From: Sphingomicrobium aestuariivivum
GTDB lineage: Bacteria; Pseudomonadota; Alphaproteobacteria; Sphingomonadales; Sphingomonadaceae
Reading direction: 5' to 3'
Length of the DNA stretch: 64,000 nucleotides
Assembly (NCBI RefSeq): GCF_024721585.1
Contig: NZ_CP102629.1
Span: forward strand, 1,488,001-1,552,000
The notes beneath the pieces are model-generated. The model worked only from the letters and a program-made list of their open reading frames with translations, was not told where the DNA came from and did no database searches. Every line of letters starts with the position of its first letter. Position 1 is the first letter of the stretch. A program made the translations under genes and the position numbers. This document shows positions 1 to 64,000 of this stretch, in pieces.

Positions 1-2448
1 GCCGACAGTGGTTCGGCGCGGCCCAAGGCCTATGTCCTCGAGATGTTCCCCTATCCCTCGGGGCGCATCCACATGGGGCATGTGCGCAACTACACGATGG
101 GCGACGTCCTTGCCCGCTACAAGCGGATGAAGGGCTTCGAAGTGCTCCACCCGATGGGGTGGGACGCCTTCGGCATGCCCGCGGAAAATGCGGCGATGGA
201 GCGCAAGGTCCATCCCGGCGCCTGGACCCGCGACAATATCGCGACCATGCGCGCCCAGCTAAAGCGCCTCGGCTTCGCGCTCGACTGGAGCCGCGAGCTC
301 GCCACCTGTGAGCCCGACTATTACGGTCACGAGCAGGCGCTCTTCCTCGACCTTTATGAAGCCGGACTCGTCTTCCGCAAGGAAAGCGAAGTGAACTGGG
401 ATCCCGTCGACATGACCGTGCTCGCCAACGAGCAGGTCATCGACGGCAAGGGCTGGCGCTCGGGCGCCCCCGTCGAGCGCAAGAAGCTTAGCCAATGGTT
501 CTTCCGCATCACAGATTTCGCCGAGGAACTTCTCGAGGGCCTGGGCAGCCTCGACCGCTGGCCCGACAAGGTCCGGCTGATGCAGGAAAACTGGATCGGC
601 AAGTCGGTCGGCATGCAGTTCGACTTCCGGCTGGACGACAATGTCGGGGGCCAAGACAAGGTCACCGTCTTCACCACGCGCCCCGATACGATCTTCGGCT
701 CGAGCTTCGTCGCCGTCGCCGCCGACCATCCGCTCGCGCAGGCGATCGCCAGGGACAATCCCGAAGCCGCTGCCTTCATCGAGAAGGTCAAGCAGGGCGG
801 GACCAGCGCGGCGGAAATCGAGACGGCGGAGAAGGAAGGCTACAACACCGGCGTCGGCGCGGTGCATCCCTTTGATTCCGATTGGAAACTTCCAGTCTTC
901 ATCGCCAATTTCGTGCTCATGGACTATGGCACCGGCGCCGTCTTCGGCGTGCCCGGCCACGACCAGCGCGACTTCGAATTCGCGACCAAATACGGCCTGC
1001 CGATCAAGCGTGTCGTCGCCGCCTCGGCCGATGAGGCCGACAAACCGGTCGAGGGCGAAGCCGACACCGAAGCGGGCGTCGCGGTCAATTCGCGCTTCCT
1101 CGACGGCATGGACACCGACGCCGCCAAGGCCGAGGTGATCGCACGCGCCGGAAAGGACGGTTGGGGCGAGGCCAAGACCACCTATCGCCTGCGCGACTGG
1201 GGCGTCAGCCGCCAGCGCTACTGGGGCACCCCCATCCCGATCGTGCATTGCGACCAGTGCGGACCGCAGCCGGTGCCCAAGGACCAGCTGCCGATCGTGC
1301 TGCCCGAGGACGTCACCTTCGACGTGCCCGGCAACCCGCTCGACCGCCATGCCGAATGGCAGGCGACCAGCTGTCCCAAATGCGACGGCGCGGCGCGGCG
1401 CGAGACCGACACGCTCGACACCTTCGTCGACAGCAGCTGGTATTACATCCGCTTCGCCTCACAGCCCGAGGGCAAGCCCTTCGATGCCGACGAGGCCAAC
1501 AGCTGGCTCCCTGTGGGCCAGTATATCGGCGGCGTCGAGCATGCGATCCTCCACCTCCTCTATGCGCGCTTCATCGCGCGCGCCTTGTCCAAGCACACCG
1601 GCCTCGAGGCTCCCGAGCCCTTCGCCGGCCTGTTTACGCAAGGCATGGTGACCCACGAAACCTACAAGAGCCTCGATGGTCGCTGGCTCAGCCCCGAGGA
1701 TCTCGGCGTCGGCGAAGAAGGCCACCTGGTCGAACGCGCCAATGGTGCCGAAGTCGTTCGCGGCCGCGTGGAGAAAATGTCCAAGTCCAAGCGCAACGTG
1801 GTTGATCCCGACCCGATGATCGCGCGCTACGGCGCCGATGCGGTGCGCTGGTTCATGCTGTCCGACAGCCCGCCTGAACGCGACCTCGAATGGTCCGAGG
1901 GCGGCATCGAGGGCGCGGGTCGCTTCGTCCAGCGCGTGTGGAAGCTCGCGCAGGAAGAGGCGGGGGCCGAAGGCGAGGACAAAGATCTCGACGTCAAGCG
2001 CCACCAGGCCATCGCGGCCGTCTCGGCAGCGATCGAGGGCCTCCAGTTCAACAAGGCCATCGCGGCGCTGTACGAACTGGTCGCCGCGATCGAAAAAGCC
2101 GGAAAATCCGCCACCCGAGACGAGGTGACCGACACGCTCCTGCGTCTCATCGCCCCGATGGCCCCGCACCTTGCCGAGGAAGCCCATGCGCTGCGCGGCG
2201 GTTCGGGCTTGCTCGCGGAGGCTGAATGGCCCGCGCACGACCCGAAGAAGCTGGTGAGCGACGAGGCGACTATCGTCGTCCAGGTCAACGGCAAGCTGCG
2301 CGACAAGATGCAGCTGCCCCGCGGGACCGCCAAGGACGAGGTCGAGGCCAAGGCGCTGGCGCTGGAGAAGATCCAGGCCCAGCTCGAGGGCAAGGCGCCG
2401 CGCAAGGTCATTGTCGTGCCCGACAGGCTCGTTAACATCGTCGCATGA
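1..2448 (+). CDS. leuS: Leucine--tRNA ligase, 5' end outside window
   Basis: This is the class I aminoacyl-tRNA synthetase that charges tRNA-Leu in the cytoplasm. The reading frame is open from base 1 and the residues [19 protein letters not shown] show the usual LeuRS start region, so the true start codon lies upstream and the ATG at 43 is internal. The HIGH-type motif (HMGH) is near the beginning. The CP1 editing domain is marked by [10 protein letters not shown] and [19 protein letters not shown], the KMSKS signature appears as KMSKSKRN, and the C-terminal anticodon-binding and LeuRS-specific part ends in [11 protein letters not shown]. Only a short N-terminal piece is missing, judged from the usual length of the family. 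Its stop overlaps the lptE start by 4 bases (ATGA). Confidence 0.97.
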
Positions 2449-2942
2449 AGCGCGCGCTCGCCCTCCTGATCCTTGCCGCCCCGCTCGCGGCCTGTGGGCT
2501 TCGCCCGCTCTACGGGACGGGGGCGGGGTCGGCGACCGCTTCGGCGCTGGGCGAGATCGAGGTCGCGCCCATCGACGAGCGTTCTGGCTGGCTCCTGCGC
2601 AATGCGCTGGTCGACCGACTCGCGGTCGGCGGCGATTCGACGGCGCGATACCGGCTCGACGTGATCATCGATGACGATATCACCAAGTTCGGCCTGCGCG
2701 GCGATGCGGGCGCCACGCGCGAACGGCGCACGCTGCGCACCCGCTACCAGCTGATCGATCTCGCGACCGGCGAGACGCTCGTGGACGCCACCGCAGGGTC
2801 CGATGCGGGCATCGACATTACCTCCTCGCCTTATGCGACCGTGGCGGCCGAACAGAGCGCGCTTGAACGGCTCAGCATGGAAGTCGCCGACGATATCGTC
2901 GCCCGCCTTGCCCTCTATTTCGATCGGACACGCGGGCAGTGA
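2445..2942 (+). CDS. lptE: LPS assembly lipoprotein LptE
   Basis: This is the outer-membrane lipoprotein that plugs and helps assemble LptD, the pore which delivers lipopolysaccharide to the cell surface. The 165-residue product starts with a lipoprotein signal peptide and a lipobox (LAAC, Cys at about residue 17), followed by the typical CGLRPLYG segment seen in alphaproteobacterial LptE. The remainder is a small mixed domain with alternating strands and helices. The leuS-lptE-holA order is common in proteobacteria and supports the call. It overlaps leuS by 4 bases and holA by 4 bases (GTGA), so the three are probably translated in a coupled way. Confidence 0.88.
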
Positions 2943-3952
2943 AGGCGAAAGCCGCGGAAATCGGGCAGTTCCTGAAGCGTGAGCCGCTTCGCCTCTATCT
3001 TTTCCATGGCGTCGACGTCGCCGGATCGCGCGGTGCTGCGACCAAGCTGGCGAGCCATCTCGGCGGCGAGCGCAACTCGCTCGATCCCTCGGGCTTCAAG
3101 GGGGATCCGGGCCGTCTCGTCGACGAGGCGGCGGGCGCGGGCCTGTTCGGCGATGCCAAGCTCATCTGGCTCGAACCGGTTGGCAACGAATTTACCCCCG
3201 CCGCCGAAGCACTCCTCGGCGCCCCGGCGACCGAGCATCCGGTGATCGCCATCGCCGGCGCACTCACCAAGGCAAGCAAGCTGTTGAAATTGGTGGAAAG
3301 TTCCTCCGAAGCCGTCGCGCTGGTCAGCTACGAGCCATCCCTCCGCGACATGGTCCGCGAGGTCGGCAACATGATCGAGGCGCGCAGCCTCCAGGCCGAC
3401 ACCGGCATCGCCGAGCGCATCGCCGAGACCTGCGATCTCAACCGCGACATCGCCGAGCGCGAGATCGAGAAGATCGTGCTCTATATCGCCCCCGAAACGC
3501 GGATCGATCACGAGGCGGTCGATGCCATCGGCGCCGCTTATGGCACGACCGAGTGGATGGGCGTGGGCGATGCGGCGATGGATGGCGACGTCGAGGCGGT
3601 GGAAACCGCCCTCGGCGCCGTCTCCCCGCAGGCGAGCGAGGCCGTGCTCGTCTGGCGCGCCGTCCAGCGCCGCGTCCAGATGCTGCTCCCGCTCGCGGCG
3701 CGTGTCGCGGGGGGCGAACCCACGCAATCGGTCATCGCGTCGCAGGGCAGGGCGCTATTCTGGAAGGACAAGCCCCTCGTGACCCGCCTGCTCGGCAAAT
3801 GGCCGGCAGGACAGCTCGATCGCCTCGCAGCCCGTGCGATGGCGGCCGAACGCGCGGCGATGCTCGAACCGGGCGCCAAACGCGCCGCTCTCGGCGAGGA
3901 ATTGCTGGCGATCGCGCGTGCCGCTCAGCGACCGCGGCGACCGCAGCGCTGA
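2939..3952 (+). CDS. holA: DNA polymerase III delta subunit
   Basis: The delta subunit opens the beta sliding clamp as part of the clamp loader during chromosomal replication. The 337-residue protein starts at GTG 2939, overlapping the lptE stop, and begins [18 protein letters not shown], a common start for alphaproteobacterial HolA. It has the AAA+-like fold without a functional Walker A motif, with recognisable segments LYLFHGVD and VKLEN-like helices in the middle, and a helical C-terminal collar domain. Placement after leuS and lptE is conserved in the group. It converges with parB, leaving a single base between their stop codons. Confidence 0.9.
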   Translation: MKAKAAEIGQFLKREPLRLYLFHGVDVAGSRGAATKLASHLGGERNSLDPSGFKGDPGRLVDEAAGAGLFGDAKLIWLEPVGNEFTPAAEALLGAPATEHPVIAIAGALTKASKLLKLVESSSEAVALVSYEPSLRDMVREVGNMIEARSLQADTGIAERIAETCDLNRDIAEREIEKIVLYIAPETRIDHEAVDAIGAAYGTTEWMGVGDAAMDGDVEAVETALGAVSPQASEAVLVWRAVQRRVQMLLPLAARVAGGEPTQSVIASQGRALFWKDKPLVTRLLGKWPAGQLDRLAARAMAAERAAMLEPGAKRAALGEELLAIARAAQRPRRPQR

Positions 3953-3953
3953 G

Positions 3954-4814
3954 CTAGATGGCTTCGCCCGACAGGCGCTGGCAGATCATGTCGAGCTGGT
4001 CGAGAGTACGATAGCCAAGCTGGACCTTGCCCCCGTTGGGACCGTGGCTGACATTCACCTTCAGCCCGAGCAGGTCGCCGAGCTGGCGCTCCAGCGCCGC
4101 GATATCGGGGTTTGACGGGCCCTTGGCACCCTTCTCGCCCTTGTCGGTCTTGAGGCTCCGTTCGCCACGGACCAGTGCTTCGGTCTGGCGGACCGAAAGC
4201 TCGTCGGCAATGACGTGATCGACGAGTTTCTCAGCCTCGGGATGACCGATCAGCGCGCGGGCATGGCCCATGCTGATACTGCCCTCGAGCAGCGCCTGCT
4301 GGACATGTTCAGGCAGGTCGAGAAGGCGGATAAGGTTGGCGACGTGGCTGCGCGACTTGCCGACCTTCTTGGCGATATCACCTTGGGAATGCTCGAAATT
4401 TTCAGCCAGCGCCGCATAGGCACGGGCTTCCTCGAGCGCGTTCAGGTCCTCGCGCTGCACATTTTCGATGATGGCCAGCTCGGCGACCGCGCTATCGTCA
4501 CTATCGCGCACGATGGCGGGGATCTCATGCAGCTGCGCGATCTGCGAGGCGCGCCAGCGACGCTCGCCGGCGATGATCTGGTAGCCGTCGCCCGCCGGGC
4601 GGACGAGGATGGGCTGAAGCACGCCGCGCGCCGAAATCGACTGGGCGAGCTCTTCGAGCGCATCCTTGTCGAAAAGGCGACGGGGCTGGTCGGGGTTGGG
4701 CGCGACCTTGTCCATCGGCAGCTTGCGGATTCCGGCCGTGTCGGGCCCCGTGCTACGCGGCGAATCCTCAAGAAGGGCGGAAAGCCCCCGACCCAGCCCA
4801 GCGGAACGCGCCAT
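3954..4814 (-). CDS. parB: Chromosome-partitioning protein ParB
   Basis: ParB is the CTP-dependent DNA clamp that loads at parS sites next to the origin and recruits ParA for chromosome segregation. The start at 4814 (MARSAGLGRGLSALL) is chosen because the frame upstream of it lies inside parA and lacks ParB similarity. The 286-residue protein has the N-terminal RGLSAL box, the CTP-binding region with GERRWRAS (about residues 90-97), the helix-turn-helix IAKKVGKSRSHVANLIRLL, and a C-terminal dimerisation segment ending in LDQLDMICQRLSG. The parA stop and parB start overlap by one base (TAATG). Two perfect parS sites sit 1.3 and 3.2 kb upstream. Confidence 0.96.
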   Translation of the reverse strand: MARSAGLGRGLSALLEDSPRSTGPDTAGIRKLPMDKVAPNPDQPRRLFDKDALEELAQSISARGVLQPILVRPAGDGYQIIAGERRWRASQIAQLHEIPAIVRDSDDSAVAELAIIENVQREDLNALEEARAYAALAENFEHSQGDIAKKVGKSRSHVANLIRLLDLPEHVQQALLEGSISMGHARALIGHPEAEKLVDHVIADELSVRQTEALVRGERSLKTDKGEKGAKGPSNPDIAALERQLGDLLGLKVNVSHGPNGGKVQLGYRTLDQLDMICQRLSGEAI

Positions 4815-5599
4815 TATGCGGCCTCCTTCGCAAGCGCCGGCAGGCGATCGATGATTTCGCGGGCAAGGCTGAGATAGGCAGCGCTTCCCGGGCATTTGAG
4901 ATCGTAAACCAGCGCGGGAATCCCGTGGCTCGGCGCTTCGGACACGCGCACGTTGCGCGGGATGATGGTGTTGAGCACCTGGTCACCGAGGCAGGCCCGC
5001 ACGTCGTCGGCGACATGCTGTGACAGCTTGTTGCGACGGTCGTACATGGTCAGCGCGATGCCGAGGATGGCGAGCTCGGGATTGATACCCGTGCGCACGC
5101 GCTCGACGGTTTTGAGAAGCTGCGAGAGGCCTTCCAGCGCGAAGAACTCGCACTGCAGCGGGACGATGAGTTGCTTTGCCGCCACCATCGCATTGACCGT
5201 GATCAGGCCGAGTGAGGGCGGGCAGTCGATAAGGCAGATGTCCCACTTGCCCTCCGGAAGCGCGGCGAACTTGCTGCGCAGGCGGGTCACGCGGTCTTCC
5301 ATGTCGACCATCTCGACCTCCGCGCCCGACAGGTCGACGGTGGCAGGAACGATGTCGAGACGCGGCACCTTGGTCGCGATTGCCAGTTCTTCCACGCCAT
5401 TGTCGCCGACAAGCAGGTCGTAGCTCGACCGGTCGCGCTCGTTCGACGCGATGCCGAGACCGGTGCTGGCATTGCCCTGCGGGTCGAGATCGACGAGCAG
5501 GACCTTCCACCCGATCGCGGCAAGCGCGGTAGCAAGGTTGATAGCGGTCGTGGTCTTGCCGACCCCGCCCTTCTGGTTGGCAATGGCGATGGTGATCAT
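4814..5599 (-). CDS. parA: Chromosome-partitioning ATPase ParA
   Basis: ParA is the Walker-type ATPase that forms a nucleoid-bound gradient and pulls ParB-parS complexes, and so the replicated origin, towards the cell pole. The 261-residue product begins MITIAIANQKGGVGKTTTA, with the deviant Walker A motif at residues 10-17 including the signature lysine. The segments VDLDPQGNASTGLG and CLIDCPPSLGLITVNAM are the usual A' and B motifs of the chromosomal ParA/Soj group. It is 4 bases overlapped with rsmG upstream (ATGA) and one base with parB downstream. The rsmG-parA-parB order is the standard alphaproteobacterial one. Confidence 0.97.
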   Translation of the reverse strand: MITIAIANQKGGVGKTTTAINLATALAAIGWKVLLVDLDPQGNASTGLGIASNERDRSSYDLLVGDNGVEELAIATKVPRLDIVPATVDLSGAEVEMVDMEDRVTRLRSKFAALPEGKWDICLIDCPPSLGLITVNAMVAAKQLIVPLQCEFFALEGLSQLLKTVERVRTGINPELAILGIALTMYDRRNKLSQHVADDVRACLGDQVLNTIIPRNVRVSEAPSHGIPALVYDLKCPGSAAYLSLAREIIDRLPALAKEAA

Positions 5600-6216
5600 C
5601 GGCGGCCCCTCCGCTTGGCCCGCTCGACCAGGACGATCTTCGCCTCGGGGTCGGTCAGGCTCTGTTCCACTCTTGCATCAAGGTGCCAGATGCGGCGCGC
5701 CTGTTCCAGTTCCTCGAACGCCTTTTTCCCCTTGGGGAGGACCCAGCGCGTTTTTTCTGTGGATAGATGGTGGGAAAGATCGAGAAACTTGGCGAGTGCC
5801 GCGACGGCTCGGCCGGTAATGACGTCCTGTTTTTCCGCGGCGGCGGCGGCTTTTCCCGCGATCACCGTGCAGTTGGGGATATCCAGCGCTGCAATCGTCT
5901 CGCGCAGAAAGGCGACTCGCAGGGCTCGCGGCTCGATCAGTGTTACCGGACCCTGGTGGAGCAGCGCGATGACGATACCGGGCAAGCCCGGGCCCGAGCC
6001 GATGTCGCACCAAGACGCGTCGAGCCGGTCGTCATGGCGCAAGAGCTGGGCGCCATCCAGAAGATGGCGGGTGAGAAGATCCTGCTCCGTCGCGCGGGAA
6101 ATCAAATTCTGGGTCTGGTTCGCCTCGAGCAGGCGCGCGGCAAACTGCTCGAGCCTCTCCACTGTTTCACGTGAAACATCGCGTTGGGCCGCTTGGGCGA
6201 AATCGTCAGCGTGCAT
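5596..6216 (-). CDS. rsmG: 16S rRNA (guanine527-N7)-methyltransferase RsmG
   Basis: RsmG (GidB) methylates G527 of 16S rRNA using S-adenosylmethionine. The start is placed at 6216 (MHADDFAQAAQRDVSRET), giving 206 residues, because the longer frame would run deep into mnmG and adds unrelated residues. The SAM-binding core is visible as DIGSGPGLPGIVIALL, followed by TLIEPRALRVAFLRE. The N-terminal VSRETVERLEQF segment is encoded by a perfect parS site (6163-6178), so the protein motif and the segregation signal share the same bases. The start overlaps the mnmG stop by 11 bases and the stop overlaps parA by 4, consistent with one operon. Confidence 0.95.
   Translation of the reverse strand: MHADDFAQAAQRDVSRETVERLEQFAARLLEANQTQNLISRATEQDLLTRHLLDGAQLLRHDDRLDASWCDIGSGPGLPGIVIALLHQGPVTLIEPRALRVAFLRETIAALDIPNCTVIAGKAAAAAEKQDVITGRAVAALAKFLDLSHHLSTEKTRWVLPKGKKAFEELEQARRIWHLDARVEQSLTDPEAKIVLVERAKRRGRR
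6163..6178. promoter_or_regulatory. parS site 1 (inside rsmG)
   Basis: The 16-bp perfect palindrome TGTTTCACGTGAAACA matches the canonical bacterial parS sequence bound by ParB at every position. It lies in the 5' coding part of rsmG, about 7 kb from the predicted origin and 1.3 kb upstream of the parB start. It should nucleate ParB clamps. The match is read directly; function follows from the known parS family. Confidence 0.93.
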
Positions 6217-7996
6217 GGCGAAGCGCAAAATGGAGTGAAGTGAGGGCGGTGGGGGTGATGCCTTGTATGCGCGAAGCGCGCTCGAGGGTCGAGGGGCGGA
6301 CGGCTCCGAGACGCTCGACCATCTCGGTCGAAAGGCCCGGAACCCGCGCAAAGTCGAAGCTCTCCGGGATCGTCACGTCGAGGTCGCGGTGTACGGCCTG
6401 CCAATCGCGCTCCTGTCGTTCCACATAGGGCGCGTAATAGACATCGTGACCCACCTCGCGCGCGGCAGCGCCCTCGCCCAGCAAGGCAAGCGCAGCCTCG
6501 CGGCTGTCGCTTCGGGTTAGCCAGTAGCGGAGGGGGCGAACCTGGCCTTCTCCAGACAGGGGGTCGGGGCGCGGCTCATCGAGCCGCGCTTCCACGTCCG
6601 ACTTGGCGTTCAAGTGATCGTCGAGCAGTTTCTGGTGTGCCTCCGATATTCCGCTCCCTCGCGCGAGACCGGCGAGACGGGCCACCGCATTGTCCGCGCG
6701 CAGGTGCAGGCGACGCTCCGCCCGGGCGGTCATCATGCGATAAGGCTCGGTCACCCCCTGGAGGGTGAGGTCGTCGATGAGCACGCCGATATAACTCTCA
6801 CGGCGATCGAAGGTGATGCTGTCGAGCGCGCAGGCGTGCGCGGCGGCGTTGAGGCCGGCGACCAGTCCAAGAGATGCCGCTTCCTCATAGCCGGTGGTGC
6901 CATTGATCTGCCCGGCGAGGAAAAGCCCGCCGATGTCGCGGTGCTGGAGGTTGGGGGCGAGCGCGCGCGGATCCGAATAGGCATATTCGACGGCATAACC
7001 CGGCTTGACGATCTCGCAGGCCTCGAGCCCCTCGATCGTCGCCATCATCTCGACCTGCGCATCGAGCGGCAGCGAGGTAGAAATGCCGTTGGGATAGACA
7101 AGGTGCGTGTCGAGCCCTTCGGGTTCGAGGAAAAGCTGGTGCCCGTCGCGGTCGCCGAAGCGCCGCACCTTGTCCTCGATCGAGGGACAATAGCGCGGCC
7201 CGCGCCCCCCGATGTCGCCCGAATAAAGCGGCGACCGGTCGCCGTGCCGCGCGATCACCTCGTGGGTTGCGACATTCGTGCGGGTAATGGCGCAGGCCAG
7301 CTGGGGCGGTGGCGGGCCGCCTGGCTGGATCGACATAGCCCAGGCTTCATGATCGCTCGGCTGCGGCGTGAGACGCGCCCAGTCGATAGTGCGGCCATCG
7401 AGGCGCGGCGGTGTGCCTGTTTTCAGGCGTCCCGACACGAGCCCCAGATCGGCAAATTGTTCGCCGAGGCGACTGGCAGCCCGCTCCTCGATCCTGCCGC
7501 CTGCCTCGCTCTCGGTCCCCCGGAATAGCCGGCCGCCGAGGAATGTCCCCGTCGTAATCACCACCGAACGGCAGGCAAGGCGGCTGTCATCGGAAAGGCA
7601 GCAACCCGCGACCACATCGCCCTGCAGTTCGAGTGCGGTCACCTCGCCGGCAATGAAGGTAATCGAGGAGCTCGCAACGCGTTCGCGGACCGCCTCGGCA
7701 AAAAGGCGTCGGTCGGCTTGAACGCGAGGGCCGAAGACCGCAGCGCCCTTGCTGCGGTTGAGCAAGCGATGGTGGATCGCGGCGCGATCCGCGGCCCAGC
7801 CCTGCGCTCCTTCGAAGACGTCAAGCTCGCGGACGAGATGTCCCTTGCCAACACCGCCGATCGACGGGTTGCAGGACATCTGGCCAATATTGTCCCGGTC
7901 GAAACTGACAAGCGCCACCGAGGCGCCGCGGCGGTCGGCCGCCAGCGCCGCCTCGACACCCGCATGCCCGGCGCCAATGACGATCACATCAAACAT
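6206..7996 (-). CDS. mnmG: tRNA uridine-5-carboxymethylaminomethyl modification enzyme MnmG
   Basis: MnmG (GidA) is the FAD enzyme that, with MnmE, installs the carboxymethylaminomethyl group on wobble uridine of certain tRNAs. The start at 7996 (MFDVIVIGAGHAGVEAA) places the Rossmann FAD motif GAGHAG at residues 8-13, as usual; the longer frame adds an unconserved arginine-rich leader. The 596-residue protein has the signature segments SCNPSIGGVGKGHLVRE, GTFLGGRLFRG, RLKTGTPPRL and GQINGTTGYEEAA. The C-terminal helical MnmE-binding domain runs into rsmG by 11 bases. A parS site fills most of the gap to mnmE. Confidence 0.97.
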   Translation of the reverse strand: MFDVIVIGAGHAGVEAALAADRRGASVALVSFDRDNIGQMSCNPSIGGVGKGHLVRELDVFEGAQGWAADRAAIHHRLLNRSKGAAVFGPRVQADRRLFAEAVRERVASSSITFIAGEVTALELQGDVVAGCCLSDDSRLACRSVVITTGTFLGGRLFRGTESEAGGRIEERAASRLGEQFADLGLVSGRLKTGTPPRLDGRTIDWARLTPQPSDHEAWAMSIQPGGPPPPQLACAITRTNVATHEVIARHGDRSPLYSGDIGGRGPRYCPSIEDKVRRFGDRDGHQLFLEPEGLDTHLVYPNGISTSLPLDAQVEMMATIEGLEACEIVKPGYAVEYAYSDPRALAPNLQHRDIGGLFLAGQINGTTGYEEAASLGLVAGLNAAAHACALDSITFDRRESYIGVLIDDLTLQGVTEPYRMMTARAERRLHLRADNAVARLAGLARGSGISEAHQKLLDDHLNAKSDVEARLDEPRPDPLSGEGQVRPLRYWLTRSDSREAALALLGEGAAAREVGHDVYYAPYVERQERDWQAVHRDLDVTIPESFDFARVPGLSTEMVERLGAVRPSTLERASRIQGITPTALTSLHFALRHAR

Positions 7997-8034
7997 GCGA
8001 CGCCTCTGCCGAGGAAAGGGGAAGGCCACAAGAG

Positions 8035-8050
8035 TGTTTCACGTGAAACA
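8035..8050. promoter_or_regulatory. parS site 2 (between mnmE and mnmG)
   Basis: A second exact copy of TGTTTCACGTGAAACA occupies the gap after mnmE, directly abutting its stop codon (8051-8053). It is 1.9 kb from site 1 and about 5 kb from the predicted origin. Two identical 16-mers in the origin-proximal partition region are good evidence for a parS cluster. The site is fully intergenic, unlike site 1. Confidence 0.93.
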
Positions 8051-9319
8051 TCACTTGCCGAGACAGAATTTGCCGAAGATACGGTCGAGAACCGCGTCGA
8101 GGCGTTGGGTGCCTGTTAAAGAAGAGAGGTGCTCGCGTGCCGAACGAAGTTGTTCGGCGAGCAACAGGGGGTCTTCTCCACCGACGAGAGCCTTTGCCAT
8201 CTCTTCGATCTGGCTTCGCTGCCGTCGATTGAGCGTTGCCTGATCGGCATCGGGCAAAAGCGTCCGGGCTTCCTGCTCGATGGCCTCGAACAATTGCTCG
8301 ATACCTTCACCCGAGCGAGCCGAGACGTCGATCGTGGACGGATGCGTCGCACTACCCAAGTCTGATTTCGAGGCCACCAGGAGACAATGGGGGTGAGGCG
8401 GTGCCTCCAATGGGTCGCCTAGCCAAAGCAGGATATCGGCTTCCGCAACCGCTTGATGCGCGCGGTCGATCCCCTCGGCCTCGATCCGCCCAGCGCCCTC
8501 GCGCCAGCCGGCCGTGTCGATCAGCAGGTAGGCGATCTCCCCTACACGCAACGGCAGTTCGATCGTATCGCGGGTCGTCCCGGCTTCATCACTGACGATG
8601 GCGCGATCATAGCCCGCGAGGCGGTTGAAAAGGCTCGACTTGCCCGCATTGACGGGACCGGCGAGAACGAGCCGTATGCCGTCTTGCAGGACGCGTCGCT
8701 CCGGAAGGTCGAGCAGGGCCCGGATATCATCCTTCAATTCGAGGATCGAGGTTCCGAGGTGTTCGGTCCGTCCGGTCTCTTCCTCATCCCCGACATAGTC
8801 GATTGCCGCCTCTGCCTCTGCTGAGAGCGTGAGAAGACGCTCTTCAATCTGCTCGAGCGCCTTGCCGAGGCCGGTGCGATACTGCCGCAACGCCGCCTTT
8901 CGTTGGCTCTCCGTCTCGGCATGGATGAGATCGCCTAAGGCCTCGGCGGAGATGAGATCCATCTTGCCGTTGAGCATCGCGCGGCGGGTGAATTCGCCCG
9001 GCTCGGCGAGGCGCACAGCGTCGCTCGCCTCGAGCACGCTCAGCAACCGGTCGACGACAGCGCGGCTCCCGTGGACATGATATTCGACCACATCCTCACC
9101 AGTGGCGCTGCGCGGCGCACGGAAGCCGAGGACGAGGGCTTCGTCGAGGAGCGAGCCATCGGCGGGGTCACGCAACATGGCGTAGCTCGCCTTACCGGGC
9201 TTGGGCTTGGCGCCGAGGCGTTCGGCGAGTGCGAACGCCTCGTCACCCGAGCTGCGCACGATCGCGATGGCGGCGGGTAGGGCGCCCGACGACAAGGCGA
9301 CGATCGTCTCGCCCGGCAT
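8051..9319 (-). CDS. mnmE: tRNA modification GTPase MnmE
   Basis: MnmE (TrmE) is the potassium-dependent GTPase partner of MnmG in wobble uridine modification. The 422-residue product has the N-terminal tetrahydrofolate-binding domain (MPGETIVALSSGALPAAIAIVR), a central helical part, the inserted G domain with GPVNAGKSSLFNRL (about residues 215-228), GTTRDTIE and DTAGWRE, and the invariant C-terminal FCLGK where the redox-active cysteine sits. The start ATG overlaps the terC stop by one base (TGATG). A parS site directly follows the stop codon. Confidence 0.97.
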   Translation of the reverse strand: MPGETIVALSSGALPAAIAIVRSSGDEAFALAERLGAKPKPGKASYAMLRDPADGSLLDEALVLGFRAPRSATGEDVVEYHVHGSRAVVDRLLSVLEASDAVRLAEPGEFTRRAMLNGKMDLISAEALGDLIHAETESQRKAALRQYRTGLGKALEQIEERLLTLSAEAEAAIDYVGDEEETGRTEHLGTSILELKDDIRALLDLPERRVLQDGIRLVLAGPVNAGKSSLFNRLAGYDRAIVSDEAGTTRDTIELPLRVGEIAYLLIDTAGWREGAGRIEAEGIDRAHQAVAEADILLWLGDPLEAPPHPHCLLVASKSDLGSATHPSTIDVSARSGEGIEQLFEAIEQEARTLLPDADQATLNRRQRSQIEEMAKALVGGEDPLLLAEQLRSAREHLSSLTGTQRLDAVLDRIFGKFCLGK

Positions 9320-10053
9320 CAGCCGAAGAGGGTGCCGATCCCGACGTTCGGATCGACGATCCCGTCATAGATCATGTTGCCGGCGACCCAGAGGATGACG
9401 GCGAGCCCGATATAGGCGATCCATTTGTAGCGCTCGATATATTTGGCGATGATGTTCGCCGCGATGCCCATGAGCGCGACCGAGAGAATGAGGCCGACGA
9501 TAAGAATGCCGGGATGGTCCTTGGCCGCGCCTGCGACCGCGAGGACGTTGTCGAGGCTCATCGAAACGTCGGCGACCGCGACCGCCCAGGCAGCGGCGGC
9601 AAAGCTCTTCTGCGGGCGCAGACCCGAATGTTCGTCGCCTTCGATTTCGGGGCTGCCCGGGCTTTCGCCCATGTGATGCAGCTCGCGCCACATCTTCCAG
9701 CTCACCCACAGGAGGAGGAGGCCGCCGGCGAAAATAAGTCCAACGATCTGAAGGAGTTGGACTACGATCAGCGCGAAAAGGATACGCAGCACGAGTGCTG
9801 CGAGAACGCCGATGACGATGACCTTCCTGCGCTGGTCGGCGGGAAGCCCCGCGGCGAGCGCACCGACGACGATCGCATTGTCGCCGGCAAGCACGAGGTC
9901 GATGGCGAGGACCGACAGGAAGGCGGCCATCGCTTCGGGCGTCCCGATGTTCGAGAAGTCCTTGACGATGGCGTTCCACATGTCGGCGGGACCGCCGAGC
10001 GAAAGACCCTCGGCCGCCGCGGCGCCGAGGAGGAGGAGAAGCTGTTCGATCAT
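9319..10053 (-). CDS. TerC/YjbE family integral membrane protein
   Basis: This 244-residue membrane protein belongs to the TerC family, whose members are associated with manganese or other metal ion export and tellurium resistance in some bacteria. The sequence shows about seven hydrophobic segments and the two characteristic acidic transmembrane motifs: DLVLAGDNAIVV near residue 52 and ADVSMSLDNVLAVAGAA near residue 160. These Asp-Asn pairs are the presumed metal-binding sites. It is cotranscribed, with a one-base overlap, with mnmE downstream and lies 23 bases after rho. The actual substrate cannot be read from the sequence. Confidence 0.88.
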   Translation of the reverse strand: MIEQLLLLLGAAAAEGLSLGGPADMWNAIVKDFSNIGTPEAMAAFLSVLAIDLVLAGDNAIVVGALAAGLPADQRRKVIVIGVLAALVLRILFALIVVQLLQIVGLIFAGGLLLLWVSWKMWRELHHMGESPGSPEIEGDEHSGLRPQKSFAAAAWAVAVADVSMSLDNVLAVAGAAKDHPGILIVGLILSVALMGIAANIIAKYIERYKWIAYIGLAVILWVAGNMIYDGIVDPNVGIGTLFG

Positions 10054-10076
10054 GCTCGGCTAACCCTTTTCGAGAC

Positions 10077-11336
<1,260 letters not shown>

Positions 11337-11504
11337 GGGGCTGGACTGCCTTATGGAATATGGGTCTGGGAAACCCGGTACGCTGGTCGCAGGACGCGAA
11401 TGGAAAACGCACCGTCGCGGCGGGAAGGATTGGCCGCGCATCGAGACCCTAGCCGGTAGGCGCGGGCCCCTGTTTAGTCAACAGCGCGAAGGCCTTGCCG
11501 TTCC

Positions 11505-11957
11505 CTAGAAGGGGCGGACGACCGCGAGGATGACGATGAGGATGGTGGCGATGCCCGGCACCTCGTTGAGGATCCTGAGCGTGCGTCCCTCGAGCGGGCG
11601 CTGGCCCGCCGCGAGCTTCTTGCCGAAGGCCGAGATCCAGCCCTGGTAGCCTGACAGGAGGATGACGAGCAGAAGCTTGGCGTGGAACCAGCCCGCGGCG
11701 AAATAGCCACCGTTCAGGGCCAGCGCGAGGCCGAGCCCCCAGGTCAGCAGCATGGCGGGCAGGAGAATGATCGTGCGCGCCCGGTCCTCGCGCTCGATCC
11801 AGGCGCGATCCTCGGCCGAGCCGGGGGTCGTCTCATGGTGATGGACATAATAGCGCGGCACGATGAACAGCCCCGCGATCCAGAAGATCACGAAGATGAC
11901 ATGCGCCGCCTTCACCCAGATGTAGGCGGCGCCGAGCCAGCCGATCATGCCGTCCAT
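11505..11957 (-). CDS. hemJ: Protoporphyrinogen IX oxidase HemJ
   Basis: HemJ is the haem-containing membrane enzyme that oxidises protoporphyrinogen IX to protoporphyrin IX in bacteria lacking HemG and HemY. The 150-residue product has four hydrophobic segments and the family features: a conserved histidine in the first membrane helix (IWVKAAHVIFVIFWIAGLF), the PRYYVHH segment, and a conserved lysine in GWFHAKLLLV. An internal ATG at 11948 is an alternative start. It lies 5 bases after hemE in the same direction, so two haem biosynthesis steps are encoded together next to the origin. Confidence 0.9.
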   Translation of the reverse strand: MDGMIGWLGAAYIWVKAAHVIFVIFWIAGLFIVPRYYVHHHETTPGSAEDRAWIEREDRARTIILLPAMLLTWGLGLALALNGGYFAAGWFHAKLLLVILLSGYQGWISAFGKKLAAGQRPLEGRTLRILNEVPGIATILIVILAVVRPF

Positions 11958-11962
11958 GCTGC

Positions 11963-12985
11963 TTATCCCCGAACCCGTGCGATCATCGTCTCGACATTAG
12001 CGATGGGGGTCGACTTGTCGATCCCGTGGCCGAGATTGAAGATGTGGGGGCGGCCGGCAAAGGCGCTTTTCACCCGATCGACCGCCTGTTCGAGACGCTC
12101 ACCGCCGCCGATGAGGAGCAGCGGGTCGAGATTGCCTTGGACGGGAAGCCCCTCGGGCAGGTTCTCATGCGCCCAGACGGGATCGATGGTCTCGTCGACC
12201 CCGACCGCATCGACACCGGTCGCGCGCGCATATTCGGGGAGCTTTTCGCCTGCGCCCTTCGGAAAGCCGATGACGGGGACATCCGGGTGGCGCGCCTTGA
12301 ACGCGGTGACGATGCGCTTCGTGGGTTCGATCACCCAGGCACGGAATTCCTCGGGGGCAAGGCTGCCCGACCAGCTGTCGAACAGCTGGACCGCGTCGGC
12401 ACCGGCCTCGACCTGTCCCGACAGGTAATCGACGGTCATTTCGGCGATGGCCTCGATCAGCGCGGCGAAGCGTGTCCGCTCCGTGTAAGCCATCACGCGC
12501 GTCGCCATCTGGTCCTTCGAGCCTTGCCCCGCGACCATGTAGGTCGCGACGGTCCACGGGCTCCCTGCAAAGCCCAGGAGCGTGATGTGAGGCTCGAGCT
12601 GCGCTTTGACGAGGCGCACCGTCTCGTAGATCGGTTCGAGGCGCTCAGGGTGCCTCGTAAGGCTCTCCAGCGCATTCTCGTCGAGCGTGGGCTTCAGGCG
12701 CGGGCCTTCGCCGGCGACGAAGGTCAGGTCCTGCCCCAGCGCGTAAGGGATGATCAGGATGTCGGAGAAGAGGATCGCCCCCTCGAACGGGAAGCGGCGC
12801 AGCGGCTGCAAGGTGATCTCGGCCGCGGCCTCGGGGTCGTAGACGAGATCGAGGAAGCCACCCTTCTCGGCGCGCAGCTCGCGATATTCGGGAAGATAGC
12901 GTCCGGCCTGGCGCATCATCCAGGCGGGAGGCGGATCGTGACGCTCACCCTTGAGCACGCCAAGCAGGCGCTTGTTCGTTGGCAT
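11963..12985 (-). CDS. hemE: Uroporphyrinogen decarboxylase
   Basis: HemE decarboxylates the four acetate side chains of uroporphyrinogen III to give coproporphyrinogen III. The start at 12985 (MPTNKRLLGVLKGE) is preferred because a GAGAGGG ribosome-binding sequence sits upstream of it, whereas the upstream in-frame ATG at 13009 has none. The 340-residue product has the signature PPAWMMRQAGRYLPEYRE near residue 20, the catalytic aspartate region FSDILIIPYALGQ, and the GFAGSPWTVATYMVAG segment. hemE next to the origin is a conserved feature of Caulobacter-type alphaproteobacterial chromosomes. Confidence 0.97.
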   Translation of the reverse strand: MPTNKRLLGVLKGERHDPPPAWMMRQAGRYLPEYRELRAEKGGFLDLVYDPEAAAEITLQPLRRFPFEGAILFSDILIIPYALGQDLTFVAGEGPRLKPTLDENALESLTRHPERLEPIYETVRLVKAQLEPHITLLGFAGSPWTVATYMVAGQGSKDQMATRVMAYTERTRFAALIEAIAEMTVDYLSGQVEAGADAVQLFDSWSGSLAPEEFRAWVIEPTKRIVTAFKARHPDVPVIGFPKGAGEKLPEYARATGVDAVGVDETIDPVWAHENLPEGLPVQGNLDPLLLIGGGERLEQAVDRVKSAFAGRPHIFNLGHGIDKSTPIANVETMIARVRG

Positions 12986-13002
12986 GGACGCCACCCTCTC
13001 TT

Positions 13003-13033
13003 CTTTCATTCTTATATATATAGAAAAGGATTC
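13003..13033. other. AT-rich segment, candidate DNA unwinding element
   Basis: A run dominated by A and T, including TTATATATATAG at 13012-13023, stands out sharply from the surrounding high-GC sequence. It is located at the hemE edge of the predicted origin, next to the first GATTC. It could be the duplex-unwinding element, or it could simply hold the hemE promoter. Confidence 0.45.
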
Positions 13034-13150
13034 AGTAAGTGATTGGCCGCTTGGCAGCGGGATTTAGGCGGGGATACCGCTTTTGCCAACAGCGGAGGGT
13101 GATTCAGCGCTTCGATGATTCACTCTCTGAATCTCGCAGAATCATTCCCG

Positions 13151-13159
13151 CTATCCACA
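13151..13159 (+). promoter_or_regulatory. DnaA box candidate 1
   Basis: CTATCCACA differs from the consensus TTATCCACA at the first base only. It sits in the middle of the predicted origin, immediately followed by a GATTC site. Confidence 0.6.
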
Positions 13160-13182
13160 GGATTCATTTTCGGCGTGGCGGC

Positions 13183-13191
13183 TGTGGAAAG
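13183..13191 (-). promoter_or_regulatory. DnaA box candidate 2
   Basis: The reverse strand reads CTTTCCACA, two mismatches from TTATCCACA. It is oriented opposite to the other two boxes and 23 bases beyond box 1. Confidence 0.4.
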
Positions 13192-13274
13192 AACCTAGCA
13201 AAGATTCAGTAGATGCGGGGGCCGATGGCCCGATTGCAGCGGCTCACATTTTCGCGCTAGTCCCGACCACAGAC

Positions 13275-13283
13275 TTTTCCACA
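13275..13283 (+). promoter_or_regulatory. DnaA box candidate 3
   Basis: TTTTCCACA has one mismatch to TTATCCACA and is followed by the usual G. It lies 12 bases before the maf start, so it might also affect maf transcription. Confidence 0.5.
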
Positions 13284-13294
13284 GAACGGTGCCC

Positions 13295-13870
13295 ATGAGC
13301 CTCATCCTTGCCTCCACGAGCCCGATCAGGCGGGCCATGCTCGACCAGGCGGGCGTCACCTATGATGTGATGAAACCCGCGGTCGACGAGGATGTCATCA
13401 AGGCGCGCCATATGGGCGATGGCGAGACCTTGTCGGTGCGGCTAGCCGAAGCGAAGGCGCAATCGGTCGATGTCGAGGGCTATGCGATCGGCTCGGACAG
13501 CGTGGTGTCGGTCGAGGGCCGCCTCTTCGACAAACCCGCCACCCGCGAACAGGCGGCCGAGCATTTGCGCTTCTTCTCGGGCAAGGTGATGCAGTTGTCC
13601 TCCGCGGTGGCGCTCGCCAAGGGCGGCGCGGTCGACTGGATCCACGGCGAGAGCGCGCGGCTGCAGGTCCGCGACCTGTCGGACACCTTTATCGAGGAAT
13701 ATCTCGCCGCCGAATGGCCCGAGGTTTCCTATTGCGTCGGCGTCTTCCGGATGGAGGGGCCGGGGGTGAATTTGTTCGACAGTATCGAGGGCAGCTATTT
13801 CACCATCCTCGGCATGCCGCTCTTGCCGCTGCTCGGGGCGCTCAGGGAGCGGGGGTTGATGACGCGATGA
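13295..13870 (+). CDS. maf: Maf-family nucleotide pyrophosphatase
   Basis: Maf proteins hydrolyse non-canonical or excess nucleoside triphosphates to monophosphates and are linked to septum control in some bacteria. The ATG at 13295 is chosen (MSLILASTSPIRRAMLDQAG); a GTG two codons upstream is also possible. The 191-residue product has the N-terminal STSPIRR signature, the conserved acid region GSDSVVSVEGRLFDKP (about residues 66-81) and C-terminal GSYFTILGMPLLPLL. It is the first gene rightwards of the predicted origin, and its stop overlaps the aroE start by 4 bases. Confidence 0.9.
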   Translation: MSLILASTSPIRRAMLDQAGVTYDVMKPAVDEDVIKARHMGDGETLSVRLAEAKAQSVDVEGYAIGSDSVVSVEGRLFDKPATREQAAEHLRFFSGKVMQLSSAVALAKGGAVDWIHGESARLQVRDLSDTFIEEYLAAEWPEVSYCVGVFRMEGPGVNLFDSIEGSYFTILGMPLLPLLGALRERGLMTR

Positions 13871-14721
13871 GCGAAAAGGACCAACAGCAAGAACCGCCGC
13901 CGCTTCCCGACGGTGCATATGCCGAAGTGATCGGCGACCCGATCGAGCAGTCGAAATCGCCGCTCATCCACCGGCATTGGCTCGACGAGCTCGGGCTGGC
14001 CGCCGACTATCGGCGCGCCCGCGTCGGCAAGGACGGGCTCGAGGCCTATCTCGCCGAGAAACGCGGCGATCCCGCCTGGCTCGGCTGCAATGTCACCATG
14101 CCGGTCAAGCTCGAGGCGATCCGGATCGCCGACGAGGCGACCGACCGCGCGGTGACGACGGGCGCCGCCAACATGCTCGTGCCCCGCGATCACAAGATCA
14201 TCGCGGGCAACAGCGATGTCGGCGCGGTGATGCTCATCCTTGCCAGTCTCCACGAGGCGGGACGGCCGATGGCGCGTCTCCATCTCTATGGCACGGGCGG
14301 CGCGGCGCGCGCGGTGCTCGTGGCGGCGGCCTCGCTCGGTCTGACCGGCATCGTCATCCATGCCCGCGACGTCCAGAAGGCGGTGCAGCTCGCGGTGCAG
14401 TTCGGGCTCGCCTACGAACCCGTTCCGCTCGATGTGCGTCCCGCGGGCGACGGCATCATCAATGCCACCCCGCTCGGCATGGTCGGGCATGATTGTCTCA
14501 ATTGCGACGTGTCGAAACTGGTCCCCGAAGGCTGGGTCTTCGACATGGTGTCGGCGCCCGTCGAGACCGAATTGCTTCGCGCCGCGAAAAAGCGCGGGCT
14601 CGGGATCATCGACGGCATCGACATGCTCGTCGAACAGGCCGCCTCGAGCTTCGAGCTCTTCTTCGGCCAGCCGCCTCGCCGCGAGGATGACGCCGCCCTG
14701 TTCGAAAAGCTGCGTGCATGA
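13867..14721 (+). CDS. aroE: Shikimate dehydrogenase
   Basis: AroE reduces 3-dehydroshikimate to shikimate with NADPH in aromatic amino acid synthesis. The start at 13867 overlaps the maf stop (ATGA). The 284-residue protein has the substrate-binding segment GDPIEQSKSPLIHRHWLDELG, the catalytic NVTMPVK motif, the NADP Rossmann motif GTGGAARAVL and a C-terminal EQAASSFELFFG segment. A short acidic/proline extension (about 20 residues) precedes the conserved core. It overlaps coaE by 4 bases and belongs to the maf-aroE-coaE-dnaQ run. Confidence 0.95.
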   Translation: MSEKDQQQEPPPLPDGAYAEVIGDPIEQSKSPLIHRHWLDELGLAADYRRARVGKDGLEAYLAEKRGDPAWLGCNVTMPVKLEAIRIADEATDRAVTTGAANMLVPRDHKIIAGNSDVGAVMLILASLHEAGRPMARLHLYGTGGAARAVLVAAASLGLTGIVIHARDVQKAVQLAVQFGLAYEPVPLDVRPAGDGIINATPLGMVGHDCLNCDVSKLVPEGWVFDMVSAPVETELLRAAKKRGLGIIDGIDMLVEQAASSFELFFGQPPRREDDAALFEKLRA

Positions 14722-15311
14722 AGAAGCTCGCCATCACCGGCTCGATCGGCATGGGCAAGTCCACCGTCGCGGCCATGTTCGAACAGCGCGGCGTCCCCGT
14801 CTTCGATGCCGATGCGGTGGTGCGCCGGTTGCAGGGGCCGGGCGGGGCGCTGGTCCCCGAGATCGAACGCATGTTCCCCGGCACCACCGGGGAGGGCGGG
14901 GTCGATCGCGATGCGCTCTCGAAAGTGGTGCTTGGCGACCCCGACAAGCTATCGCGGCTCGAGGCGCTGGTGCACCCCGCAGTCCATCATGAACGCACCC
15001 GTTTCATCCTCGAGCATGGCGACCGTCCCGCGCTCCTGTTCGACATCCCGCTGCTGTTCGAAACCGGCGGTGAGGGGCAGTTCGACGCGGTCATCACCGT
15101 GTCGGCACCCCCCGAGGTCCAGGAAAAGCGCGTGCTGGCGCGCCCCGGCATGACCCCTGAAAAATTCGCCGCCATCCGTGCCCGGCAGCTGCCCGACGCG
15201 GAAAAGCGCGCCCGCGCCGACCATGTCATCGATACGAGCGGCTCGCTCGAGGATAGCGAGCGACAAGTCGAGGCGATCCTCGCTTGCCTCGGCCTCGGCC
15301 AAGGCGCATAA
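14718..15311 (+). CDS. coaE: Dephospho-CoA kinase
   Basis: CoaE phosphorylates the 3'-hydroxyl of dephospho-CoA, the last step of coenzyme A synthesis. The 197-residue protein begins MKKLAITGSIGMGKSTVAAMF, with the P-loop GSIGMGKS at residues 8-15, followed by the conserved DADAVVRRL and the LVHPAVHHERTRF and DIPLLFETGG segments. It overlaps aroE by 4 bases and is followed by dnaQ after 7 bases, the same order as in Caulobacter. Confidence 0.96.
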   Translation: MKKLAITGSIGMGKSTVAAMFEQRGVPVFDADAVVRRLQGPGGALVPEIERMFPGTTGEGGVDRDALSKVVLGDPDKLSRLEALVHPAVHHERTRFILEHGDRPALLFDIPLLFETGGEGQFDAVITVSAPPEVQEKRVLARPGMTPEKFAAIRARQLPDAEKRARADHVIDTSGSLEDSERQVEAILACLGLGQGA

Positions 15312-15318
15312 GATCGGC

Positions 15319-16029
15319 ATGCGTGAAATCGTCTTCGATACCGAAACCACGGGCCTGTCGCCCGCGGGGGGCGACCGCATGGTCGAGATCGGTTGCGTCG
15401 AACTCATCGGGCGGGTCGAGACCGGCCGCACCTTCCACGCCTATTTCAATCCCGAACGCTCGATGCCGTCCGAAGCCGAGGCGGTGCACGGCCTGTCGGA
15501 GAAATTCCTCTCGGGCCAGCCCTTGTTCCGCGACAAGGTCGAGGAACTGCTCGAGTTCATCGGCGGCGACCCGCTGGTCGCGCATAATGCCAGCTTCGAC
15601 TTCGGCTTCCTCAACAACGAACTCGGCCTGTGCGCGCGCGAGGCCGTGTGCATGAGCCGCATGGTCGACACGCTGGTCATCGCGCGCGGCAAGTTTCCGG
15701 GCGCCAAGCACAGCCTCGATGCGCTGTGCGGCCGCTTCGGCGTCGACCGCTCGGCGCGCGTCAAGCATGGCGCGCTGCTCGACGCCGAACTCTTGGCGCA
15801 GGTCTATATCGAGCTGACCGGCGGGCGGCAGATCGGACTGGGGCTCGACCCCGCCGAAATCGCTTCAGAAGCGGCGCCGATCGCAGTTGCGGTCGCGGCG
15901 CCCGAACCGGCCCGCGCGGCCCGTCCACCGCGCCCGCATGCACCGACGGAACAAGAAGCCGAAGCACATCGTAATTTCATCGCCAAGATGGCCGACCCGT
16001 TGTGGAACAGCGTGGGAGTGACCAGCTAG
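15319..16029 (+). CDS. dnaQ: DNA polymerase III epsilon subunit (proofreading exonuclease)
   Basis: DnaQ is the 3'-5' proofreading exonuclease of the replicative polymerase. The start at 15319 (MREIVFDTETTGLSPAGGDR) is chosen because upstream sequence is coaE. The 236-residue product has the DEDDh motifs: DTETTG (Asp7 and Glu9), HNASFDFGFLNNEL in the middle, and VKHGALLDAELLAQVY with the His and last Asp. The C-terminal part from about residue 185 is alanine/proline-rich and ends in a helical tail, the expected polymerase-binding region. Confidence 0.96.
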   Translation: MREIVFDTETTGLSPAGGDRMVEIGCVELIGRVETGRTFHAYFNPERSMPSEAEAVHGLSEKFLSGQPLFRDKVEELLEFIGGDPLVAHNASFDFGFLNNELGLCAREAVCMSRMVDTLVIARGKFPGAKHSLDALCGRFGVDRSARVKHGALLDAELLAQVYIELTGGRQIGLGLDPAEIASEAAPIAVAVAAPEPARAARPPRPHAPTEQEAEAHRNFIAKMADPLWNSVGVTS

Positions 16030-16085
16030 GCAAAAGCGGAAGTCCCGCCGCGCGAACCTGGCGGGCATATAAGAGGAGGAAGCGC

Positions 16086-16652
16086 ATGGAAATCCGTGTC
16101 GCCGGCCACCAGGTCGATACCGGAGCCGCCCTGCAGGATCATGTGGCGGATCGGATCGAGACGATGACCGAGAAGTATTTTTCGCGGGCCGTGGCCGCCA
16201 ACGTGACCTTCGGACGCGCTCCTCATGACCAGTTCCGCTGCGATATCGTCGCCCCGGTGACCAATGGTCACGTCCTCAAGGCCTCGAACCGGGCCGGGGA
16301 TGCGCACATCGCCTTCGAGGGCGCCGCCGACAAGATCGAACGCCAGCTCAAGCGCTATGCCGAACGGCTGCGCGAGCGCCGCTCGGAACCGATGCAGGAA
16401 CTGCCGGCCGAAGCCGAATATCGCGTCCTCGAGATCGGCAATGACGACGAGACGCCGGCCAGCGACTCGCCCGCGATCGTCGCGGAGACACATACCGACA
16501 TCCCCAAGGCGAGCGTCGGTGATGCGGTGATGATGCTCGACCTCAGGAACGCCAATGCGCTGATGTTCAGGAACAGCCAATCGGATGAATTGAACATGGT
16601 CTATCGGCGTGACGATGGCACCATCGGATGGGTCGAACCCGGCCGAGGCTGA
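16086..16652 (+). CDS. hpf: Ribosome hibernation-promoting factor, long form
   Basis: Long HPF binds the decoding centre of resting 30S subunits and dimerises to bring 70S ribosomes together as 100S particles in stationary phase. The ATG at 16086 has a strong AAGAGGAGGAAG ribosome-binding site just upstream. The 188-residue protein has the N-terminal HPF/YfiA domain (MEIRVAGHQVDTGAALQDHV) to about residue 105, a linker, and the C-terminal dimerisation domain from about 130 (VGDAVMMLDLRNANALMFRN). The pairing with ptsN downstream is frequent in proteobacteria, though rpoN is not adjacent here. Confidence 0.94.
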   Translation: MEIRVAGHQVDTGAALQDHVADRIETMTEKYFSRAVAANVTFGRAPHDQFRCDIVAPVTNGHVLKASNRAGDAHIAFEGAADKIERQLKRYAERLRERRSEPMQELPAEAEYRVLEIGNDDETPASDSPAIVAETHTDIPKASVGDAVMMLDLRNANALMFRNSQSDELNMVYRRDDGTIGWVEPGRG

Positions 16653-16710
16653 CAAAAGCATTTATCCGCGTTAAGGAGCCCCCCGCCAGGGAGGGCAAAA
16701 GAGTATTGTG

Positions 16711-17175
16711 ATGAATTTGAGTGATTTCATCGACTTGTCGTCGATCCGTCTCGACGTGGCTGCCAAGGACAAGCGCGCGTTGCTCCAGCAGATGGGGCAG
16801 CTCGCGGGCCTGAAGCTCGGCATCGAGCCGGCGCGCGTCGTCGATGCGCTGATCGAGCGCGAGCGCCTCGGCAGCACCGGATTCGGTGGCGGCATCGCCA
16901 TCCCGCACGGCAAGATCGCCGGGCTCGACAAGGTACACGGCCTCGTCCTCCGGCTCGACCAGCCGGTCGATTACAAGGCGATCGACAAGATGCCCGTCGA
17001 CCTCCTCTTCTGCCTCCTGTCGCCGATCGACCGAGGTGCCGAGCACTTGCGCGCGCTTGCGGCGGTGAGCCGCGCGGTGCGCGACGGCGCCACCGTCGAG
17101 CGGCTGCGCGGCGCGCGCGACCGCGATGCCTTCAACGCGGTGTTGATGAGCTGCGATGAACGCACCGCTGCCTGA
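16711..17175 (+). CDS. ptsN: Nitrogen-regulatory PTS enzyme IIA (PtsN)
   Basis: PtsN is the terminal phosphoryl acceptor of the nitrogen PTS, a regulatory relay that affects potassium transport, sigma factors and stress responses instead of taking up sugar. The 154-residue protein is a single EIIA-Ntr domain with the phosphorylated histidine in GGIAIPHGK (about residue 66) and the following LVLRLDQPVDY and LLFCLLSP strands. The ATG at 16711 is favoured over a GTG directly before it. The C-terminus overlaps the next gene by 20 bases. Confidence 0.94.
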   Translation: MNLSDFIDLSSIRLDVAAKDKRALLQQMGQLAGLKLGIEPARVVDALIERERLGSTGFGGGIAIPHGKIAGLDKVHGLVLRLDQPVDYKAIDKMPVDLLFCLLSPIDRGAEHLRALAAVSRAVRDGATVERLRGARDRDAFNAVLMSCDERTAA

Positions 17176-17632
17176 GGGGGCGCATCCGAGCGGGCTCGAG
17201 GCGCATCTGCGCGGGCTCGAGCAGCTTTATGCCGCCGCGCCGATCAACCACCGTTTCATCTCCAGGCTGACACTCGCCGAGGCGGGCAAGGCGCGGATCG
17301 ACTTTACCGTCGAGGAACGCCACTTTCACGCCGCGGGCGCCGCGCATGGCTCGGTCTATTTCAAGATGCTCGACGATGCCGCCTTTTTCGCGGCCAACGG
17401 GCTGGTCAGTGACCGCTTCCTCCTGACCACCGCCTTCAACCTCCATTTCACCCGGCCGATGGCCGCGGGTCCCGCAGTTGCCGAGGGCACCTGGATCTCC
17501 GGCAAGCGCCGCGTCCTCGTCGCCGAAGCGCGGATCGTCGATGCCGAGGGCGAGGAATGTGCGCGCGGCACCGGCACCTTCATGCGCAGCCGCATCGCGC
17601 TGGCCGGGCTCGACGGCTACCGCAGCGAGTGA
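17156..17632 (+). CDS. PaaI-family hotdog thioesterase
   Basis: The 158-residue product looks like a single hotdog-fold acyl-CoA thioesterase of the PaaI/YdiI type. The visible core is HFHAAGAAHGSVYFKMLDDAAFFAAN, where the HGS and the acidic residue in the long helix correspond to the catalytic region, followed by the strands FLLTTAFNLHFTRP and VAEGTWISGKRRVLVAEARI. Substrate is unknown. It is translationally coupled to ptsN (20-base overlap) and to the DUF1491 gene (4-base overlap). Confidence 0.8.
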   Translation: MNAPLPEGAHPSGLEAHLRGLEQLYAAAPINHRFISRLTLAEAGKARIDFTVEERHFHAAGAAHGSVYFKMLDDAAFFAANGLVSDRFLLTTAFNLHFTRPMAAGPAVAEGTWISGKRRVLVAEARIVDAEGEECARGTGTFMRSRIALAGLDGYRSE

Positions 17633-17973
17633 CGGGCGAGCGCCTTCCCGCCGGGCTCGAAGCGCGGGCGCTGATGCGCGCGGCAGAGTCGCAGGGCGGG
17701 ATGGGGATGCTGTTGCAAAAGGGTGATGAGGAGCGCGGATCGCTGCTCATCCTGCTGCTCGAGCGCGGAAACACCCGTTTTTGCCTCGGCCGCGAACTGT
17801 CCCGCTCGGGGACATATGAATGGGCCGATATCGGGCCGTCCGATTTGACCGATCCCATTGAATTGCAAGGCTTTCTGTCAAAGCGTCGTCAATATGACCC
17901 CGACCTCTGGATCGTGGAACTCGACCTGCCGGACGCCGAGTCTTTTCGGAAAGAAACCATTTTCATTTCTTGA
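17629..17973 (+). CDS. DUF1491 family protein
   Basis: A 114-residue protein of the alphaproteobacterial DUF1491 family, function unknown. The start is GTG 17629, overlapping the previous stop as GTGA, and gives VTGERLPAGLEARALMRAAES, the usual start of the family. Other conserved pieces are GDEERGSLLILLLERG, followed by CLGRELSRSG and the C-terminal YDPDLWIVELDLPDAESF. No signal peptide or membrane helix is seen. Small size and coupling to a thioesterase are the only context. Confidence 0.8.
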   Translation: MTGERLPAGLEARALMRAAESQGGMGMLLQKGDEERGSLLILLLERGNTRFCLGRELSRSGTYEWADIGPSDLTDPIELQGFLSKRRQYDPDLWIVELDLPDAESFRKETIFIS

Positions 17974-18060
17974 TTTTGCCATTTTTAGCGTACATTGGCG
18001 CCGGGAATTGAGCGGAGGGTGCGGCATTCAGCACGCATCACGCAGACGGGGTTGCAAGCT

Positions 18061-18108
18061 TTTCGGGTAGTTTTTTCGTGCGGACGCATCGGCGTCCGGC
18101 TCCCGAAA
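18061..18108 (+). promoter_or_regulatory. Structured leader upstream of cell wall hydrolase
   Basis: An inner hairpin with perfect 7-bp arms (CGGACGC, loop ATCG, GCGTCCG; 18081-18098) is enclosed by an outer pair TTTCGGG (18061-18067) and CCCGAAA (18102-18108). It lies 31 bases before the start of the hydrolase gene. It has no T-run after it on either strand, so it is not a standard terminator. Whether it acts in the RNA is unknown. Confidence 0.45.
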
Positions 18109-18139
18109 CAGCAAGCGCACCGCCAGTACCGGGATAGGG

Positions 18140-18826
18140 ATGAAAGCCAGTCTTCGAATTGCCGCCTTTGCGCTTGCGGCGACCGCGACCACCCAGGTCG
18201 CTCCCGCGCGCGACGTGCCCAACCTTGCCAGCCTGCCGGTCGTCGGCTCCGCGCTGGTCCCGGTGGTGGCACTGCCCGAGGTGACGGTCCCCGCGACCGA
18301 AGGCCTCCTCGAACAGGGCGATTTGCTGAGCGGCGACGAAGCGGCGTTCGATGCGCTGACCGCCTCCGAGGCGGATGAACTGGCCGAAACGGTCGAAGCC
18401 GAGGTTCCCCTCGACCTTCCCACCCTCGTGGCGCAGCATGCGGGCGTGAACCCGCGTAACGAGCAGATGGATTGCCTTGCGCGCGCGGTCTATTTCGAGA
18501 CCCGCGGCGAACCGCTCGACGGCCAGCTCGCGGTGGCCGAGGTCATCCTCAACCGCGCCGACCATCATCGTTTTCCCGACAGCTATTGCGCGGTGATCAA
18601 GCAGCACCGCCAGTTCAGCTTCGTGCGCGGTGGCCGCATCCCGCAGCCCAACCGCGACAGCCGTGCCTGGCGCACCGCGGTGGCGGTGGCGCGCATCGCC
18701 GATGCGGGCCATGCAGGTACCGAGATGGGCGAGGCGCTTTTCTTCCATGCCAATTATGTCAGCCCGCGTTGGCGGCTGAAGCGCATGGGCGCCATCGGCA
18801 ACCACATCTTCTACCAGTATCACTAG
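18140..18826 (+). CDS. SleB/CwlJ-type cell wall hydrolase
   Basis: The product (228 residues) has an N-terminal export signal (MKASLRIAAFALAATATTQVAPA) and a C-terminal Hydrolase_2 domain from about residue 105. This domain is found in spore cortex hydrolases SleB and CwlJ and widely in alphaproteobacteria, where it is thought to cut peptidoglycan. The motif run is LARAVYFETRGEPLDGQ (catalytic Glu), VILNRADHHRFPDSYCAVI and FFHANYVSPRW. The segment between is acidic and low in complexity. It is a single-gene unit with a structured leader before it and a hairpin terminator after it. Confidence 0.88.
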   Translation: MKASLRIAAFALAATATTQVAPARDVPNLASLPVVGSALVPVVALPEVTVPATEGLLEQGDLLSGDEAAFDALTASEADELAETVEAEVPLDLPTLVAQHAGVNPRNEQMDCLARAVYFETRGEPLDGQLAVAEVILNRADHHRFPDSYCAVIKQHRQFSFVRGGRIPQPNRDSRAWRTAVAVARIADAGHAGTEMGEALFFHANYVSPRWRLKRMGAIGNHIFYQYH

Positions 18827-18842
18827 GCACTGAAGCGCAGGA

Positions 18843-18864
18843 GGCGACCAGATGGTCGCCTTTT
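18843..18864 (+). terminator. Rho-independent terminator after the hydrolase gene
   Basis: Perfect 7-bp stem GGCGACC, loop AGAT, GGTCGCC (18843-18860), followed directly by TTTT. It sits 16 bases after the stop codon and ends the hydrolase transcript before mmcB. Confidence 0.85.
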
Positions 18865-18891
18865 GTTCTCATGGCGGCTAGGATGACCGTC

Positions 18892-19359
18892 ATGGACTGC
18901 CTTTCCGATTCGCCGCCTGTCGCGCTCGACGTGGCGCGCGGGGTGACGCGGCTTTTCGCCCGGGCCTCGACCTTCATGATCTGCGAAGTGCCGCTGCCCA
19001 ACGGACGGCGTGCCGACCTCATGGGGCTCGATTCGAAGGGCAAGCTGGTGATCGTCGAGGTGAAGGTGGCCAGGGCCGACCTCACCACCGACGCAAAGTG
19101 GCGCGACTATCTCGACTATTGCGACCGCTTCTACTGGGCAGTGACGCCCGACCTCGCCGCCATCTGCGATGGCGAGGATTATCTCCCCGACCTGTCGGGG
19201 CTGATCGTCGCCGACCGTTATGACGCGGCGATCCGGCGCGAGGCGGCGGAGGATGCACTGGCACCGGCGCGGCGCAAGGCCGAGACGGCCCGCTTCGCGC
19301 GGCGCGCGGCGCGGCGGTTGGCAGCGGGGCTCGACCCCAGCCTCGGCGACGAACGCTAG
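18892..19359 (+). CDS. mmcB: MmcB-family DNA repair protein
   Basis: MmcB is a SOS-associated putative nuclease of the restriction-endonuclease-like fold, described in Caulobacter mitomycin C survival. The product (155 residues) shows the core [27 protein letters not shown], where D-x(n)-E-V-K is the PD-(D/E)XK nuclease signature, then [20 protein letters not shown]. The ATG at 18892 is preferred because AGGA lies 8 bases before it; ATGs at 18883 and 18871 are alternatives. The C-terminal third is arginine- and alanine-rich. It converges with the ankyrin gene. Confidence 0.8.
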
Positions 19360-19363
19360 GGCG

Positions 19364-19984
19364 TCAGCGCAGGATGGGGCCGAACTGCAGGCCCTCTTCT
19401 TCCTTTTCTTCCTCGGACTTGCGCTCGGCTGCCTCGATCATCGCGAGGATGTCGGGATTGCGACTGTCGCGGCGCGCATAGTCGCGCGCACTGAGGCCGG
19501 CCGAACTGTCGGCGATGTCGGCATCCGCGCCGCGCTCGAGCAGCGCTTCGATGATCGGCTTGTTGCGCAGGCGCACCGCCAGCGTCAGCGCGGTCTCGCC
19601 GGCGCGATTGGTGGCGTTGGGGCGGGCGCGGGCACGCAGGAGGGCCTCGACGCTCTTCAGGTCCTGTCGCTCGGTCGCGATCATCAGCGGGGGCATCCCG
19701 TCACCGCGCTTGATATTGGCATCGGCGCCGCGCTGCAGCAGCAGGCTGGTCCAGCCCGGCCGCTTGTTGTCGAGCGCGACATGGAGCGCGGTCTCGCCGG
19801 TCACGCTGCGATAGTTGATCGAGCGGAAATCGTTGTTGTCGAGCAGTTCGAACGCCTTGCCGGTGTCGGCCTTGCGCACCGCCGAAACGAAGCTTTCGCC
19901 GTCCGACAGACCCTGCGCCGAAGCAACGGCGGGGGTAGCGAGAAGGGCGAGGCCGGCCATCGCGGCGAAGAGCGTACGGGACAT
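19364..19984 (-). CDS. Exported ankyrin-repeat protein
   Basis: The 206-residue product begins with a cleavable signal peptide ([24 protein letters not shown]) and then has four to five ankyrin repeats. Clear units are [40 protein letters not shown] and [20 protein letters not shown], each with the TAL/PLM-helix-helix pattern. The last 25 residues are charged (EEEKEEE). Ankyrin repeats mediate protein binding; the partner, presumably periplasmic, is unknown. The start at 19984 is chosen because the signal peptide begins there. Confidence 0.85.
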
Positions 19985-20041
19985 GGGAACAACCACCTTT
20001 TCGACTTGAAGATGCGGGCGTCGCCGCCCAAGGTCGCGCCA

Positions 20042-20479
20042 ATGAATAGCAAAAAACCCTTCTGGGAAAAGCCCTTGCGCGAACTCGACGCCGGACAGTG
20101 GGAAGCGCTGTGCGACGGGTGCGGGCGCTGCTGCCTGCACAAGGCGGAGGACGCCGACACCGGGGCCTATTATGCGACCAACGTGGCGTGCCGCCTGCTC
20201 GACACCGAAACGGGGCGCTGCACCGACTATGGCGACCGCAAGGCCCATGTGCCCGACTGCCTCCAGCTGACCGCCGAGGCGGTGCCCGAGACGCGCTGGC
20301 TGCCGACGACCTGCGCCTATCGCCTGCGCGCCGAGGGCAAGCCGCTGCCGGCGTGGCACTATCTGATCAGCGGCGATCCCGAAGCGGTGCACCGCGCGGG
20401 CGAATCGACACGCGGCTGGACTGTCAGCGAGGACGAGGCCGGCGATATCGAACATCATCTCGTCGACCGTGCCCTCTGA
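20042..20479 (+). CDS. YcgN-type cysteine cluster protein (UPF0260)
   Basis: The 145-residue protein starts [20 protein letters not shown] and carries the cysteine pattern C-DGC-GRCC (about residues 26-31), then [11 protein letters not shown] and PDC and TCAYRL further on. This arrangement defines the YkgJ/YcgN zinc- or iron-cluster family. Function is not established. It is divergent from the ankyrin gene (57 bases between starts), and its end overlaps the metallopeptidase start by 11 bases. Confidence 0.88.
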
Positions 20480-21170
20480 GGCGCTGATCGACACGCTCGA
20501 CCCGCCGATCGCGGTCGATCTCGTCCGCCACGCGCGGGCGCGGCGTTTCTCGCTCCGCTATGACGCGGCGCGGGACCGCGTGCGGCTGGTGCTCCCGAAA
20601 CGGGGATCGGCACGTGCGGCGCTGGCCTGGGCGAGCGGCGAGGCGGGCTGGATCGAGCGGCAGCGCGCGGGGCGGCCCGAGGCCCGATCCTTCGCACCGG
20701 AAACGACCATCCCCTTTCGCGGCGAGGAATTGCTCCTGCGCCACGCACCCGATGCGCCGCGCCGCCCAGTCCTCGACGATGGTGCGCTGCTGGTTGGCGG
20801 GCCTGCCGACGGCTTCGCGCGGCGGGTCGAAACCTTCCTGCGCGAGGAAGCGCGGCGGCTGCTGTCGGACGATGTCGCTTATTATGCCGGAAAGGCGGGC
20901 GTCCGTGTCAGCAGTGTGTCGGTCGGCGATGCGAAAAGCCGCTGGGGCAGTTGTTCGGCCAGTGGGAGCATCCGTTTCTCGTGGCGGCTGGTGCTCGTGC
21001 CCGATCCGCTACGCCGCTATGTCGCCGCGCATGAGGTCGCGCACCGCATCCACATGGATCACTCGCCCGCTTTCCACGCGGTGCAGGACGCCATTTACGA
21101 AGGTGATGCCAAGGCCGCGCGCGCGGCGCTGCGGGCGCTAGCGCCGGGGTTGCGGCTGGTCGGGGCCTGA
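20469..21170 (+). CDS. YgjP-type metal-dependent hydrolase
   Basis: The 233-residue product belongs to the YgjP/DUF45 group of zinc metallopeptidase-like proteins. The active-site helix reads [19 protein letters not shown], where HEVAH is the HExxH zinc motif and the downstream His is the third ligand. The preceding [21 protein letters not shown] is the group's other signature. It has no signal peptide. Translation probably starts at GTG 20469. Its last 33 bases overlap the 3' end of the penicillin-binding protein gene on the other strand. Confidence 0.88.
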
Positions 21171-23258
21171 GGGCTCGGGCGGCGGGGCCAGCGGCTCGAC
21201 CCTGATCACATCCATATTGTCGCGCGGCTGGGCCGGCTGGCGCGGCGGCTGGGGGCGCTGTGGCTGTTGGCCCGGGCGGGCGAGCGGATCCTCGCGCTCG
21301 CCGTCGCGGCGCAGCACGTCGTCGAGCCAATCCTCGTCGACCGGGGCGAGCGCATCGTCGTTCGGAAGCGGCGCGAGCGGGTCGGTCTCGACCGGCATGC
21401 CGTAGGGATCGAGCAGCGGATCGCCCTCCATCCACGCTTCCTCGTCGGGCTCGAGCTGCCAGTCGGGCAGTTCGCCGGGAATGTCGAAGGATTCGACCGG
21501 ACGGTTGGCGACGGCCTTCGACATGAAGTCGCGGAAGGCGCGCGCGGGCGCGGTGCCGCCTTGCAGGCCGCTGACCGGACGGTTGTCGTCATTGCCCATC
21601 CACACGCCGGTGGTGAGCCCCGAGGAGAAGCCGATGAACCAGCCGTCGCGGTTGGACTGGGTGGTGCCCGTCTTGCCCGCCGTCGGGCGGCCGAGATTGG
21701 CGGCGCGGCCGGTGCCGCTCATCACGCCGGTCTGGAGAAGATCGGTCATGTCCTGCGCGACCCAGGGCGCGACAAGGACGCGCGGCGCGGCGGGCTCGTG
21801 GCTGTAGAGCAGGCGGCCATCGGCGGTGACGACCTTGCGGATCGCATAGGGCGGCAGCGAGACGCCGCCGCGCGCCACGTTGGCATAGGCGCGGGTCATG
21901 TCGATGAGCCGCACCTCGTTGGTGCCGAGCACCATCGAGGGATAGGGGTCGATGCGGTCCGAGACGCCGAAGCGGTTGGCCATGGAGGCGATGGTGCCGA
22001 AGCCCATTTCCTGCCCGATCTGCGCGCTGATCGTGTTGACCGAACGGGCAAAGGCCTCGCGCAGCGTGATGGCGCCGAGATAGGTACGGTTCGAATTGCG
22101 CGGGCTCCAGTCGCCGATGGTGACCGGCTCGTCCATGACCATGTCGTCGGGCCGCAGCCCGCGTTCGAGCGCGGTCAGGTAGACGAACAGCTTGAAGGAG
22201 GAGCCGGGCTGGCGCTTGGCCACGGTGGCGCGGTTGTAGATCGAATCGACATAGTCCTTGCCGCCGATGAGCGCGCGCACCGCGCCGTCGCGGTCGATGG
22301 CGACGAGTGCGCCCTGTGCGCCGCCGGGGGCATGGGCATTGATCGAGTCCGACGCCCACTGCTGCATCTTGGGATCGAGCGTGGTGTAGACGTCGATCGC
22401 ATCGGAGGTCTCGCGAATGAGCGTATCAAGCTGCGGCAGCGCCCAGTCGACGAAATAGCGCGAGGCGTTGCCGCCCGTGGGCTTCTCGATCTTGATCTCG
22501 GCGGGGTCGACCATCGCGGCTTCCTGCGCCGAGACGAAGCCGTAGCGGACCATCGAATCGAGGACGACGCCGGCGCGGCCGCGCGCGGCCTCGGGGTCGG
22601 CGGTCGGCGAATAGTTGGACGGCGCCTTGACGAGGCCGGCGATGATGGTCGCCTCGCCGAGGCTCATGTCGGTCGCGGGATGACCGAAGAAGGTGTTGGA
22701 GGCGGCATCGATCCCATAGGCGCCGCCGCCGAAATAGACACGGTTGAGGTAGAGCTCGAGGATCTGGTCTTTCGAGAATTTCTGTTCGAGCGCGAGCGCG
22801 ATGACGCCCTCGCGCGCCTTACGCACGAAGTTGCGGTCGGGCGTGAGGAAGATGTTGCGCGCGACCTGCTGGGTGATCGTGGAGACGCCGCGCGCGCCGC
22901 CGAAGCCGTCACCCGCCTTCAGCGAGACCCACATGCCGCGTGCGATGCCGATCGGGTCGACACCGGGGTGCGAGCGGAAGCGGCGATCCTCGACCGCGAC
23001 CATCGCTTCCTTCATCACGCCCGGGATCTGCTCGTAATCGAGCCATCGACCGAAGCTCGGTCCCATCGAGACGAGGATGCTGTCGTCGGCGGCGCGGACG
23101 CGGATCGTCTGGCCGAGGTCGCCGCGCGTGCGCAGTTCCTCGTAGCTCGGAAGCGACTGGTAGGCGATGAAAACGGCGATGCCGAGCGCGAGGACGCCGA
23201 GGGCGGCTAGCGCGGCACCCCACTTGGCGATGCGGAAGGCGATTTTCCGGACAGTCAT
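21138..23258 (-). CDS. Class A penicillin-binding protein (PBP1A family)
   Basis: This bifunctional enzyme polymerises glycan strands and cross-links peptidoglycan at the inner membrane. The 706-residue product has a short cytoplasmic tail, one membrane helix (about residues 12-32) and a GT51 transglycosylase domain with EDRRFRSHPGVD, STITQQVARN and ELYLNRVYFGGGAYGI. The transpeptidase domain follows with PGSSFKLF (catalytic Ser of SxxK), SVNTISAQ (SxN) and KTGTTQSNRDGWFIGF (KTG). The last 120 residues are acidic, then proline/glutamine-rich and probably disordered. Its 3' end overlaps the convergent metallopeptidase gene. Confidence 0.93.
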   Translation of the reverse strand: MTVRKIAFRIAKWGAALAALGVLALGIAVFIAYQSLPSYEELRTRGDLGQTIRVRAADDSILVSMGPSFGRWLDYEQIPGVMKEAMVAVEDRRFRSHPGVDPIGIARGMWVSLKAGDGFGGARGVSTITQQVARNIFLTPDRNFVRKAREGVIALALEQKFSKDQILELYLNRVYFGGGAYGIDAASNTFFGHPATDMSLGEATIIAGLVKAPSNYSPTADPEAARGRAGVVLDSMVRYGFVSAQEAAMVDPAEIKIEKPTGGNASRYFVDWALPQLDTLIRETSDAIDVYTTLDPKMQQWASDSINAHAPGGAQGALVAIDRDGAVRALIGGKDYVDSIYNRATVAKRQPGSSFKLFVYLTALERGLRPDDMVMDEPVTIGDWSPRNSNRTYLGAITLREAFARSVNTISAQIGQEMGFGTIASMANRFGVSDRIDPYPSMVLGTNEVRLIDMTRAYANVARGGVSLPPYAIRKVVTADGRLLYSHEPAAPRVLVAPWVAQDMTDLLQTGVMSGTGRAANLGRPTAGKTGTTQSNRDGWFIGFSSGLTTGVWMGNDDNRPVSGLQGGTAPARAFRDFMSKAVANRPVESFDIPGELPDWQLEPDEEAWMEGDPLLDPYGMPVETDPLAPLPNDDALAPVDEDWLDDVLRRDGEREDPLARPGQQPQRPQPPRQPAQPRDNMDVIRVEPLAPPPEPSGPDQPQPRR

Positions 23259-23307
23259 TGGGCCTCGGGAGTAAGACGGGCTGCGACGCGGGGCAAGCGG
23301 CTAGTCG

Positions 23308-23709
23308 TCAGTCCTCGCCTTCGGGCTCGAAATCGAGGCTCGCGGAATTGACGCAGTAGCGCAGCCCCGTCGGACCAGGGCCGTCGGGAAACACATGCCC
23401 TAGATGCCCGCCACAGGCTGAACAGCGGATTTCCACGCGCTCCATTCCGTGCGAGCTGTCCGACCGTTCGTCGATCTTGTCGGCACCCGCTGGGGCAGTG
23501 AAGCTGGGCCAGCCCGAGCCGGAATCATATTTGCTCCCGGCTTCGAACAGTTTTTCCCCGCAGGCAGCGCAGCGGAAGGTGCCGGGGCGTTTCTCGTCGT
23601 TGAGCGCACCAGAGAAAGGGGGCTCGGTCCCGCCCTCGCGCAGGATGCGATATTGTTCGGGGCTGAGCCGGTCACGCCATTCGGCGTCGGTAAGATGCTT
23701 GTCGGCCAT
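23308..23709 (-). CDS. msrB: Peptide-methionine (R)-S-oxide reductase MsrB
   Basis: MsrB repairs the R form of oxidised methionine in proteins. The ATG at 23709 ([20 protein letters not shown]) has GGAGG upstream and is preferred over a TTG three codons earlier. The 133-residue protein has the zinc cysteine pairs CAAC and CSAC, the conserved [15 protein letters not shown] and the catalytic cysteine in [11 protein letters not shown]. The resolving-cysteine position was not checked. It lies 49 bases upstream of nothing on its own strand except the preceding penicillin-binding protein start, so it is probably a single-gene unit. Confidence 0.95.
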
Positions 23710-23807
23710 GATGTCCAAACCTCCCAGCCACTGGCTTTGTTGCCCGAATTGTCGGGGCGAGCGTCAAGGCGTATCATGCCGGGCAGGAAAACGGCAGGAG
23801 GCGGTGC

Positions 23808-24632
23808 GTGTATACGATCCTCGTCCATGTGGTCGGCGACCGGTTGCTGACGCTGCGGCTCGAGACCGCGCTCGCGGCGGCCCGCGCCATCGATGGGCAC
23901 CTGCGCTGCCTCCACGCCTCACCCACCCACGCCTTCGGGGTGGTCGACAGTTTCGGCGCGGTCCATGTGACGCCGAGCATCCTTGCCACGCTCGCCGATG
24001 CCGAACGGGCGACCCGCGAGGCGGTCGAGGCCGAACTCGGCAACGAGGACGTGAGCTGGGAATATCTCCACCTCGAGGCGACCCGGGTACGCAGCCTCGC
24101 CGCCCATGCCACGCTCGCCGACTTCCTCGTGGTGGCGCGCGATCCGGTGGGCAAGGCGGGAGAGAACCGCTCGATCGGCACCGTCGCCCATCTCCTCATG
24201 CACAGCAGTGCGCCAATGCTGGTGCCGTGCGAAGCGGGACCGCGCTTCGACCCGTTCGAGCCGGTCGTGATCGGCTGGAACGGCAGTCGCGAGGCCGCCA
24301 ATGCGGTGCGCGGGGCGCTGCCGCTCCTGCGCCTGTCGGCCCGAGTGGTGGTGGTGTCGGGACGCTCGGCGACCGACCGCGAGGAGGCGGATTTTCCCGC
24401 CACCGACCTGCTTGAATATCTGTCGCGGCACGGCATCACCGCCGACTATCGCGAACAGCGGGTGCACAATGAGGCAGTGCCCGACCTCCTGCGCGACCAG
24501 GTCGCCAATGTCGGCGCGCGGCTGCTGGTCATCGGCGGCTACGGCCACCGCCGCCTGTCGGAATATATGTTCGGCGGGGTGACGCGCAGCCTCCTGCGCT
24601 CGAGCCCCGTGGCGCTGCTCGTCGCGCATTGA
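23808..24632 (+). CDS. Universal stress protein, tandem UspA domains
   Basis: The 274-residue protein starts at GTG 23808 behind a good AGGAGG site. It consists of two UspA-like domains, about residues 1-140 and 150-274. The second has the nucleotide-binding pattern GGYGHRRLSEYMFGGVTRSLL, which fits G-x2-G-x9-G(S/T). The first lacks a clear version of this pattern, so it may not bind ATP. Such tandem Usp proteins help survival in starvation or oxidative stress. It converges with the TIGR00341 gene, 4 bases apart. Confidence 0.88.
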   Translation: MYTILVHVVGDRLLTLRLETALAAARAIDGHLRCLHASPTHAFGVVDSFGAVHVTPSILATLADAERATREAVEAELGNEDVSWEYLHLEATRVRSLAAHATLADFLVVARDPVGKAGENRSIGTVAHLLMHSSAPMLVPCEAGPRFDPFEPVVIGWNGSREAANAVRGALPLLRLSARVVVVSGRSATDREEADFPATDLLEYLSRHGITADYREQRVHNEAVPDLLRDQVANVGARLLVIGGYGHRRLSEYMFGGVTRSLLRSSPVALLVAH

Positions 24633-24636
24633 GGCG

Positions 24637-25665
24637 TCAGAAGGTGCCGAGCGGGCCGAGGTCGAGGACGATGCGGCCCGCGATGCTCGCGGTGAGCAGG
24701 ACAAGGAGCCCGACCCAGATCGACAGGATGCCGCCCGTCAGTCGCCAGTTCTTGGGCGGGAGGCCCTGGAGGAGGAAGGTGAGGATCCCCGCCACGTTCA
24801 CGCAGGTGAGATTGACGGCGAAAAGGAAGATCGCGCTCGCCCCCGCTGCTGCATAGCCCGCCCCGGCATAGAGCCCCGCAGCGGCCAGCGGCGGCACCAG
24901 CGCGACCGCGATCATCACCCCCACCAGCGCCAGTGAAGCGCCCTGGCTGAAGGCGAGCACGCCCGCCGCCCCGCAGGCGAGCGCGAGCGCGACGTCGGCA
25001 GGCTGGACGAGGGTGCGGTTGAGAAGCTCGGGGGTGAAGGGATCGAAACTGACGAATTGCGCGACGAGGACGCCGGCGAGTATGGCGCAGAGCGAACCGG
25101 CGGCGAGCGTCGTCGCCGCCCGCCGCCCGATACGGGCATTGCCAACGGTGGCGGCGAGCGCGAGCCCGAGGGTGGGGCCGAGCAGCGGGGCGATGACCAT
25201 CGCGCCGATGACCACCGCGGTCTGGCTCGAGCGCATGCCGAGCGCGGCGATGATCGCCGACAGGGTTACGGTCAGCAGGTAGGCGGGGCGCAGCCGCAGG
25301 CTCTCGCGAATGTCGGCGTAGAGCTCGTCGGTGCTGAGCCGGTCGCGGCTGAAGAAGCGCTCGAGCGCGGTCGGCGGGCGCAGGTCGGGATCGAGCGGGA
25401 GCGCGCTGGCGGCATTTTCCTCGACCGAGGGCAACACTGCCTCGAGCCGCGCTACATGGGCGGTGAAGTCGGGCAGCGCGCCGAAGCGCGCCTCGAGCTC
25501 GTCGAGAAGGCGCTCGGTATAACGCTGCTGGACGATGCAGCTGTATTTCTCGAGGGGGCCGGGGACGACCTCGCGCCAGAAGCGGCGGCTGTGCCGCGCG
25601 AGCACGGCTTCGAGCGCGGGCGCCTCGGCTTCGGGCAGGTAGATCTCGACGATGCGTGCCGTCAT
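24637..25665 (-). CDS. TIGR00341/DUF389 family membrane protein
   Basis: The start at 25665 (MTARIVEIYLPEAEAP) gives 342 residues. The first 130 residues form a soluble domain, and the rest contain six or seven hydrophobic segments. The conserved part is LTVTLSAIIAALGMRSSQTAVVIGAMVIAPLLGPTLGLALA, split over two helices, with the SAIIA and GAMVIAPLLGP signatures of the DUF389 family. No function is established for the family. It is downstream of tRNA-Leu on the same strand. Confidence 0.85.
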   Translation of the reverse strand: MTARIVEIYLPEAEAPALEAVLARHSRRFWREVVPGPLEKYSCIVQQRYTERLLDELEARFGALPDFTAHVARLEAVLPSVEENAASALPLDPDLRPPTALERFFSRDRLSTDELYADIRESLRLRPAYLLTVTLSAIIAALGMRSSQTAVVIGAMVIAPLLGPTLGLALAATVGNARIGRRAATTLAAGSLCAILAGVLVAQFVSFDPFTPELLNRTLVQPADVALALACGAAGVLAFSQGASLALVGVMIAVALVPPLAAAGLYAGAGYAAAGASAIFLFAVNLTCVNVAGILTFLLQGLPPKNWRLTGGILSIWVGLLVLLTASIAGRIVLDLGPLGTF

Positions 25666-25746
25666 CGCTTCCCCTTCGCGGGGCAAGGATAAGCGCGGGG
25701 GCGGCAAAAAGCCATCATACCCCGATCGGCAGCTTTGGGAGGAAAA

Positions 25747-25833
25747 TGGTGCGGTCGAGAAGACTCGAACTTCCACGGCCTTTCGGCCACAACGACCTCA
25801 ACGTTGCGCGTCTACCAGTTCCGCCACGACCGC
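25747..25833 (-). tRNA. tRNA-Leu (anticodon GAG)
   Basis: Read on the reverse strand, the gene starts GCGGTCGTGGCGGAA and ends CGACCGC-A-CCA, so the acceptor stem pairs over 7 bp and CCA is encoded. The D-arm region AACTGGTAGACGC, the anticodon arm CAACG-TTGAGGT-CGTTG with GAG, a long class II variable arm (GGCC GAAA GGCC) and the T arm GTTCGAGTC are all visible. Length is 87 bases including CCA. It decodes CUC/CUU. Confidence 0.96.
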
Positions 25834-25922
25834 ACCCGGAGCATCGCGGATCGAAGCGATCCACGCTGGTAAGGCGCGCCCTCTAACAGGCGAATCGCAC
25901 CCGTGCAAGGACGAATTGCGCG

Positions 25923-26786
25923 CTATTTCGCGAAGGTCACGACGAGGTCGCGCGCGCTCGGCGGAATGTCGGCCTCGGCGCTGTTGAAACTGGCGCTTTC
26001 GCCGGGGTCGAGCTGCTCGGCGGGGGGCGGGATCGTCCAGCTGGCGACGACCGCGCCGGCCTCGTCGACGAGCTCGACGCGGATTGGCGGCACGTCCTGT
26101 TGTTCGGTCGAGCTGTTCACGACCCGCCCGCCGAAGGAAAGGAAGTCGTTGCCGCTCTCGAGCTTCTCGCGGCTCTGGCTCGTGAGGATGAGGTCGAGCG
26201 GGGTCTCGCTCGCCGGCGCGGCGGCGGTGAGGCCGAGCTGGTCCTTCCACTGCGGCGGCGCGAACACCGCGGCGGCGGCGACGAGCGCGGCGAGCAGGGC
26301 GACGAGCAGGAACAGCCAGATCCAGCGGCGGTTTTTCGCCTCGGGCTCGTCCGCATCCTCGATACCGGTGAAGCCGATGTCGTGGATCTCGGGTTCATGG
26401 TCGAAGGGGTCGCCGACATGTTGCTCGGCGATCGCTTCTTCCTGGTGGGCGGCCTGTTCCTCGGCCTCGGCGCGCACCTCGGGCTCGACCGGCTCGTCAT
26501 GGAGGACGGGCTCGGGCTCGGGAACGGGGGGCGGCGGCGCGACCTCGCTTTCCTCGGGGACCGGCGGCGTTTCGACCGGCGCAGCGGTCTCGGGCTCGGT
26601 GACGGGCGGCGGGGGCGGCGGCGACGCGACCGGCTCGGGCGCGGGCACCGCGTCGGCGGGCGCCTCTTCGGGTTCGGCGTGCCATTTGTGGCCGCAATTG
26701 GCGCAGCGCACGGTGCGCCCTTCGGGGGGGATGGCCCCCGCTTTGACATTGTAGCGCGTCGCGCAGGCGGGACAGGTGAGGATCAT
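25923..26786 (-). CDS. Zinc-ribbon single-pass membrane protein (MJ0042/DUF3426 type)
   Basis: The 287-residue product starts with a zinc ribbon: MILTCPACATRYNV and VRCANCGHKW supply two CxxC pairs (MJ0042 type). Residues 40-150 are proline- and glutamate-rich and probably disordered. One membrane helix follows at about 153-175 (WIWLFLLVALLAALVAAAAV). The C-terminal extracytoplasmic domain resembles DUF3426 (LESGNDFLSFGGRVVNSS). Proteins like this occur widely in proteobacteria next to ftsEX or prmA genes, with unknown role. It is divergent from ftsE. Confidence 0.82.
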   Translation of the reverse strand: MILTCPACATRYNVKAGAIPPEGRTVRCANCGHKWHAEPEEAPADAVPAPEPVASPPPPPPVTEPETAAPVETPPVPEESEVAPPPPVPEPEPVLHDEPVEPEVRAEAEEQAAHQEEAIAEQHVGDPFDHEPEIHDIGFTGIEDADEPEAKNRRWIWLFLLVALLAALVAAAAVFAPPQWKDQLGLTAAAPASETPLDLILTSQSREKLESGNDFLSFGGRVVNSSTEQQDVPPIRVELVDEAGAVVASWTIPPPAEQLDPGESASFNSAEADIPPSARDLVVTFAK

Positions 26787-26900
26787 GGTTTCCCTACTCG
26801 ACTTTTAACGCACAAAGCGCAACATGGCGCGGATGGCAAGTTTTGGCGGTTATCGGGGGAGTCGGGTCGTTGGTGCGGCGCGGCGAAAGGAGCGCGGGCA

Positions 26901-27602
26901 ATGATCGCCGCCTTCGACCATGTGGGGCTGCGCTATGGCACCGGCGCCGAAGTTCTCCACGACCTCGACTTCAAGCTCGCCAAGGGCGGCTTCTACTATC
27001 TCACCGGACCCTCGGGGGCGGGCAAGACCTCGCTCCTCAAGCTCCTCTACCTGGCGCAGAAACCGACGCGCGGGCGGCTGATGCTGTTCGACGAGGATAT
27101 CATGGACCTGCCCCGCAGCGCGTTGCCCGCGCTCAGGCGGCGGATCGGCATCGTTTACCAGGACTTCCGGCTGGTCAACGAGCTGTCGGCCTATGACAAT
27201 GTCGCGCTCCCGCTCCGGATCATGGGTCATGACGAGGAGGAAATCGCCGGGCCGGTCGGCGAGATGCTCGACTGGGTCGGCCTGTCGGACCGCGCCGGCG
27301 CCCGCCCGCCGACGCTGTCGGGGGGCGAACAGCAGCGCGTCGCCATTGCCCGCGCGGTGATCGGCAAGCCCGACCTCCTCGTGGCCGACGAGCCGACCGG
27401 CAATGTCGATGCCGAGATGGCCGGACGCCTCCTGTCGCTGTTCAGCGGATTGAACCGGCTCGGCACGACGGTCTTCGTCGCCACCCACGACCTGTCGCTC
27501 GTCAAGCAGACGCCGGGCGCCACGCTGTTGCGGCTCGACAAGGGCACGCTGAAGGATCCGACGGGGGCGCTCAGGAACCCGCCGCGGCGGGAGGCGCCCT
27601 AG
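26901..27602 (+). CDS. ftsE: Cell division ATP-binding protein FtsE
   Basis: FtsE is the ATPase of the FtsEX complex, which couples divisome activity to peptidoglycan hydrolases at the septum. The 233-residue product has Walker A GPSGAGKTSLLK (about residues 36-47), the Q-loop IVYQDFRLV, the ABC signature LSGGEQQRVAIARA, Walker B LLVADEPTGNVD and switch His ATHD. The ATG at 26901 follows AAAGGAGCGC. Its stop codon directly abuts the ftsX start. Confidence 0.95.
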   Translation: MIAAFDHVGLRYGTGAEVLHDLDFKLAKGGFYYLTGPSGAGKTSLLKLLYLAQKPTRGRLMLFDEDIMDLPRSALPALRRRIGIVYQDFRLVNELSAYDNVALPLRIMGHDEEEIAGPVGEMLDWVGLSDRAGARPPTLSGGEQQRVAIARAVIGKPDLLVADEPTGNVDAEMAGRLLSLFSGLNRLGTTVFVATHDLSLVKQTPGATLLRLDKGTLKDPTGALRNPPRREAP

Positions 27603-28457
27603 ATGGCACGCGAGACCAACCTCCTTCCCGGCACGCGCGGCAAGGGCACCGGCGCGACCGGCTATCTCCTCGCCATCATGCTGTTCGTGATGACCGTGAC
27701 GGGCGCGGCAGGGCTCGCCCTGTTCAACGGCAGCCGCATGGTCGAGCAGGCGAGCGCGGGCGATTTCGTCGTCCAACTGCCGGGCGGCGCGGGGCAGGCG
27801 GCCGAGCTCGAAAGCTTCATCGCGGCGCAGGAGGGCGTGCGCTCGGCGCAGGCCGTGCCGCAGGCCGAGGTCGACGCGCTGCTCGAACAATGGCTCGGTC
27901 CTGCTGCCGAGGATGCCGACCTGCCGCTGCCCGCGCTGGTCGAGGTCGAGATGGCGGGCGACGGGGCATCACTCGCCCAAGCACTGGCCGAGGAATATCC
28001 GGAAGCGGGGCTGGCCGCGCAGGCGGAAACGCTGGGGCCGCTGCTAAACGCGCTCGAGGCCGTGGCGCTGGCGGGGCTCGGCCTCGTGCTGGCGATCGCG
28101 CTGGCCACCGCCGCGGCGGTAGTGCTCGCCACCCGTGCGGCGCTGGCAGCCAACCGCTCGACGATCGGCACCCTGCACGGCATGGGCGCGACCGACGGGC
28201 AGGTGGCGCGCCAGTTCGACCGCCGTATCGCCCGCGAGGCGCTGGTCGGCGGCACGCTCGGCACGCTGCTCGCCATCCTCCTCCTCTTCGCCATCTCGCG
28301 GACGGGGGGCGAGAGCCTCTCCTTCCTCGTCGGCGGGGCGCGGCTGGTCGGCTGGGGCGAGTTCGCCCTGCTCCTGCTCCTCGCGCCGATCGCGGCGGCC
28401 ATCGCATATGTGGTTGCGCGCGCGACGATCCTGCGCGATCTCAAGCGCGAACCATGA
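27603..28457 (+). CDS. ftsX: Cell division protein FtsX
   Basis: FtsX is the membrane partner of FtsE and transmits ATP hydrolysis to periplasmic amidase activators. The 284-residue product has a short N-terminal tail, one membrane helix at about 20-42, a periplasmic domain of about 120 residues, and three further helices in the C-terminal FtsX core (ALATAAAVVLATRAALAANRSTIGTLHGMGAT includes the coupling region, given here as two segments). It starts directly after the ftsE stop and overlaps the next gene by 4 bases. Confidence 0.92.
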   Translation: MARETNLLPGTRGKGTGATGYLLAIMLFVMTVTGAAGLALFNGSRMVEQASAGDFVVQLPGGAGQAAELESFIAAQEGVRSAQAVPQAEVDALLEQWLGPAAEDADLPLPALVEVEMAGDGASLAQALAEEYPEAGLAAQAETLGPLLNALEAVALAGLGLVLAIALATAAAVVLATRAALAANRSTIGTLHGMGATDGQVARQFDRRIAREALVGGTLGTLLAILLLFAISRTGGESLSFLVGGARLVGWGEFALLLLLAPIAAAIAYVVARATILRDLKREP

Positions 28458-28987
28458 TCCTGCGTCTCTTCTCTTTCGTCGTCGCGCTCTACGCGCTCGG
28501 TTTCATCCTCTTCGCGGTGAGCCTCGGCCAACCCGCGCCCGGCGAGGCCAGCGCGCAGGCCGCAGTCGTGCTGACCGGCGGCAGCGGGCGGATCGAACAG
28601 GGCATCGAGCGGCTCGAGGAGAAACGCGCCGACAGGTTGCTGATCGCCGGCGCGGACCCGCTGGTGACACAGGCCGACCTCGTCGAGGTGACCGGCGGGC
28701 GCGAGCGCCTGTTCGACTGCTGCATCACAATCGGGTCGGAATCGGTCGACACGCGGACCAACGCCGAGGAGGCCAAGGCGTGGATCGATGCGGGTGGTTA
28801 TGACGAGATCATGCTGGTGACGAGCGACTGGCACATGCGCCGCGCCGCCTTCGAATTCCGCGAAACGCTAGGCGATGACGTCACGGTGATCGAGGATGCG
28901 GTGCGGACCGAACCCACGCTGCTCACGCTGTTCGGCGAATATAACAAATATGTGCTGCGCCGCGTCGGCCTGCTGGTGGGGCTCTAG
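28454..28987 (+). CDS. YdcF/ElyC-type DUF218 protein
   Basis: The 177-residue product has one N-terminal membrane helix (ILRLFSFVVALYALGFILFA) followed by a DUF218 domain, as in SanA, YdcF and ElyC. Conserved segments are AVVLTGGSGRIEQGIE, LLIAGADP, DTRTNAEEAKAWI and LVTSDWHMRRAAFEF. ElyC affects lipid II/peptidoglycan carrier supply in Escherichia coli; a similar envelope role is plausible given the coupling to ftsX (4-base overlap), but it is not shown. Confidence 0.85.
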   Translation: MILRLFSFVVALYALGFILFAVSLGQPAPGEASAQAAVVLTGGSGRIEQGIERLEEKRADRLLIAGADPLVTQADLVEVTGGRERLFDCCITIGSESVDTRTNAEEAKAWIDAGGYDEIMLVTSDWHMRRAAFEFRETLGDDVTVIEDAVRTEPTLLTLFGEYNKYVLRRVGLLVGL

Positions 28988-28990
28988 GGC

Positions 28991-29701
28991 ATGGACCTTC
29001 TCCGCAGCATCCTGTTCGCGCTGATCTTCTATCCGGCCACCGTGCTCGTCTGCGTGACCGCGCTCATCGTCGCGCCATTCGGCACCAAGCCGCTCCAGGC
29101 GGTCGTCCGTTTCTGGGCCGTGCTGCACCGCTGGCTGATGAAATATGTGCTGCGCATCCGCTTTACCTGGAACCGCGAGGTGCCCGAGGGCGCCTATCTC
29201 ATCGCGGTGAAGCATCACGCGATGCTCGAGGCAGTCGACACGCTGCGTTTTGCCCGCACGCCGATCGTGGTGATGAAGCAGGAGCTGGTCGACCTGCCCC
29301 TGTGGGGATGGGTGACGCGGGTGTTCGGGGTGATCGGCGTCGACCGTTCGGCGGGGGCCAAGGCGCTCCGCGACATGGTCAAGAAAGGCAAGAAGGCACA
29401 GGCCGACGGTCGCCCCATCGTCATCTTCCCCGAAGGCACGCGCGTGCCCGAGGGCGCCGCGCCCAAGCTCGGCTCGGGCTTTGCCGGGCTTTACCGCATG
29501 CTCGGCATGCCGGTGATCCCGATCGCGCATGATTCGATCCACGTCTGGCCCAAGGGCTTCGTGAAGAAGGCCGGCACCGTACGCTTCCACGTCGGCGAGA
29601 TCATCCCGCCGGGCCTCAGCCGCGCCGAGATCGAGCGCGAAGTGTATGAGGCGATCAACCGCTTCGTCGCCGAGGAACAGGCCCCGCGCGACGAAGCGTA
29701 G
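28991..29701 (+). CDS. plsC: 1-acyl-sn-glycerol-3-phosphate acyltransferase
   Basis: PlsC acylates lysophosphatidic acid to phosphatidic acid at the inner membrane. The 236-residue protein starts with a hydrophobic helix (LLRSILFALIFYPATVLVCV) and has the acyltransferase blocks: block I as KHHAMLEA, an H-x4-E form of the usual H-x4-D and common in alphaproteobacteria; GVIGVDRS for block II; and IFPEGTRVPEG for block III, followed by GMPVIPIAHDS. It lies 3 bases after the DUF218 gene and ends next to convergent pheT. Confidence 0.93.
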   Translation: MDLLRSILFALIFYPATVLVCVTALIVAPFGTKPLQAVVRFWAVLHRWLMKYVLRIRFTWNREVPEGAYLIAVKHHAMLEAVDTLRFARTPIVVMKQELVDLPLWGWVTRVFGVIGVDRSAGAKALRDMVKKGKKAQADGRPIVIFPEGTRVPEGAAPKLGSGFAGLYRMLGMPVIPIAHDSIHVWPKGFVKKAGTVRFHVGEIIPPGLSRAEIEREVYEAINRFVAEEQAPRDEA

Positions 29702-29709
29702 ATCGGGTT

Positions 29710-32160
29710 TTATCCGCGCAGCTTGGCGCCTTTTGCCTCGGCTGCCGTCACAATCTTCTGCGAGATTTCCGAGAGCTCTTCTTCCGTAAAACTCTTGTCG
29801 CCCGGCTGGAGCGTGACCTCGATCGCGAGGCTCAGTCCGTCCTTGCCCTCGAAGCGGTCGAAGATGCGGGTCGCGACGATCCGCTTCTTTTCGGCACCGG
29901 CGACCGCGCGCTCGAGCTGCGCGGCCTGCAGCCCCTCGGGCACGATGAAGGCGAAGTCGCGACTGACCGGCTGGAGCGCGGGCGGGGCATAAGCGGCGCG
30001 GGCGCGATCCTTGTTGCGGGGCGCGGGGATGGCGTCGAGATAGATCTCGGCCGCCACGCTGCCCTCGGGCAGATCGAGCGTCTTCAGGAGCGCGGGGTGC
30101 AATTCGCCGAAGCGGGCGAGGATCTTCTTGGGGCCGAGACCGAGCGAGGCCGAACGACCCGGGTGCCAGTCGTCGCCAGCGCCCTCGAAGATCGACAGGT
30201 TGGCCGTCGGGGCCCCCGCGGCATCGAGCAGCGCATAGGCTTCTGCCTTGGCGTCATAGGCGGTGAAGGCGCGCGCCTTGCCCGCCTGCCAGCCGCGCGG
30301 GGCCGCCTCGCCGACGAGGAGCAGCGTCGCGGTCGGCTTCTCGCCGTCGGCGAGGTAGCGGCGCCCGATTTCGAACAGCCGGACCGAGGACTGGCCGCGG
30401 TCGAGGTTGCGGCGTGCCGCGGCGGCAAGGCCGGGCAGGAGCGAGGGCCGCATGACCTTGAGGTCTTCGCTGATCGGGTTGGCGAGCACATGCGCGCCGC
30501 CGCCGAAGGCCTCGGCCTGCTTCTCCGAGATGAAGCTCCAGGTGATGGCCTCGTGGAGCCCGCGCGCGGCGGCAGTGCGGCGCAGGCGGCGCTCGGCGAC
30601 CTGGCCGCGCGTCGCGGTCGGACGGGCGACCCCGAAGTCGCGCGGCAAGGCGGTCGTCGGGATCTTGTCGAAGCCGTGGAGACGGGCGATTTCCTCGACC
30701 ACGTCGCTCTCGCCCTCGATGTCGGGGCGCCAGCTCGGCACGTGGAGGAGCCAGGCGCCCTCGCGCGCGACGTCCTCATAGGCGGCGCGGGCGGCGGCTT
30801 CGTCCTCATGGTCCTCGACAAGGCTGTCGACATCGGTCGAGAAGATCGACAGGCGCGCGAGGATGGCGAGCTGCTCTTCGTCGGACAGCTGGATGCCGGC
30901 CAGTTCCTCGAGACGCTGCGGGCGATAGCTCACGACGTTGAGGATGTAGGGATAGCCGTCACGCGGCAGGTTGTTGGTGATGCGCGGGGTCGAGGCGACG
31001 CCGCCCGCGTGGGCGATCATCATGCGCACCGGATCCTCGACGCCCTCGCTCGTGGAGGCGGGGTCGATGCCGCGCTCGAAGCGCATGCGCGCGTCGGTCA
31101 CGAGATTGTGGCGCTGGCCGGTCTTGGCGATGGTCTCGGCGTCGAACCAGGCGCTTTCGACAAGGACTGTGTCGGTGGTCTCGTCAACACCGGTGGCCTC
31201 GCCGCCGATGACGCCGCCCAGCCCGATCGCGCCGCGATCGTCGGCAATGACGATGTCATGCTCGGTCGGCTCATATTCCTTGTCGTTGAGCGCCATGAAC
31301 TTGTCGGCCTCGCCGCGGCCACGGCGCACGACGATATCGCCCTGCAGCTTGGCGACGTCATAGACGTGGAGCGGGCGGGCCTGGTCGAGCGTGAAATAGT
31401 TGGTGATGTCGACGAGCGCGCTGATCGGCTTCTGGCCGACCGCTTTCAGGCGGCGCTGGAGCCAGTCGGGGCTCTGACCGTTCTTCACGCCGCGGATCTC
31501 GCGGCGCCAGAAAGCGTGGCAGCCCGAACCTTCCTCGATCGTCACGCCGACCGAGGGTTCTTCATCGCCGTGGGGGAGGAGGTCGGTCGTCGGCAGCTTG
31601 AGGCTGCCGAGGCCGGCGGCAGCGAGGTCGCGCGCGATGCCGTAGACGCCCATGCAGTCGGGCCGGTTGGCGAGCACATTCACGTCGAAAACGGGGTCGT
31701 CGAGGTGGGCATAGTTGGCATAGCTCTGGCCGACGGGGGCATCGGCGGGCAGCTCGATGATGCCGTCATGGTCCTCGCCAAGCTCGAGCTCGCGCGCCGA
31801 ACACATCATGCCGAAGCTGTCGACGCCGCGGATGGTGGCGTTGCCGAGTGTGAAGTCGGGGCCGGGAACATAGGTGCCGGGGCCGCCGAAGACGCCGACG
31901 AGCCCTTCACGGGCGTTGGGCGCACCGCAGACGACCTGCAGCTGCTCGGTGCCATTGTCGACGGTCAGGACCTGCAGCTTGTCGGCTTGCGGATGCGGCT
32001 CGGCCGAGAGGACCTTCGCGACCTTGAAAGGCCGGATGGCTTCGGCGGGGTTGGTGACCTCCTCGACCTCGAGGCCGATGGCGGTCAAGGTAGCGGCGAT
32101 CTCTTCGGCCGAGGCGTCGGTGTCGAGATGCTCTTTCAGCCAGCTCAGGGTGAACTTCAT
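29710..32160 (-). CDS. pheT: Phenylalanine--tRNA ligase beta subunit
   Basis: The large subunit of PheRS recognises tRNA-Phe and edits mischarged Tyr-tRNA. The start at 32160 ([20 protein letters not shown]) overlaps the pheS stop by 4 bases. The 816-residue product has the N-terminal tRNA-binding OB domain ([20 protein letters not shown], about residue 40), the B3/B4 editing region, the B5 DNA-binding-like domain, the catalytic-like core near [12 protein letters not shown] in the shadow strand's place, and the C-terminal ferredoxin-like anticodon-binding domain ([10 protein letters not shown] to the end). Confidence 0.97.
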
Positions 32161-33233
32161 GCGCCGACTCCCGCCGACAGGGTGGGCGTGTCGAGCATGC
32201 CGAATCCATAATGTTTGAGCCAACGAAGGTCGCCGTCGAAGAAGGCGCGCAAATCGTCCATGCCATATTTGAGCATGGCGAGGCGGTCGATGCCGCAGCC
32301 GAAGGCAAAGCCCTGCCATTCATCGGGATCGAGCCCGCAATTGGCGATGACCTTGGGATGGACCATCCCCGAACCCAGCACTTCCATCCAGCCTTCGGAG
32401 CCGCCGACGACGCGGCGGCCCTTCACCTCGGACCAGCCGACGTCGACCTCGGCCGAGGGCTCGGTGAAGGGAAAGTAGCTGGGGCGCAGGCGAAGCACGA
32501 TATCTTCGCGCTCGAAGAAAGCCTTGAGGAAGGTCTCGAGCGTCCACTTGAGGTGACCCATGTGGATGTTGCGATCGATGACGAGGCCCTCGACCTGGTG
32601 GAACATCGGCGTGTGGGTGGCATCGCTGTCGGAGCGATAGACGCGGCCCGGCGCGATGATGCGGATCGGCGGCTGCTCGCGCATCATGGTGCGGATCTGC
32701 ACCGGCGAGGTATGGGTGCGCAGCACCGGCGGGGCGCCCTCTTCGCCGGTCGCGACGTAGAAGGTGTCCTGCATCGCGCGGGCGGGGTGCGCCTCGGGAA
32801 TGTTGAGCGCTTCGAAATTGTGCCAGTCGTCCTCGATCTCGGGACCCTCGGCGACGGCAAAACCCATGTCGGCGAAAATCTCGGAGAGTTCGTCCATCAC
32901 CTGGCTGACCGGATGCACGCTGCCGAGCGGGGTCTGGTCGACGGGAAGCGACAGGTCGAGCTTCTCCGACGCGAGGCGGGCCTCGAGGGCTTGCGCTTCG
33001 AGCGCGTCCTTGCGCGCCTCGATGGCGTCGGCGACCGACTGGCGGGCGCCCTGGATCTTCGGGCCTTCGACCTTGCGGGTTTCGGGGTCCATCTTGCCGA
33101 GGGTCTTCAGCAGCTGGGTGATTTCCCCCTGCTTTCCGAGGGCTTCGACACGGATGGCGTCAAGCGCGGCGAGATCGCCGGCCTTGGCCACTTTGTCGCT
33201 GTAAAGCGTTACGAGTTCATCAGGTGCGGGCAT
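32157..33233 (-). CDS. pheS: Phenylalanine--tRNA ligase alpha subunit
   Basis: The catalytic subunit of PheRS. The start at 33233 ([20 protein letters not shown]) is chosen because upstream sequence is the divergent intergenic region. The 358-residue product has an N-terminal coiled-coil that contacts tRNA (about residues 1-85) and the class II catalytic core with [48 protein letters not shown] and [19 protein letters not shown] (motif 3). pheS and pheT overlap by 4 bases. Confidence 0.97.
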
Positions 33234-33294
33234 GGTTCTTCCTTCGCGGCCCGCCTTGCCGTCTGCAACCCGCATTTTCAAGGAGGTTAAGCCC

Positions 33295-34197
33295 ATGCAC
33301 TGGCCCGAACTGGACGCGGAAAGCGACGGATCGACCTGGGCGCGGCTGCATCTTGCCAGCCAGATGATCGGCAAGGTGAAGCTGGCGAACAGTCCGTGGA
33401 CCAATCACGGCTGGCACATCGCGTTGCAGCCGGCGGCCGAAGGGCTCGCCACCTTGCCGATCGATGCGGGCGGGCGGCGCTTCACGCTGGCGCTCGACCT
33501 GTGCAGCCATGCCATCGCGCTCAGCACCGACAATGGTGCGCGCGATGGGGTGCCGCTGGGCGAAGGGACGATTGCCGACATGCATGACGCGCTGGTCGCG
33601 ATGCTCGGGCGGCACGGGCTCCCGAACGATTTCAACGGCATGCCCAACGAGGTGGAGGATGCCGTGCCCTTTGCCAGTGACGATCGTCCGCTGCCCTATG
33701 ACGAGAATGCAGCGATGCGGTTGCGACAGGCGCTGGTGGCGATGCTGCCCGTGTTCGAGCGCTATCGCGCCGGCTTCATCGGCAAGTCCTCCCCGTTGCA
33801 TTTCTTCTGGGGCAGCTTCGATCTCGCCGTGACGCGCTTTTCGGGACGCGAGGCGCCGCGCCATCCGGGCGGCATCCCGGGGCTGCCCGACCGCATCACC
33901 CGCGAGGCCTATAGCCACGAGGTTTCGAGCGCCGGCTTCTGGGGTGGCGGGGCGGCGGGGGCGGACCCGATCTTCTATGCCTACGCCTATCCCTCGCCCG
34001 AGGGCTATGCGGACGCATCGCTGTCGGTCGGCGGCTGGTCGGACGAGCTGTCGGAATGGGTGCTGCCCTATGCCGAGGTGAGGGGCGCCGATGATCCCGA
34101 GGGGATGCTCGCCGCCTTTCTCGAGGAGAGTTATGCGCTGGCGGCGCGGCTGGGCGGATGGCCGGCGGGGCTGCTGCGCGCGCCGGTCGCGCCATAG
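33295..34197 (+). CDS. DUF5996 family protein
   Basis: A 300-residue cytosolic protein of the DUF5996 family, function unknown. A perfect AAGGAGG sits 8 bases before the ATG at 33295 ([23 protein letters not shown]). Family-type segments are [33 protein letters not shown] and [23 protein letters not shown]. It is divergent from pheS, 61 bases apart. Nothing in the context indicates a role. Confidence 0.82.
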
Positions 34198-34202
34198 AAA
34201 AA

Positions 34203-34229
34203 GGCGCCGGAGCGAGTTGCTCCGACGCC
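34203..34229 (-). terminator. Terminator after rpmI-rplT (possibly bidirectional)
   Basis: On the reverse strand the stem GGCGTCGGAGC, loop AACTC, GCTCCGGCGCC (11 bp with one mismatch) is followed by TTTTT, a good intrinsic terminator for rplT. On the forward strand only TTCG follows, so it is weaker for the DUF5996 gene. It begins 24 bases after the rplT stop. Confidence 0.82.
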
Positions 34230-34252
34230 TTCGTCTGTTCGGTCAGGTCCGC

Positions 34253-34621
34253 TTAGGCGGCTTCGGCGGGAAGCGCCTTCTTGACCTGCGCGACGATCGC
34301 CGAGAAAGCCTCGGCTTCGTGCATCGCCATGTCGGCGAGGACCTTGCGGTCGAGCTCGATGCCCGACAGCTTGAGGCCGTGCATGAAGCGACCGTAGGTC
34401 AGGCCTTCCGCGCGGACCGCAGCGTTGATGCGCTGGATCCAGAGGGCGCGGAAGGTCCGCTTCTTCACCTTGCGATCGCGGTAAGCGTACTGGCCGGCCT
34501 TTTCGACGGCCTGACGGGCGATGCGGATGGTGTTCTTGCGACGACCGTAATAACCGCGGGCTTCCTTGAGGATCCGCTTATGCTTGGCCTTGGTGGTCAC
34601 ACCACGTTTGACGCGTGCCAT
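34253..34621 (-). CDS. rplT: 50S ribosomal protein L20
   Basis: L20 binds 23S rRNA early in large-subunit assembly. The 122-residue protein starts [20 protein letters not shown] and continues [20 protein letters not shown] and [20 protein letters not shown], all highly conserved. The basic N-terminal helix binds rRNA. It lies 21 bases after rpmI in the same operon. infC, often the first gene of this operon, is not adjacent. Confidence 0.98.
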
Positions 34622-34642
34622 AGTCTATATCCTTCCTGATCC

Positions 34643-34843
34643 TTAGAGCCCGTAGGTCGCCCACTGCTTGAGACGCTTGGCGTCGCAGGCGGGCAGCACT
34701 TCGGTGCCGCGGTTCTGGCGGATGTACTTGGCGTTGTGGCTGATCAGGCGGTGGCGCTTGCCAGCGACACCGTGCTTGACCTTGCCCGAAGCGGTCATCT
34801 TGAAGCGCTTCTTGACGCCGCTCTTGGTCTTCATCTTCGGCAT
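34643..34843 (-). CDS. rpmI: 50S ribosomal protein L35
   Basis: L35 is a small basic large-subunit protein. The 66-residue product is [20 protein letters not shown] followed by [20 protein letters not shown], a clear L35. The start at 34843 has GGAGAC upstream, and a longer frame upstream has no family similarity. It is the first gene of the rpmI-rplT operon; about 150 bases of leader lie before it with no recognisable infC. Confidence 0.97.
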
Positions 34844-34996
34844 TTTCGTCTCCGTTTGTTGTCGCGACTGACGGCGCGACGACGATTTCGACCTGCCACG
34901 GCAGCCTAGGTGGCCGGACCGGTCGGATTTCCAATGATTTGGAAGATCAGGCGCGCACTTAGCGAGGGCGCACCGATTCTGCAAGCTAATCCGCGC

Positions 34997-35025
34997 TTGA
35001 CATATGATCGAATTGATCTAAGTCG
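34997..35025 (+). promoter_or_regulatory. Candidate promoter of the orphan gene
   Basis: A perfect sigma70-type -35 hexamer TTGACA lies at 34997-35002 in an AT-rich stretch. The best -10 (TAAGTC at 35019-35024, 16-base spacing) is poor. The start codon follows about 47 bases later. Confidence 0.35.
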
Positions 35026-35071
35026 CATTAGACGTGCAAAACAGCACAAATAATGCAGAAGGGGAAATTCG

Positions 35072-35499
35072 GTGGGCGCTCAAGAATTTCATTTTAAAGA
35101 CGTTGCGTTTTACGGGGATGGAGATCGCATCTGGGCTCAGGCCCAGCAGATTTGGCAAATCTTGGTCGGCTTAGTGACTACGAACCAAATCGAAGGGACA
35201 CCGGAAAAATCGAAGATCACTTATGGCCGGTTAGCGGGTGTGATGGGAAAGCCGACACAAGCTGGGCGCACTCTCACCCGACAGCTCTGGATGATAGGCG
35301 AATATTGTCGTTACAACGACCTTCCAACGCTTAACACGATTGTCGTCAATAAAGAGACGGGTCTACCTGGCCACGACGTCGTCCTTAATAGCGGCAACTC
35401 GATCGCCACCGAGCTTTCCAACGTAGCTGATTACAACTGGGCTTCGGTCAGGCAGCCCACAATTTCGACATTCAGAGACGTTTGGGAGCAGATCAGCGC

Positions 35500-35503
<4 letters not shown>
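35072..35503 (+). CDS. Hypothetical protein, compositionally atypical
   Basis: The 143-residue product is not recognised with confidence. It starts at GTG 35072 behind AAGGGG (8 bases). No signal peptide or membrane helix is seen. The middle reads [20 protein letters not shown] and continues to [19 protein letters not shown]. This is reminiscent of the winged-helix part of MGMT/ATL alkyltransferase-like proteins (TYGELA... arrangement), but the PCHR active-site motif is absent. GC content is about 50-55 percent, well below the neighbours, and codons ending in A/T are frequent. It overlaps prs by 4 bases convergently. Recent acquisition is likely. Confidence 0.75.
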
Positions 35504-36432
<929 letters not shown>

Positions 36433-36533
36433 GCGCTGGGAACCCCCATGAAGAAGATGTGACGGTTTCTTAGCGGGGTGAAGACAGGAAGCACAACCTT
36501 GTGAGTGCCCGAAATGCGGCTTAAGCGGGCCGG

Positions 36534-38192
36534 ATGAAATTTCGCCTCGCGCTGTGCCAGATGAACCAGAGGGTCGGCGACCTTGCCGGCAATGTCGAGC
36601 GGATGCTCGAGTGGCGGAGGAAGGCGGCCGACGCGGGCGCCGACATCGTCATGTTTCCCGAGATGCAGGTCACCGGCTATCCGACCGAGGACCTCGTGAT
36701 GAAGCCCGCCTTCGTGCGCCGCGCGATGGAAGCGAACGAGGATGTCGCCGATGCCACCGCCGATGGCGGCCCGCCGATCATCTTCGGGTCGATCCACGAG
36801 CATGACGGCGCGCTCTACAATGCGGTCTTCCTCGCCGAGAAGGGCGGGATCGCCGCGTGGCGCGCCAAGCACGAGCTGCCCAATTACGGCACCTTCGACG
36901 AGCATCGCATCTTCGAGCCGGGCCCGCTGCCCGAGCCGGTGGAATGGAACGGGGTGAAGCTCGGCCTGCCGATCTGCGAGGATATCTGGCTGGAAAAGGT
37001 GAGCGATTACCTGTCCGACGCGGGCGCCGAGATGCTGCTCGTCATGAACGGCAGTCCCTATGAGCTGCACAAGGACGAGACGCGCCAGCGGATGGTGCGC
37101 GAGCGGGTCAACGAGACCGGCCTGCCGCTGGCCTATCTGAACCGCGTTGGCGGGCAGGACGAATTGGCCTTCGACGGGTCGAGCTTCGTCGTGAACACGG
37201 GCGGGGGCATCGCCGTCCAGCTGCCCGACTGGGACGAGAAGATGGTCCTCACCGACTGGGAGAAGACCGAGGACGGCTGGGTGTGCGCCGACGGCGAGAA
37301 GACCCCGCTCGATCCCTATCCCGAGGATGTCTACCACGCGATGATGGTCGGATTGCAGGAGTATGTCGACGGCAACGGCTTCCCGGGCGTGATCCTCGGC
37401 CTGTCGGGCGGGATCGACAGCGCGCTGTCGGCGGCGGTCGCGGTCGACGCGCTGGGCGCGGACCGCGTATGGTGCGTCATGCTGCCGAGCGATTACACCA
37501 GTTCGGAAAGCCTCGAGGATGCCAAGGCCTGCGCCGAGATGCTCGGCTGCCGCTATGACATCATCCCGATTCTGCCGGGCACCGATGCGCTCCACGAGAT
37601 GCTCGGGCCGAGCTTCGAGGGGCGCGAGGCCGATACCACCGAGGAGAATATCCAGTCGCGGCTCCGGATGGTCATGCTGATGGCGCTGTCGAACAAGTTC
37701 GGGCCGATGCTGCTGACCACCGGCAACAAGAGCGAGATGAGCGTGGGCTATGCCACCCTCTATGGCGACATGGCGGGCGGCTACAACGTGCTGAAGGACG
37801 CCTACAAGACGACCTGTTTCTCGTTGTCGCGCTGGCGCAACCGCCACAAGCCGCGTCTCGGCAAGGGGCCCGAGGGGCCGGTCATGCCGATGAACATCAT
37901 TACCAAGCCGCCGACCGCCGAACTGCGCCACGACCAGAAGGACGAGGACAGCCTGCCGCCCTACAAATTGCTCGATCGCATCCTCGAGAGCCTCGTCGAG
38001 GAAGAGAATAGCGTCGCCAAGACCGCGCGGCAGACGGGCGCGGACGAAGCGCTCGTCGCGGATATCGAGAAGCTCCTGCTGCGTTCCGAATACAAGCGCC
38101 GCCAGGCGCCCATCGGGGTGAAGATCGGCAGCCGCAACTTCGGGCGCGATCGCCGCTACCCCATGACCAACTTTTTCAGGACCGGAAGATAA
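36534..38192 (+). CDS. nadE: Glutamine-hydrolysing NAD+ synthase
   Basis: NadE converts nicotinate adenine dinucleotide to NAD+ with ammonia from glutamine. The 552-residue protein has an N-terminal nitrilase-type glutaminase domain with the Glu-Lys-Cys triad ([29 protein letters not shown]) and a C-terminal synthetase domain starting near residue 270, with the PP-loop [10 protein letters not shown] and the [22 protein letters not shown] segment. The lipoprotein gene follows after one base. Confidence 0.97.
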
Positions 38193-38193
38193 G

Positions 38194-38676
38194 ATGAAGA
38201 AACTGATCGCCCTTGGCCTTGCCCTGCCGCTGATGCTCGCTGCCTGCGGCGATGCCGACGCGCCCGAGAATGACGTCGAGGAAGAGGCAGCGCTCGACCA
38301 AGAGGCCGCCGCGCCCGCGATCGACCTGTCGGGCGAGTGGCAGGTGATCGCGCATAACAGCGTGAAGCTGCCGTCGGTCTTCCCCGCCATCGCGACCTTC
38401 GACGGCGAGGGCGGCATGACGGTCAATTCGACCTGCGTGACGATGAACTTCGCGCTCAACCGTGAAGGCAATATGATCGCCCCCGAATTCCTCGGCAAGG
38501 ACACCAGCGGCTGCGGTCGCCCGCAGACCGATGGCGAACTGCTGATCGAGGAAGTGGTGCCGCAGTCGAACATCCTTGCCGACACCGGCCACGAGCTGAT
38601 GATCTCGGGCCCCGGCGGCACGCTGCGCCTCGCGCGTCCGGCGGCGACCGTGGACGAGGCCTCGTCCGAGGGTTGA
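38194..38676 (+). CDS. Putative lipoprotein, META/HslJ-like
   Basis: The 160-residue product has a lipoprotein signal with lipobox LAAC (Cys at about residue 18), an acidic linker, then a beta-rich domain beginning LSGEWQVIAHNSVKLP and FDGEGGMTVNSTCVTMNF. This resembles the META domain of HslJ-type lipoproteins but the match is loose. It is almost certainly anchored in the envelope. Its ATG is one base after the nadE stop, so it is cotranscribed with nadE without obvious functional link. Confidence 0.72.
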   Translation: MKKLIALGLALPLMLAACGDADAPENDVEEEAALDQEAAAPAIDLSGEWQVIAHNSVKLPSVFPAIATFDGEGGMTVNSTCVTMNFALNREGNMIAPEFLGKDTSGCGRPQTDGELLIEEVVPQSNILADTGHELMISGPGGTLRLARPAATVDEASSEG

Positions 38677-38728
38677 TGGCGCGGGCGGGAGGCCCCCGCT
38701 TGCGCAAGCTTGCCACAGCCGCCTAGCT

Positions 38729-38754
38729 CATGCCCCTCGTGACCGGGGGGCATG
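38729..38754 (+). terminator. Hairpin between the lipoprotein gene and gltX
   Basis: Perfect 8-bp arms CATGCCCC and GGGGCATG flank a 10-base loop. No T-run follows on either strand, so this is either an imperfect terminator for nadE-lipoprotein transcripts or another RNA or DNA signal before gltX. Confidence 0.35.
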
Positions 38755-38805
38755 ATGTCGTAGCGCTGGTGACAGCACCGGCGCGGCGCAGTAAGCGCTC
38801 GTGCC

Positions 38806-40107
38806 ATGAAGACGCGTTTCGCTCCCTCGCCCACCGGCCGGCTGCATGTCGGCAATATCCGCACCGCGCTGCATAACTTCCTGCTCGCGAAGAAGGCGGG
38901 CGGGCAGTTCCTGCTCCGGCTCGACGATACCGATGCCGAGCGCTCGACCCCCGAATATGCCGACGCGATCCGGCTCGATCTCGACCGGCTCGGGCTGGAG
39001 CCGCATGCGATGTTCCGCCAGTCGGACCGCTTCGCGCGCTACGAGGAGGTGTTCGACCAGCTCAAGCGCGACGGCCGCGTCTATGCCTGTTACGAGACGC
39101 CCGAGGAGCTCGAACTTCGGCGCAAGGTGCTGCTCGGGCGCGGGCTGCCGCCGATCTACGAGCGGCCGGAGGGAGAGAATGACCCCGTCGATGGGGTGGC
39201 GCCGCACTGGCGCTTCCGCCTCGACCATGATGCCGTCATCGAATGGGAGGATGGCGTGCGCGGGCCCCAGCATTTCGAGCCGGCCAAGATTTCCGATCCG
39301 GTCATCCGCCGCGCCGATGGCTCGTGGCTCTACATGCTGCCGAGCGTGATTGACGATGCCGACCATGCGATCACCCATGTCGTGCGCGGCGAAGACCATG
39401 TCACCAACTCGGCGATCCAGCTGCAGATGTTCGATGCGCTCGGGGCCGGGCGTCCGAGCCTCGCGCATACCGCGCTGATCGTTTCCGACACCGGCAAGCT
39501 GTCCAAGCGCGAGGGCGCCAAGGGTCTCGAGGCGTTGGACGAGATGGGATTCGAGGTGATGGCGCTGCTGTCGGTGCTGACGCGGATCGGGACTTCGCAG
39601 CCGGTGGAGGCGGTGCACGACCTCGAGGCGCTGGCGGCAGGGTTCGACCTTTCAAGTTTCGGCCGCGCGCCCGCACGATTCTCGTGGGACGAGGTCGGGG
39701 TGGTCAACGCCAGGTTGCTGCACGAGACGCCCTATGAGACGCTGGCGGACCGCCTGCCCGAGGGGGTGACGCCCGAGCGCTGGGAGGTGCTGCGCGGCAA
39801 TGTCGAGCGGCTGGGTGACGTCACCTCATGGCTCTCGGTGTTCGAGGGCGTGATCGAGGCGCCCGAGAGGGACGAGGGCGACCGTGCCTATCTCGCCGAA
39901 GCGGCTGAAGTGGCCGAAGGGCTGGCGTGGGACGAGGGCGCGTGGGGCGCGCTGACCGGCGAGCTCAAGGCGCGCACGGGCCGCAAGGGCAAGGCGCTGT
40001 TCCTGCCGCTCCGGCTTGCGCTCACGGGGCAGCGGTCGGGGCCCGAAATGGCGGCGCTACTGCCGCTCATCGACAAGGAACACGCACTCGCCCGCCTTCG
40101 CGGCTGA
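38806..40107 (+). CDS. gltX: Glutamate--tRNA ligase
   Basis: GltX charges tRNA-Glu (and tRNA-Gln in bacteria using the amidotransferase route). The 433-residue protein has the class I HIGH motif in PSPTGRLHVGNIRTAL, the RLDDTDAERST segment, HVVRGEDHVTNSAIQ and the KMSKS-type motif as GKLSKREGAKGL (about residue 235). The C-terminal helical anticodon-binding domain is on the short side (the family is usually 440-480). It stands alone, with gaps of about 100-130 bases on each side. Confidence 0.95.
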   Translation: MKTRFAPSPTGRLHVGNIRTALHNFLLAKKAGGQFLLRLDDTDAERSTPEYADAIRLDLDRLGLEPHAMFRQSDRFARYEEVFDQLKRDGRVYACYETPEELELRRKVLLGRGLPPIYERPEGENDPVDGVAPHWRFRLDHDAVIEWEDGVRGPQHFEPAKISDPVIRRADGSWLYMLPSVIDDADHAITHVVRGEDHVTNSAIQLQMFDALGAGRPSLAHTALIVSDTGKLSKREGAKGLEALDEMGFEVMALLSVLTRIGTSQPVEAVHDLEALAAGFDLSSFGRAPARFSWDEVGVVNARLLHETPYETLADRLPEGVTPERWEVLRGNVERLGDVTSWLSVFEGVIEAPERDEGDRAYLAEAAEVAEGLAWDEGAWGALTGELKARTGRKGKALFLPLRLALTGQRSGPEMAALLPLIDKEHALARLRG

Positions 40108-40169
40108 CGTCATACGGGCCGGCGCGGCACTCGGCTGCTGTGGCTCCGACTTGCAATTCTGATGATACA

Positions 40170-40183
40170 ATGTAACATTACAT
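40170..40183. promoter_or_regulatory. Inverted repeat upstream of tonB, operator candidate
   Basis: ATGTAA-CA-TTACAT is a perfect 6-bp inverted repeat in an AT-rich patch 21 bases before the tonB start. The half TGTAACATTACA recalls Zur-type zinc-responsive sites, but the other half of a full site is poor. Confidence 0.45.
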
Positions 40184-40204
40184 GTTCCCGGAAGGAGAGA
40201 TGTG

Positions 40205-40870
40205 ATGCTTGCCTATGCCCCCCGCGAACAGAAGAAGAGCGCGTTTTTGCCGCTGGCCGCCGTCGCCGCCGCCCATGTCGGATTGGTCGCGTTGGCGATG
40301 ACGATGAACCCCGCCATCGTGACCAAGATGAAGGACACCATCACCAAGGTCACGCTGATCGAGGAGCCGGCGCCGCCGCCGCCCCCGCCGCAACCGGCGC
40401 CCCCCGTCGAGAAGCAGGCGCTGCCCGACCCGGTGCAGAGGGTCACCGTGCCCGATCCGATCGTCGACGTGCCGACCCTGCCGGGGCCGAGCGCCGAGCG
40501 CTTCGTGTCGGACAATCCGATCGTCACCCCGACCCCGCCGCAGGTGCTGCCGACCCCGCCGCTCGGCGGCAGCGTCGGCATCGCGCCCGTCGCGGTCGCG
40601 GCGACCCTGCTGACCGCGGGTGCCGACCTCCAGCCCGACTATCCGGCGTCGAAACTGCGGATCGGCGAGGAGGCGGTGCTGCGCCTCAAGCTGGCGATCG
40701 ACGCGCGCGGACGGGTGACGTCGGTCGAGCCGGTGGGCGAGGCCGACCGTGCCTTCCTTCGGGCCGCCGAGCGCCACCTCAAGCGGGTGTGGCGCTATGC
40801 CCCGGCCACCAAGGATGGCGTCGCGGTGGCATCGACCACCGAGATCACGCTGCGCTTCGTCCTGCGCTAG
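40205..40870 (+). CDS. tonB: TonB-family energy transducer
   Basis: TonB passes proton-motive energy from the inner membrane to outer-membrane receptors. The ATG at 40205 has AAGGAGAG before it. The 221-residue product has one membrane helix (LPLAAVAAAHVGLVALAM, about residues 15-32), a proline-rich span of about 100 residues including seven consecutive prolines in EEPAPPPPPPQPAPP, and a C-terminal TonB domain (ASKLRIGEEAVLRLKLAID to the end). exbB and exbD are not adjacent. Two TonB-dependent receptors occur further along the window. Confidence 0.9.
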   Translation: MLAYAPREQKKSAFLPLAAVAAAHVGLVALAMTMNPAIVTKMKDTITKVTLIEEPAPPPPPPQPAPPVEKQALPDPVQRVTVPDPIVDVPTLPGPSAERFVSDNPIVTPTPPQVLPTPPLGGSVGIAPVAVAATLLTAGADLQPDYPASKLRIGEEAVLRLKLAIDARGRVTSVEPVGEADRAFLRAAERHLKRVWRYAPATKDGVAVASTTEITLRFVLR

Positions 40871-40917
40871 GAAGGGCGGGGCTGGTGCGAGCCGCCCGTC
40901 CCGCCTATCTAGGGGGC

Positions 40918-41244
40918 ATGGCCATCATGCCCCCTTTCCGACCGCGCCAGGCGTGGAGCGACATCAAGAGCTTCATCGGGCATCGCGACCGCGATCACCT
41001 GATCGGGCTGACGCTGTCGATCCTGACGGTGGCGATCATCCTCGTGGTCTTCTTCGCGGATTCGAAGGTCAACACCTCGCCCGGGCGCAGCGTGACCTAT
41101 GTCGAACTCTATGAATCGAACCGCACCGACGAGGAAATTGTCGCGCGCCAGCAGGCCGACAAGGAAGCGATCGAAGCGCGCGCGAAGAAGCGGCAGGAAG
41201 AATTCCAGAAGATCGACGATGCGCTCGAAAGGGCGGGTCTCTGA
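40918..41244 (+). CDS. Small single-pass membrane protein, unknown function
   Basis: The 108-residue product has one membrane helix at about 31-48 (LTLSILTVAIILVVFFA) and a charged C-terminal tail that looks like a coiled coil (EEIVARQQADKEAIEARAKK). No named family was recognised, although sphingomonads carry similar short proteins at this position. An internal ATG at 40927 is an alternative start. It lies 48 bases after tonB and 26 before ribD. Confidence 0.7.
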   Translation: MAIMPPFRPRQAWSDIKSFIGHRDRDHLIGLTLSILTVAIILVVFFADSKVNTSPGRSVTYVELYESNRTDEEIVARQQADKEAIEARAKKRQEEFQKIDDALERAGL

Positions 41245-41270
41245 GCGGCAGGATCACGCCCGCCACCGCG

Positions 41271-42239
41271 ATGGCGCGGGCCATCGAACTGGGTGAGAAA
41301 GCGCGCGGCCGCACCGCTCCCAATCCAGCGGTCGGCTGCGTGATCGTGCGCGATGGCGTCATCGTCGGCGAGGGCGCGACGCAACCCGGCGGGCGACCCC
41401 ATGCCGAGGCGGTGGCGCTGGAGCGCGCAGGCGAACGGGCAAAAGGCGCCACCCTCTATGTCATTCTCGAACCCTGCGCGCATGAGAGCGAGCGCGGGCC
41501 GACCTGCTCGCGATTGGTCATGGAGGCGGGGATCGGCAAGGTCGTCATCGCCTGCACCGACCCCGACCCGCGCACGGCGGGCAGCGGCATCGCCATGCTG
41601 CGCGAGGCGGGCATCAAGGTCGAGACGGGGCGGGGCCAAAAACGCGCGGCGCGCAGCCTCGGCGGCTATTTCACGCGGCTGGCGCTGGGGCGTCCGCGCG
41701 TCACCCTCAAGCTCGCCCTGTCGATCGACGGCAAGATCGCGCTCCCCTCGGGCGAGTCGAAGTGGCTCACCGGTGCAGAAGCGCGCGCTGACGTGCATCG
41801 CGAGCGCGCACGGGCCGATATGATCCTTGTCGGGCGCGGCACTTATGAGGCCGACGATCCGGGGCTCGATGTTCGCTTGCCAGGTCTCGAGGACTGGTCG
41901 CCGCAGCGGCTCCTCCTGTCGCGCACGATGGAAGCGCCCGAGGGATGGACGGTGCTGCGCGACCCCGAGGAGATCCGTGGGCTGGCCGCCAACGACCTGC
42001 TCGTCGAGGGCGGGTCGGGGGTGGCGACAGCCTTCCTCAAGGCCGACCTCGTCGACCGCATTCTTATCTATCGTGCACCCATATTGATCGGCGAGGGACA
42101 GTCCTCCATCGGCTATATCGGGCTCGACCGCATCAACGATGCGCACGGGCGCTGGTCGATCGGGCAGGGGCGCGACCTCGGCTTCGACCGCCGCGAAGTC
42201 TATGAACGCGTTCGGGAAATTCCCGTTACCAAAATTTGA
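41271..42239 (+). CDS. ribD: Bifunctional riboflavin deaminase/reductase RibD
   Basis: RibD deaminates and then reduces the pyrimidine intermediate of riboflavin synthesis. The 322-residue product has the N-terminal deaminase domain with zinc motifs PHAEAVALERAG and ILEPCAHESERGPTC (His/Glu and two Cys, about residues 44-82), and a C-terminal reductase domain from about residue 145 (VTLKLALSIDGKIALPSGES). The ATG at 41271 lacks a strong ribosome-binding site; no better in-frame start is seen upstream. It is the first gene of the rib run. Confidence 0.95.
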   Translation: MARAIELGEKARGRTAPNPAVGCVIVRDGVIVGEGATQPGGRPHAEAVALERAGERAKGATLYVILEPCAHESERGPTCSRLVMEAGIGKVVIACTDPDPRTAGSGIAMLREAGIKVETGRGQKRAARSLGGYFTRLALGRPRVTLKLALSIDGKIALPSGESKWLTGAEARADVHRERARADMILVGRGTYEADDPGLDVRLPGLEDWSPQRLLLSRTMEAPEGWTVLRDPEEIRGLAANDLLVEGGSGVATAFLKADLVDRILIYRAPILIGEGQSSIGYIGLDRINDAHGRWSIGQGRDLGFDRREVYERVREIPVTKI

Positions 42240-42247
42240 TATCAAAT
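42234..42247. promoter_or_regulatory. Palindrome overlapping the ribD stop
   Basis: ATTTGATATCAAAT is a perfect 14-bp palindrome in an AT-rich patch over the ribD stop codon, 93 bases before ribE. Its arm ATCAAAT differs by one base from the arm ATCACAT of the repeat before the RibB gene. Confidence 0.4.
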
Positions 42248-42340
42248 AAATGAACCGCGCCATTTTGCCTCTTCGGCTTCCCTCCCCGCACACATCGCGA
42301 TAGGCAGCAGGCAGCCCGAAGGCGCGACAGGAAGGACAGC

Positions 42341-42952
42341 ATGTTTACCGGCATCATCACCGACATCGGCACCGTGCGCAGCGTCGAGGAACGCGGCGAC
42401 AAGCGGCTCGTGATCGGCTGCTCCTATGACATGGGAACGGTCGACCTCGGCGCGTCGATCGCCTGTTCGGGCGCGTGCCTCACGGTGGTCGACAAGGGCC
42501 AGGACTGGTTCGCGGTCGATGTCTCGGGGGAGACGGTGTCGAAGACCGCGCCCGGCCTGTGGACCGAAGGCGCGCGGCTCAACCTCGAACGCGCGCTGAA
42601 GATGGGTGACGAGCTCGGCGGGCATATCGTCACCGGTCATGTCGACGGCCTCGCCGAAGTGGTGGCGGCCGAAGAAGAAGGCGACTCGCTCAAGGTGACG
42701 CTCGCCGTGCCGCGCAGGCTCGGCGCCGCGCTGGCCCCCAAGGGCTCGGTCACGCTCGACGGCGCGAGCCTTACCGTCAACATGGTCGAGGACGAGGGTG
42801 ACGTCACCCACTTCACCGTGAACCTCATCCCGCACACGGCGCAGCATACGACCTTCGATACCATGCCCGTAGGGCGGCAGCTCAACTTCGAGGTGGATGT
42901 GCTCGCGCGCTATCTCGAACGCATGCTCGAGGCGCGCAAAACCACAGGCTGA
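42341..42952 (+). CDS. ribE: Riboflavin synthase alpha chain
   Basis: Riboflavin synthase makes riboflavin by dismutation of two lumazine molecules. The 203-residue protein begins MFTGIITDIGTVRSVEERGD and has the two homologous lumazine-binding barrels, about residues 1-90 and 95-190. Conserved pieces include SIACSGACLTVV, GGHIVTGHVDGLAEV and GSVTLDGASLTVN. Trimer formation is expected. A 101-base gap with an AT-rich palindrome precedes it, so it may have its own promoter. Confidence 0.96.
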   Translation: MFTGIITDIGTVRSVEERGDKRLVIGCSYDMGTVDLGASIACSGACLTVVDKGQDWFAVDVSGETVSKTAPGLWTEGARLNLERALKMGDELGGHIVTGHVDGLAEVVAAEEEGDSLKVTLAVPRRLGAALAPKGSVTLDGASLTVNMVEDEGDVTHFTVNLIPHTAQHTTFDTMPVGRQLNFEVDVLARYLERMLEARKTTG

Positions 42953-42973
42953 TGTCTGACGTCATGGCTGGAC

Positions 42974-42991
42974 ATCACATTTCGATGTGAT
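42974..42991. promoter_or_regulatory. Perfect inverted repeat just upstream of the HTH-RibB gene
   Basis: ATCACATTTCGATGTGAT has perfect 7-bp arms around TTCG and ends 11 bases before the start codon of the RibB gene. It is placed where a repressor or RNA hairpin could block initiation. As that gene encodes a helix-turn-helix domain, it is a candidate autoregulatory operator. Confidence 0.55.
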
Positions 42992-43002
42992 ATTGGCCCG
43001 CC

Positions 43003-44283
43003 ATGGCTACAGAATTGCTCGACCGCATCACATCGCTCGTCGACGAGGGCAAGATGACCCGCGCCGGCCTTGCCCGCGCCGCGGGGCTTCATCCCAACAG
43101 TCTCAGGAAGCTCGGCACGGACGAATGGAATCCGACCGCCGAGACGCTCGCGCGATTGGAGCGGGTGATCGGGCGGGCCGACGTGCTCGCCGATGCCGAG
43201 ACCATCATCGACGAGGCGCGCAACGGGCGCATGTTCATCCTCGTCGACGATGACGACCGCGAGAATGAGGGCGACCTCGTCATCCCCGCGCAGATGGCGA
43301 CGCCGGCAGCGATCAACTTCATGGCCAAGCATGGCCGCGGGCTCATCTGCCTGACCCTCACCAAGGACCGCGTCGAGCAGCTCGGGCTCGAGCCGATGGC
43401 GCGGGTCAATCGCGAGAGCATGCAGACCGCCTTCACCGTGTCGATCGAGGCCAAGCATGGCGTCACGACCGGGATCAGCGCCGCCGACCGCGCGCGCACC
43501 ATCGCGGTGGCGATCGATGCCAATAACGGCCCCGACGAGATCGTCTCGCCCGGCCATGTCTTCCCGCTGACCGCGCAGCCGGGCGGCGTCTTGGTGCGCG
43601 CGGGCCATACCGAGGCGGCGGTCGATGTCGCGCGGCTCGCCGGCCTCAACCCCTCGGGCGTGATCTGCGAGATCATGCGCGAGGACGGGACGATGGCGAG
43701 GCTCGACGACCTCATCGACTATGCCGCCGAGCATGGCCTCAAGATCGGCACCATCCGCGACCTCATCGCCTATCGCTTGCGCTCCGACCATATGGTCGAG
43801 CAGGTGTCGGACAGCGATTTCACCAGCGCGACCGGCGCGCGCTGGCACGCCCGCGTGTTCCGCGACAAGGCGAGCGGCGAGGAGCAACTCGCGCTCGTCC
43901 ACGGCAGTGTCGATCCCGAGCAGCCGACGCTGGTGCGCATGCACAGCCTCGACCTTTTCGCCGACGTGCTCGGCGAGGCGGGCGAGCGCTCGGGCCTCCT
44001 CAAGGGCGCGATGCGCATGATCGAGGCGCAAGGCCGCGGCGTCATCGTCGCGCTCCACGCCGCCGCGCCCGGCAGCCTCAGCCGCTCGACCGATCTTCGT
44101 TCGGGCCGGCCGGCGGAGAATGGCCCGGCGCTGCGCGGCTACGGCATCGGCGCGCAGATCCTTGCGGCGCTCGGCCTCCAGGACATGGTACTGCTTACCA
44201 ACACGCGTCACGCACCGGTGGCGCTGGACGGCTACGGGCTTCGGATCGTCGAGGAACGCGCCATCGAAACGGGGAATGACTGA
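43003..44283 (+). CDS. ribB: HTH-fused 3,4-dihydroxybutanone-4-phosphate synthase with degenerate GTP cyclohydrolase II domain
   Basis: RibB makes the four-carbon unit of riboflavin from ribulose-5-phosphate. The 426-residue product has three parts. Residues 1-55 look like an XRE-type helix-turn-helix ([20 protein letters not shown], then [15 protein letters not shown]). Residues 70-275 are a complete RibB domain: [57 protein letters not shown]. The rest resembles GTP cyclohydrolase II ([36 protein letters not shown]). Where the zinc cysteines should be, the sequence reads [20 protein letters not shown] with no cysteine, so this domain is probably inactive. An inverted repeat lies just upstream. 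Confidence 0.9.
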
Positions 44284-44705
44284 TGGGCAAGATCCTGATC
44301 GCCGAAGCGCGTTATTACGACGACCTCAACAACAAGCTACTGGCGGGCGTGAAGGCCTCGCTCGAGGCAGCGGGGCACAGCCACGAGACGATCACCGTGC
44401 CGGGCGCGCTCGAACTGCCGGGCGCGATCGCGCTGGCGAGCCAGTCGGGGCGTTATGACGGCTATGTCGCGGTTGGCGTGGTCATCCGCGGGGACACCTA
44501 TCATTTCGAGATCGTGTCCAACGAGAGCGCGCGCGGGATCATGGCGCTGACCCTCGACGGGCTGGCGATCGGCAATGCGATCCTCACGGTCGAGAACCGC
44601 GAGCAGGCCGAAGTCCGCGCCGACCCCAAGCAGAAGGACAAGGGCGGCGAGGCGGCCAGGGCCGTGCTCGCGATGATGGAACTGGCAGACCGATACGGTC
44701 AGTAG
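44283..44705 (+). CDS. ribH: 6,7-dimethyl-8-ribityllumazine synthase
   Basis: RibH joins the pyrimidine and the four-carbon unit into lumazine, the penultimate step to riboflavin. The 140-residue protein has the conserved [32 protein letters not shown] (with the catalytic His in TYHFE) and [13 protein letters not shown] segments. Its ATG overlaps the preceding stop by one base (TGATG). It ends the riboflavin run and converges directly with the SOUL gene. Confidence 0.97.
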
Positions 44706-45335
44706 CTAGTCGGCGGCGGGCGGCTCGATGGCGAGCGGCAGCCACAGCTCGTTGCGGCGCAAGGGGCCCGGGATCGCTGGCGAATTGTAGAAGGCATAGA
44801 GCGGGCCGCCGGTGACCTGCACGCCCTGGTCGCGCAGCCAGCCGCGCAGGCTCAGTTCCTCCGCCTCGAGGTCATAGTCGCCGGGCGCGCCCGAGAAGCG
44901 GATCACGCCATAACGCTGTCCGACCACTTCGCTGAGGCGCACCCCGCTCGGCGGAGCCGGCAGGCTGGCGGCGGTCTCGCCCTCGGGCATCACGAAACGC
45001 ACCGTCCAGCGGTCGCCCCCCTGCCGTTCCTCGATCACGGGGGCCGTCATGGGAATCGTGTCGCCATCGTGGCTGCGACCGAAGATATAGTCGGCGAGCG
45101 TGCGGAAACCCGAGCGGATCGCCTGGCGGCGGTCGCCATAAGCGGTGGTCTCGGCGACCCAATATTCGGGATAGTCGCGGATCTCGAAATCGCCTTCCTC
45201 GTGATGGACGAGATAAGGCGGCTCGGGGGTGGCGCGTTCCTTCATGAGGTAACGAATGCCACCGATCAGCGCGAGCCCGCCCAATGCGGCCGCGCCGCCG
45301 ATCCATTTCCACTTGTTCGAACGATTTTCGGTCAT
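44706..45335 (-). CDS. SOUL family haem-binding protein
   Basis: The 209-residue product has an N-terminal membrane anchor (about residues 10-30) followed by a SOUL/HEBP domain. Typical segments are FEIRDYPEYWVAETTAYGDR, FRTLADYIFG, IPMTAPVIEERQG and the C-terminal LYAFYNSPAIPGPLRRNELW. Such proteins bind haem or porphyrins; the bacterial role is unknown. It is coupled to the upstream old yellow enzyme gene by a 4-base overlap. Confidence 0.9.
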   Translation of the reverse strand: MTENRSNKWKWIGGAAALGGLALIGGIRYLMKERATPEPPYLVHHEEGDFEIRDYPEYWVAETTAYGDRRQAIRSGFRTLADYIFGRSHDGDTIPMTAPVIEERQGGDRWTVRFVMPEGETAASLPAPPSGVRLSEVVGQRYGVIRFSGAPGDYDLEAEELSLRGWLRDQGVQVTGGPLYAFYNSPAIPGPLRRNELWLPLAIEPPAAD

Positions 45336-46420
45336 CGGGCGGGCGCCTCCTCGAGCGTGGGATAGTCGATATAGCCCTCGGGGCCACGGGTGTAGAAGGT
45401 TTTCGCGTCGGGCTGGTTCAGCGGAGCGCCCTCGCGAAAGCGGCGGACGAGATCGGGATTGGCAATGAAGGGCCGGCCATAAGCGCAGAAGTCGGCGATA
45501 CCGTCATCGAGCAGCGCCTGTCCCGAGGAGCGGTCGAGATCGCTGTTGAGCCCGATCCTGCCCGAATAGACCTCGCGCATGGCGGGGCTGACGCGCGGAT
45601 GGGCGGCCTCGACGAAGCTCGACTCCTGCCCCGGCTCGCGCATCTCGATCCACGGCACGCCGATTTCCTCGAGGATGCGGGCGACAGTGGTGAAGGTGCC
45701 GGTCGGATCGCTGTCATCGACCCCGTTCACCTCGCCGATAGGGGAGAGGCGGATGGCGGTGTGGCCCGTGCCGATCTCGGCGGCGATGCCCTCGAGCACC
45801 TCGCGCATCAGGCGGGCGCGATTTTCCGCGCTGCCGCCATAATCGTCGTCGCGACGGTTCGAGCTGTCGCGCAGGAACTGGTCGATCAGATAGCCATTGG
45901 CGCCGTGGACCTGCACGCCGTCGAAGCCCGCCGCGATGGCGTTCTTCGCAGCAGTCACATAGTCTCCGACGACGCGCTGGATCTCGTCGCGCGGCAAGCT
46001 CCTCGCTTCGACGGGGTCCTTCTTTCCCTCATAGGTGTGGAGGCGATGCGGGCCGCTGGTCGCGCTGGCGGAGACCGGCTGGTCTTCGCCGAGGTCGGGG
46101 TGGACGAGGCGGCCCATGTGCCAGAGCTGGGCGACGATGCGCCCGCCGGCCTGGTGGACGGCTTCGGTCACCGGCTTCCAGCCTTCGACCTGTGCCTGCG
46201 TCCAGAGGCCGGGCGCATAGGGCCAGCCAAGGCCTTCGCGGCTGATCCCCGTAGCCTCCGAGATGATGAGACCGGCCTCGGCGCGCTGGCGATAATATTC
46301 GACCGCGATGTCGGGCTGTACCCCCGCCCTGTCGGCGCGGCCGCGGGTGAGCGGGGCCATGACGACGCGGTTGGGACATTGGATGTCGCCGAGGGTGATG
46401 GGGTCGAACAGGTCGGGCAT
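45332..46420 (-). CDS. Old yellow enzyme family alkene reductase
   Basis: OYE-type FMN enzymes reduce activated alkenes, nitroesters or quinones with NAD(P)H. The start at 46420 (MPDLFDPITLGDIQCPNRVV) gives 362 residues. The barrel shows APLTRGRA, the FMN/active-site region LWHMGRLVHPD, the substrate-binding pair in FDGVQVHGANGYLIDQFLRD (His-Gly-Ala-Asn) and DDDYGGSAENRARLMREV, and the C-terminal FMN phosphate site FCAYGRPFIANPDLV. The natural substrate cannot be read from the sequence. It is cotranscribed with the SOUL gene. Confidence 0.92.
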   Translation of the reverse strand: MPDLFDPITLGDIQCPNRVVMAPLTRGRADRAGVQPDIAVEYYRQRAEAGLIISEATGISREGLGWPYAPGLWTQAQVEGWKPVTEAVHQAGGRIVAQLWHMGRLVHPDLGEDQPVSASATSGPHRLHTYEGKKDPVEARSLPRDEIQRVVGDYVTAAKNAIAAGFDGVQVHGANGYLIDQFLRDSSNRRDDDYGGSAENRARLMREVLEGIAAEIGTGHTAIRLSPIGEVNGVDDSDPTGTFTTVARILEEIGVPWIEMREPGQESSFVEAAHPRVSPAMREVYSGRIGLNSDLDRSSGQALLDDGIADFCAYGRPFIANPDLVRRFREGAPLNQPDAKTFYTRGPEGYIDYPTLEEAPAR

Positions 46421-46500
46421 GGTGATCCTTCGTGGTCTCTCTTTGGCCAATGCACGTGGACACGCTTGTTTCCGCATTCAACCCGCGCCAAGGCCGGGAA

Positions 46501-47376
46501 ATGGAACGGACCGTCACACCATTGCCGCTGATCGCGCTGCTTGTGGGCGCCAGTGCGCTGGCGGTGGGGCCGTGGTTCGTGCGGCTTGCCGATGTCGGGC
46601 CCATCGCCAGCGGGTTCTGGCGCCTCGCCCTCGGCAGCGTGATGCTGTTCGCGCTGGCCGGCGCGATGCACGAGCGGCTCAGGCTGCCGCCGCGTCACCT
46701 GACGATCCTGCTCGTCGCCGCCGCCTTCTTCTTCGCCGCCGACCTTGCCGCGTGGCACGAGGGCATCCTGCTGACGAAGATGGGCAATAGCGTGCTGTTC
46801 GGCAATTTCGGCAGCTTCGCCTTCGCCTGCTACGGCCTGTGGTTGGCGCGGACCTGGCCGAGGCCCGCACAGGTGGGCGCGCTGTTGCTCGCGGCGACGG
46901 GGACGCTGCTTCTCCTGTCGGGGAGCCTCGATCTCGGCCCCGAGACCTTCTGGGGCGACATCCTCTGCCTGACGGCGGGGCTGCTATATGCGGGCTATCT
47001 CATTGCCGTCGACAAGGCGCGTCCCTCGCTGTCGCCGCTGCCCTTGCTGGCTTGGGTCAGCCTGTTCGGCGCGCTGATGCTGCTCCCGGTCGCGGCCTCG
47101 ACCCCCGAGGCGCTGGTGCCGACCAACTGGGGACCGGTGCTGGTGCTGGCATTGTCGAGCCAGGTGATCGGGCAGGGGCTTCTCGTCTATGCCATCGGGC
47201 GGTTGCCCCCGCTCGTCGTCGGTCTCGGCCTCCTCACCCAGCCCGCGGTGGCGGGGCTTGTCGGATGGCTGGTCTATGGCGAGGTCTTCACGCTGAAGGA
47301 CTGGGCGGGCGCGGTGATGATCGGGGCCGCGCTCGTGCTGGTGCGCTTGCGCCCTCGCACGGCAAGGGCCACATGA
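46501..47376 (+). CDS. EamA-type (DMT superfamily) transporter
   Basis: A 291-residue inner-membrane protein with ten hydrophobic segments in two homologous halves, the layout of EamA drug/metabolite exporters. Segments include ALLVGASALAVGPWFVRLAD and FWRLALGSVMLFALAGAMHE in the first half, and GLLTQPAVAGLVGWLVYGE near the end. Substrate is unknown. A longer start at 46450 is possible. It overlaps the COQ9 gene by 4 bases. Confidence 0.88.
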   Translation: MERTVTPLPLIALLVGASALAVGPWFVRLADVGPIASGFWRLALGSVMLFALAGAMHERLRLPPRHLTILLVAAAFFFAADLAAWHEGILLTKMGNSVLFGNFGSFAFACYGLWLARTWPRPAQVGALLLAATGTLLLLSGSLDLGPETFWGDILCLTAGLLYAGYLIAVDKARPSLSPLPLLAWVSLFGALMLLPVAASTPEALVPTNWGPVLVLALSSQVIGQGLLVYAIGRLPPLVVGLGLLTQPAVAGLVGWLVYGEVFTLKDWAGAVMIGAALVLVRLRPRTARAT

Positions 47377-48038
47377 GGGGCATGGCCGACCCGACCCCGC
47401 TCGAAGCGACTCGCCTCAAACTCGCGCCCGCCGTGGCCGAGAATGCCGTGTTCGACGGCTGGACGATGGAGGCGGTCGATCTTGCCGCCGACCAGCTCGA
47501 CATTGACCGCGACGTGGCGCGGCTGGCGTGGCCCAAGGACCCGGGCGAGATGGTCGCGGCGTGGATCGAAAGTGTCGATGCGCGCATGATCGAAGCCTTT
47601 CCACCCGAAAAGATCGGCGCGATGAAGATCCGCGATCGTATCCGCGCGCTCGTCTGGTGGCGGCTCGAGGCGGCAGCGCCCGCGCGAGAGGCCGTGCGCA
47701 CCGGCCTGTCGATCCTGTCACTGCCGCAGAATCTCTCGCTGGCGGCGAGAACCGCCTGGCGCAGCGCCGATGCGATGTGGCGGCTCGCGGGCGATACATC
47801 GACCGATTACAACCACTATACCAAGCGCGCGATTCTGACCGGCGTCTATGGCTCGACGCTCTATGCCTGGCTCGATGACGACAGCGCGGGTTGGGCCGAT
47901 ACGGCGGCCTTCCTCGACCGCCGGATCGACGATGTCATGCAGTTCGAGAAGTGGAAGGCAAAGTGGACCGGCGGGGCCGAGCGGCGCTTTTCGATGGCGC
48001 GTTTTCTCGGCCGGCTGCGCTATCCGCCGACCGCCTGA
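47373..48038 (+). CDS. COQ9 family protein
   Basis: COQ9 is a lipid-binding accessory protein of ubiquinone synthesis in mitochondria and alphaproteobacteria. The 221-residue product is all-helical with a TetR-like fold. Conserved pieces are VAENAVFDGWTMEAVDLAAD, then IRDRIRALVWWRLEAAAPAREAV split into two helices, WRSADAMWRLAGDTSTDYNHYTKR and the C-terminal hydrophobic helix before FLDRRIDDVM. The DTSTDYN...TKR region is the family's best marker. It overlaps the transporter gene by 4 bases (ATGA). Confidence 0.9.
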   Translation: MRGMADPTPLEATRLKLAPAVAENAVFDGWTMEAVDLAADQLDIDRDVARLAWPKDPGEMVAAWIESVDARMIEAFPPEKIGAMKIRDRIRALVWWRLEAAAPAREAVRTGLSILSLPQNLSLAARTAWRSADAMWRLAGDTSTDYNHYTKRAILTGVYGSTLYAWLDDDSAGWADTAAFLDRRIDDVMQFEKWKAKWTGGAERRFSMARFLGRLRYPPTA

Positions 48039-48075
48039 GCGCGCCCGCGACCGAAAAGGGTGGCATGCGCCATTC

Positions 48076-48096
48076 GAAATTGATAATCAGTCGCAA
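48076..48096 (-). promoter_or_regulatory. Fur box candidate before feoAB
   Basis: On the reverse strand the site reads TTGCGACTGATTATCAATTTC broken as TTGCGACTGA and TTATCAATTTC. It matches the TTGCgAaTGATTaTCAtTT pattern of proteobacterial Fur boxes with few differences. It ends 2 bases before the feoA start, where bound Fur would block expression when iron is plentiful. Confidence 0.6.
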
Positions 48097-48098
48097 TA

Positions 48099-48380
48099 AT
48101 GACCGAGTCCACTGCCATCCTCTGCACCCTCGACCAGCTGCCCAAGGGCGGTTCGGGTGCCGTCGCCGCGATAGACTGGGACGCGCTCGAAGCGCGTGAC
48201 GCGACGCGGCTCCAGCATTTCGGCTTTGATGCGGGGGTGCGGGTGACCGCGCTCCATCGCGGGCCGTTCGGGGCCGACCCGATGGCTGTGAAGGTCGGGC
48301 GCATGACGGTCGCGATCAGCCGCGCCCATGCCCGCGCCATCAGCATCACCAAGGCAGACGAAGCGACCGACGCCGCGTGA
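48099..48380 (+). CDS. feoA: Ferrous iron transport protein FeoA
   Basis: FeoA is a small SH3-like cytosolic partner of FeoB. The 93-residue product has the FeoA features LDQLPKGGSGAVAAID, ARDATRLQHFGFDAGVRVTAL, GPFGADPMAVKVG and a final VAISRAHARAISI strand. It overlaps feoB by 4 bases (GTGA) and lies directly after a likely Fur box. Confidence 0.92.
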   Translation: MTESTAILCTLDQLPKGGSGAVAAIDWDALEARDATRLQHFGFDAGVRVTALHRGPFGADPMAVKVGRMTVAISRAHARAISITKADEATDAA

Positions 48381-50227
48381 ACAAGACTCCGTTGATCGCC
48401 GTCGCCGGCAACCCCAATGCCGGCAAGTCCGCCCTGTTCAACGCGCTGACCGGCGCGCGGCAGAAGATCGGTAATTATCCCGGCGTGACGGTCGAGCGGC
48501 ACGTCGGCAGGCTCACCCTGCCCGACGGCGCGCCCGCCGATCTCGTCGACCTGCCCGGCGCCTATGCGCTCGAGGCCGCGAGCCCCGACGAGCAGGTGAC
48601 ACGCAGCGTCCTCCTCGGCGAGGGCGAATACGAGCGGCTGCCCGACGCGCTGCTCATCGTCCTCGATGCCGCCAATCTCGACAACCATTTGCGTTTCGCG
48701 CTCCAGCTGATCGACCTCAAGCTGCCGACGGTGGTGGCGCTCAACATGGTCGACCTCGCCAGGCGCGACGGGCTCGAACTGGACCCCAAGGTGCTCGAGG
48801 CCGAACTGGGCGTGCCCGTGATCGAGACGGTGGCGGTGCGCCGCCGCGGCATCGATGCAGTGCGCGAGGCGCTCGCAACCGCGGCCCGCACCCCGCACGA
48901 GCGCCCCGATCCCGAGGACCTGCCGCACGAGGGGCTGACGCTCCAGCAGCGCGCGCGCAAGATCGCCACGGCGGCGATCGTCTCGGAAACCCCGTCGCGG
49001 GCGCTCACGCACAAGCTCGACGCGGTGCTGCTGCATCCGGTCGCGGGGCCTCTGTTCCTAGCAGGCCTGCTGTTCGTGATGTTCCAGGCGGTCTTCGCCT
49101 GGGCCGCACCGCCCGCCGACTTCCTCGAGGGGCTGGCGATCGATGCGGGCAATGCGGTCGGTGCCGCGATGCCCGAGGGTTGGCTGCGCTCGCTCGTCGT
49201 CGACGGATTGTTCGCGGGCGTGGGGGCGGTGATCGTCTTCCTGCCCCAGATCCTCATCCTTTTCCTCTTCATCCTGCTGCTCGAGAGCTCGGGCTACATG
49301 ACGCGGGCGGCCTTCATCATGGACCGGCTGATGCGGCGGGCGGGGTTGAACGGATCGGCCTTCATCCCCCTCCTGTCGTCCTTCGCCTGCGCAGTGCCCG
49401 GCATCATGGCGACGCGCACCATCGACGATGAAAAGGACCGGCTGCTGACGATCCTGATCGCGCCGCTGATGACCTGTTCTGCGCGGCTTCCGGTCTACAC
49501 GCTGATCATCGCCGCCTTCATTCCCAACACGCTGGTCGCGCCCGGCGTGGGCCTTCAGGGCCTCGTCCTGTTCGGTCTCTATGTGGCGGGCATCCTGGGT
49601 GCAGTGCTGCTCGGCTCGCTGCTGCGATCCAAGGTGGTGAAGGGCGGCGGGGCAGCCTTCATGATGGAAATGCCCAAATACCAGCTGCCGCGCCTCGGCG
49701 ATGTCCTCATCGGCCTGTGGCAGCGGGCGTGGATCTTCCTCAAGCGCGCGGGCACGATCATCGCGGCCGCCACGGTGATCCTCTGGGCGCTGGCCTCCTA
49801 TCCCAAGGCGGGACCGGGCGAAGTGCAGTCCGAAGTCTCAATCGCGGGTAAGATCGGCGATGCGATCCACGTCGTGGTCGCGCCGATCGGCTTCAACCGC
49901 GACGTGTCGATGGCGCTGTTGCCGGCGATGGCAGCGCGCGAGGTGGCGGTCGCCGCGATCGGCACCGTCTATGCGCTCGACGCGGAGGACGAGGAAGGGC
50001 TGGAGACGCTCGAGGCCCGTATCGCGGGGCGCTGGAGCCTCGCCACCGCGCTCGCCTTCCTCGCCTGGTTCGTCTTCGCGCCGCAGTGCATCTCGACGAT
50101 CGCGGTGACGCGACGCGAGACCAACGGGTGGAAGTGGCCGCTCTTCATGACCGGATACCTGTTCGCCGTCGCCTATGTGGCGGCGGGCGTGACCTACTGG
50201 ACGGCGGTCGCTTTCGGCCTCGGCTAG
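48377..50227 (+). CDS. feoB: Ferrous iron transport protein FeoB
   Basis: FeoB is the GTPase-linked inner-membrane importer of Fe2+. The 616-residue product starts at GTG 48377. It has an N-terminal G domain with GNPNAGKSALFNAL (about residues 11-24), NYPGVTVER (switch I), DLPGAY and ALNMVDLARR, followed by a membrane region with two Gate motifs: LLSSFACAVPGIMATRTI and LPAMAAREVAVAAIGTVY, where cysteine lines the presumed path. It is shorter than E. coli FeoB (about 770) through loss of C-terminal sequence, as in many alphaproteobacteria. feoC is absent. Confidence 0.95.
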   Translation: MNKTPLIAVAGNPNAGKSALFNALTGARQKIGNYPGVTVERHVGRLTLPDGAPADLVDLPGAYALEAASPDEQVTRSVLLGEGEYERLPDALLIVLDAANLDNHLRFALQLIDLKLPTVVALNMVDLARRDGLELDPKVLEAELGVPVIETVAVRRRGIDAVREALATAARTPHERPDPEDLPHEGLTLQQRARKIATAAIVSETPSRALTHKLDAVLLHPVAGPLFLAGLLFVMFQAVFAWAAPPADFLEGLAIDAGNAVGAAMPEGWLRSLVVDGLFAGVGAVIVFLPQILILFLFILLLESSGYMTRAAFIMDRLMRRAGLNGSAFIPLLSSFACAVPGIMATRTIDDEKDRLLTILIAPLMTCSARLPVYTLIIAAFIPNTLVAPGVGLQGLVLFGLYVAGILGAVLLGSLLRSKVVKGGGAAFMMEMPKYQLPRLGDVLIGLWQRAWIFLKRAGTIIAAATVILWALASYPKAGPGEVQSEVSIAGKIGDAIHVVVAPIGFNRDVSMALLPAMAAREVAVAAIGTVYALDAEDEEGLETLEARIAGRWSLATALAFLAWFVFAPQCISTIAVTRRETNGWKWPLFMTGYLFAVAYVAAGVTYWTAVAFGLG

Positions 50228-50230
50228 GGC

Positions 50231-52387
50231 CTAGAAGGTGCCGCTGACGGTCACGCGGAAAAAGCGGCCGAATTCGCGGTCGAAATTCTCGGTGTAGGCG
50301 ATCGGCCCGGTGCGCCGCCCGACATAGGCGGTGCGATCGAAGCGGTCGCTCTGGCCAAGGACGTTCATCAGCTGGCCGCGCACGGTCAGCCCGGCGACGT
50401 CCTTATGCTCGACAAACAGCCAGCTGAACGGCGCGGACTTATAATCCTTGAAGACCTGGTCGAGGCGATAGACGGGCGCGAACTCGCCATGATCGATGCC
50501 GCCGCCCCACGCCCAGTCGCTGCCCGGGATGTCGTGACGGAAGTCGGCCTCGATACGGAAGCGGTCGATGCCGCTGATCTCGCGGTCCTCGCCGGTTAGC
50601 GGGTCCTCGACGCTGCTGTCGACCACGGTCGAGAAGAGATTGAGCCGCGCGCCCTCAAGCCCGATCGGGTCGAACAGGAGGGTGCCGCGCAGGATCCCCT
50701 GGTAGATGACCGCCGTGTCCTCCAGATTGCCCAGTGCCTGTTCGGTCGGCGAGACGGGAATGGTCTCGACGGCATCCTCGATCAGCGCGACACGGAATTC
50801 GGGCGTGATCGTGCCCCACGCCCCGAGCTTGGTGACGAACTGCAGTTCGCTGCGCCAGCGCTGCGGCGGAACCAGCGAGAAATTGTTGCTGCGCCCGTCG
50901 GTGTCGTTGGACACGTCGACCGAGGAGAGGAAGTCGAAGAAGCTGAGCTGGTCGACGCGGCGTTCGAGCTTGGCATTGACGGTGAGGTCGTCGCTCGCGG
51001 TCCAGGCGAGCGCGACCGAGCCTTTGGGGCGCACGAAGCTGCGCGTCACGTCGCCCGCGCTGATCTCGCTATATTCGGCGCCCGCAGCGACCTGCAGGTT
51101 GAGCGCGCTACCCAGGGCGCGGCCGTAGCTGAGGATCGATTCGGCGCGCTGCTCCTCGACGGTGGCGTTGGCTCCGGGCAGTTGCTGTTCGACCTCGGCC
51201 CCGTCGGCGTCGCGGACGAACAGCCGGGCCTCACTGTCGAGGCTGTTGTAGGCGCCCTCGAGGCTGAACTGGACGTCGCCGCCCAGCACGGGCAGCGCAT
51301 ATTCGCTGCGCAGGATGCTTTCCGCCTCGTCGACGGTCTGGACGAAGCGGCTGCCCTCGAGCACGGCACCGGGGGCCTGTTCGAGACGCTCGAAGGCGAA
51401 TTCGGTAGGGCTGTGCTCCTGCCGACGCAGGCCGATGAGCTTGAGGCGGCCGGTGCCGAGGTCGAATTCATAGTCGCCGCCCAGCTCGAAATTCCATTCG
51501 TCCTCCGCGCCGGTGCTGCGTTCGTCGGCGCCGCTGCCGTCGGCGGCCACTTCCTCACCGGTGACCACGCGGTCGAACATGAAGAATTGGAGACTGCCGT
51601 TCACATTGACGATATTGCCATTGGCGGTCTCGCGGTTGAGCGAGGCGGCGAAGGTCGGGCGATCCCCGTCATAGGTTGCCTTCTCGTCGATGACGCGGAT
51701 GAGCCCGCCATCGGCATCGCGCCGCGTTTCGGGACCCCAATGGCCTTGCCGGAAGGCATTGTTCTCGAACGACAGCGTGACGTTGCTGCCGCCGACCTGA
51801 CCGCTCGCGCTGACTTCGCCGCGCAGCCAATTGTCCTCGAGCCCGGGGCGCCATTCGGGCTCATATTCGAAATTGCCCGACCAGCCACCGGCCCTGGCGA
51901 TGACATTCGCGACTTCGCCCGACAGGCCCGCGATGGCGAGCGTGGCGCCGTCGACCACGTCGATCCGCTCGACCGCATCGACGCCGATGCGTGACAGGGC
52001 ATCGCGCGCATCGTTGGACTTGCCCGACACGCGTTGGCCGTTGATCAGCACATTCTGGTTGGCCTGCCCGAGGCCGCGCTGGCCATTGTTGCCGCCCTGG
52101 ATCGAGAAGCCCGGAATACGGCTGACCATGTCCAACGCGTTCTGCGGCGCGAATTGCGCGAAGTCTGCGGGGGTGTAGCTGCGGCCGGTGATCGGTGCCT
52201 CGCCCTGGAGCGTCTCGGTCGCCTCGCGCTCGATCTCGGTCTCGCCTTCGGGAGGCGCCGGATCGCCGGGCACCTCGGCCGGATCGCCCGTGGCAACGTC
52301 GGCAGGCTGCGCATGCGCGGCGGCGGCGTGAAGGCACGCGATGGACGAGGTGGCAAGCAATGCCGCGACGGACCGGTGGATACGCAT
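50231..52387 (-). CDS. TonB-dependent receptor
   Basis: The 718-residue outer-membrane protein has a signal peptide (MRIHRSVAALLATSSIACLH, cut near AHA), an acidic proline-rich stretch, a plug domain from about residue 70 (FAQFAPQNALDMVSRIPGFS, then QNVLINGQRVSGKSNDARDA and VERIDVVDG) and a beta-barrel ending in FRVTVSGTF with C-terminal Phe. No clear TonB box was identified. The ligand is unknown; it converges with feoB, so iron is possible but not shown. Confidence 0.9.
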   Translation of the reverse strand: MRIHRSVAALLATSSIACLHAAAAHAQPADVATGDPAEVPGDPAPPEGETEIEREATETLQGEAPITGRSYTPADFAQFAPQNALDMVSRIPGFSIQGGNNGQRGLGQANQNVLINGQRVSGKSNDARDALSRIGVDAVERIDVVDGATLAIAGLSGEVANVIARAGGWSGNFEYEPEWRPGLEDNWLRGEVSASGQVGGSNVTLSFENNAFRQGHWGPETRRDADGGLIRVIDEKATYDGDRPTFAASLNRETANGNIVNVNGSLQFFMFDRVVTGEEVAADGSGADERSTGAEDEWNFELGGDYEFDLGTGRLKLIGLRRQEHSPTEFAFERLEQAPGAVLEGSRFVQTVDEAESILRSEYALPVLGGDVQFSLEGAYNSLDSEARLFVRDADGAEVEQQLPGANATVEEQRAESILSYGRALGSALNLQVAAGAEYSEISAGDVTRSFVRPKGSVALAWTASDDLTVNAKLERRVDQLSFFDFLSSVDVSNDTDGRSNNFSLVPPQRWRSELQFVTKLGAWGTITPEFRVALIEDAVETIPVSPTEQALGNLEDTAVIYQGILRGTLLFDPIGLEGARLNLFSTVVDSSVEDPLTGEDREISGIDRFRIEADFRHDIPGSDWAWGGGIDHGEFAPVYRLDQVFKDYKSAPFSWLFVEHKDVAGLTVRGQLMNVLGQSDRFDRTAYVGRRTGPIAYTENFDREFGRFFRVTVSGTF

Positions 52388-52563
52388 ATTCTTTCTCTCC
52401 CTGACCGTTTCGCCAGCAGCACAATCATCCCGCGGCGGACAGCGGGCTTCGACGAAACGACCGGTGGAGAAGTCAAACGACCACAGTTGTAGTCCTAAGC
52501 GGTGGTGGACTTGCGCGGCGCGGCTTCCTAGTCAGGGGACAAGACAATTGAAAAGGACGTGAA

Positions 52564-53076
52564 ATGGCCGGCGTGAACAAGGTGATCCTGGTGGGCAATC
52601 TCGGGGCGGACCCCGAGGCGCGCTCGCTCAACAATGGCGGCGAAGTGGTGAACCTTCGCGTCGCCACCTCGGAGACGTGGAAGGATCGCGACGGCAACCG
52701 CCAGGAGCGGACCGAATGGCACCAGGTGGTGATCTGGAACGAGAATCTCGGCCGCGTCGCCAAGAACTACCTGCGCAAGGGCTCGAAGGTCTATCTCGAG
52801 GGCCAGCTCCAGACCCGCAAGTGGCAGGACCAGAACGGGCAGGACCGCTATTCGACCGAGGTCGTGCTGCAGCGCTATCGCGGCGAACTCGTGCTGCTCG
52901 ACAGCCGCGAAGGCGGTGGTGGCGGCGGCTACGGCGGCGGTAGCCAAGGTGGCTATGGCGGTGGCGGCCAGGGTGGCGGCTACGGCGGCGGCGGGCAGGG
53001 CGGCGGCAACGCGCCCCAGCAGCGCCCGCAGCCCGCGAGCTTCGACAACGACCTTGACGATGATGTGCCGTTCTAG
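52564..53076 (+). CDS. ssb: Single-stranded DNA-binding protein
   Basis: SSB coats single-stranded DNA and recruits repair and replication proteins. The 170-residue product has an OB-fold ([20 protein letters not shown], then [20 protein letters not shown]) to about residue 112, a glycine-rich linker (repeats of [10 protein letters not shown] type, about 115-150) and the acidic tip DDDVPF that binds partner proteins. AAGGA lies 9 bases before the ATG. It stands alone between divergent and convergent neighbours. Confidence 0.97.
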
Positions 53077-53079
53077 GGC

Positions 53080-53610
53080 CTAGTCGTCCTTGCCGCCGGC
53101 CTCGAGTTTCTTCTTGAGGCCGGCGAGCGCACCGAAGGCGCCGGCTTCCTCTTCGGAAAGCACGCCCGCCGCCTTGAGGCGGGCATCGGCATCCGCAACC
53201 CGCGGATAGGGATCGAGCGCCAGCGCCAGCGTGTCGATCAGCGCATCGCCCAGTTCGAGCTCGCGACCGTCATGGAAGATGGTGTCGAGATCATCGACGC
53301 CGAGCTCGATCTCGGCATCCTCGTCATGCTCGGGGTGGGGCGCGAAGAGGAGCCCGAAATGCTCCTCGATGGTCTCGGCCACGGGATCGCCGGTCGCCAC
53401 GCAAGCGTGGGTGACACTGGCGGACAGCGTGCCGTTGACCGCGATACCATCGCCGTCGCGCTCGATCCTGCCGTCGATGGCGAGCTTCTCGATCGACGGG
53501 AGGTGCAGCCGCTCGGCGACCGAGGCGCGCATCGCCTCGTCGGCATGGATGGCGATGGTCTCGCCGTCCTTGAGCGTCGCCAGTGCGACCTTTCCGAAAT
53601 CGTCGATCAC
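53080..53610 (-). CDS. DUF177 (YceD) family protein
   Basis: DUF177 proteins are involved in 23S rRNA metabolism or large-subunit maturation in some bacteria; the exact role is unclear. The 176-residue protein starts at GTG 53610 overlapping the previous gene (GTGA). Visible pieces are HADEAMRASVAERLHLPSI, VTHACVATGDPVAETIEEHF (central domain) and ELELGDALIDTLALALDPYP. The conserved two-gene order with the cytochrome bc1 chaperone, and bamE on the other strand, supports the assignment. Confidence 0.88.
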   Translation of the reverse strand: MIDDFGKVALATLKDGETIAIHADEAMRASVAERLHLPSIEKLAIDGRIERDGDGIAVNGTLSASVTHACVATGDPVAETIEEHFGLLFAPHPEHDEDAEIELGVDDLDTIFHDGRELELGDALIDTLALALDPYPRVADADARLKAAGVLSEEEAGAFGALAGLKKKLEAGGKDD

Positions 53611-54125
53611 AATTCACCTCGCAGCAGATTGGCGTCGGGCTCGCCGTCGATACGCTCGGCAAAGCGCCGGAGTTGCTCGGAGACATAGGTGAGCGCGCCC
53701 TCGTCGGGCTGCGTGTCGCGAAAGACGCTCCAGCGTGCAGCCTCGCGCCACTGGTCGGCATCCACCTCTTCCTCTTCGGCAAAGCGCCAGCGGTCGACGC
53801 GGGCGGCGAGTGCGCCGACCATCGAGCGAACCTGCTTGCCGAGGCCGGCGTCGAACCCTTCCTCGCGCATCTGCGCATCCATGTCGGCGATGAAGGCCTC
53901 GGTCAGCGCGACCGAGCCGCGCACCGCATCTTCTTCGCCCCGCTCGAGCCGGAGCACGGCCAGCGCGACAAGCGTGGACAGGACGCCGAAGCGGCCGTCG
54001 AGCGTGTCGGGCACCTTGCCCTCGCGGTACCAGTGCGGGTCGCGCGCGGCACCGACCAGCGCGCCGTAGAGGCTGGCGGCCTCGGCGCCGGGCGGGGGAC
54101 GCAGCCATGAAAAGAGCTTGCGCAT
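53607..54125 (-). CDS. Ubiquinol-cytochrome c chaperone family protein
   Basis: The 172-residue product resembles the CBP3/UQCC chaperone family, which helps assemble cytochrome b of respiratory complex III. The family-typical start is LYGALVGAARDPHWYREGKV, then the helices DGRFGVLSTLVALAVLRLER and DMDAQMREEGFDAGLGKQVRSM, where the DAQMRE motif is most characteristic. It overlaps the DUF177 gene by 4 bases and is divergent from bamE, a standard alphaproteobacterial layout. Confidence 0.9.
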   Translation of the reverse strand: MRKLFSWLRPPPGAEAASLYGALVGAARDPHWYREGKVPDTLDGRFGVLSTLVALAVLRLERGEEDAVRGSVALTEAFIADMDAQMREEGFDAGLGKQVRSMVGALAARVDRWRFAEEEEVDADQWREAARWSVFRDTQPDEGALTYVSEQLRRFAERIDGEPDANLLRGEL

Positions 54126-54257
54126 CTTGTCTCTCCTTGTCGCGGCCCGGCAAGGCGCGGTTCAGCCTTTTCCTTGCAAGCCGGCGGTGAGAGCCGCATA
54201 GTCCGGCGCGACCGTGCCCGGCAAGGGCCGACGACAGTCAAGAATTGGAAGACAAAC

Positions 54258-54716
54258 ATGCGTGCACGCCATCTCCTGGCCCTCACCGTGGCCACCGCCG
54301 CGCTCGGCGGCTGCGCCGGGATCCGTTCGGACCAGGGCTATGTCTACAACCAGGAACTGACCGAGGCGATCGCGCCGGGCATCGACAATCGCGACTCGGT
54401 GCGCGCCACGCTCGGCACGCCCAGCTTCGTCGGCCAGTTCGAGGACGACACCTGGTATTATGTCTCGCGGCGCACCGACCGCTTCGCCTTCCGCCAGCCG
54501 CGCATGACCGACCAGCGCATCATCGCGGTGACCTTCGATGAATATGGCAATGTCGCGGACGTCGCGGAAACCGGCCCCGAGCTTGCCGTCAACATCGACC
54601 CCTCTGGCGACGAGACCCCGACGCTCGGCCGTGAGAAGAGCTTCTTCGAGGAAATCTTCGGCAACATCGGCCAGGTCAACCAGGCCGGCGGCCTCGTCGG
54701 CGGCCAGCAGCAGTAA
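54258..54716 (+). CDS. bamE: Outer membrane protein assembly factor BamE
   Basis: BamE is a small lipoprotein of the beta-barrel assembly machinery. The 152-residue product has a lipoprotein signal (LLALTVATAALGGC, Cys at about 19) and the SmpA/OmlA core: GIDNRDSVRATLGTPSFVGQ, FEDDTWYYVSRR and IIAVTFDEYGNVADV. The C-terminal 40 residues are poorly conserved and end in a glutamine run. The ATG at 54258 is chosen because the signal peptide begins there. Confidence 0.92.
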   Translation: MRARHLLALTVATAALGGCAGIRSDQGYVYNQELTEAIAPGIDNRDSVRATLGTPSFVGQFEDDTWYYVSRRTDRFAFRQPRMTDQRIIAVTFDEYGNVADVAETGPELAVNIDPSGDETPTLGREKSFFEEIFGNIGQVNQAGGLVGGQQQ

Positions 54717-54774
54717 CCACCGTATCGTGGCGCCGGGCCTTGCCGCTCCTTCCGGGGAGGGCTAGGCCAGCGCC

Positions 54775-55536
54775 ATGACTGCCATTCCCGACGACCAGAC
54801 TTACGGCGACTATCTGTCGCTTCCGCAGCTGCTCTCCTCGCAGAAGCCGCATAGCGACGTGCATGACGAGATGCTGTTCATCGTCCTGCACCAGACCAAG
54901 GAACTGTGGCTCAAGCAGATCCTGTTCGAGGTGGAATATGCCTGCGAGGAACTGCGCGCCGACCGCTTCCTGTTCGTCCACAAGGCGTTGAGCCGCGTCA
55001 GCCGCATCCAGACGGTGATGACGATGAGCTGGGACATCCTGTCGACGCTGACCCCGTCGGATTATATGAAATTCCGCCATCATTTCGGCTCGGCCTCGGG
55101 CTTCCAGTCGGCGCAGTTCCGCGCCTTCGAATATCGCCTCGGCCTGAAGGATCCGCGCTTCCTCAAGAATTACGAGCCCGGCAGCGGCGAGCATGATTTC
55201 CTCACCGCCGCGCTCGAGGCGCCGAGCGTCTATGACGAGGCCAATGCGGCGCTGGGGCGCGCGGGCTTCGACATTTCGGGCGACGAGGCGATCAAGGACA
55301 GCTGGAAGAGCGTCTACCAGAACACCGAGACCTATCCCGAGCTTTATGGCCTTGCTGAAAAGCTGGTCGATCTCGACGATGCGCTGGCCAGCTGGCGGCA
55401 CAAGCATGTTATCACGGTCGAGCGCGTGATCGGCGGTCGTAAGGGCACCGGCGGATCGGCGGGCGCCGCCTATCTCAAGACGACGCTCGACAAGCGCGCC
55501 TTCCCCGCGCTGTGGGAATTGCGCTCCGAGCTATGA
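54775..55536 (+). CDS. kynA: Tryptophan 2,3-dioxygenase
   Basis: KynA is the haem enzyme that opens the tryptophan indole ring to N-formylkynurenine. The 253-residue product has QKPHSDVHDEMLFIVLHQTK (with distal-site His), KFRHHFGSASGFQSAQFRAFE and the C-terminal HKHVITVERVIGGRKGTGGS, in which the second His is the expected haem ligand. It is followed with a 4-base overlap by a PLP enzyme of the kynureninase type. Confidence 0.95.
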   Translation: MTAIPDDQTYGDYLSLPQLLSSQKPHSDVHDEMLFIVLHQTKELWLKQILFEVEYACEELRADRFLFVHKALSRVSRIQTVMTMSWDILSTLTPSDYMKFRHHFGSASGFQSAQFRAFEYRLGLKDPRFLKNYEPGSGEHDFLTAALEAPSVYDEANAALGRAGFDISGDEAIKDSWKSVYQNTETYPELYGLAEKLVDLDDALASWRHKHVITVERVIGGRKGTGGSAGAAYLKTTLDKRAFPALWELRSEL

Positions 55537-56699
55537 GCCACAAGCGGCTCTTCTCGCGCAGCCTCGAGGCTGCCCCCGACAGGCTGCACTTCGCGGCGCA
55601 CAGCCATCATTTGTGGCCCGACGCCAGCCGCGAAGGGCAGGTGGCCTGCTGGGACGATGCCGCGCGGCTCGCCGATCTCAAGTGGGACCGCGTGATGGGC
55701 GAGGTGTGGCCCGAGGCGGCGCGCCATGTGGCCACCGAACTCGGCATGGGCGGGGACAAGGCCGACCGCATCGTCTTCGCCGCCAATACGCACGACTTCA
55801 TCCTGCGCCTCGCCGCCGCGGCGCCGCGCCGCGCGCGTGGGCCGCTGCGGGTGCTGGCGAGTGACGGCGAATTCCACTCGGCGCGGCGCCAGTTCGCGCG
55901 CTGGCTCGAGGCGGGCGAGATCATTCTCGACACCGTGCCGACCGCCCCGTGGGAGGATTTTGCCGAGCGCTTTACCGCGGCCGCCAAGACGGGGCGCCAC
56001 GACCTCGTCATGGTCAGCCAGGTGATGTTCGGGACGGGGCGCGTGACCGCGCCGATCGAGCCGATCGTCGAGCTCGCTGATCCCGACGGGCCATGGGTCG
56101 TCATCGACGGCTATCACAGCTTCATGGCGATCGACGCGCCCTTTGGCGGGGGCCTGTCGGACAAGGCCTTCTTCCTCGGGGGCGGCTACAAATATGCGAT
56201 GGCGGGCGAGGGGATGGGTTTCATGTCCTGCCCGCCGGGCTTTGGCGACCGCCCGCCGCTGACCGGCTGGTTCGCCGAATTCGAGGACCTCACCCTGCCG
56301 CCCGGCATGGTCGGCTATGCGAGCAATGCGATGCGCTTCATGGGCGCGACCTTCGACCCCTCGGCGCTCTATCGCTGGAACGCGGTCCGCGCGATGCTCG
56401 AGGCCGAGGGTCTCGATACGGCAGGCATCAGTGCGCAGGTTGCAGCGCTCCAGCAGCAGGCAGTCGACGTCTTTGCCGACACGCCGCTCGCCGATGCCGA
56501 ACTGCTCAACCCGCTGGGTGACGGGCCGCACGCACGTTTCCTCGCCTACCGCCACGAGCAGGCGGCGGCGTGGTGCGATGCACTGAAGGCGGAGGGTGTC
56601 GTGACCGACGTGCGCGGCGATGTCATCCGCTTCGGCTTCGGCCTCTATCATGACGCCGACGATGTCGCGGCGCTGGCCCGGGCGCTGCGCGGCCTCTAG
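55533..56699 (+). CDS. Kynureninase-like class V aminotransferase-fold PLP enzyme
   Basis: The 388-residue product is a fold type I, class V PLP enzyme. The N-terminal HFAAHSHHLWPD, the substrate loop DGEFHSARRQF, DGYHSFMAID (Asp that contacts the PLP ring) and the PLP lysine in GGYKYAMAGEGMGFM are visible. The GYKY...G pattern fits kynureninase (usually CSYKYLNSGPG). Coupled to kynA, it probably cleaves kynurenine or 3-hydroxykynurenine to anthranilates. No kynurenine formamidase gene is present next to it. Its stop overlaps the convergent TetR gene by 4 bases. Confidence 0.82.
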   Translation: MSHKRLFSRSLEAAPDRLHFAAHSHHLWPDASREGQVACWDDAARLADLKWDRVMGEVWPEAARHVATELGMGGDKADRIVFAANTHDFILRLAAAAPRRARGPLRVLASDGEFHSARRQFARWLEAGEIILDTVPTAPWEDFAERFTAAAKTGRHDLVMVSQVMFGTGRVTAPIEPIVELADPDGPWVVIDGYHSFMAIDAPFGGGLSDKAFFLGGGYKYAMAGEGMGFMSCPPGFGDRPPLTGWFAEFEDLTLPPGMVGYASNAMRFMGATFDPSALYRWNAVRAMLEAEGLDTAGISAQVAALQQQAVDVFADTPLADAELLNPLGDGPHARFLAYRHEQAAAWCDALKAEGVVTDVRGDVIRFGFGLYHDADDVAALARALRGL

Positions 56700-57307
56700 C
56701 GCAGCCCGTTCGCGAGCAGCCGGTTGGCGGCGGCGGCCACCGCCTGCGGATCCTCGTCACCCCAAACGGCAAAGCGCAGCCCGAGGAACACGTTCATGCC
56801 CATCAGCGCCCAGGCGCGCACCTCGGCATCGAGGTCGCTCTGCGGCGCGGCAAGGTCCCCGCTCGCATCGAGCCGGTCACGCATGCGCGCGGCAGTGGTG
56901 CGATAATGGCGCTCGAAGCCCTGCGGATCGACGAATTCCGCCTCGTCGATGATGCGATAGACCTCGGCTTCCGTGCGGGCGAAGCGCAGGAAGGCGCCGA
57001 GCGCCGCTTCCTCGCGCGGCAGGCTCTTCTCGACCCCGGCAATGGCCGGGCCAACCGCCTCGGCGACGCGCCGCGACATGTCGGCGACCAGCGCGGAGAA
57101 GACCTCCTCCTTGCTGTCGAAATAGGTGTAGAAGGTGCCGAGCGCGACCTTGGCGCGCTGCGTGATGGCGGCGATCGAACTGTCGGCAAAGCCATGCTTG
57201 CCGAATTCGATCCGCGCGGCGTCGAGGATCTTCGCGCGCGTCGCCTCCCCCCGCTTGGTACGCGGTTGCTTGGCGCTCCTCCCACCGTCCGTCTGTGTCT
57301 GTTTCAT
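56696..57307 (-). CDS. TetR family transcriptional regulator
   Basis: The 203-residue protein has a basic N-terminus and the TetR DNA-binding domain: GEATRAKILDAARIEFGKHG, then ITQRAKVALGTFYTYFDSKE with the recognition helix GTFYTYF. The ligand domain shows no recognised substrate signature. The ATG at 57307 lies behind GGGGGAG; a GTG one codon earlier is possible. It is divergent from the receptor-transporter pair at 57423-61141. A perfect 8-3-8 inverted repeat at 57340-57358 lies between them as probable operator. Confidence 0.9.
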   Translation of the reverse strand: MKQTQTDGGRSAKQPRTKRGEATRAKILDAARIEFGKHGFADSSIAAITQRAKVALGTFYTYFDSKEEVFSALVADMSRRVAEAVGPAIAGVEKSLPREEAALGAFLRFARTEAEVYRIIDEAEFVDPQGFERHYRTTAARMRDRLDASGDLAAPQSDLDAEVRAWALMGMNVFLGLRFAVWGDEDPQAVAAAANRLLANGLR

Positions 57308-57339
57308 CACTCCCCCTGCACTTGTTCCTAACCAAAGTT

Positions 57340-57358
57340 GAAAGTTGGTTCAACTTTC
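57340..57358. promoter_or_regulatory. Probable TetR operator
   Basis: GAAAGTTGGTTCAACTTTC is a perfect inverted repeat with 8-bp arms and 3-bp centre, midway in the 115-bp divergent region between the TetR gene and the receptor gene. The heptamer AAAGTTG is also repeated directly at 57334-57340 and 57341-57347, which could allow two overlapping dimers. Confidence 0.75.
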
Positions 57359-57422
57359 ATTACGCAAGGCTGCGATGGGGCATGGTGTCAGGACCTGTCC
57401 CGCCTGAACAGGGGAGGATTTC

Positions 57423-59783
57423 ATGTTGTCGTTCCGTATCGAGAAGGCGGGCCTGCTCGCCACGACCGCCATTGTCGCCGCTTTCGCCATGCCCGCGGGG
57501 GCGCTGGCGCAGGAGGCTGCCGTCGAGGAAGCCGAAGGCGTGGAGGCCGCGCCCGTCGCCAACGAGAGCGCCGAAGGCGGCCCCATCGTCATCACCGCGC
57601 GTCGCCGCGCGGAAAGCCTGCAGGATGTCCCCCTCGCGGTGACCGCCTATTCGGGCGAGATGCTCGAACGCGAGGCCGCGCTCGATATCACCGACATCGC
57701 CGACACCACCCCCAACGTGACGCTCGAGGCGTCGCGCGGGACCAATTCGACGCTCACCGCCTTCATCCGCGGTGTCGGCCAGCAGGACCCGGTGGCGGGC
57801 TTCGAGCAGGGCGTCGGCATCTATCTCGACGACGTCTACCTCAACCGCCCGCAGGCCGCCGTCCTCGACATCTATGACGTCGAGCGGATCGAGGTGCTGC
57901 GCGGGCCGCAGGGCACGCTCTACGGCCGCAACACCATCGGCGGCGCGGTGAAATATGTCACCCGGCCGCTGCCCGAGGGCACGCATGGCTCGGCGCGCGT
58001 CAGCGTCGGTACCCATGGCCAGCTCGACATGGTCGGCAAGGTCAGCATGGGCAACGAGGTCTTCCGCGCGGGCGCGGCGGTCGCCTGGCTCCAGAACAAC
58101 GGCTTTGGCGAAAATATCGTCACCGGCGAGGAGAACTATAACAAGGACGTGCTCGCCACCCGCCTCTCGTTCGAGGCGGGCGATGCCGACACCATCCTCG
58201 CGCGTGTCGCCTATGACCGCACCGAGGACGACAGCAATGCGCGCGGCGGCTTCCGCCTGATTCCGGGCCTCGCCTCGGGCGCGCCGCTGCTCGACGACGA
58301 ATATGACACGCGTGCGGGTCTCATGGATCCCGTCCAGCAGGTCACTGCCGAGGGCATCAGCTTCCACCTCGATGCCGGTATCGACGATCACTGGACCTTC
58401 CGTTCGATCACCGCGTGGCGCGACGATGAAAGCGCGACCCCGATCGACTTCGACACGCTCCAGGCGGTCGATCTCGACGTGCCCGCCATCTACGAGAACG
58501 AGCAGATCAGCCAGGAACTGCAGCTGCTCTACGAAGGCGACCGCCTGCAGGGCCTCCTCGGTGCCTATTATCTCGACGCCGACGCCTACACCGTCTTCGA
58601 CGTGCGCCTGTTCACCTTCATCAATGGCCTCACCGCGCTGACGCAGGGCGATGTGAAGACCAAGACCTGGGCGATCTTCGGCGATCTCGACTTCGACATC
58701 ACCGACCAGCTCTCGGTCTCGGTCGGCGGCCGCTACACCGACGACGAGCGCCGCAGCGCGGTCTTCCGCGAGACCTATTTCGGGGGCGGTTCGCCCATCT
58801 TCGGCGGCGCTGGCGTGGTGTTCGCCACGACCTCGGACTTCGAGGGCCGCCGCAATGACGAGGCCTTTACCCCGCGCGCCTCGGTCACCTTCAAGCCGAG
58901 CGCCGACCACACCATCTACGCCAGCTATGCAGAGGGCTTCAAAGGCGGCGGCTTCGATCCGCGCGGCCAGTCCTCGGCGGCGCCCGACATGGATGGCAGC
59001 GGCACCGTCACCTATGAAGAGATCTACGACTTCTTCGCCTTCGCGCCCGAGACGGTGAAAAGCTACGAACTCGGCTGGAAGGGCAATCTTTTCGACGACC
59101 GCGTCTATGCGGCGCTGGCGCTGTTCAACGCCGATTACGAGGACGTCCAGATCCCGGGTTCGATCGGGGTGACCGACTCCAGCGGCAACCAGACCTTCAT
59201 CGGCGTCACCACCAATGCCGCCAAGGCGCGCATCCGCGGCCTCGAGTTCGAGGGCAATGCGACCCTGATGGGCGACAGCTATTCGGACCGCCTGACGCTC
59301 GGCTGGTCGCTCGGCCTCATCGATGCGAAATATCTCGAATATATCGACAGCCGCGGCCTCGACGTGGCCGACGATCGCGAGATCCAGAACACGCCGGATG
59401 TTACCGCCTCGGGCACGCTGGCCTATGTCACGCAGGTCGGTGGCGGCGAGCTCATCGCCAACACCACGCTCAGCTATCGCGGTGACAGCCAGCAGTTCGA
59501 ACTCGCCTCGCCGCTCGACCAGGACGGCTTCGCCCTGTGGGATGCCGGCGTAACGTGGGAGAGCGAGGACGGTCACTGGACGCTCGGCCTTTATGGCAAG
59601 AACCTGACCGACGAGCGCTACATCACGGCGGGTTACAACTTCCTCGCGCAGGACCCCGACAGCGGCGCGCTCATCCTCGGTGCAGACGGCAACCCCATCC
59701 CGACGCTCGGGACCGAGGGGACGCTGACCGCATATTACGGCAACCCGCGGCAGATTTTCGCCTCGGTCGGCTATCGTTTCTAG
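57423..59783 (+). CDS. TonB-dependent receptor (probable TetR target)
   Basis: The 786-residue outer-membrane receptor has a signal peptide (cut after AGALAQ), a TonB-box-like PIVITARRRAESLQDVPLAV (about residue 54), the plug domain with FIRGVGQQDP, GVGIYLDDVYLNRPQAAVLD and VLRGPQGTLYGRNTIGGAV, and a barrel ending in ASVGYRF. The plug wording is typical of sphingomonad receptors for plant- or pollutant-derived organic compounds. The following MFS gene suggests uptake of a small organic substrate instead of a siderophore, as inference. Confidence 0.93.
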   Translation: MLSFRIEKAGLLATTAIVAAFAMPAGALAQEAAVEEAEGVEAAPVANESAEGGPIVITARRRAESLQDVPLAVTAYSGEMLEREAALDITDIADTTPNVTLEASRGTNSTLTAFIRGVGQQDPVAGFEQGVGIYLDDVYLNRPQAAVLDIYDVERIEVLRGPQGTLYGRNTIGGAVKYVTRPLPEGTHGSARVSVGTHGQLDMVGKVSMGNEVFRAGAAVAWLQNNGFGENIVTGEENYNKDVLATRLSFEAGDADTILARVAYDRTEDDSNARGGFRLIPGLASGAPLLDDEYDTRAGLMDPVQQVTAEGISFHLDAGIDDHWTFRSITAWRDDESATPIDFDTLQAVDLDVPAIYENEQISQELQLLYEGDRLQGLLGAYYLDADAYTVFDVRLFTFINGLTALTQGDVKTKTWAIFGDLDFDITDQLSVSVGGRYTDDERRSAVFRETYFGGGSPIFGGAGVVFATTSDFEGRRNDEAFTPRASVTFKPSADHTIYASYAEGFKGGGFDPRGQSSAAPDMDGSGTVTYEEIYDFFAFAPETVKSYELGWKGNLFDDRVYAALALFNADYEDVQIPGSIGVTDSSGNQTFIGVTTNAAKARIRGLEFEGNATLMGDSYSDRLTLGWSLGLIDAKYLEYIDSRGLDVADDREIQNTPDVTASGTLAYVTQVGGGELIANTTLSYRGDSQQFELASPLDQDGFALWDAGVTWESEDGHWTLGLYGKNLTDERYITAGYNFLAQDPDSGALILGADGNPIPTLGTEGTLTAYYGNPRQIFASVGYRF

Positions 59784-59802
59784 GACGATCGTGTAACGCT
59801 TG

Positions 59803-59837
59803 ACGCCGTCTCGTCCCCCACGGGCGGGACGGCGTTT
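59803..59837 (+). terminator. Hairpin terminator or attenuator between receptor and MFS genes
   Basis: A 14-bp stem with two G-U pairs (59803-59816 with 59822-59835) and a 5-base loop is followed by TTCG. It begins 20 bases after the receptor stop. The T-run is short, so partial readthrough into the MFS gene is possible. Confidence 0.65.
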
Positions 59838-59863
59838 CGCGTCAGGGGAGGAAGAAGGACATC

Positions 59864-61141
59864 ATGGCGAGCAACACGATCGACCCGGCGGCAAGCCGCG
59901 GGCCCAACCCCAATGTCGTGCTCGGCATGCTGCTCATCGCCTATATCTTCAACTTCCTCGACCGGCAGATCCTCGGCATCCTCGCCCAGCCGATCAAGGA
60001 CGACCTCGGGCTGAGCGATGCGCAGTTCGGCGCGGTGGGCGGGCTCGCCTTCGCGCTGCTCTACAGCTTCTTCGGCGTGCCGCTTGCCATGCTCGCCGAT
60101 CGTACCAATCGCTCGGGCGTCATAGCGGGCGCGGTCGCGGTCTGGTCAGGCTTCACCGCCCTGTGCGGCACCGCCAACAGCTTCATCCAGCTCTTCCTCT
60201 TCCGCCTCGGCGTCGGGGTCGGCGAGGCGGGCGGTGTGGCGCCTTCCTACGCGTTGATCGCCGACTATTTCCCGCCCGAACGCCGCGCCCGCGCGCTCGC
60301 CATCTTCTCGCTCGGTGTGCCCATCGGGCTCGGCGCGGGCACGGTGTTCGGCGCCTATATCGCCGAGCTCGTCAACTGGCGTGTGGCCTTTGTCGTCATG
60401 GGCGTTGCGGGCATCCTCTACGCCCCGATCTTCAAGCTCGTGGTGAAGGACAAGCCCCGCAGCCACGGCGCGCCGCAGCGGCTCGCCGACCTGTTCGCGG
60501 TCTTCCCGCTGATCGGGAAGAAGCCCAGTTTCTGGCTGCTCGCCTTCGGGGCCTCGCTGTCGAGCCTGTGCGGCTATGGCCTTGCCATCTGGATCCCCAG
60601 CGTCCTCATGCGCTCCTTCGACATGAGCCTGATCGGCGCGGGCCAGTTCATGGGCTCGCTGCTGCTCATCGGCGGCACCATCGGCGTGTTCATGGGCGGC
60701 TGGCTCGCCGACCGGCTCGGATCGAAGGACCGCCGCTGGTATGCCTGGTTGCCGGCGATCGCCTGGCTGGTCACCGCGCCGCTCTATGCGCTCGGCCTCC
60801 TGAGCGAAAACCTCGTGCTCGTCTGGGCGCTGCTCCTCATTCCCAACGCGCTCAATATCCTGTGGCTGGGACCGGTCACGACCGCGATCCAGCATATCGT
60901 GACGCCGCCACTGCGCGCGACCGCGAGCGGGGCCTTCCTCCTCATCAACAACCTCATCGGCCTTGGTGTCGGTCCGCTGCTGATCGGAGCGATCTCGGAC
61001 GGCCTGCGCGAAACCTACGGGGCGGACAGCCTTCGTTATGCCGCTTTGGCGGTGCTTTCGGTCTATCTGCTCGCCGCATTGCTGATGGTGTTCGCCGCAC
61101 GTCGCCTCCCGGGCGACTGGGTCGAGGAAGCCGCCGGATAG
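59864..61141 (+). CDS. Spinster-type MFS transporter
   Basis: The 425-residue inner-membrane protein has twelve hydrophobic segments in two bundles. The start region MLLIAYIFNFLDRQILGILAQPI and the loop PLAMLADRTNRSG (motif A of MFS) match the Spns family widespread in sphingomonads, usually next to TonB-dependent receptors. A second motif A-like loop is GGWLADRLGSKDRR. Substrate is unknown. GGAGGAAG lies just before the start. It is probably expressed with the receptor under the TetR regulator. Confidence 0.9.
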   Translation: MASNTIDPAASRGPNPNVVLGMLLIAYIFNFLDRQILGILAQPIKDDLGLSDAQFGAVGGLAFALLYSFFGVPLAMLADRTNRSGVIAGAVAVWSGFTALCGTANSFIQLFLFRLGVGVGEAGGVAPSYALIADYFPPERRARALAIFSLGVPIGLGAGTVFGAYIAELVNWRVAFVVMGVAGILYAPIFKLVVKDKPRSHGAPQRLADLFAVFPLIGKKPSFWLLAFGASLSSLCGYGLAIWIPSVLMRSFDMSLIGAGQFMGSLLLIGGTIGVFMGGWLADRLGSKDRRWYAWLPAIAWLVTAPLYALGLLSENLVLVWALLLIPNALNILWLGPVTTAIQHIVTPPLRATASGAFLLINNLIGLGVGPLLIGAISDGLRETYGADSLRYAALAVLSVYLLAALLMVFAARRLPGDWVEEAAG

Positions 61142-61189
61142 GAACGCGAATCCCGCCTTTGTCGTTTGTCACGGCGAAGGAGATTGCAC

Positions 61190-62230
61190 ATGCGTAATAT
61201 TCTCTGCGGCGTGGCCGCTGCCAGTCTCGCGCTTACGCTGCCGGTGGCGGCGGGCGCGCAGCCCGAGGGCAAGGGCAAGCCTGAAAAGGCCGAACGCGGG
61301 GGCGGAAAGCCCGATCGCGCCGAGGCCCGCGGCAACGGAAACGGCAATCGCGGCAACGGCAATGCCGAACGCGGTGGGCCGCCCGACCGCGCCGAGCGCG
61401 GCCAGGCGCGCGGCAATAAGGGCAATGACGATCGCGGCCGCGGCAACGAACGTGTCCGCGTGGCGCGCGACAATGACGACCGCCGCGGTCCGCCCGCGCG
61501 CGCCAATAACGGTCGCGGCAACGATCGCATGGTCGTCCGTGACGACGGCCGCTTCGTCGTGAGCCGCGACGACCGGCGCGACATCTTCGATTATCGCAGC
61601 GGCGCCTATCGCTATGGCGATGCCAACGGGCGCGGGCTGGTCAACGGCTGCCCGCCGGGACTTGCGAAGAAGAACAATGGCTGCCTGCCGCCTGGTCAGG
61701 CCAGGAACCTCTACGGGCAGCGCGTGCCCGCGAGCTATGCCGACCGCCGGTTGTCGGGTGTGCTGAGCGACTGGTTCGGGCGCGATGACCGCTACGACTA
61801 TCGCTATGGCGACGACTATATCTACCGGCTCGGCTCGAACGGGCTGATCGACGCGCTCATCCCGCTCTACGACCGCCGCGGATATTATTATCCGGTGGGG
61901 AGCCGCTATCCGTCAGCCTATGACAGCTACAACCTGCCATACCAGTATCGCAGCTATTACGATGATCCCTATTATCGCTACGGCGACGGGGCGATCTATC
62001 GCGTCGACCCCGAGACCCAGCTCATCCGCTCGGTGGTCTCGCTGCTGACGGGCGACCTCGGGGTGGGGCAGCCGCTGCCCAGCTCCTATTCGGTCTACAA
62101 TGTGCCCCATGCCTATCGGGACACCTATTATGACAGCCCGCAGAACATGTACCGCTACAGCGACGGCTACATCTATCGGGTGGATCCGACGACGATGCTG
62201 ATCGCCGAAGTGATCGAGGCGGTCCTGTGA
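61190..62230 (+). CDS. RcnB-like exported repeat protein
   Basis: The 346-residue product has a signal peptide (MRNILCGVAAASLALTLPVA), then about 120 residues rich in Gly, Asn, Arg and Asp, probably disordered. The segment GCPPGLAKKNNGCLPPGQAR resembles RcnB-type periplasmic proteins. The C-terminal 150 residues contain three copies of a unit like YRYGDGAIYRVDPETQLI (near residues 203, 262 and 320). The role is unknown; metal homeostasis or envelope stress are possibilities by analogy to RcnB. GAAGGAG precedes the start. The end overlaps the next gene by 4 bases. Confidence 0.75.
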   Translation: MRNILCGVAAASLALTLPVAAGAQPEGKGKPEKAERGGGKPDRAEARGNGNGNRGNGNAERGGPPDRAERGQARGNKGNDDRGRGNERVRVARDNDDRRGPPARANNGRGNDRMVVRDDGRFVVSRDDRRDIFDYRSGAYRYGDANGRGLVNGCPPGLAKKNNGCLPPGQARNLYGQRVPASYADRRLSGVLSDWFGRDDRYDYRYGDDYIYRLGSNGLIDALIPLYDRRGYYYPVGSRYPSAYDSYNLPYQYRSYYDDPYYRYGDGAIYRVDPETQLIRSVVSLLTGDLGVGQPLPSSYSVYNVPHAYRDTYYDSPQNMYRYSDGYIYRVDPTTMLIAEVIEAVL

Positions 62231-62748
62231 TCGGGGGCATCGCGCGCGCAGCGCTCATCGCCCTCCCGCTCACGCTCGCGGCCTGCGGCAATGACGGAGC
62301 GACCGAGGAAGCGGTCAGCGACGTCTCGGCCGATCCCGAAACGCTCGCTGGCGCCATCCCCGCCGACAGCCGCTTTGCTGAGGCGCTCGGTGCGGCGGGG
62401 CTCGACGGGCTGTTCGAGGGGCCCGAGCCCTATACCGTGCTCCTGCCCGCCGACGACGCCTTTCCCGCGACCCTGCCCGAGGACAAGGAAGAGCTGGCCG
62501 CGCTGGTGACGCTGCATATCCTGCCGGGCACGATCCTTGGCGAGGATATCGCCAGCGCCTTCGACCAGGCCGAGGGCGGCGAGCTCACGCTGCCGACCTA
62601 TGGCGGGAGCGACCTCGTCGTCACCCGCAGCGAGGGCGGCTTCATGGTCGCGCCCGCGAGCGGCGGCGAAGCGGTTGCGCTGACCCCCGGGGACGGTCCC
62701 CTCGAAGATGGCGCGGTGCACCGTGTCGGCGGGCTCCTCGGCGGCTAG
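62227..62748 (+). CDS. Fasciclin-domain lipoprotein
   Basis: The product is 173 residues long, starting at GTG 62227 within the previous stop (GTGA). It has a lipoprotein signal with LTLAAC (Cys at about 20) and one fasciclin (FAS1) domain: FAEALGAAGLDGLFEGPEPY, VLLPADDAFPATLP and LVTLHILPGTI. FAS1 domains mediate adhesion or protein contacts. Translational coupling to the RcnB-like gene suggests they work in the same place, the periplasm or outer membrane. Confidence 0.85.
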   Translation: MIGGIARAALIALPLTLAACGNDGATEEAVSDVSADPETLAGAIPADSRFAEALGAAGLDGLFEGPEPYTVLLPADDAFPATLPEDKEELAALVTLHILPGTILGEDIASAFDQAEGGELTLPTYGGSDLVVTRSEGGFMVAPASGGEAVALTPGDGPLEDGAVHRVGGLLGG

Positions 62749-62922
62749 TCGCGGGTCTCGGGCGGGCGGGCGCCGCCGGCTTTTCCCTCCGATTGCGACC
62801 CTTATTTGCGGGGCCTTGCGCCGTCCCGGGCGTAGGAAAGGCATCGGTCGGAAATCGTGCCCGCCATACCGCCCGCCGCGGTATCGCGAGAGGTTCGCCA
62901 GCATCCGGCCCGAGGAGGCCGG

Positions 62923-64000
62923 ATGTCCATTTCGAGAAGCGCTTTTTTCTCTCGCCGCGGGATCGGCCTGCTGCTCCCCTTTGCCGGTGCGATGTTGCCG
63001 GGCGCGGCGCTCGCCGCCGCCGCCTATGCGCTTGCTGCGGTGGTCGGGCTCCCGCTGCTCTTCTGGCCGGTCAGTGCGCTGGCCGTGGCCGTCATGCACG
63101 GACAGCCGCCTGCCCTGCGCCGTTCGCTGGTCGCGGGGCTGGCGAGCGGGGTCGCGATAGCGGCGGCGTTGCAGCCGGCGGCGGGCGCGCTCGCGTGGCT
63201 CGCGGGCCCGATTCACGCGGCCGAAGTGCTTGCGGTGAGCTACTGGCTGTCGCGAACGTCCGAAAATCGCACCGAAACGGAGAAAGGCGGGGGGCCACAA
63301 CCGCTCGACGTGTCGCTCGTGCGCCTGCTGGGCACGACCCAGCTGGCCAGCCTCCTTGCCGCTGCCGGCCTCTGGCTGGTCTCGGGAGGCCTGGCCAGTG
63401 GTGTCGCCGCTTTGGCCGCAACCTTCCTCGCGCTGTCGCTCGGCCACCTCCTGCTGCTCCCGCCGATTCTCGCGGGACGTTCGGCCGCGGCGTCGGCGGC
63501 AGCGCCCGGCACCGACCGCGCGGCGCGCGCGCTGCTCATCCTTGCCGCCACGCTGCTCGTGCTTGCCGCTTTCACGCGGCCGCCCTCGCTCTTCCTCCTG
63601 CCGCTGGTGCCCGTGCTCTTGCTGGCATCCTACCGGCTCGCGCCTGCCGCGATGATGACCGCAATCCTCGGCTGGACCGCGCTTGCCGCGGTCGCTAGCG
63701 CGGCGGGCATGGGGCCGATCGCGGTGATGGCGGGGTCCACGGGGGAAGCGGCGCTGTGGCTGCAACTGTTCACCGCCAGCCTTCTCCTCGTCGCGCTACC
63801 CGTGCGGGCGCTCGCACTGGAACGCGATGGCGCCGCCGCGCGCGCCGCCACGGGCGACCGCCTCATCCGTTCGATCGCCGAACAGTCGCGCGCGGCCATG
63901 CTGCATTGCGATGCCGCCGGACGTCCTCTTTGGGCCAACGGGCCGTGGCGCGACTTCGCCGGCCTGTCCGACGACGTCCCGCTCGGTGACGACTGGCTGC
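62923..64000 (+). CDS. Membrane sensor with MASE1-like region and PAS domain, cut by window end
   Basis: The frame is open from ATG 62923 (behind GAGGAGG) to the end of the window, 359 codons without a stop. Residues 1-300 contain eight or more hydrophobic segments, resembling a MASE1-type sensory module (LLFWPVSALAVAVMHGQPPA is MASE1-like). From about residue 318 the soluble part LIRSIAEQSRAAMLHCDAAG and RPLWANGPWRDFAGLSDD is the start of a PAS domain. The output domain (histidine kinase or diguanylate cyclase) lies beyond the window. Confidence 0.75.
   Translation, partial: MSISRSAFFSRRGIGLLLPFAGAMLPGAALAAAAYALAAVVGLPLLFWPVSALAVAVMHGQPPALRRSLVAGLASGVAIAAALQPAAGALAWLAGPIHAAEVLAVSYWLSRTSENRTETEKGGGPQPLDVSLVRLLGTTQLASLLAAAGLWLVSGGLASGVAALAATFLALSLGHLLLLPPILAGRSAAASAAAPGTDRAARALLILAATLLVLAAFTRPPSLFLLPLVPVLLLASYRLAPAAMMTAILGWTALAAVASAAGMGPIAVMAGSTGEAALWLQLFTASLLLVALPVRALALERDGAAARAATGDRLIRSIAEQSRAAMLHCDAAGRPLWANGPWRDFAGLSDDVPLGDDWL

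Follow-up and report, generated by a model that had tools for sequence, protein, structure and literature searches.

In oriC of the Dam-SeqA type, found in Escherichia coli and Vibrio, adenine-methyltransferase sites are dense across the DnaA-binding region. The locus described here is alike in that a dense cluster of adenine-methyltransferase sites lies over its DnaA-binding region, but the sites are those of CcrM (GANTC), and, according to a review, no SeqA homologue is present in alphaproteobacteria (PMC6090056). In Caulobacter crescentus, the origin, Cori, is located between hemE and COG1806 and has five CtrA sites (PMC1914354), and several GANTC sites have been reported both there and at the origins of close relatives (PMC3973325, citing Shaheen 2009). 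CcrM acts late in the C. crescentus cell cycle, and methylated GANTC is read by GcrA (PMC3973325, PMC3667746). Direct control of the main alphaproteobacterial origin by CcrM was assumed in a 2008 Caulobacter model, where a fully methylated origin was required (PMC2217572); the later result in C. crescentus was negative, with normal initiation observed by flow cytometry in cells without CcrM (PMC3973325). GANTC-rich origins and promoters, with a proposed methylation timing, are also described for repABC replicons such as pTiR10 and Agrobacterium ori2 (PMC6090056, PMC11514494). These are likewise GANTC-rich but, unlike the DnaA-dependent main chromosome considered here, they are RepC-dependent secondary replicons. 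When CcrM was depleted in Agrobacterium, ori2 was affected, and ori1 showed no obvious change (PMC11514494).

The locus analyzed here resembles Cori in that it adjoins hemE, has a cluster of weak DnaA boxes (two at one mismatch and one at two; five are reported in C. crescentus), and contains several GANTC sites. It differs from Cori in several respects: the COG1806/ppsR flank is missing; dnaA is about 0.98 Mb away; CtrA-type motifs are lacking here and in the other genus origins compared; and the central box in most genus genomes compared is of the type NGATTCACA, with a GANTC inside, as opposed to the C. crescentus G-box TGATCCACA (PMC4285127). Whereas GANTC in the origins of C. crescentus and close relatives are already known, searches of the open-licence PMC literature gave no account of sphingomonad origins enriched in GANTC, nor of a DnaA box that contains one, and to that extent both appear to be new. 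The crowding of GANTC may help to time DNA copying.

The hemE-maf region as a predicted origin

The window, i.e., the whole stretch of 64 kb that was analyzed, corresponds to positions 1488001-1552000 of a single-contig genome with a length of 2,345,960 bases. The region of interest is located at about 1.501 Mb. Among 10 loci found, the nearest named match to its HemE was from Sphingomicrobium astaxanthinifaciens (87%). The features of the region and its surroundings, in window coordinates, are as follows.

3954..4895, minus strand: parB (PF02195, PF17762, PF23552)
4814..5599, minus strand: parA (PF13614, E 7e-61)
6163..6178, no strand: parS, exact to a hand-entered consensus
8035..8050, no strand: parS, exact to a hand-entered consensus
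11963..13009, minus strand: hemE (uroporphyrinogen decarboxylase; PF01208, E 3e-115), the left flank, shared with C. crescentus
13010..13294, no strand: hemE-maf intergenic region, predicted chromosomal origin (oriC), from divergent flanks, GC, skew, DnaA boxes, and parABS
13011..13027, no strand: AT-rich stretch in the sequence, possible unwinding element
13082..13092, plus strand: conserved element TTTGCCAACAG from the consensus of 30 genus genomes, no role assigned
13151..13159, plus strand: central DnaA box CTATCCACA, one mismatch to TTATCCACA
13183..13191, minus strand: weaker DnaA-like box CTTTCCACA, two mismatches to TTATCCACA
13275..13283, plus strand: right DnaA box TTTTCCACA, one mismatch to TTATCCACA
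13295..13870, plus strand: maf-like gene, right flank (PF02545, E 3.5e-39)

The first-pass annotation of this DNA had proposed a chromosomal origin between hemE and maf on the basis of outward-pointing flanking genes, parABS close by, three near-consensus DnaA boxes, and an AT-rich segment, and each of these elements was recovered. The flanking genes diverge, parB and parA were identified by Pfam matches, and together with the two exact parS sites they lie 5-9 kb to the left of the region. Two DnaA boxes contain one mismatch and the third contains two, and the AT-rich stretch at ca. 13011-13027 is A+T-rich in most genomes of the genus, as judged by eye from the alignment. The space between hemE and maf is 285 bp long, has a GC content of 0.52 versus 0.668 window-wide, and also contains the starts of two genes. 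The element TTTGCCAACAG is nearly invariant in the 30 genus genomes and weaker across the 104 rows of the genus and family alignment; in our strain, it faces a TTGGC located ca. 30 bp leftward.

GC skew was followed in a genome sample of 40 stretches of 20 kb each plus the window (864 kb, 37% of the genome). No sampled stretch between 0.31 and 1.39 Mb had a positive skew, and values between 1.43 and 1.48 Mb were near zero. From 1.50 Mb onward, past the contig ends and up to 0.25 Mb, negative values were limited to the stretches at 0.13, 1.54, and 2.17 Mb. This pattern places the switch within ca. 0.1 Mb of the hemE-maf region and no finer. The skew flip anticipated for an origin was observed near the region at the 0.1-Mb scale but not inside the window, where the skew is +0.024 on either side of the region.

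The likeness to the Caulobacter origin, also put forward in the first-pass annotation, extends to the hemE flank but not to the second one, which is COG1806 in C. crescentus and maf here. No match to ppsR (COG1806, PF03618) was found in the whole genome, and the gene is absent from this place in all 30 genus genomes read, our own included, where hemE is followed by maf. Across the remaining family regions that were counted (74), ppsR is the gene next to hemE, and its absence in the genus is therefore probably a lineage loss. The dnaA gene is located at 0.517 Mb; a survey states that Sphingomonadales do not maintain proximity between dnaA and the origin (PMC8116508). The flank, sampled GC skew, parABS, and DnaA boxes support the call well, and we conclude that the hemE-maf region is very probably the DnaA-dependent chromosomal origin of this sphingomonad.

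The GANTC cluster and its genomic setting

A scan of the sequence revealed seven GANTC sites between positions 13029 and 13207, exactly as stated in the first-pass annotation. None has a strand assigned.

13029..13033: site 1 (GATTC)
13101..13105: site 2 (GATTC), left arm of an inverted repeat
13117..13121: site 3 (GATTC), inside the loop of the repeat
13129..13133: site 4 (GAATC), right arm of the repeat, 22 bp to the left of the central DnaA box, the most position-conserved site
13139..13143: site 5 (GAATC)
13161..13165: site 6 (GATTC), one base off the central DnaA box
13203..13207: site 7 (GATTC)

The expectation of 0.6-0.7 sites per 179 bp, initially derived from base composition, was of the right order, with dinucleotide shuffles yielding ca. 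0.95. The actual count in the 64-kb window is 61 (ca. 0.17 per 179 bp) versus 337.9 in the shuffles, and the motif is therefore avoided about five-fold. Outside the cluster, no more than two GANTC were encountered per 179 bp counted from each site in the window. The inverted repeat was found as claimed (GATTCAG at 13101-13107, CTGAATC at 13127-13133, the loop between them containing the 13117 site), and its predicted fold had a z of -2.27, with 3 of 200 shuffles as good or better. Yet no retention of the repeat was seen, by eye, across the 30-genome genus alignment; it may therefore be a by-product of palindromic sites, and a structural role for it was rejected.

A simple codon-based gene caller, applied to the 864 kb sampled, returned 454 intergenic regions of at least 30 bp. 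GANTC density in called intergenic DNA was 1.85 per kb versus 0.59 per kb in the remainder of this 37% sample, and divergent intergenic regions were the richest class (2.24 per kb). The hemE-maf region had the highest number of sites (seven) among the 454 called regions. The Poisson probability of finding at least seven GANTC in 285 bp is 1.4e-6 at the called-intergenic mean density, and 2e-9 at the sampled genome average.

Two other clusters were observed in the sampled genome. Eight GANTC are found in 192 bp at genome positions 1487208-1487399 (L026 19208-19399), at a divergent pair of reading frames ca. 14 kb to the left of the origin and just outside the window. Seven are found in 165 bp at 1388370-1388534 (L025 8370-8534), beside TTAA-N7-TTAA motifs and upstream of a gene that, by eye, resembles that of a Flp-type pilin; this cluster looks like a CtrA/CcrM-regulated promoter. 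N is mixed in both clusters. The gene caller places part of both within genes, hence its lower counts there (five and six). The origin cluster is thus extreme but not unique.

The methyltransferase invoked in the first-pass annotation, CcrM, is indeed encoded in the genome. A 382-amino acid methyltransferase at genome positions 32602-33747 contains PF01555 and RAMA domains; its best NCBIfam model is that of CcrM (NF050803, 620 bits, below the strict cut-off of 830), and it matches the CcrM sequence of PDB 6pbd with an E of 4e-156. CcrM was found in all 99 family genomes searched, our own included. From its family, the enzyme is predicted to methylate the GANTC sites here. GcrA is present as well (PF07750, E 1e-36); in C. 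crescentus and in other alphaproteobacteria, its binding sites are methylated GANTC in promoters (PMC3667746). The main rival to an origin-linked function of the cluster is that the GANTC are GcrA/CcrM promoter elements that set cell-cycle expression of hemE and of the gene to its right, which is maf here and ppsR in relatives, with firing affected at most indirectly, via local transcription. The richness of divergent intergenic regions and the location of the other two clusters near gene starts, one of them upstream of the pilin-like gene beside TTAA-N7-TTAA, agree with promoter control. We nevertheless consider it somewhat unlikely: of the 55 divergent regions with a length of 150 bp or more, the hemE-maf region (which the caller sizes at 351 bp) was the only one to reach 20 per kb, enrichment in the genus persists despite the loss of ppsR there, and GANTC crowd the central DnaA box beyond an even spread (see below).

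On the scale of the chromosome, GANTC density falls from origin to terminus. In the 40 stretches and the window, the number of sites per 10 kb by quarter is 9.1, 6.4, 6.2, and 5.3 (Spearman -0.50, p 6e-4), while four control pentamers are flat, which suggests a chromosome-scale role. This gradient, and the presence of parS within 8 kb, would fit an explanation in which methylated sites serve another origin-linked task, as a segregation mark or a target of a sequestering protein, and DnaA binding is untouched. Such a task appears improbable to us, since alphaproteobacteria are without a SeqA homologue according to the review mentioned above (PMC6090056), and since it leaves the GANTC inside DnaA boxes unexplained.

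GANTC enrichment in related origins

Regions from hemE to the next gene were compared in 30 genomes of the genus (our own included), 74 other members of the family (67 plus 7), and 35 others of the class. The genus set comprised the best 30 of 61 HemE-bearing genomes by HemE match and was not a random draw; the family set included all but 27 of 97 HemE-bearing genomes; and the class set was based on 40 hand-picked genomes of 190 searched. Regions dropped before the counts were L007 (the same place as L064), L133 (no next gene found), and those with no ppsR/maf match (L010, L011, L105, L124, L125, L126, and L130).

Every one of the 30 genus regions, and every one of the 74 others from the family, contained more GANTC than the mean of its dinucleotide shuffles. 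The total was 179 versus 43 expected in the genus (ca. four-fold) and 370 versus 109 in the rest of the family (ca. 3.4-fold; 345 versus 98.5 in the 67 regions, and 25 versus 9.3 in the seven). In every group, including those of the class, GANTC ranked first of 24 pentamers of the same make-up (the runner-up in the genus reached 52), and in the genus and family six one-mismatch neighbor patterns were below expectation (0.41-0.89), while all four variants of N were enriched, 1.9- to 5.7-fold. In the stretch downstream, the density was 1.7 per kb versus 20 in these regions in the genus, and 2.6 versus 15 per kb in the family; in the seven-row family subset, the corresponding values were 6.6 and 11.3 per kb.

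The first-pass annotation had named absence of ccrM together with a lack of conservation among relatives as a refutation, and neither was observed: ccrM is present, and all 104 regions of the genus and family are enriched, with a variable number of sites (1 to 19). The range is 3-15 sites per region in the genus and 1-19 in the rest of the family, so density is kept more than positions. The densest origins read contain 19 GANTC in 346 bp (L049) and 15 in 316 bp (L075). At the other end, L064, which is the same as S. astaxanthinifaciens L007, has only three sites and is without the 13129 site. Taken as a sequence comparison, these results support the view that high GANTC density is a conserved, selected feature of sphingomonad origins.

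The notion that the cluster is a chance or base-composition artefact of AT-richer intergenic DNA in a GC-rich genome draws on the fact that intergenic DNA is generally richer in GANTC than genes. The dinucleotide shuffles, the 24 pentamers, and the one-mismatch neighbors all contradict it in 104 of 104 regions, and we consider it refuted on these controls and extremely unlikely.

Outside the family, enrichment was 1.8-fold in genomes with CcrM (n=19) and 1.6-fold in those without (n=16), i.e., there was no contrast, in sets that were small, hand-picked, and mostly drafts, and with regions that are presumed origins. For at least three of the CcrM-less genomes (G181, G339, and G341), CcrM is present in a genome of the same family, and its absence may therefore be a gap; G287, G289, and G318 were scored as CcrM-less by absence among the matches listed. 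The use of CcrM-less genomes as natural knock-outs was abandoned, with none among the 99 family genomes and no contrast outside the family.

The central DnaA box and a possible role in firing

In the genus alignment, the column of site 4 (13129) holds GANTC in 26 of 30 genomes (GAGTC in 20, GATTC in four, GAATC in two), and in other family members it does so in 52 of 74 regions (GAGTC in 39, GATTC in 13). When mapped on a tree of hemE DNA, N changes five times in the genus and the four fixed bases three, one, one, and three times. On the ppsR tree of the family, A changes 14 times versus eight for N, and the element at this position is therefore not cleanly GANTC. Conservation of position was set aside as a proof of GANTC, being supportive in the genus and not clean in the family.

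Another possibility is that GANTC is an incidental part of a longer conserved motif, such as a weak DnaA box with a GATTCA core, as here, or a GAGTCGC element, as in relatives. In our strain, GATTCA (on either strand) is present in six of the seven origin sites versus 42 of 598 GANTC elsewhere in the sample (p ca. 1e-6, for a pattern picked post hoc, after inspection of the data). In addition, conservation in the genus extends to the bases that adjoin the 13129 site on its right, and N of this site is never C (0 of 78 holders). Other family regions, however, use all four N (104 A, 90 C, 103 G, and 73 T), and GATTCA is not favored in the family (45 of 177 GATTC). The extended motif, striking in our own strain and not in the family, was thus retained as a minor and quite improbable rival.

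The CACA of the central DnaA box is invariant in all 30 genus genomes. In 19 of them, GANTC is found within the aligned box (17 read NGATTCACA and two NGACTCACA), these counts being genomes and not independent events, with at least four changes on the tree needed for GANTC in the box. Two of the 19 boxes (L069 and L089) read GACTCACA, where GANTC is kept and the DnaA consensus is departed from at position 4. G at position 2 is accompanied by T at position 5 in 19 of 19 cases, and with this combination the box holds GANTC. In 9 of the 11 boxes without G at position 2, position 5 is occupied by C, and in 4 of the 11, our strain with CTATCCACA among them, a single base separates the box from the start of a GANTC. 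Such sites within or next to the central box characterize the genus, as only 1 of 74 other family rows has one. When sites overlapping the box were excluded, GANTC within ca. 30 bp of it numbered 52 in 25 genus genomes, where 25 were expected, and 35 in the 19 family members whose box was recognised, where 19 were expected.

CtrA-type TTAA-N7-TTAA motifs, even with one mismatch allowed in one half, were found in 0 of 30 genus origin regions. In other family regions, an exact motif was present in 3 of 74 and a motif with one mismatch in 13 of 74.

The reading that we tentatively favor, at somewhat less than an even chance, is that the region serves a small Sphingomicrobium-like genome as its DnaA-dependent origin, that its GANTC density has been selected as a CcrM substrate, and that the sites tag the replication state at the origin. 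In such a scheme, selection would keep GANTC dense as substrates of CcrM, and firing of the origin would leave all seven sites hemimethylated. If CcrM activity is restricted to the late cycle, as it is in C. crescentus, the hemimethylated state would persist up to that point. For sites that lie within or abut DnaA boxes, this state might alter the loading of DnaA or of a competing protein, and altered DnaA loading might discourage a second firing. The methylation of the sites, the timing of CcrM, and the effects on DnaA and firing are all put forward here as predictions. The first-pass suggestion that methylation controls origin firing may therefore be correct, but we hold the mechanism as tentative because of the normal initiation in C. 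crescentus, the behavior of Agrobacterium ori1, and a class comparison that was of no help. Points against gating of firing by methylation are that enrichment outside the family is similar with or without CcrM, and that two clusters of seven to eight sites lie away from the origin.

A stronger version of the replication-state tag is that the sphingomonad main origin has swapped CtrA-based blocking for a CcrM-based lock. The dense cluster of GANTC, which in most of the Sphingomicrobium genomes compared would extend into the DnaA box itself (NGATTCACA), would make DnaA loading methylation-dependent and constitute a once-per-cycle device that arose independently of Dam/SeqA, perhaps also in the class family f39. 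We regard this version as doubtful. Still, if any origin in the class is gated by methylation, the strong family-wide enrichment, the absence of CtrA motifs from the 30 genus origins compared, and the sites inside the DnaA box make this lineage a good candidate, and the sequence supplies exact, testable sites.

GANTC-bearing DnaA boxes were also observed outside sphingomonads. Both f39 genomes read (L104 and L108) have DnaA-like boxes TGATTCACA/GGATTCACA with GANTC inside, two per origin, in origins with 16-19 GANTC per kb. Such a box is also present in the class regions L098, from a genome with CcrM, and L128, from one scored as being without it.
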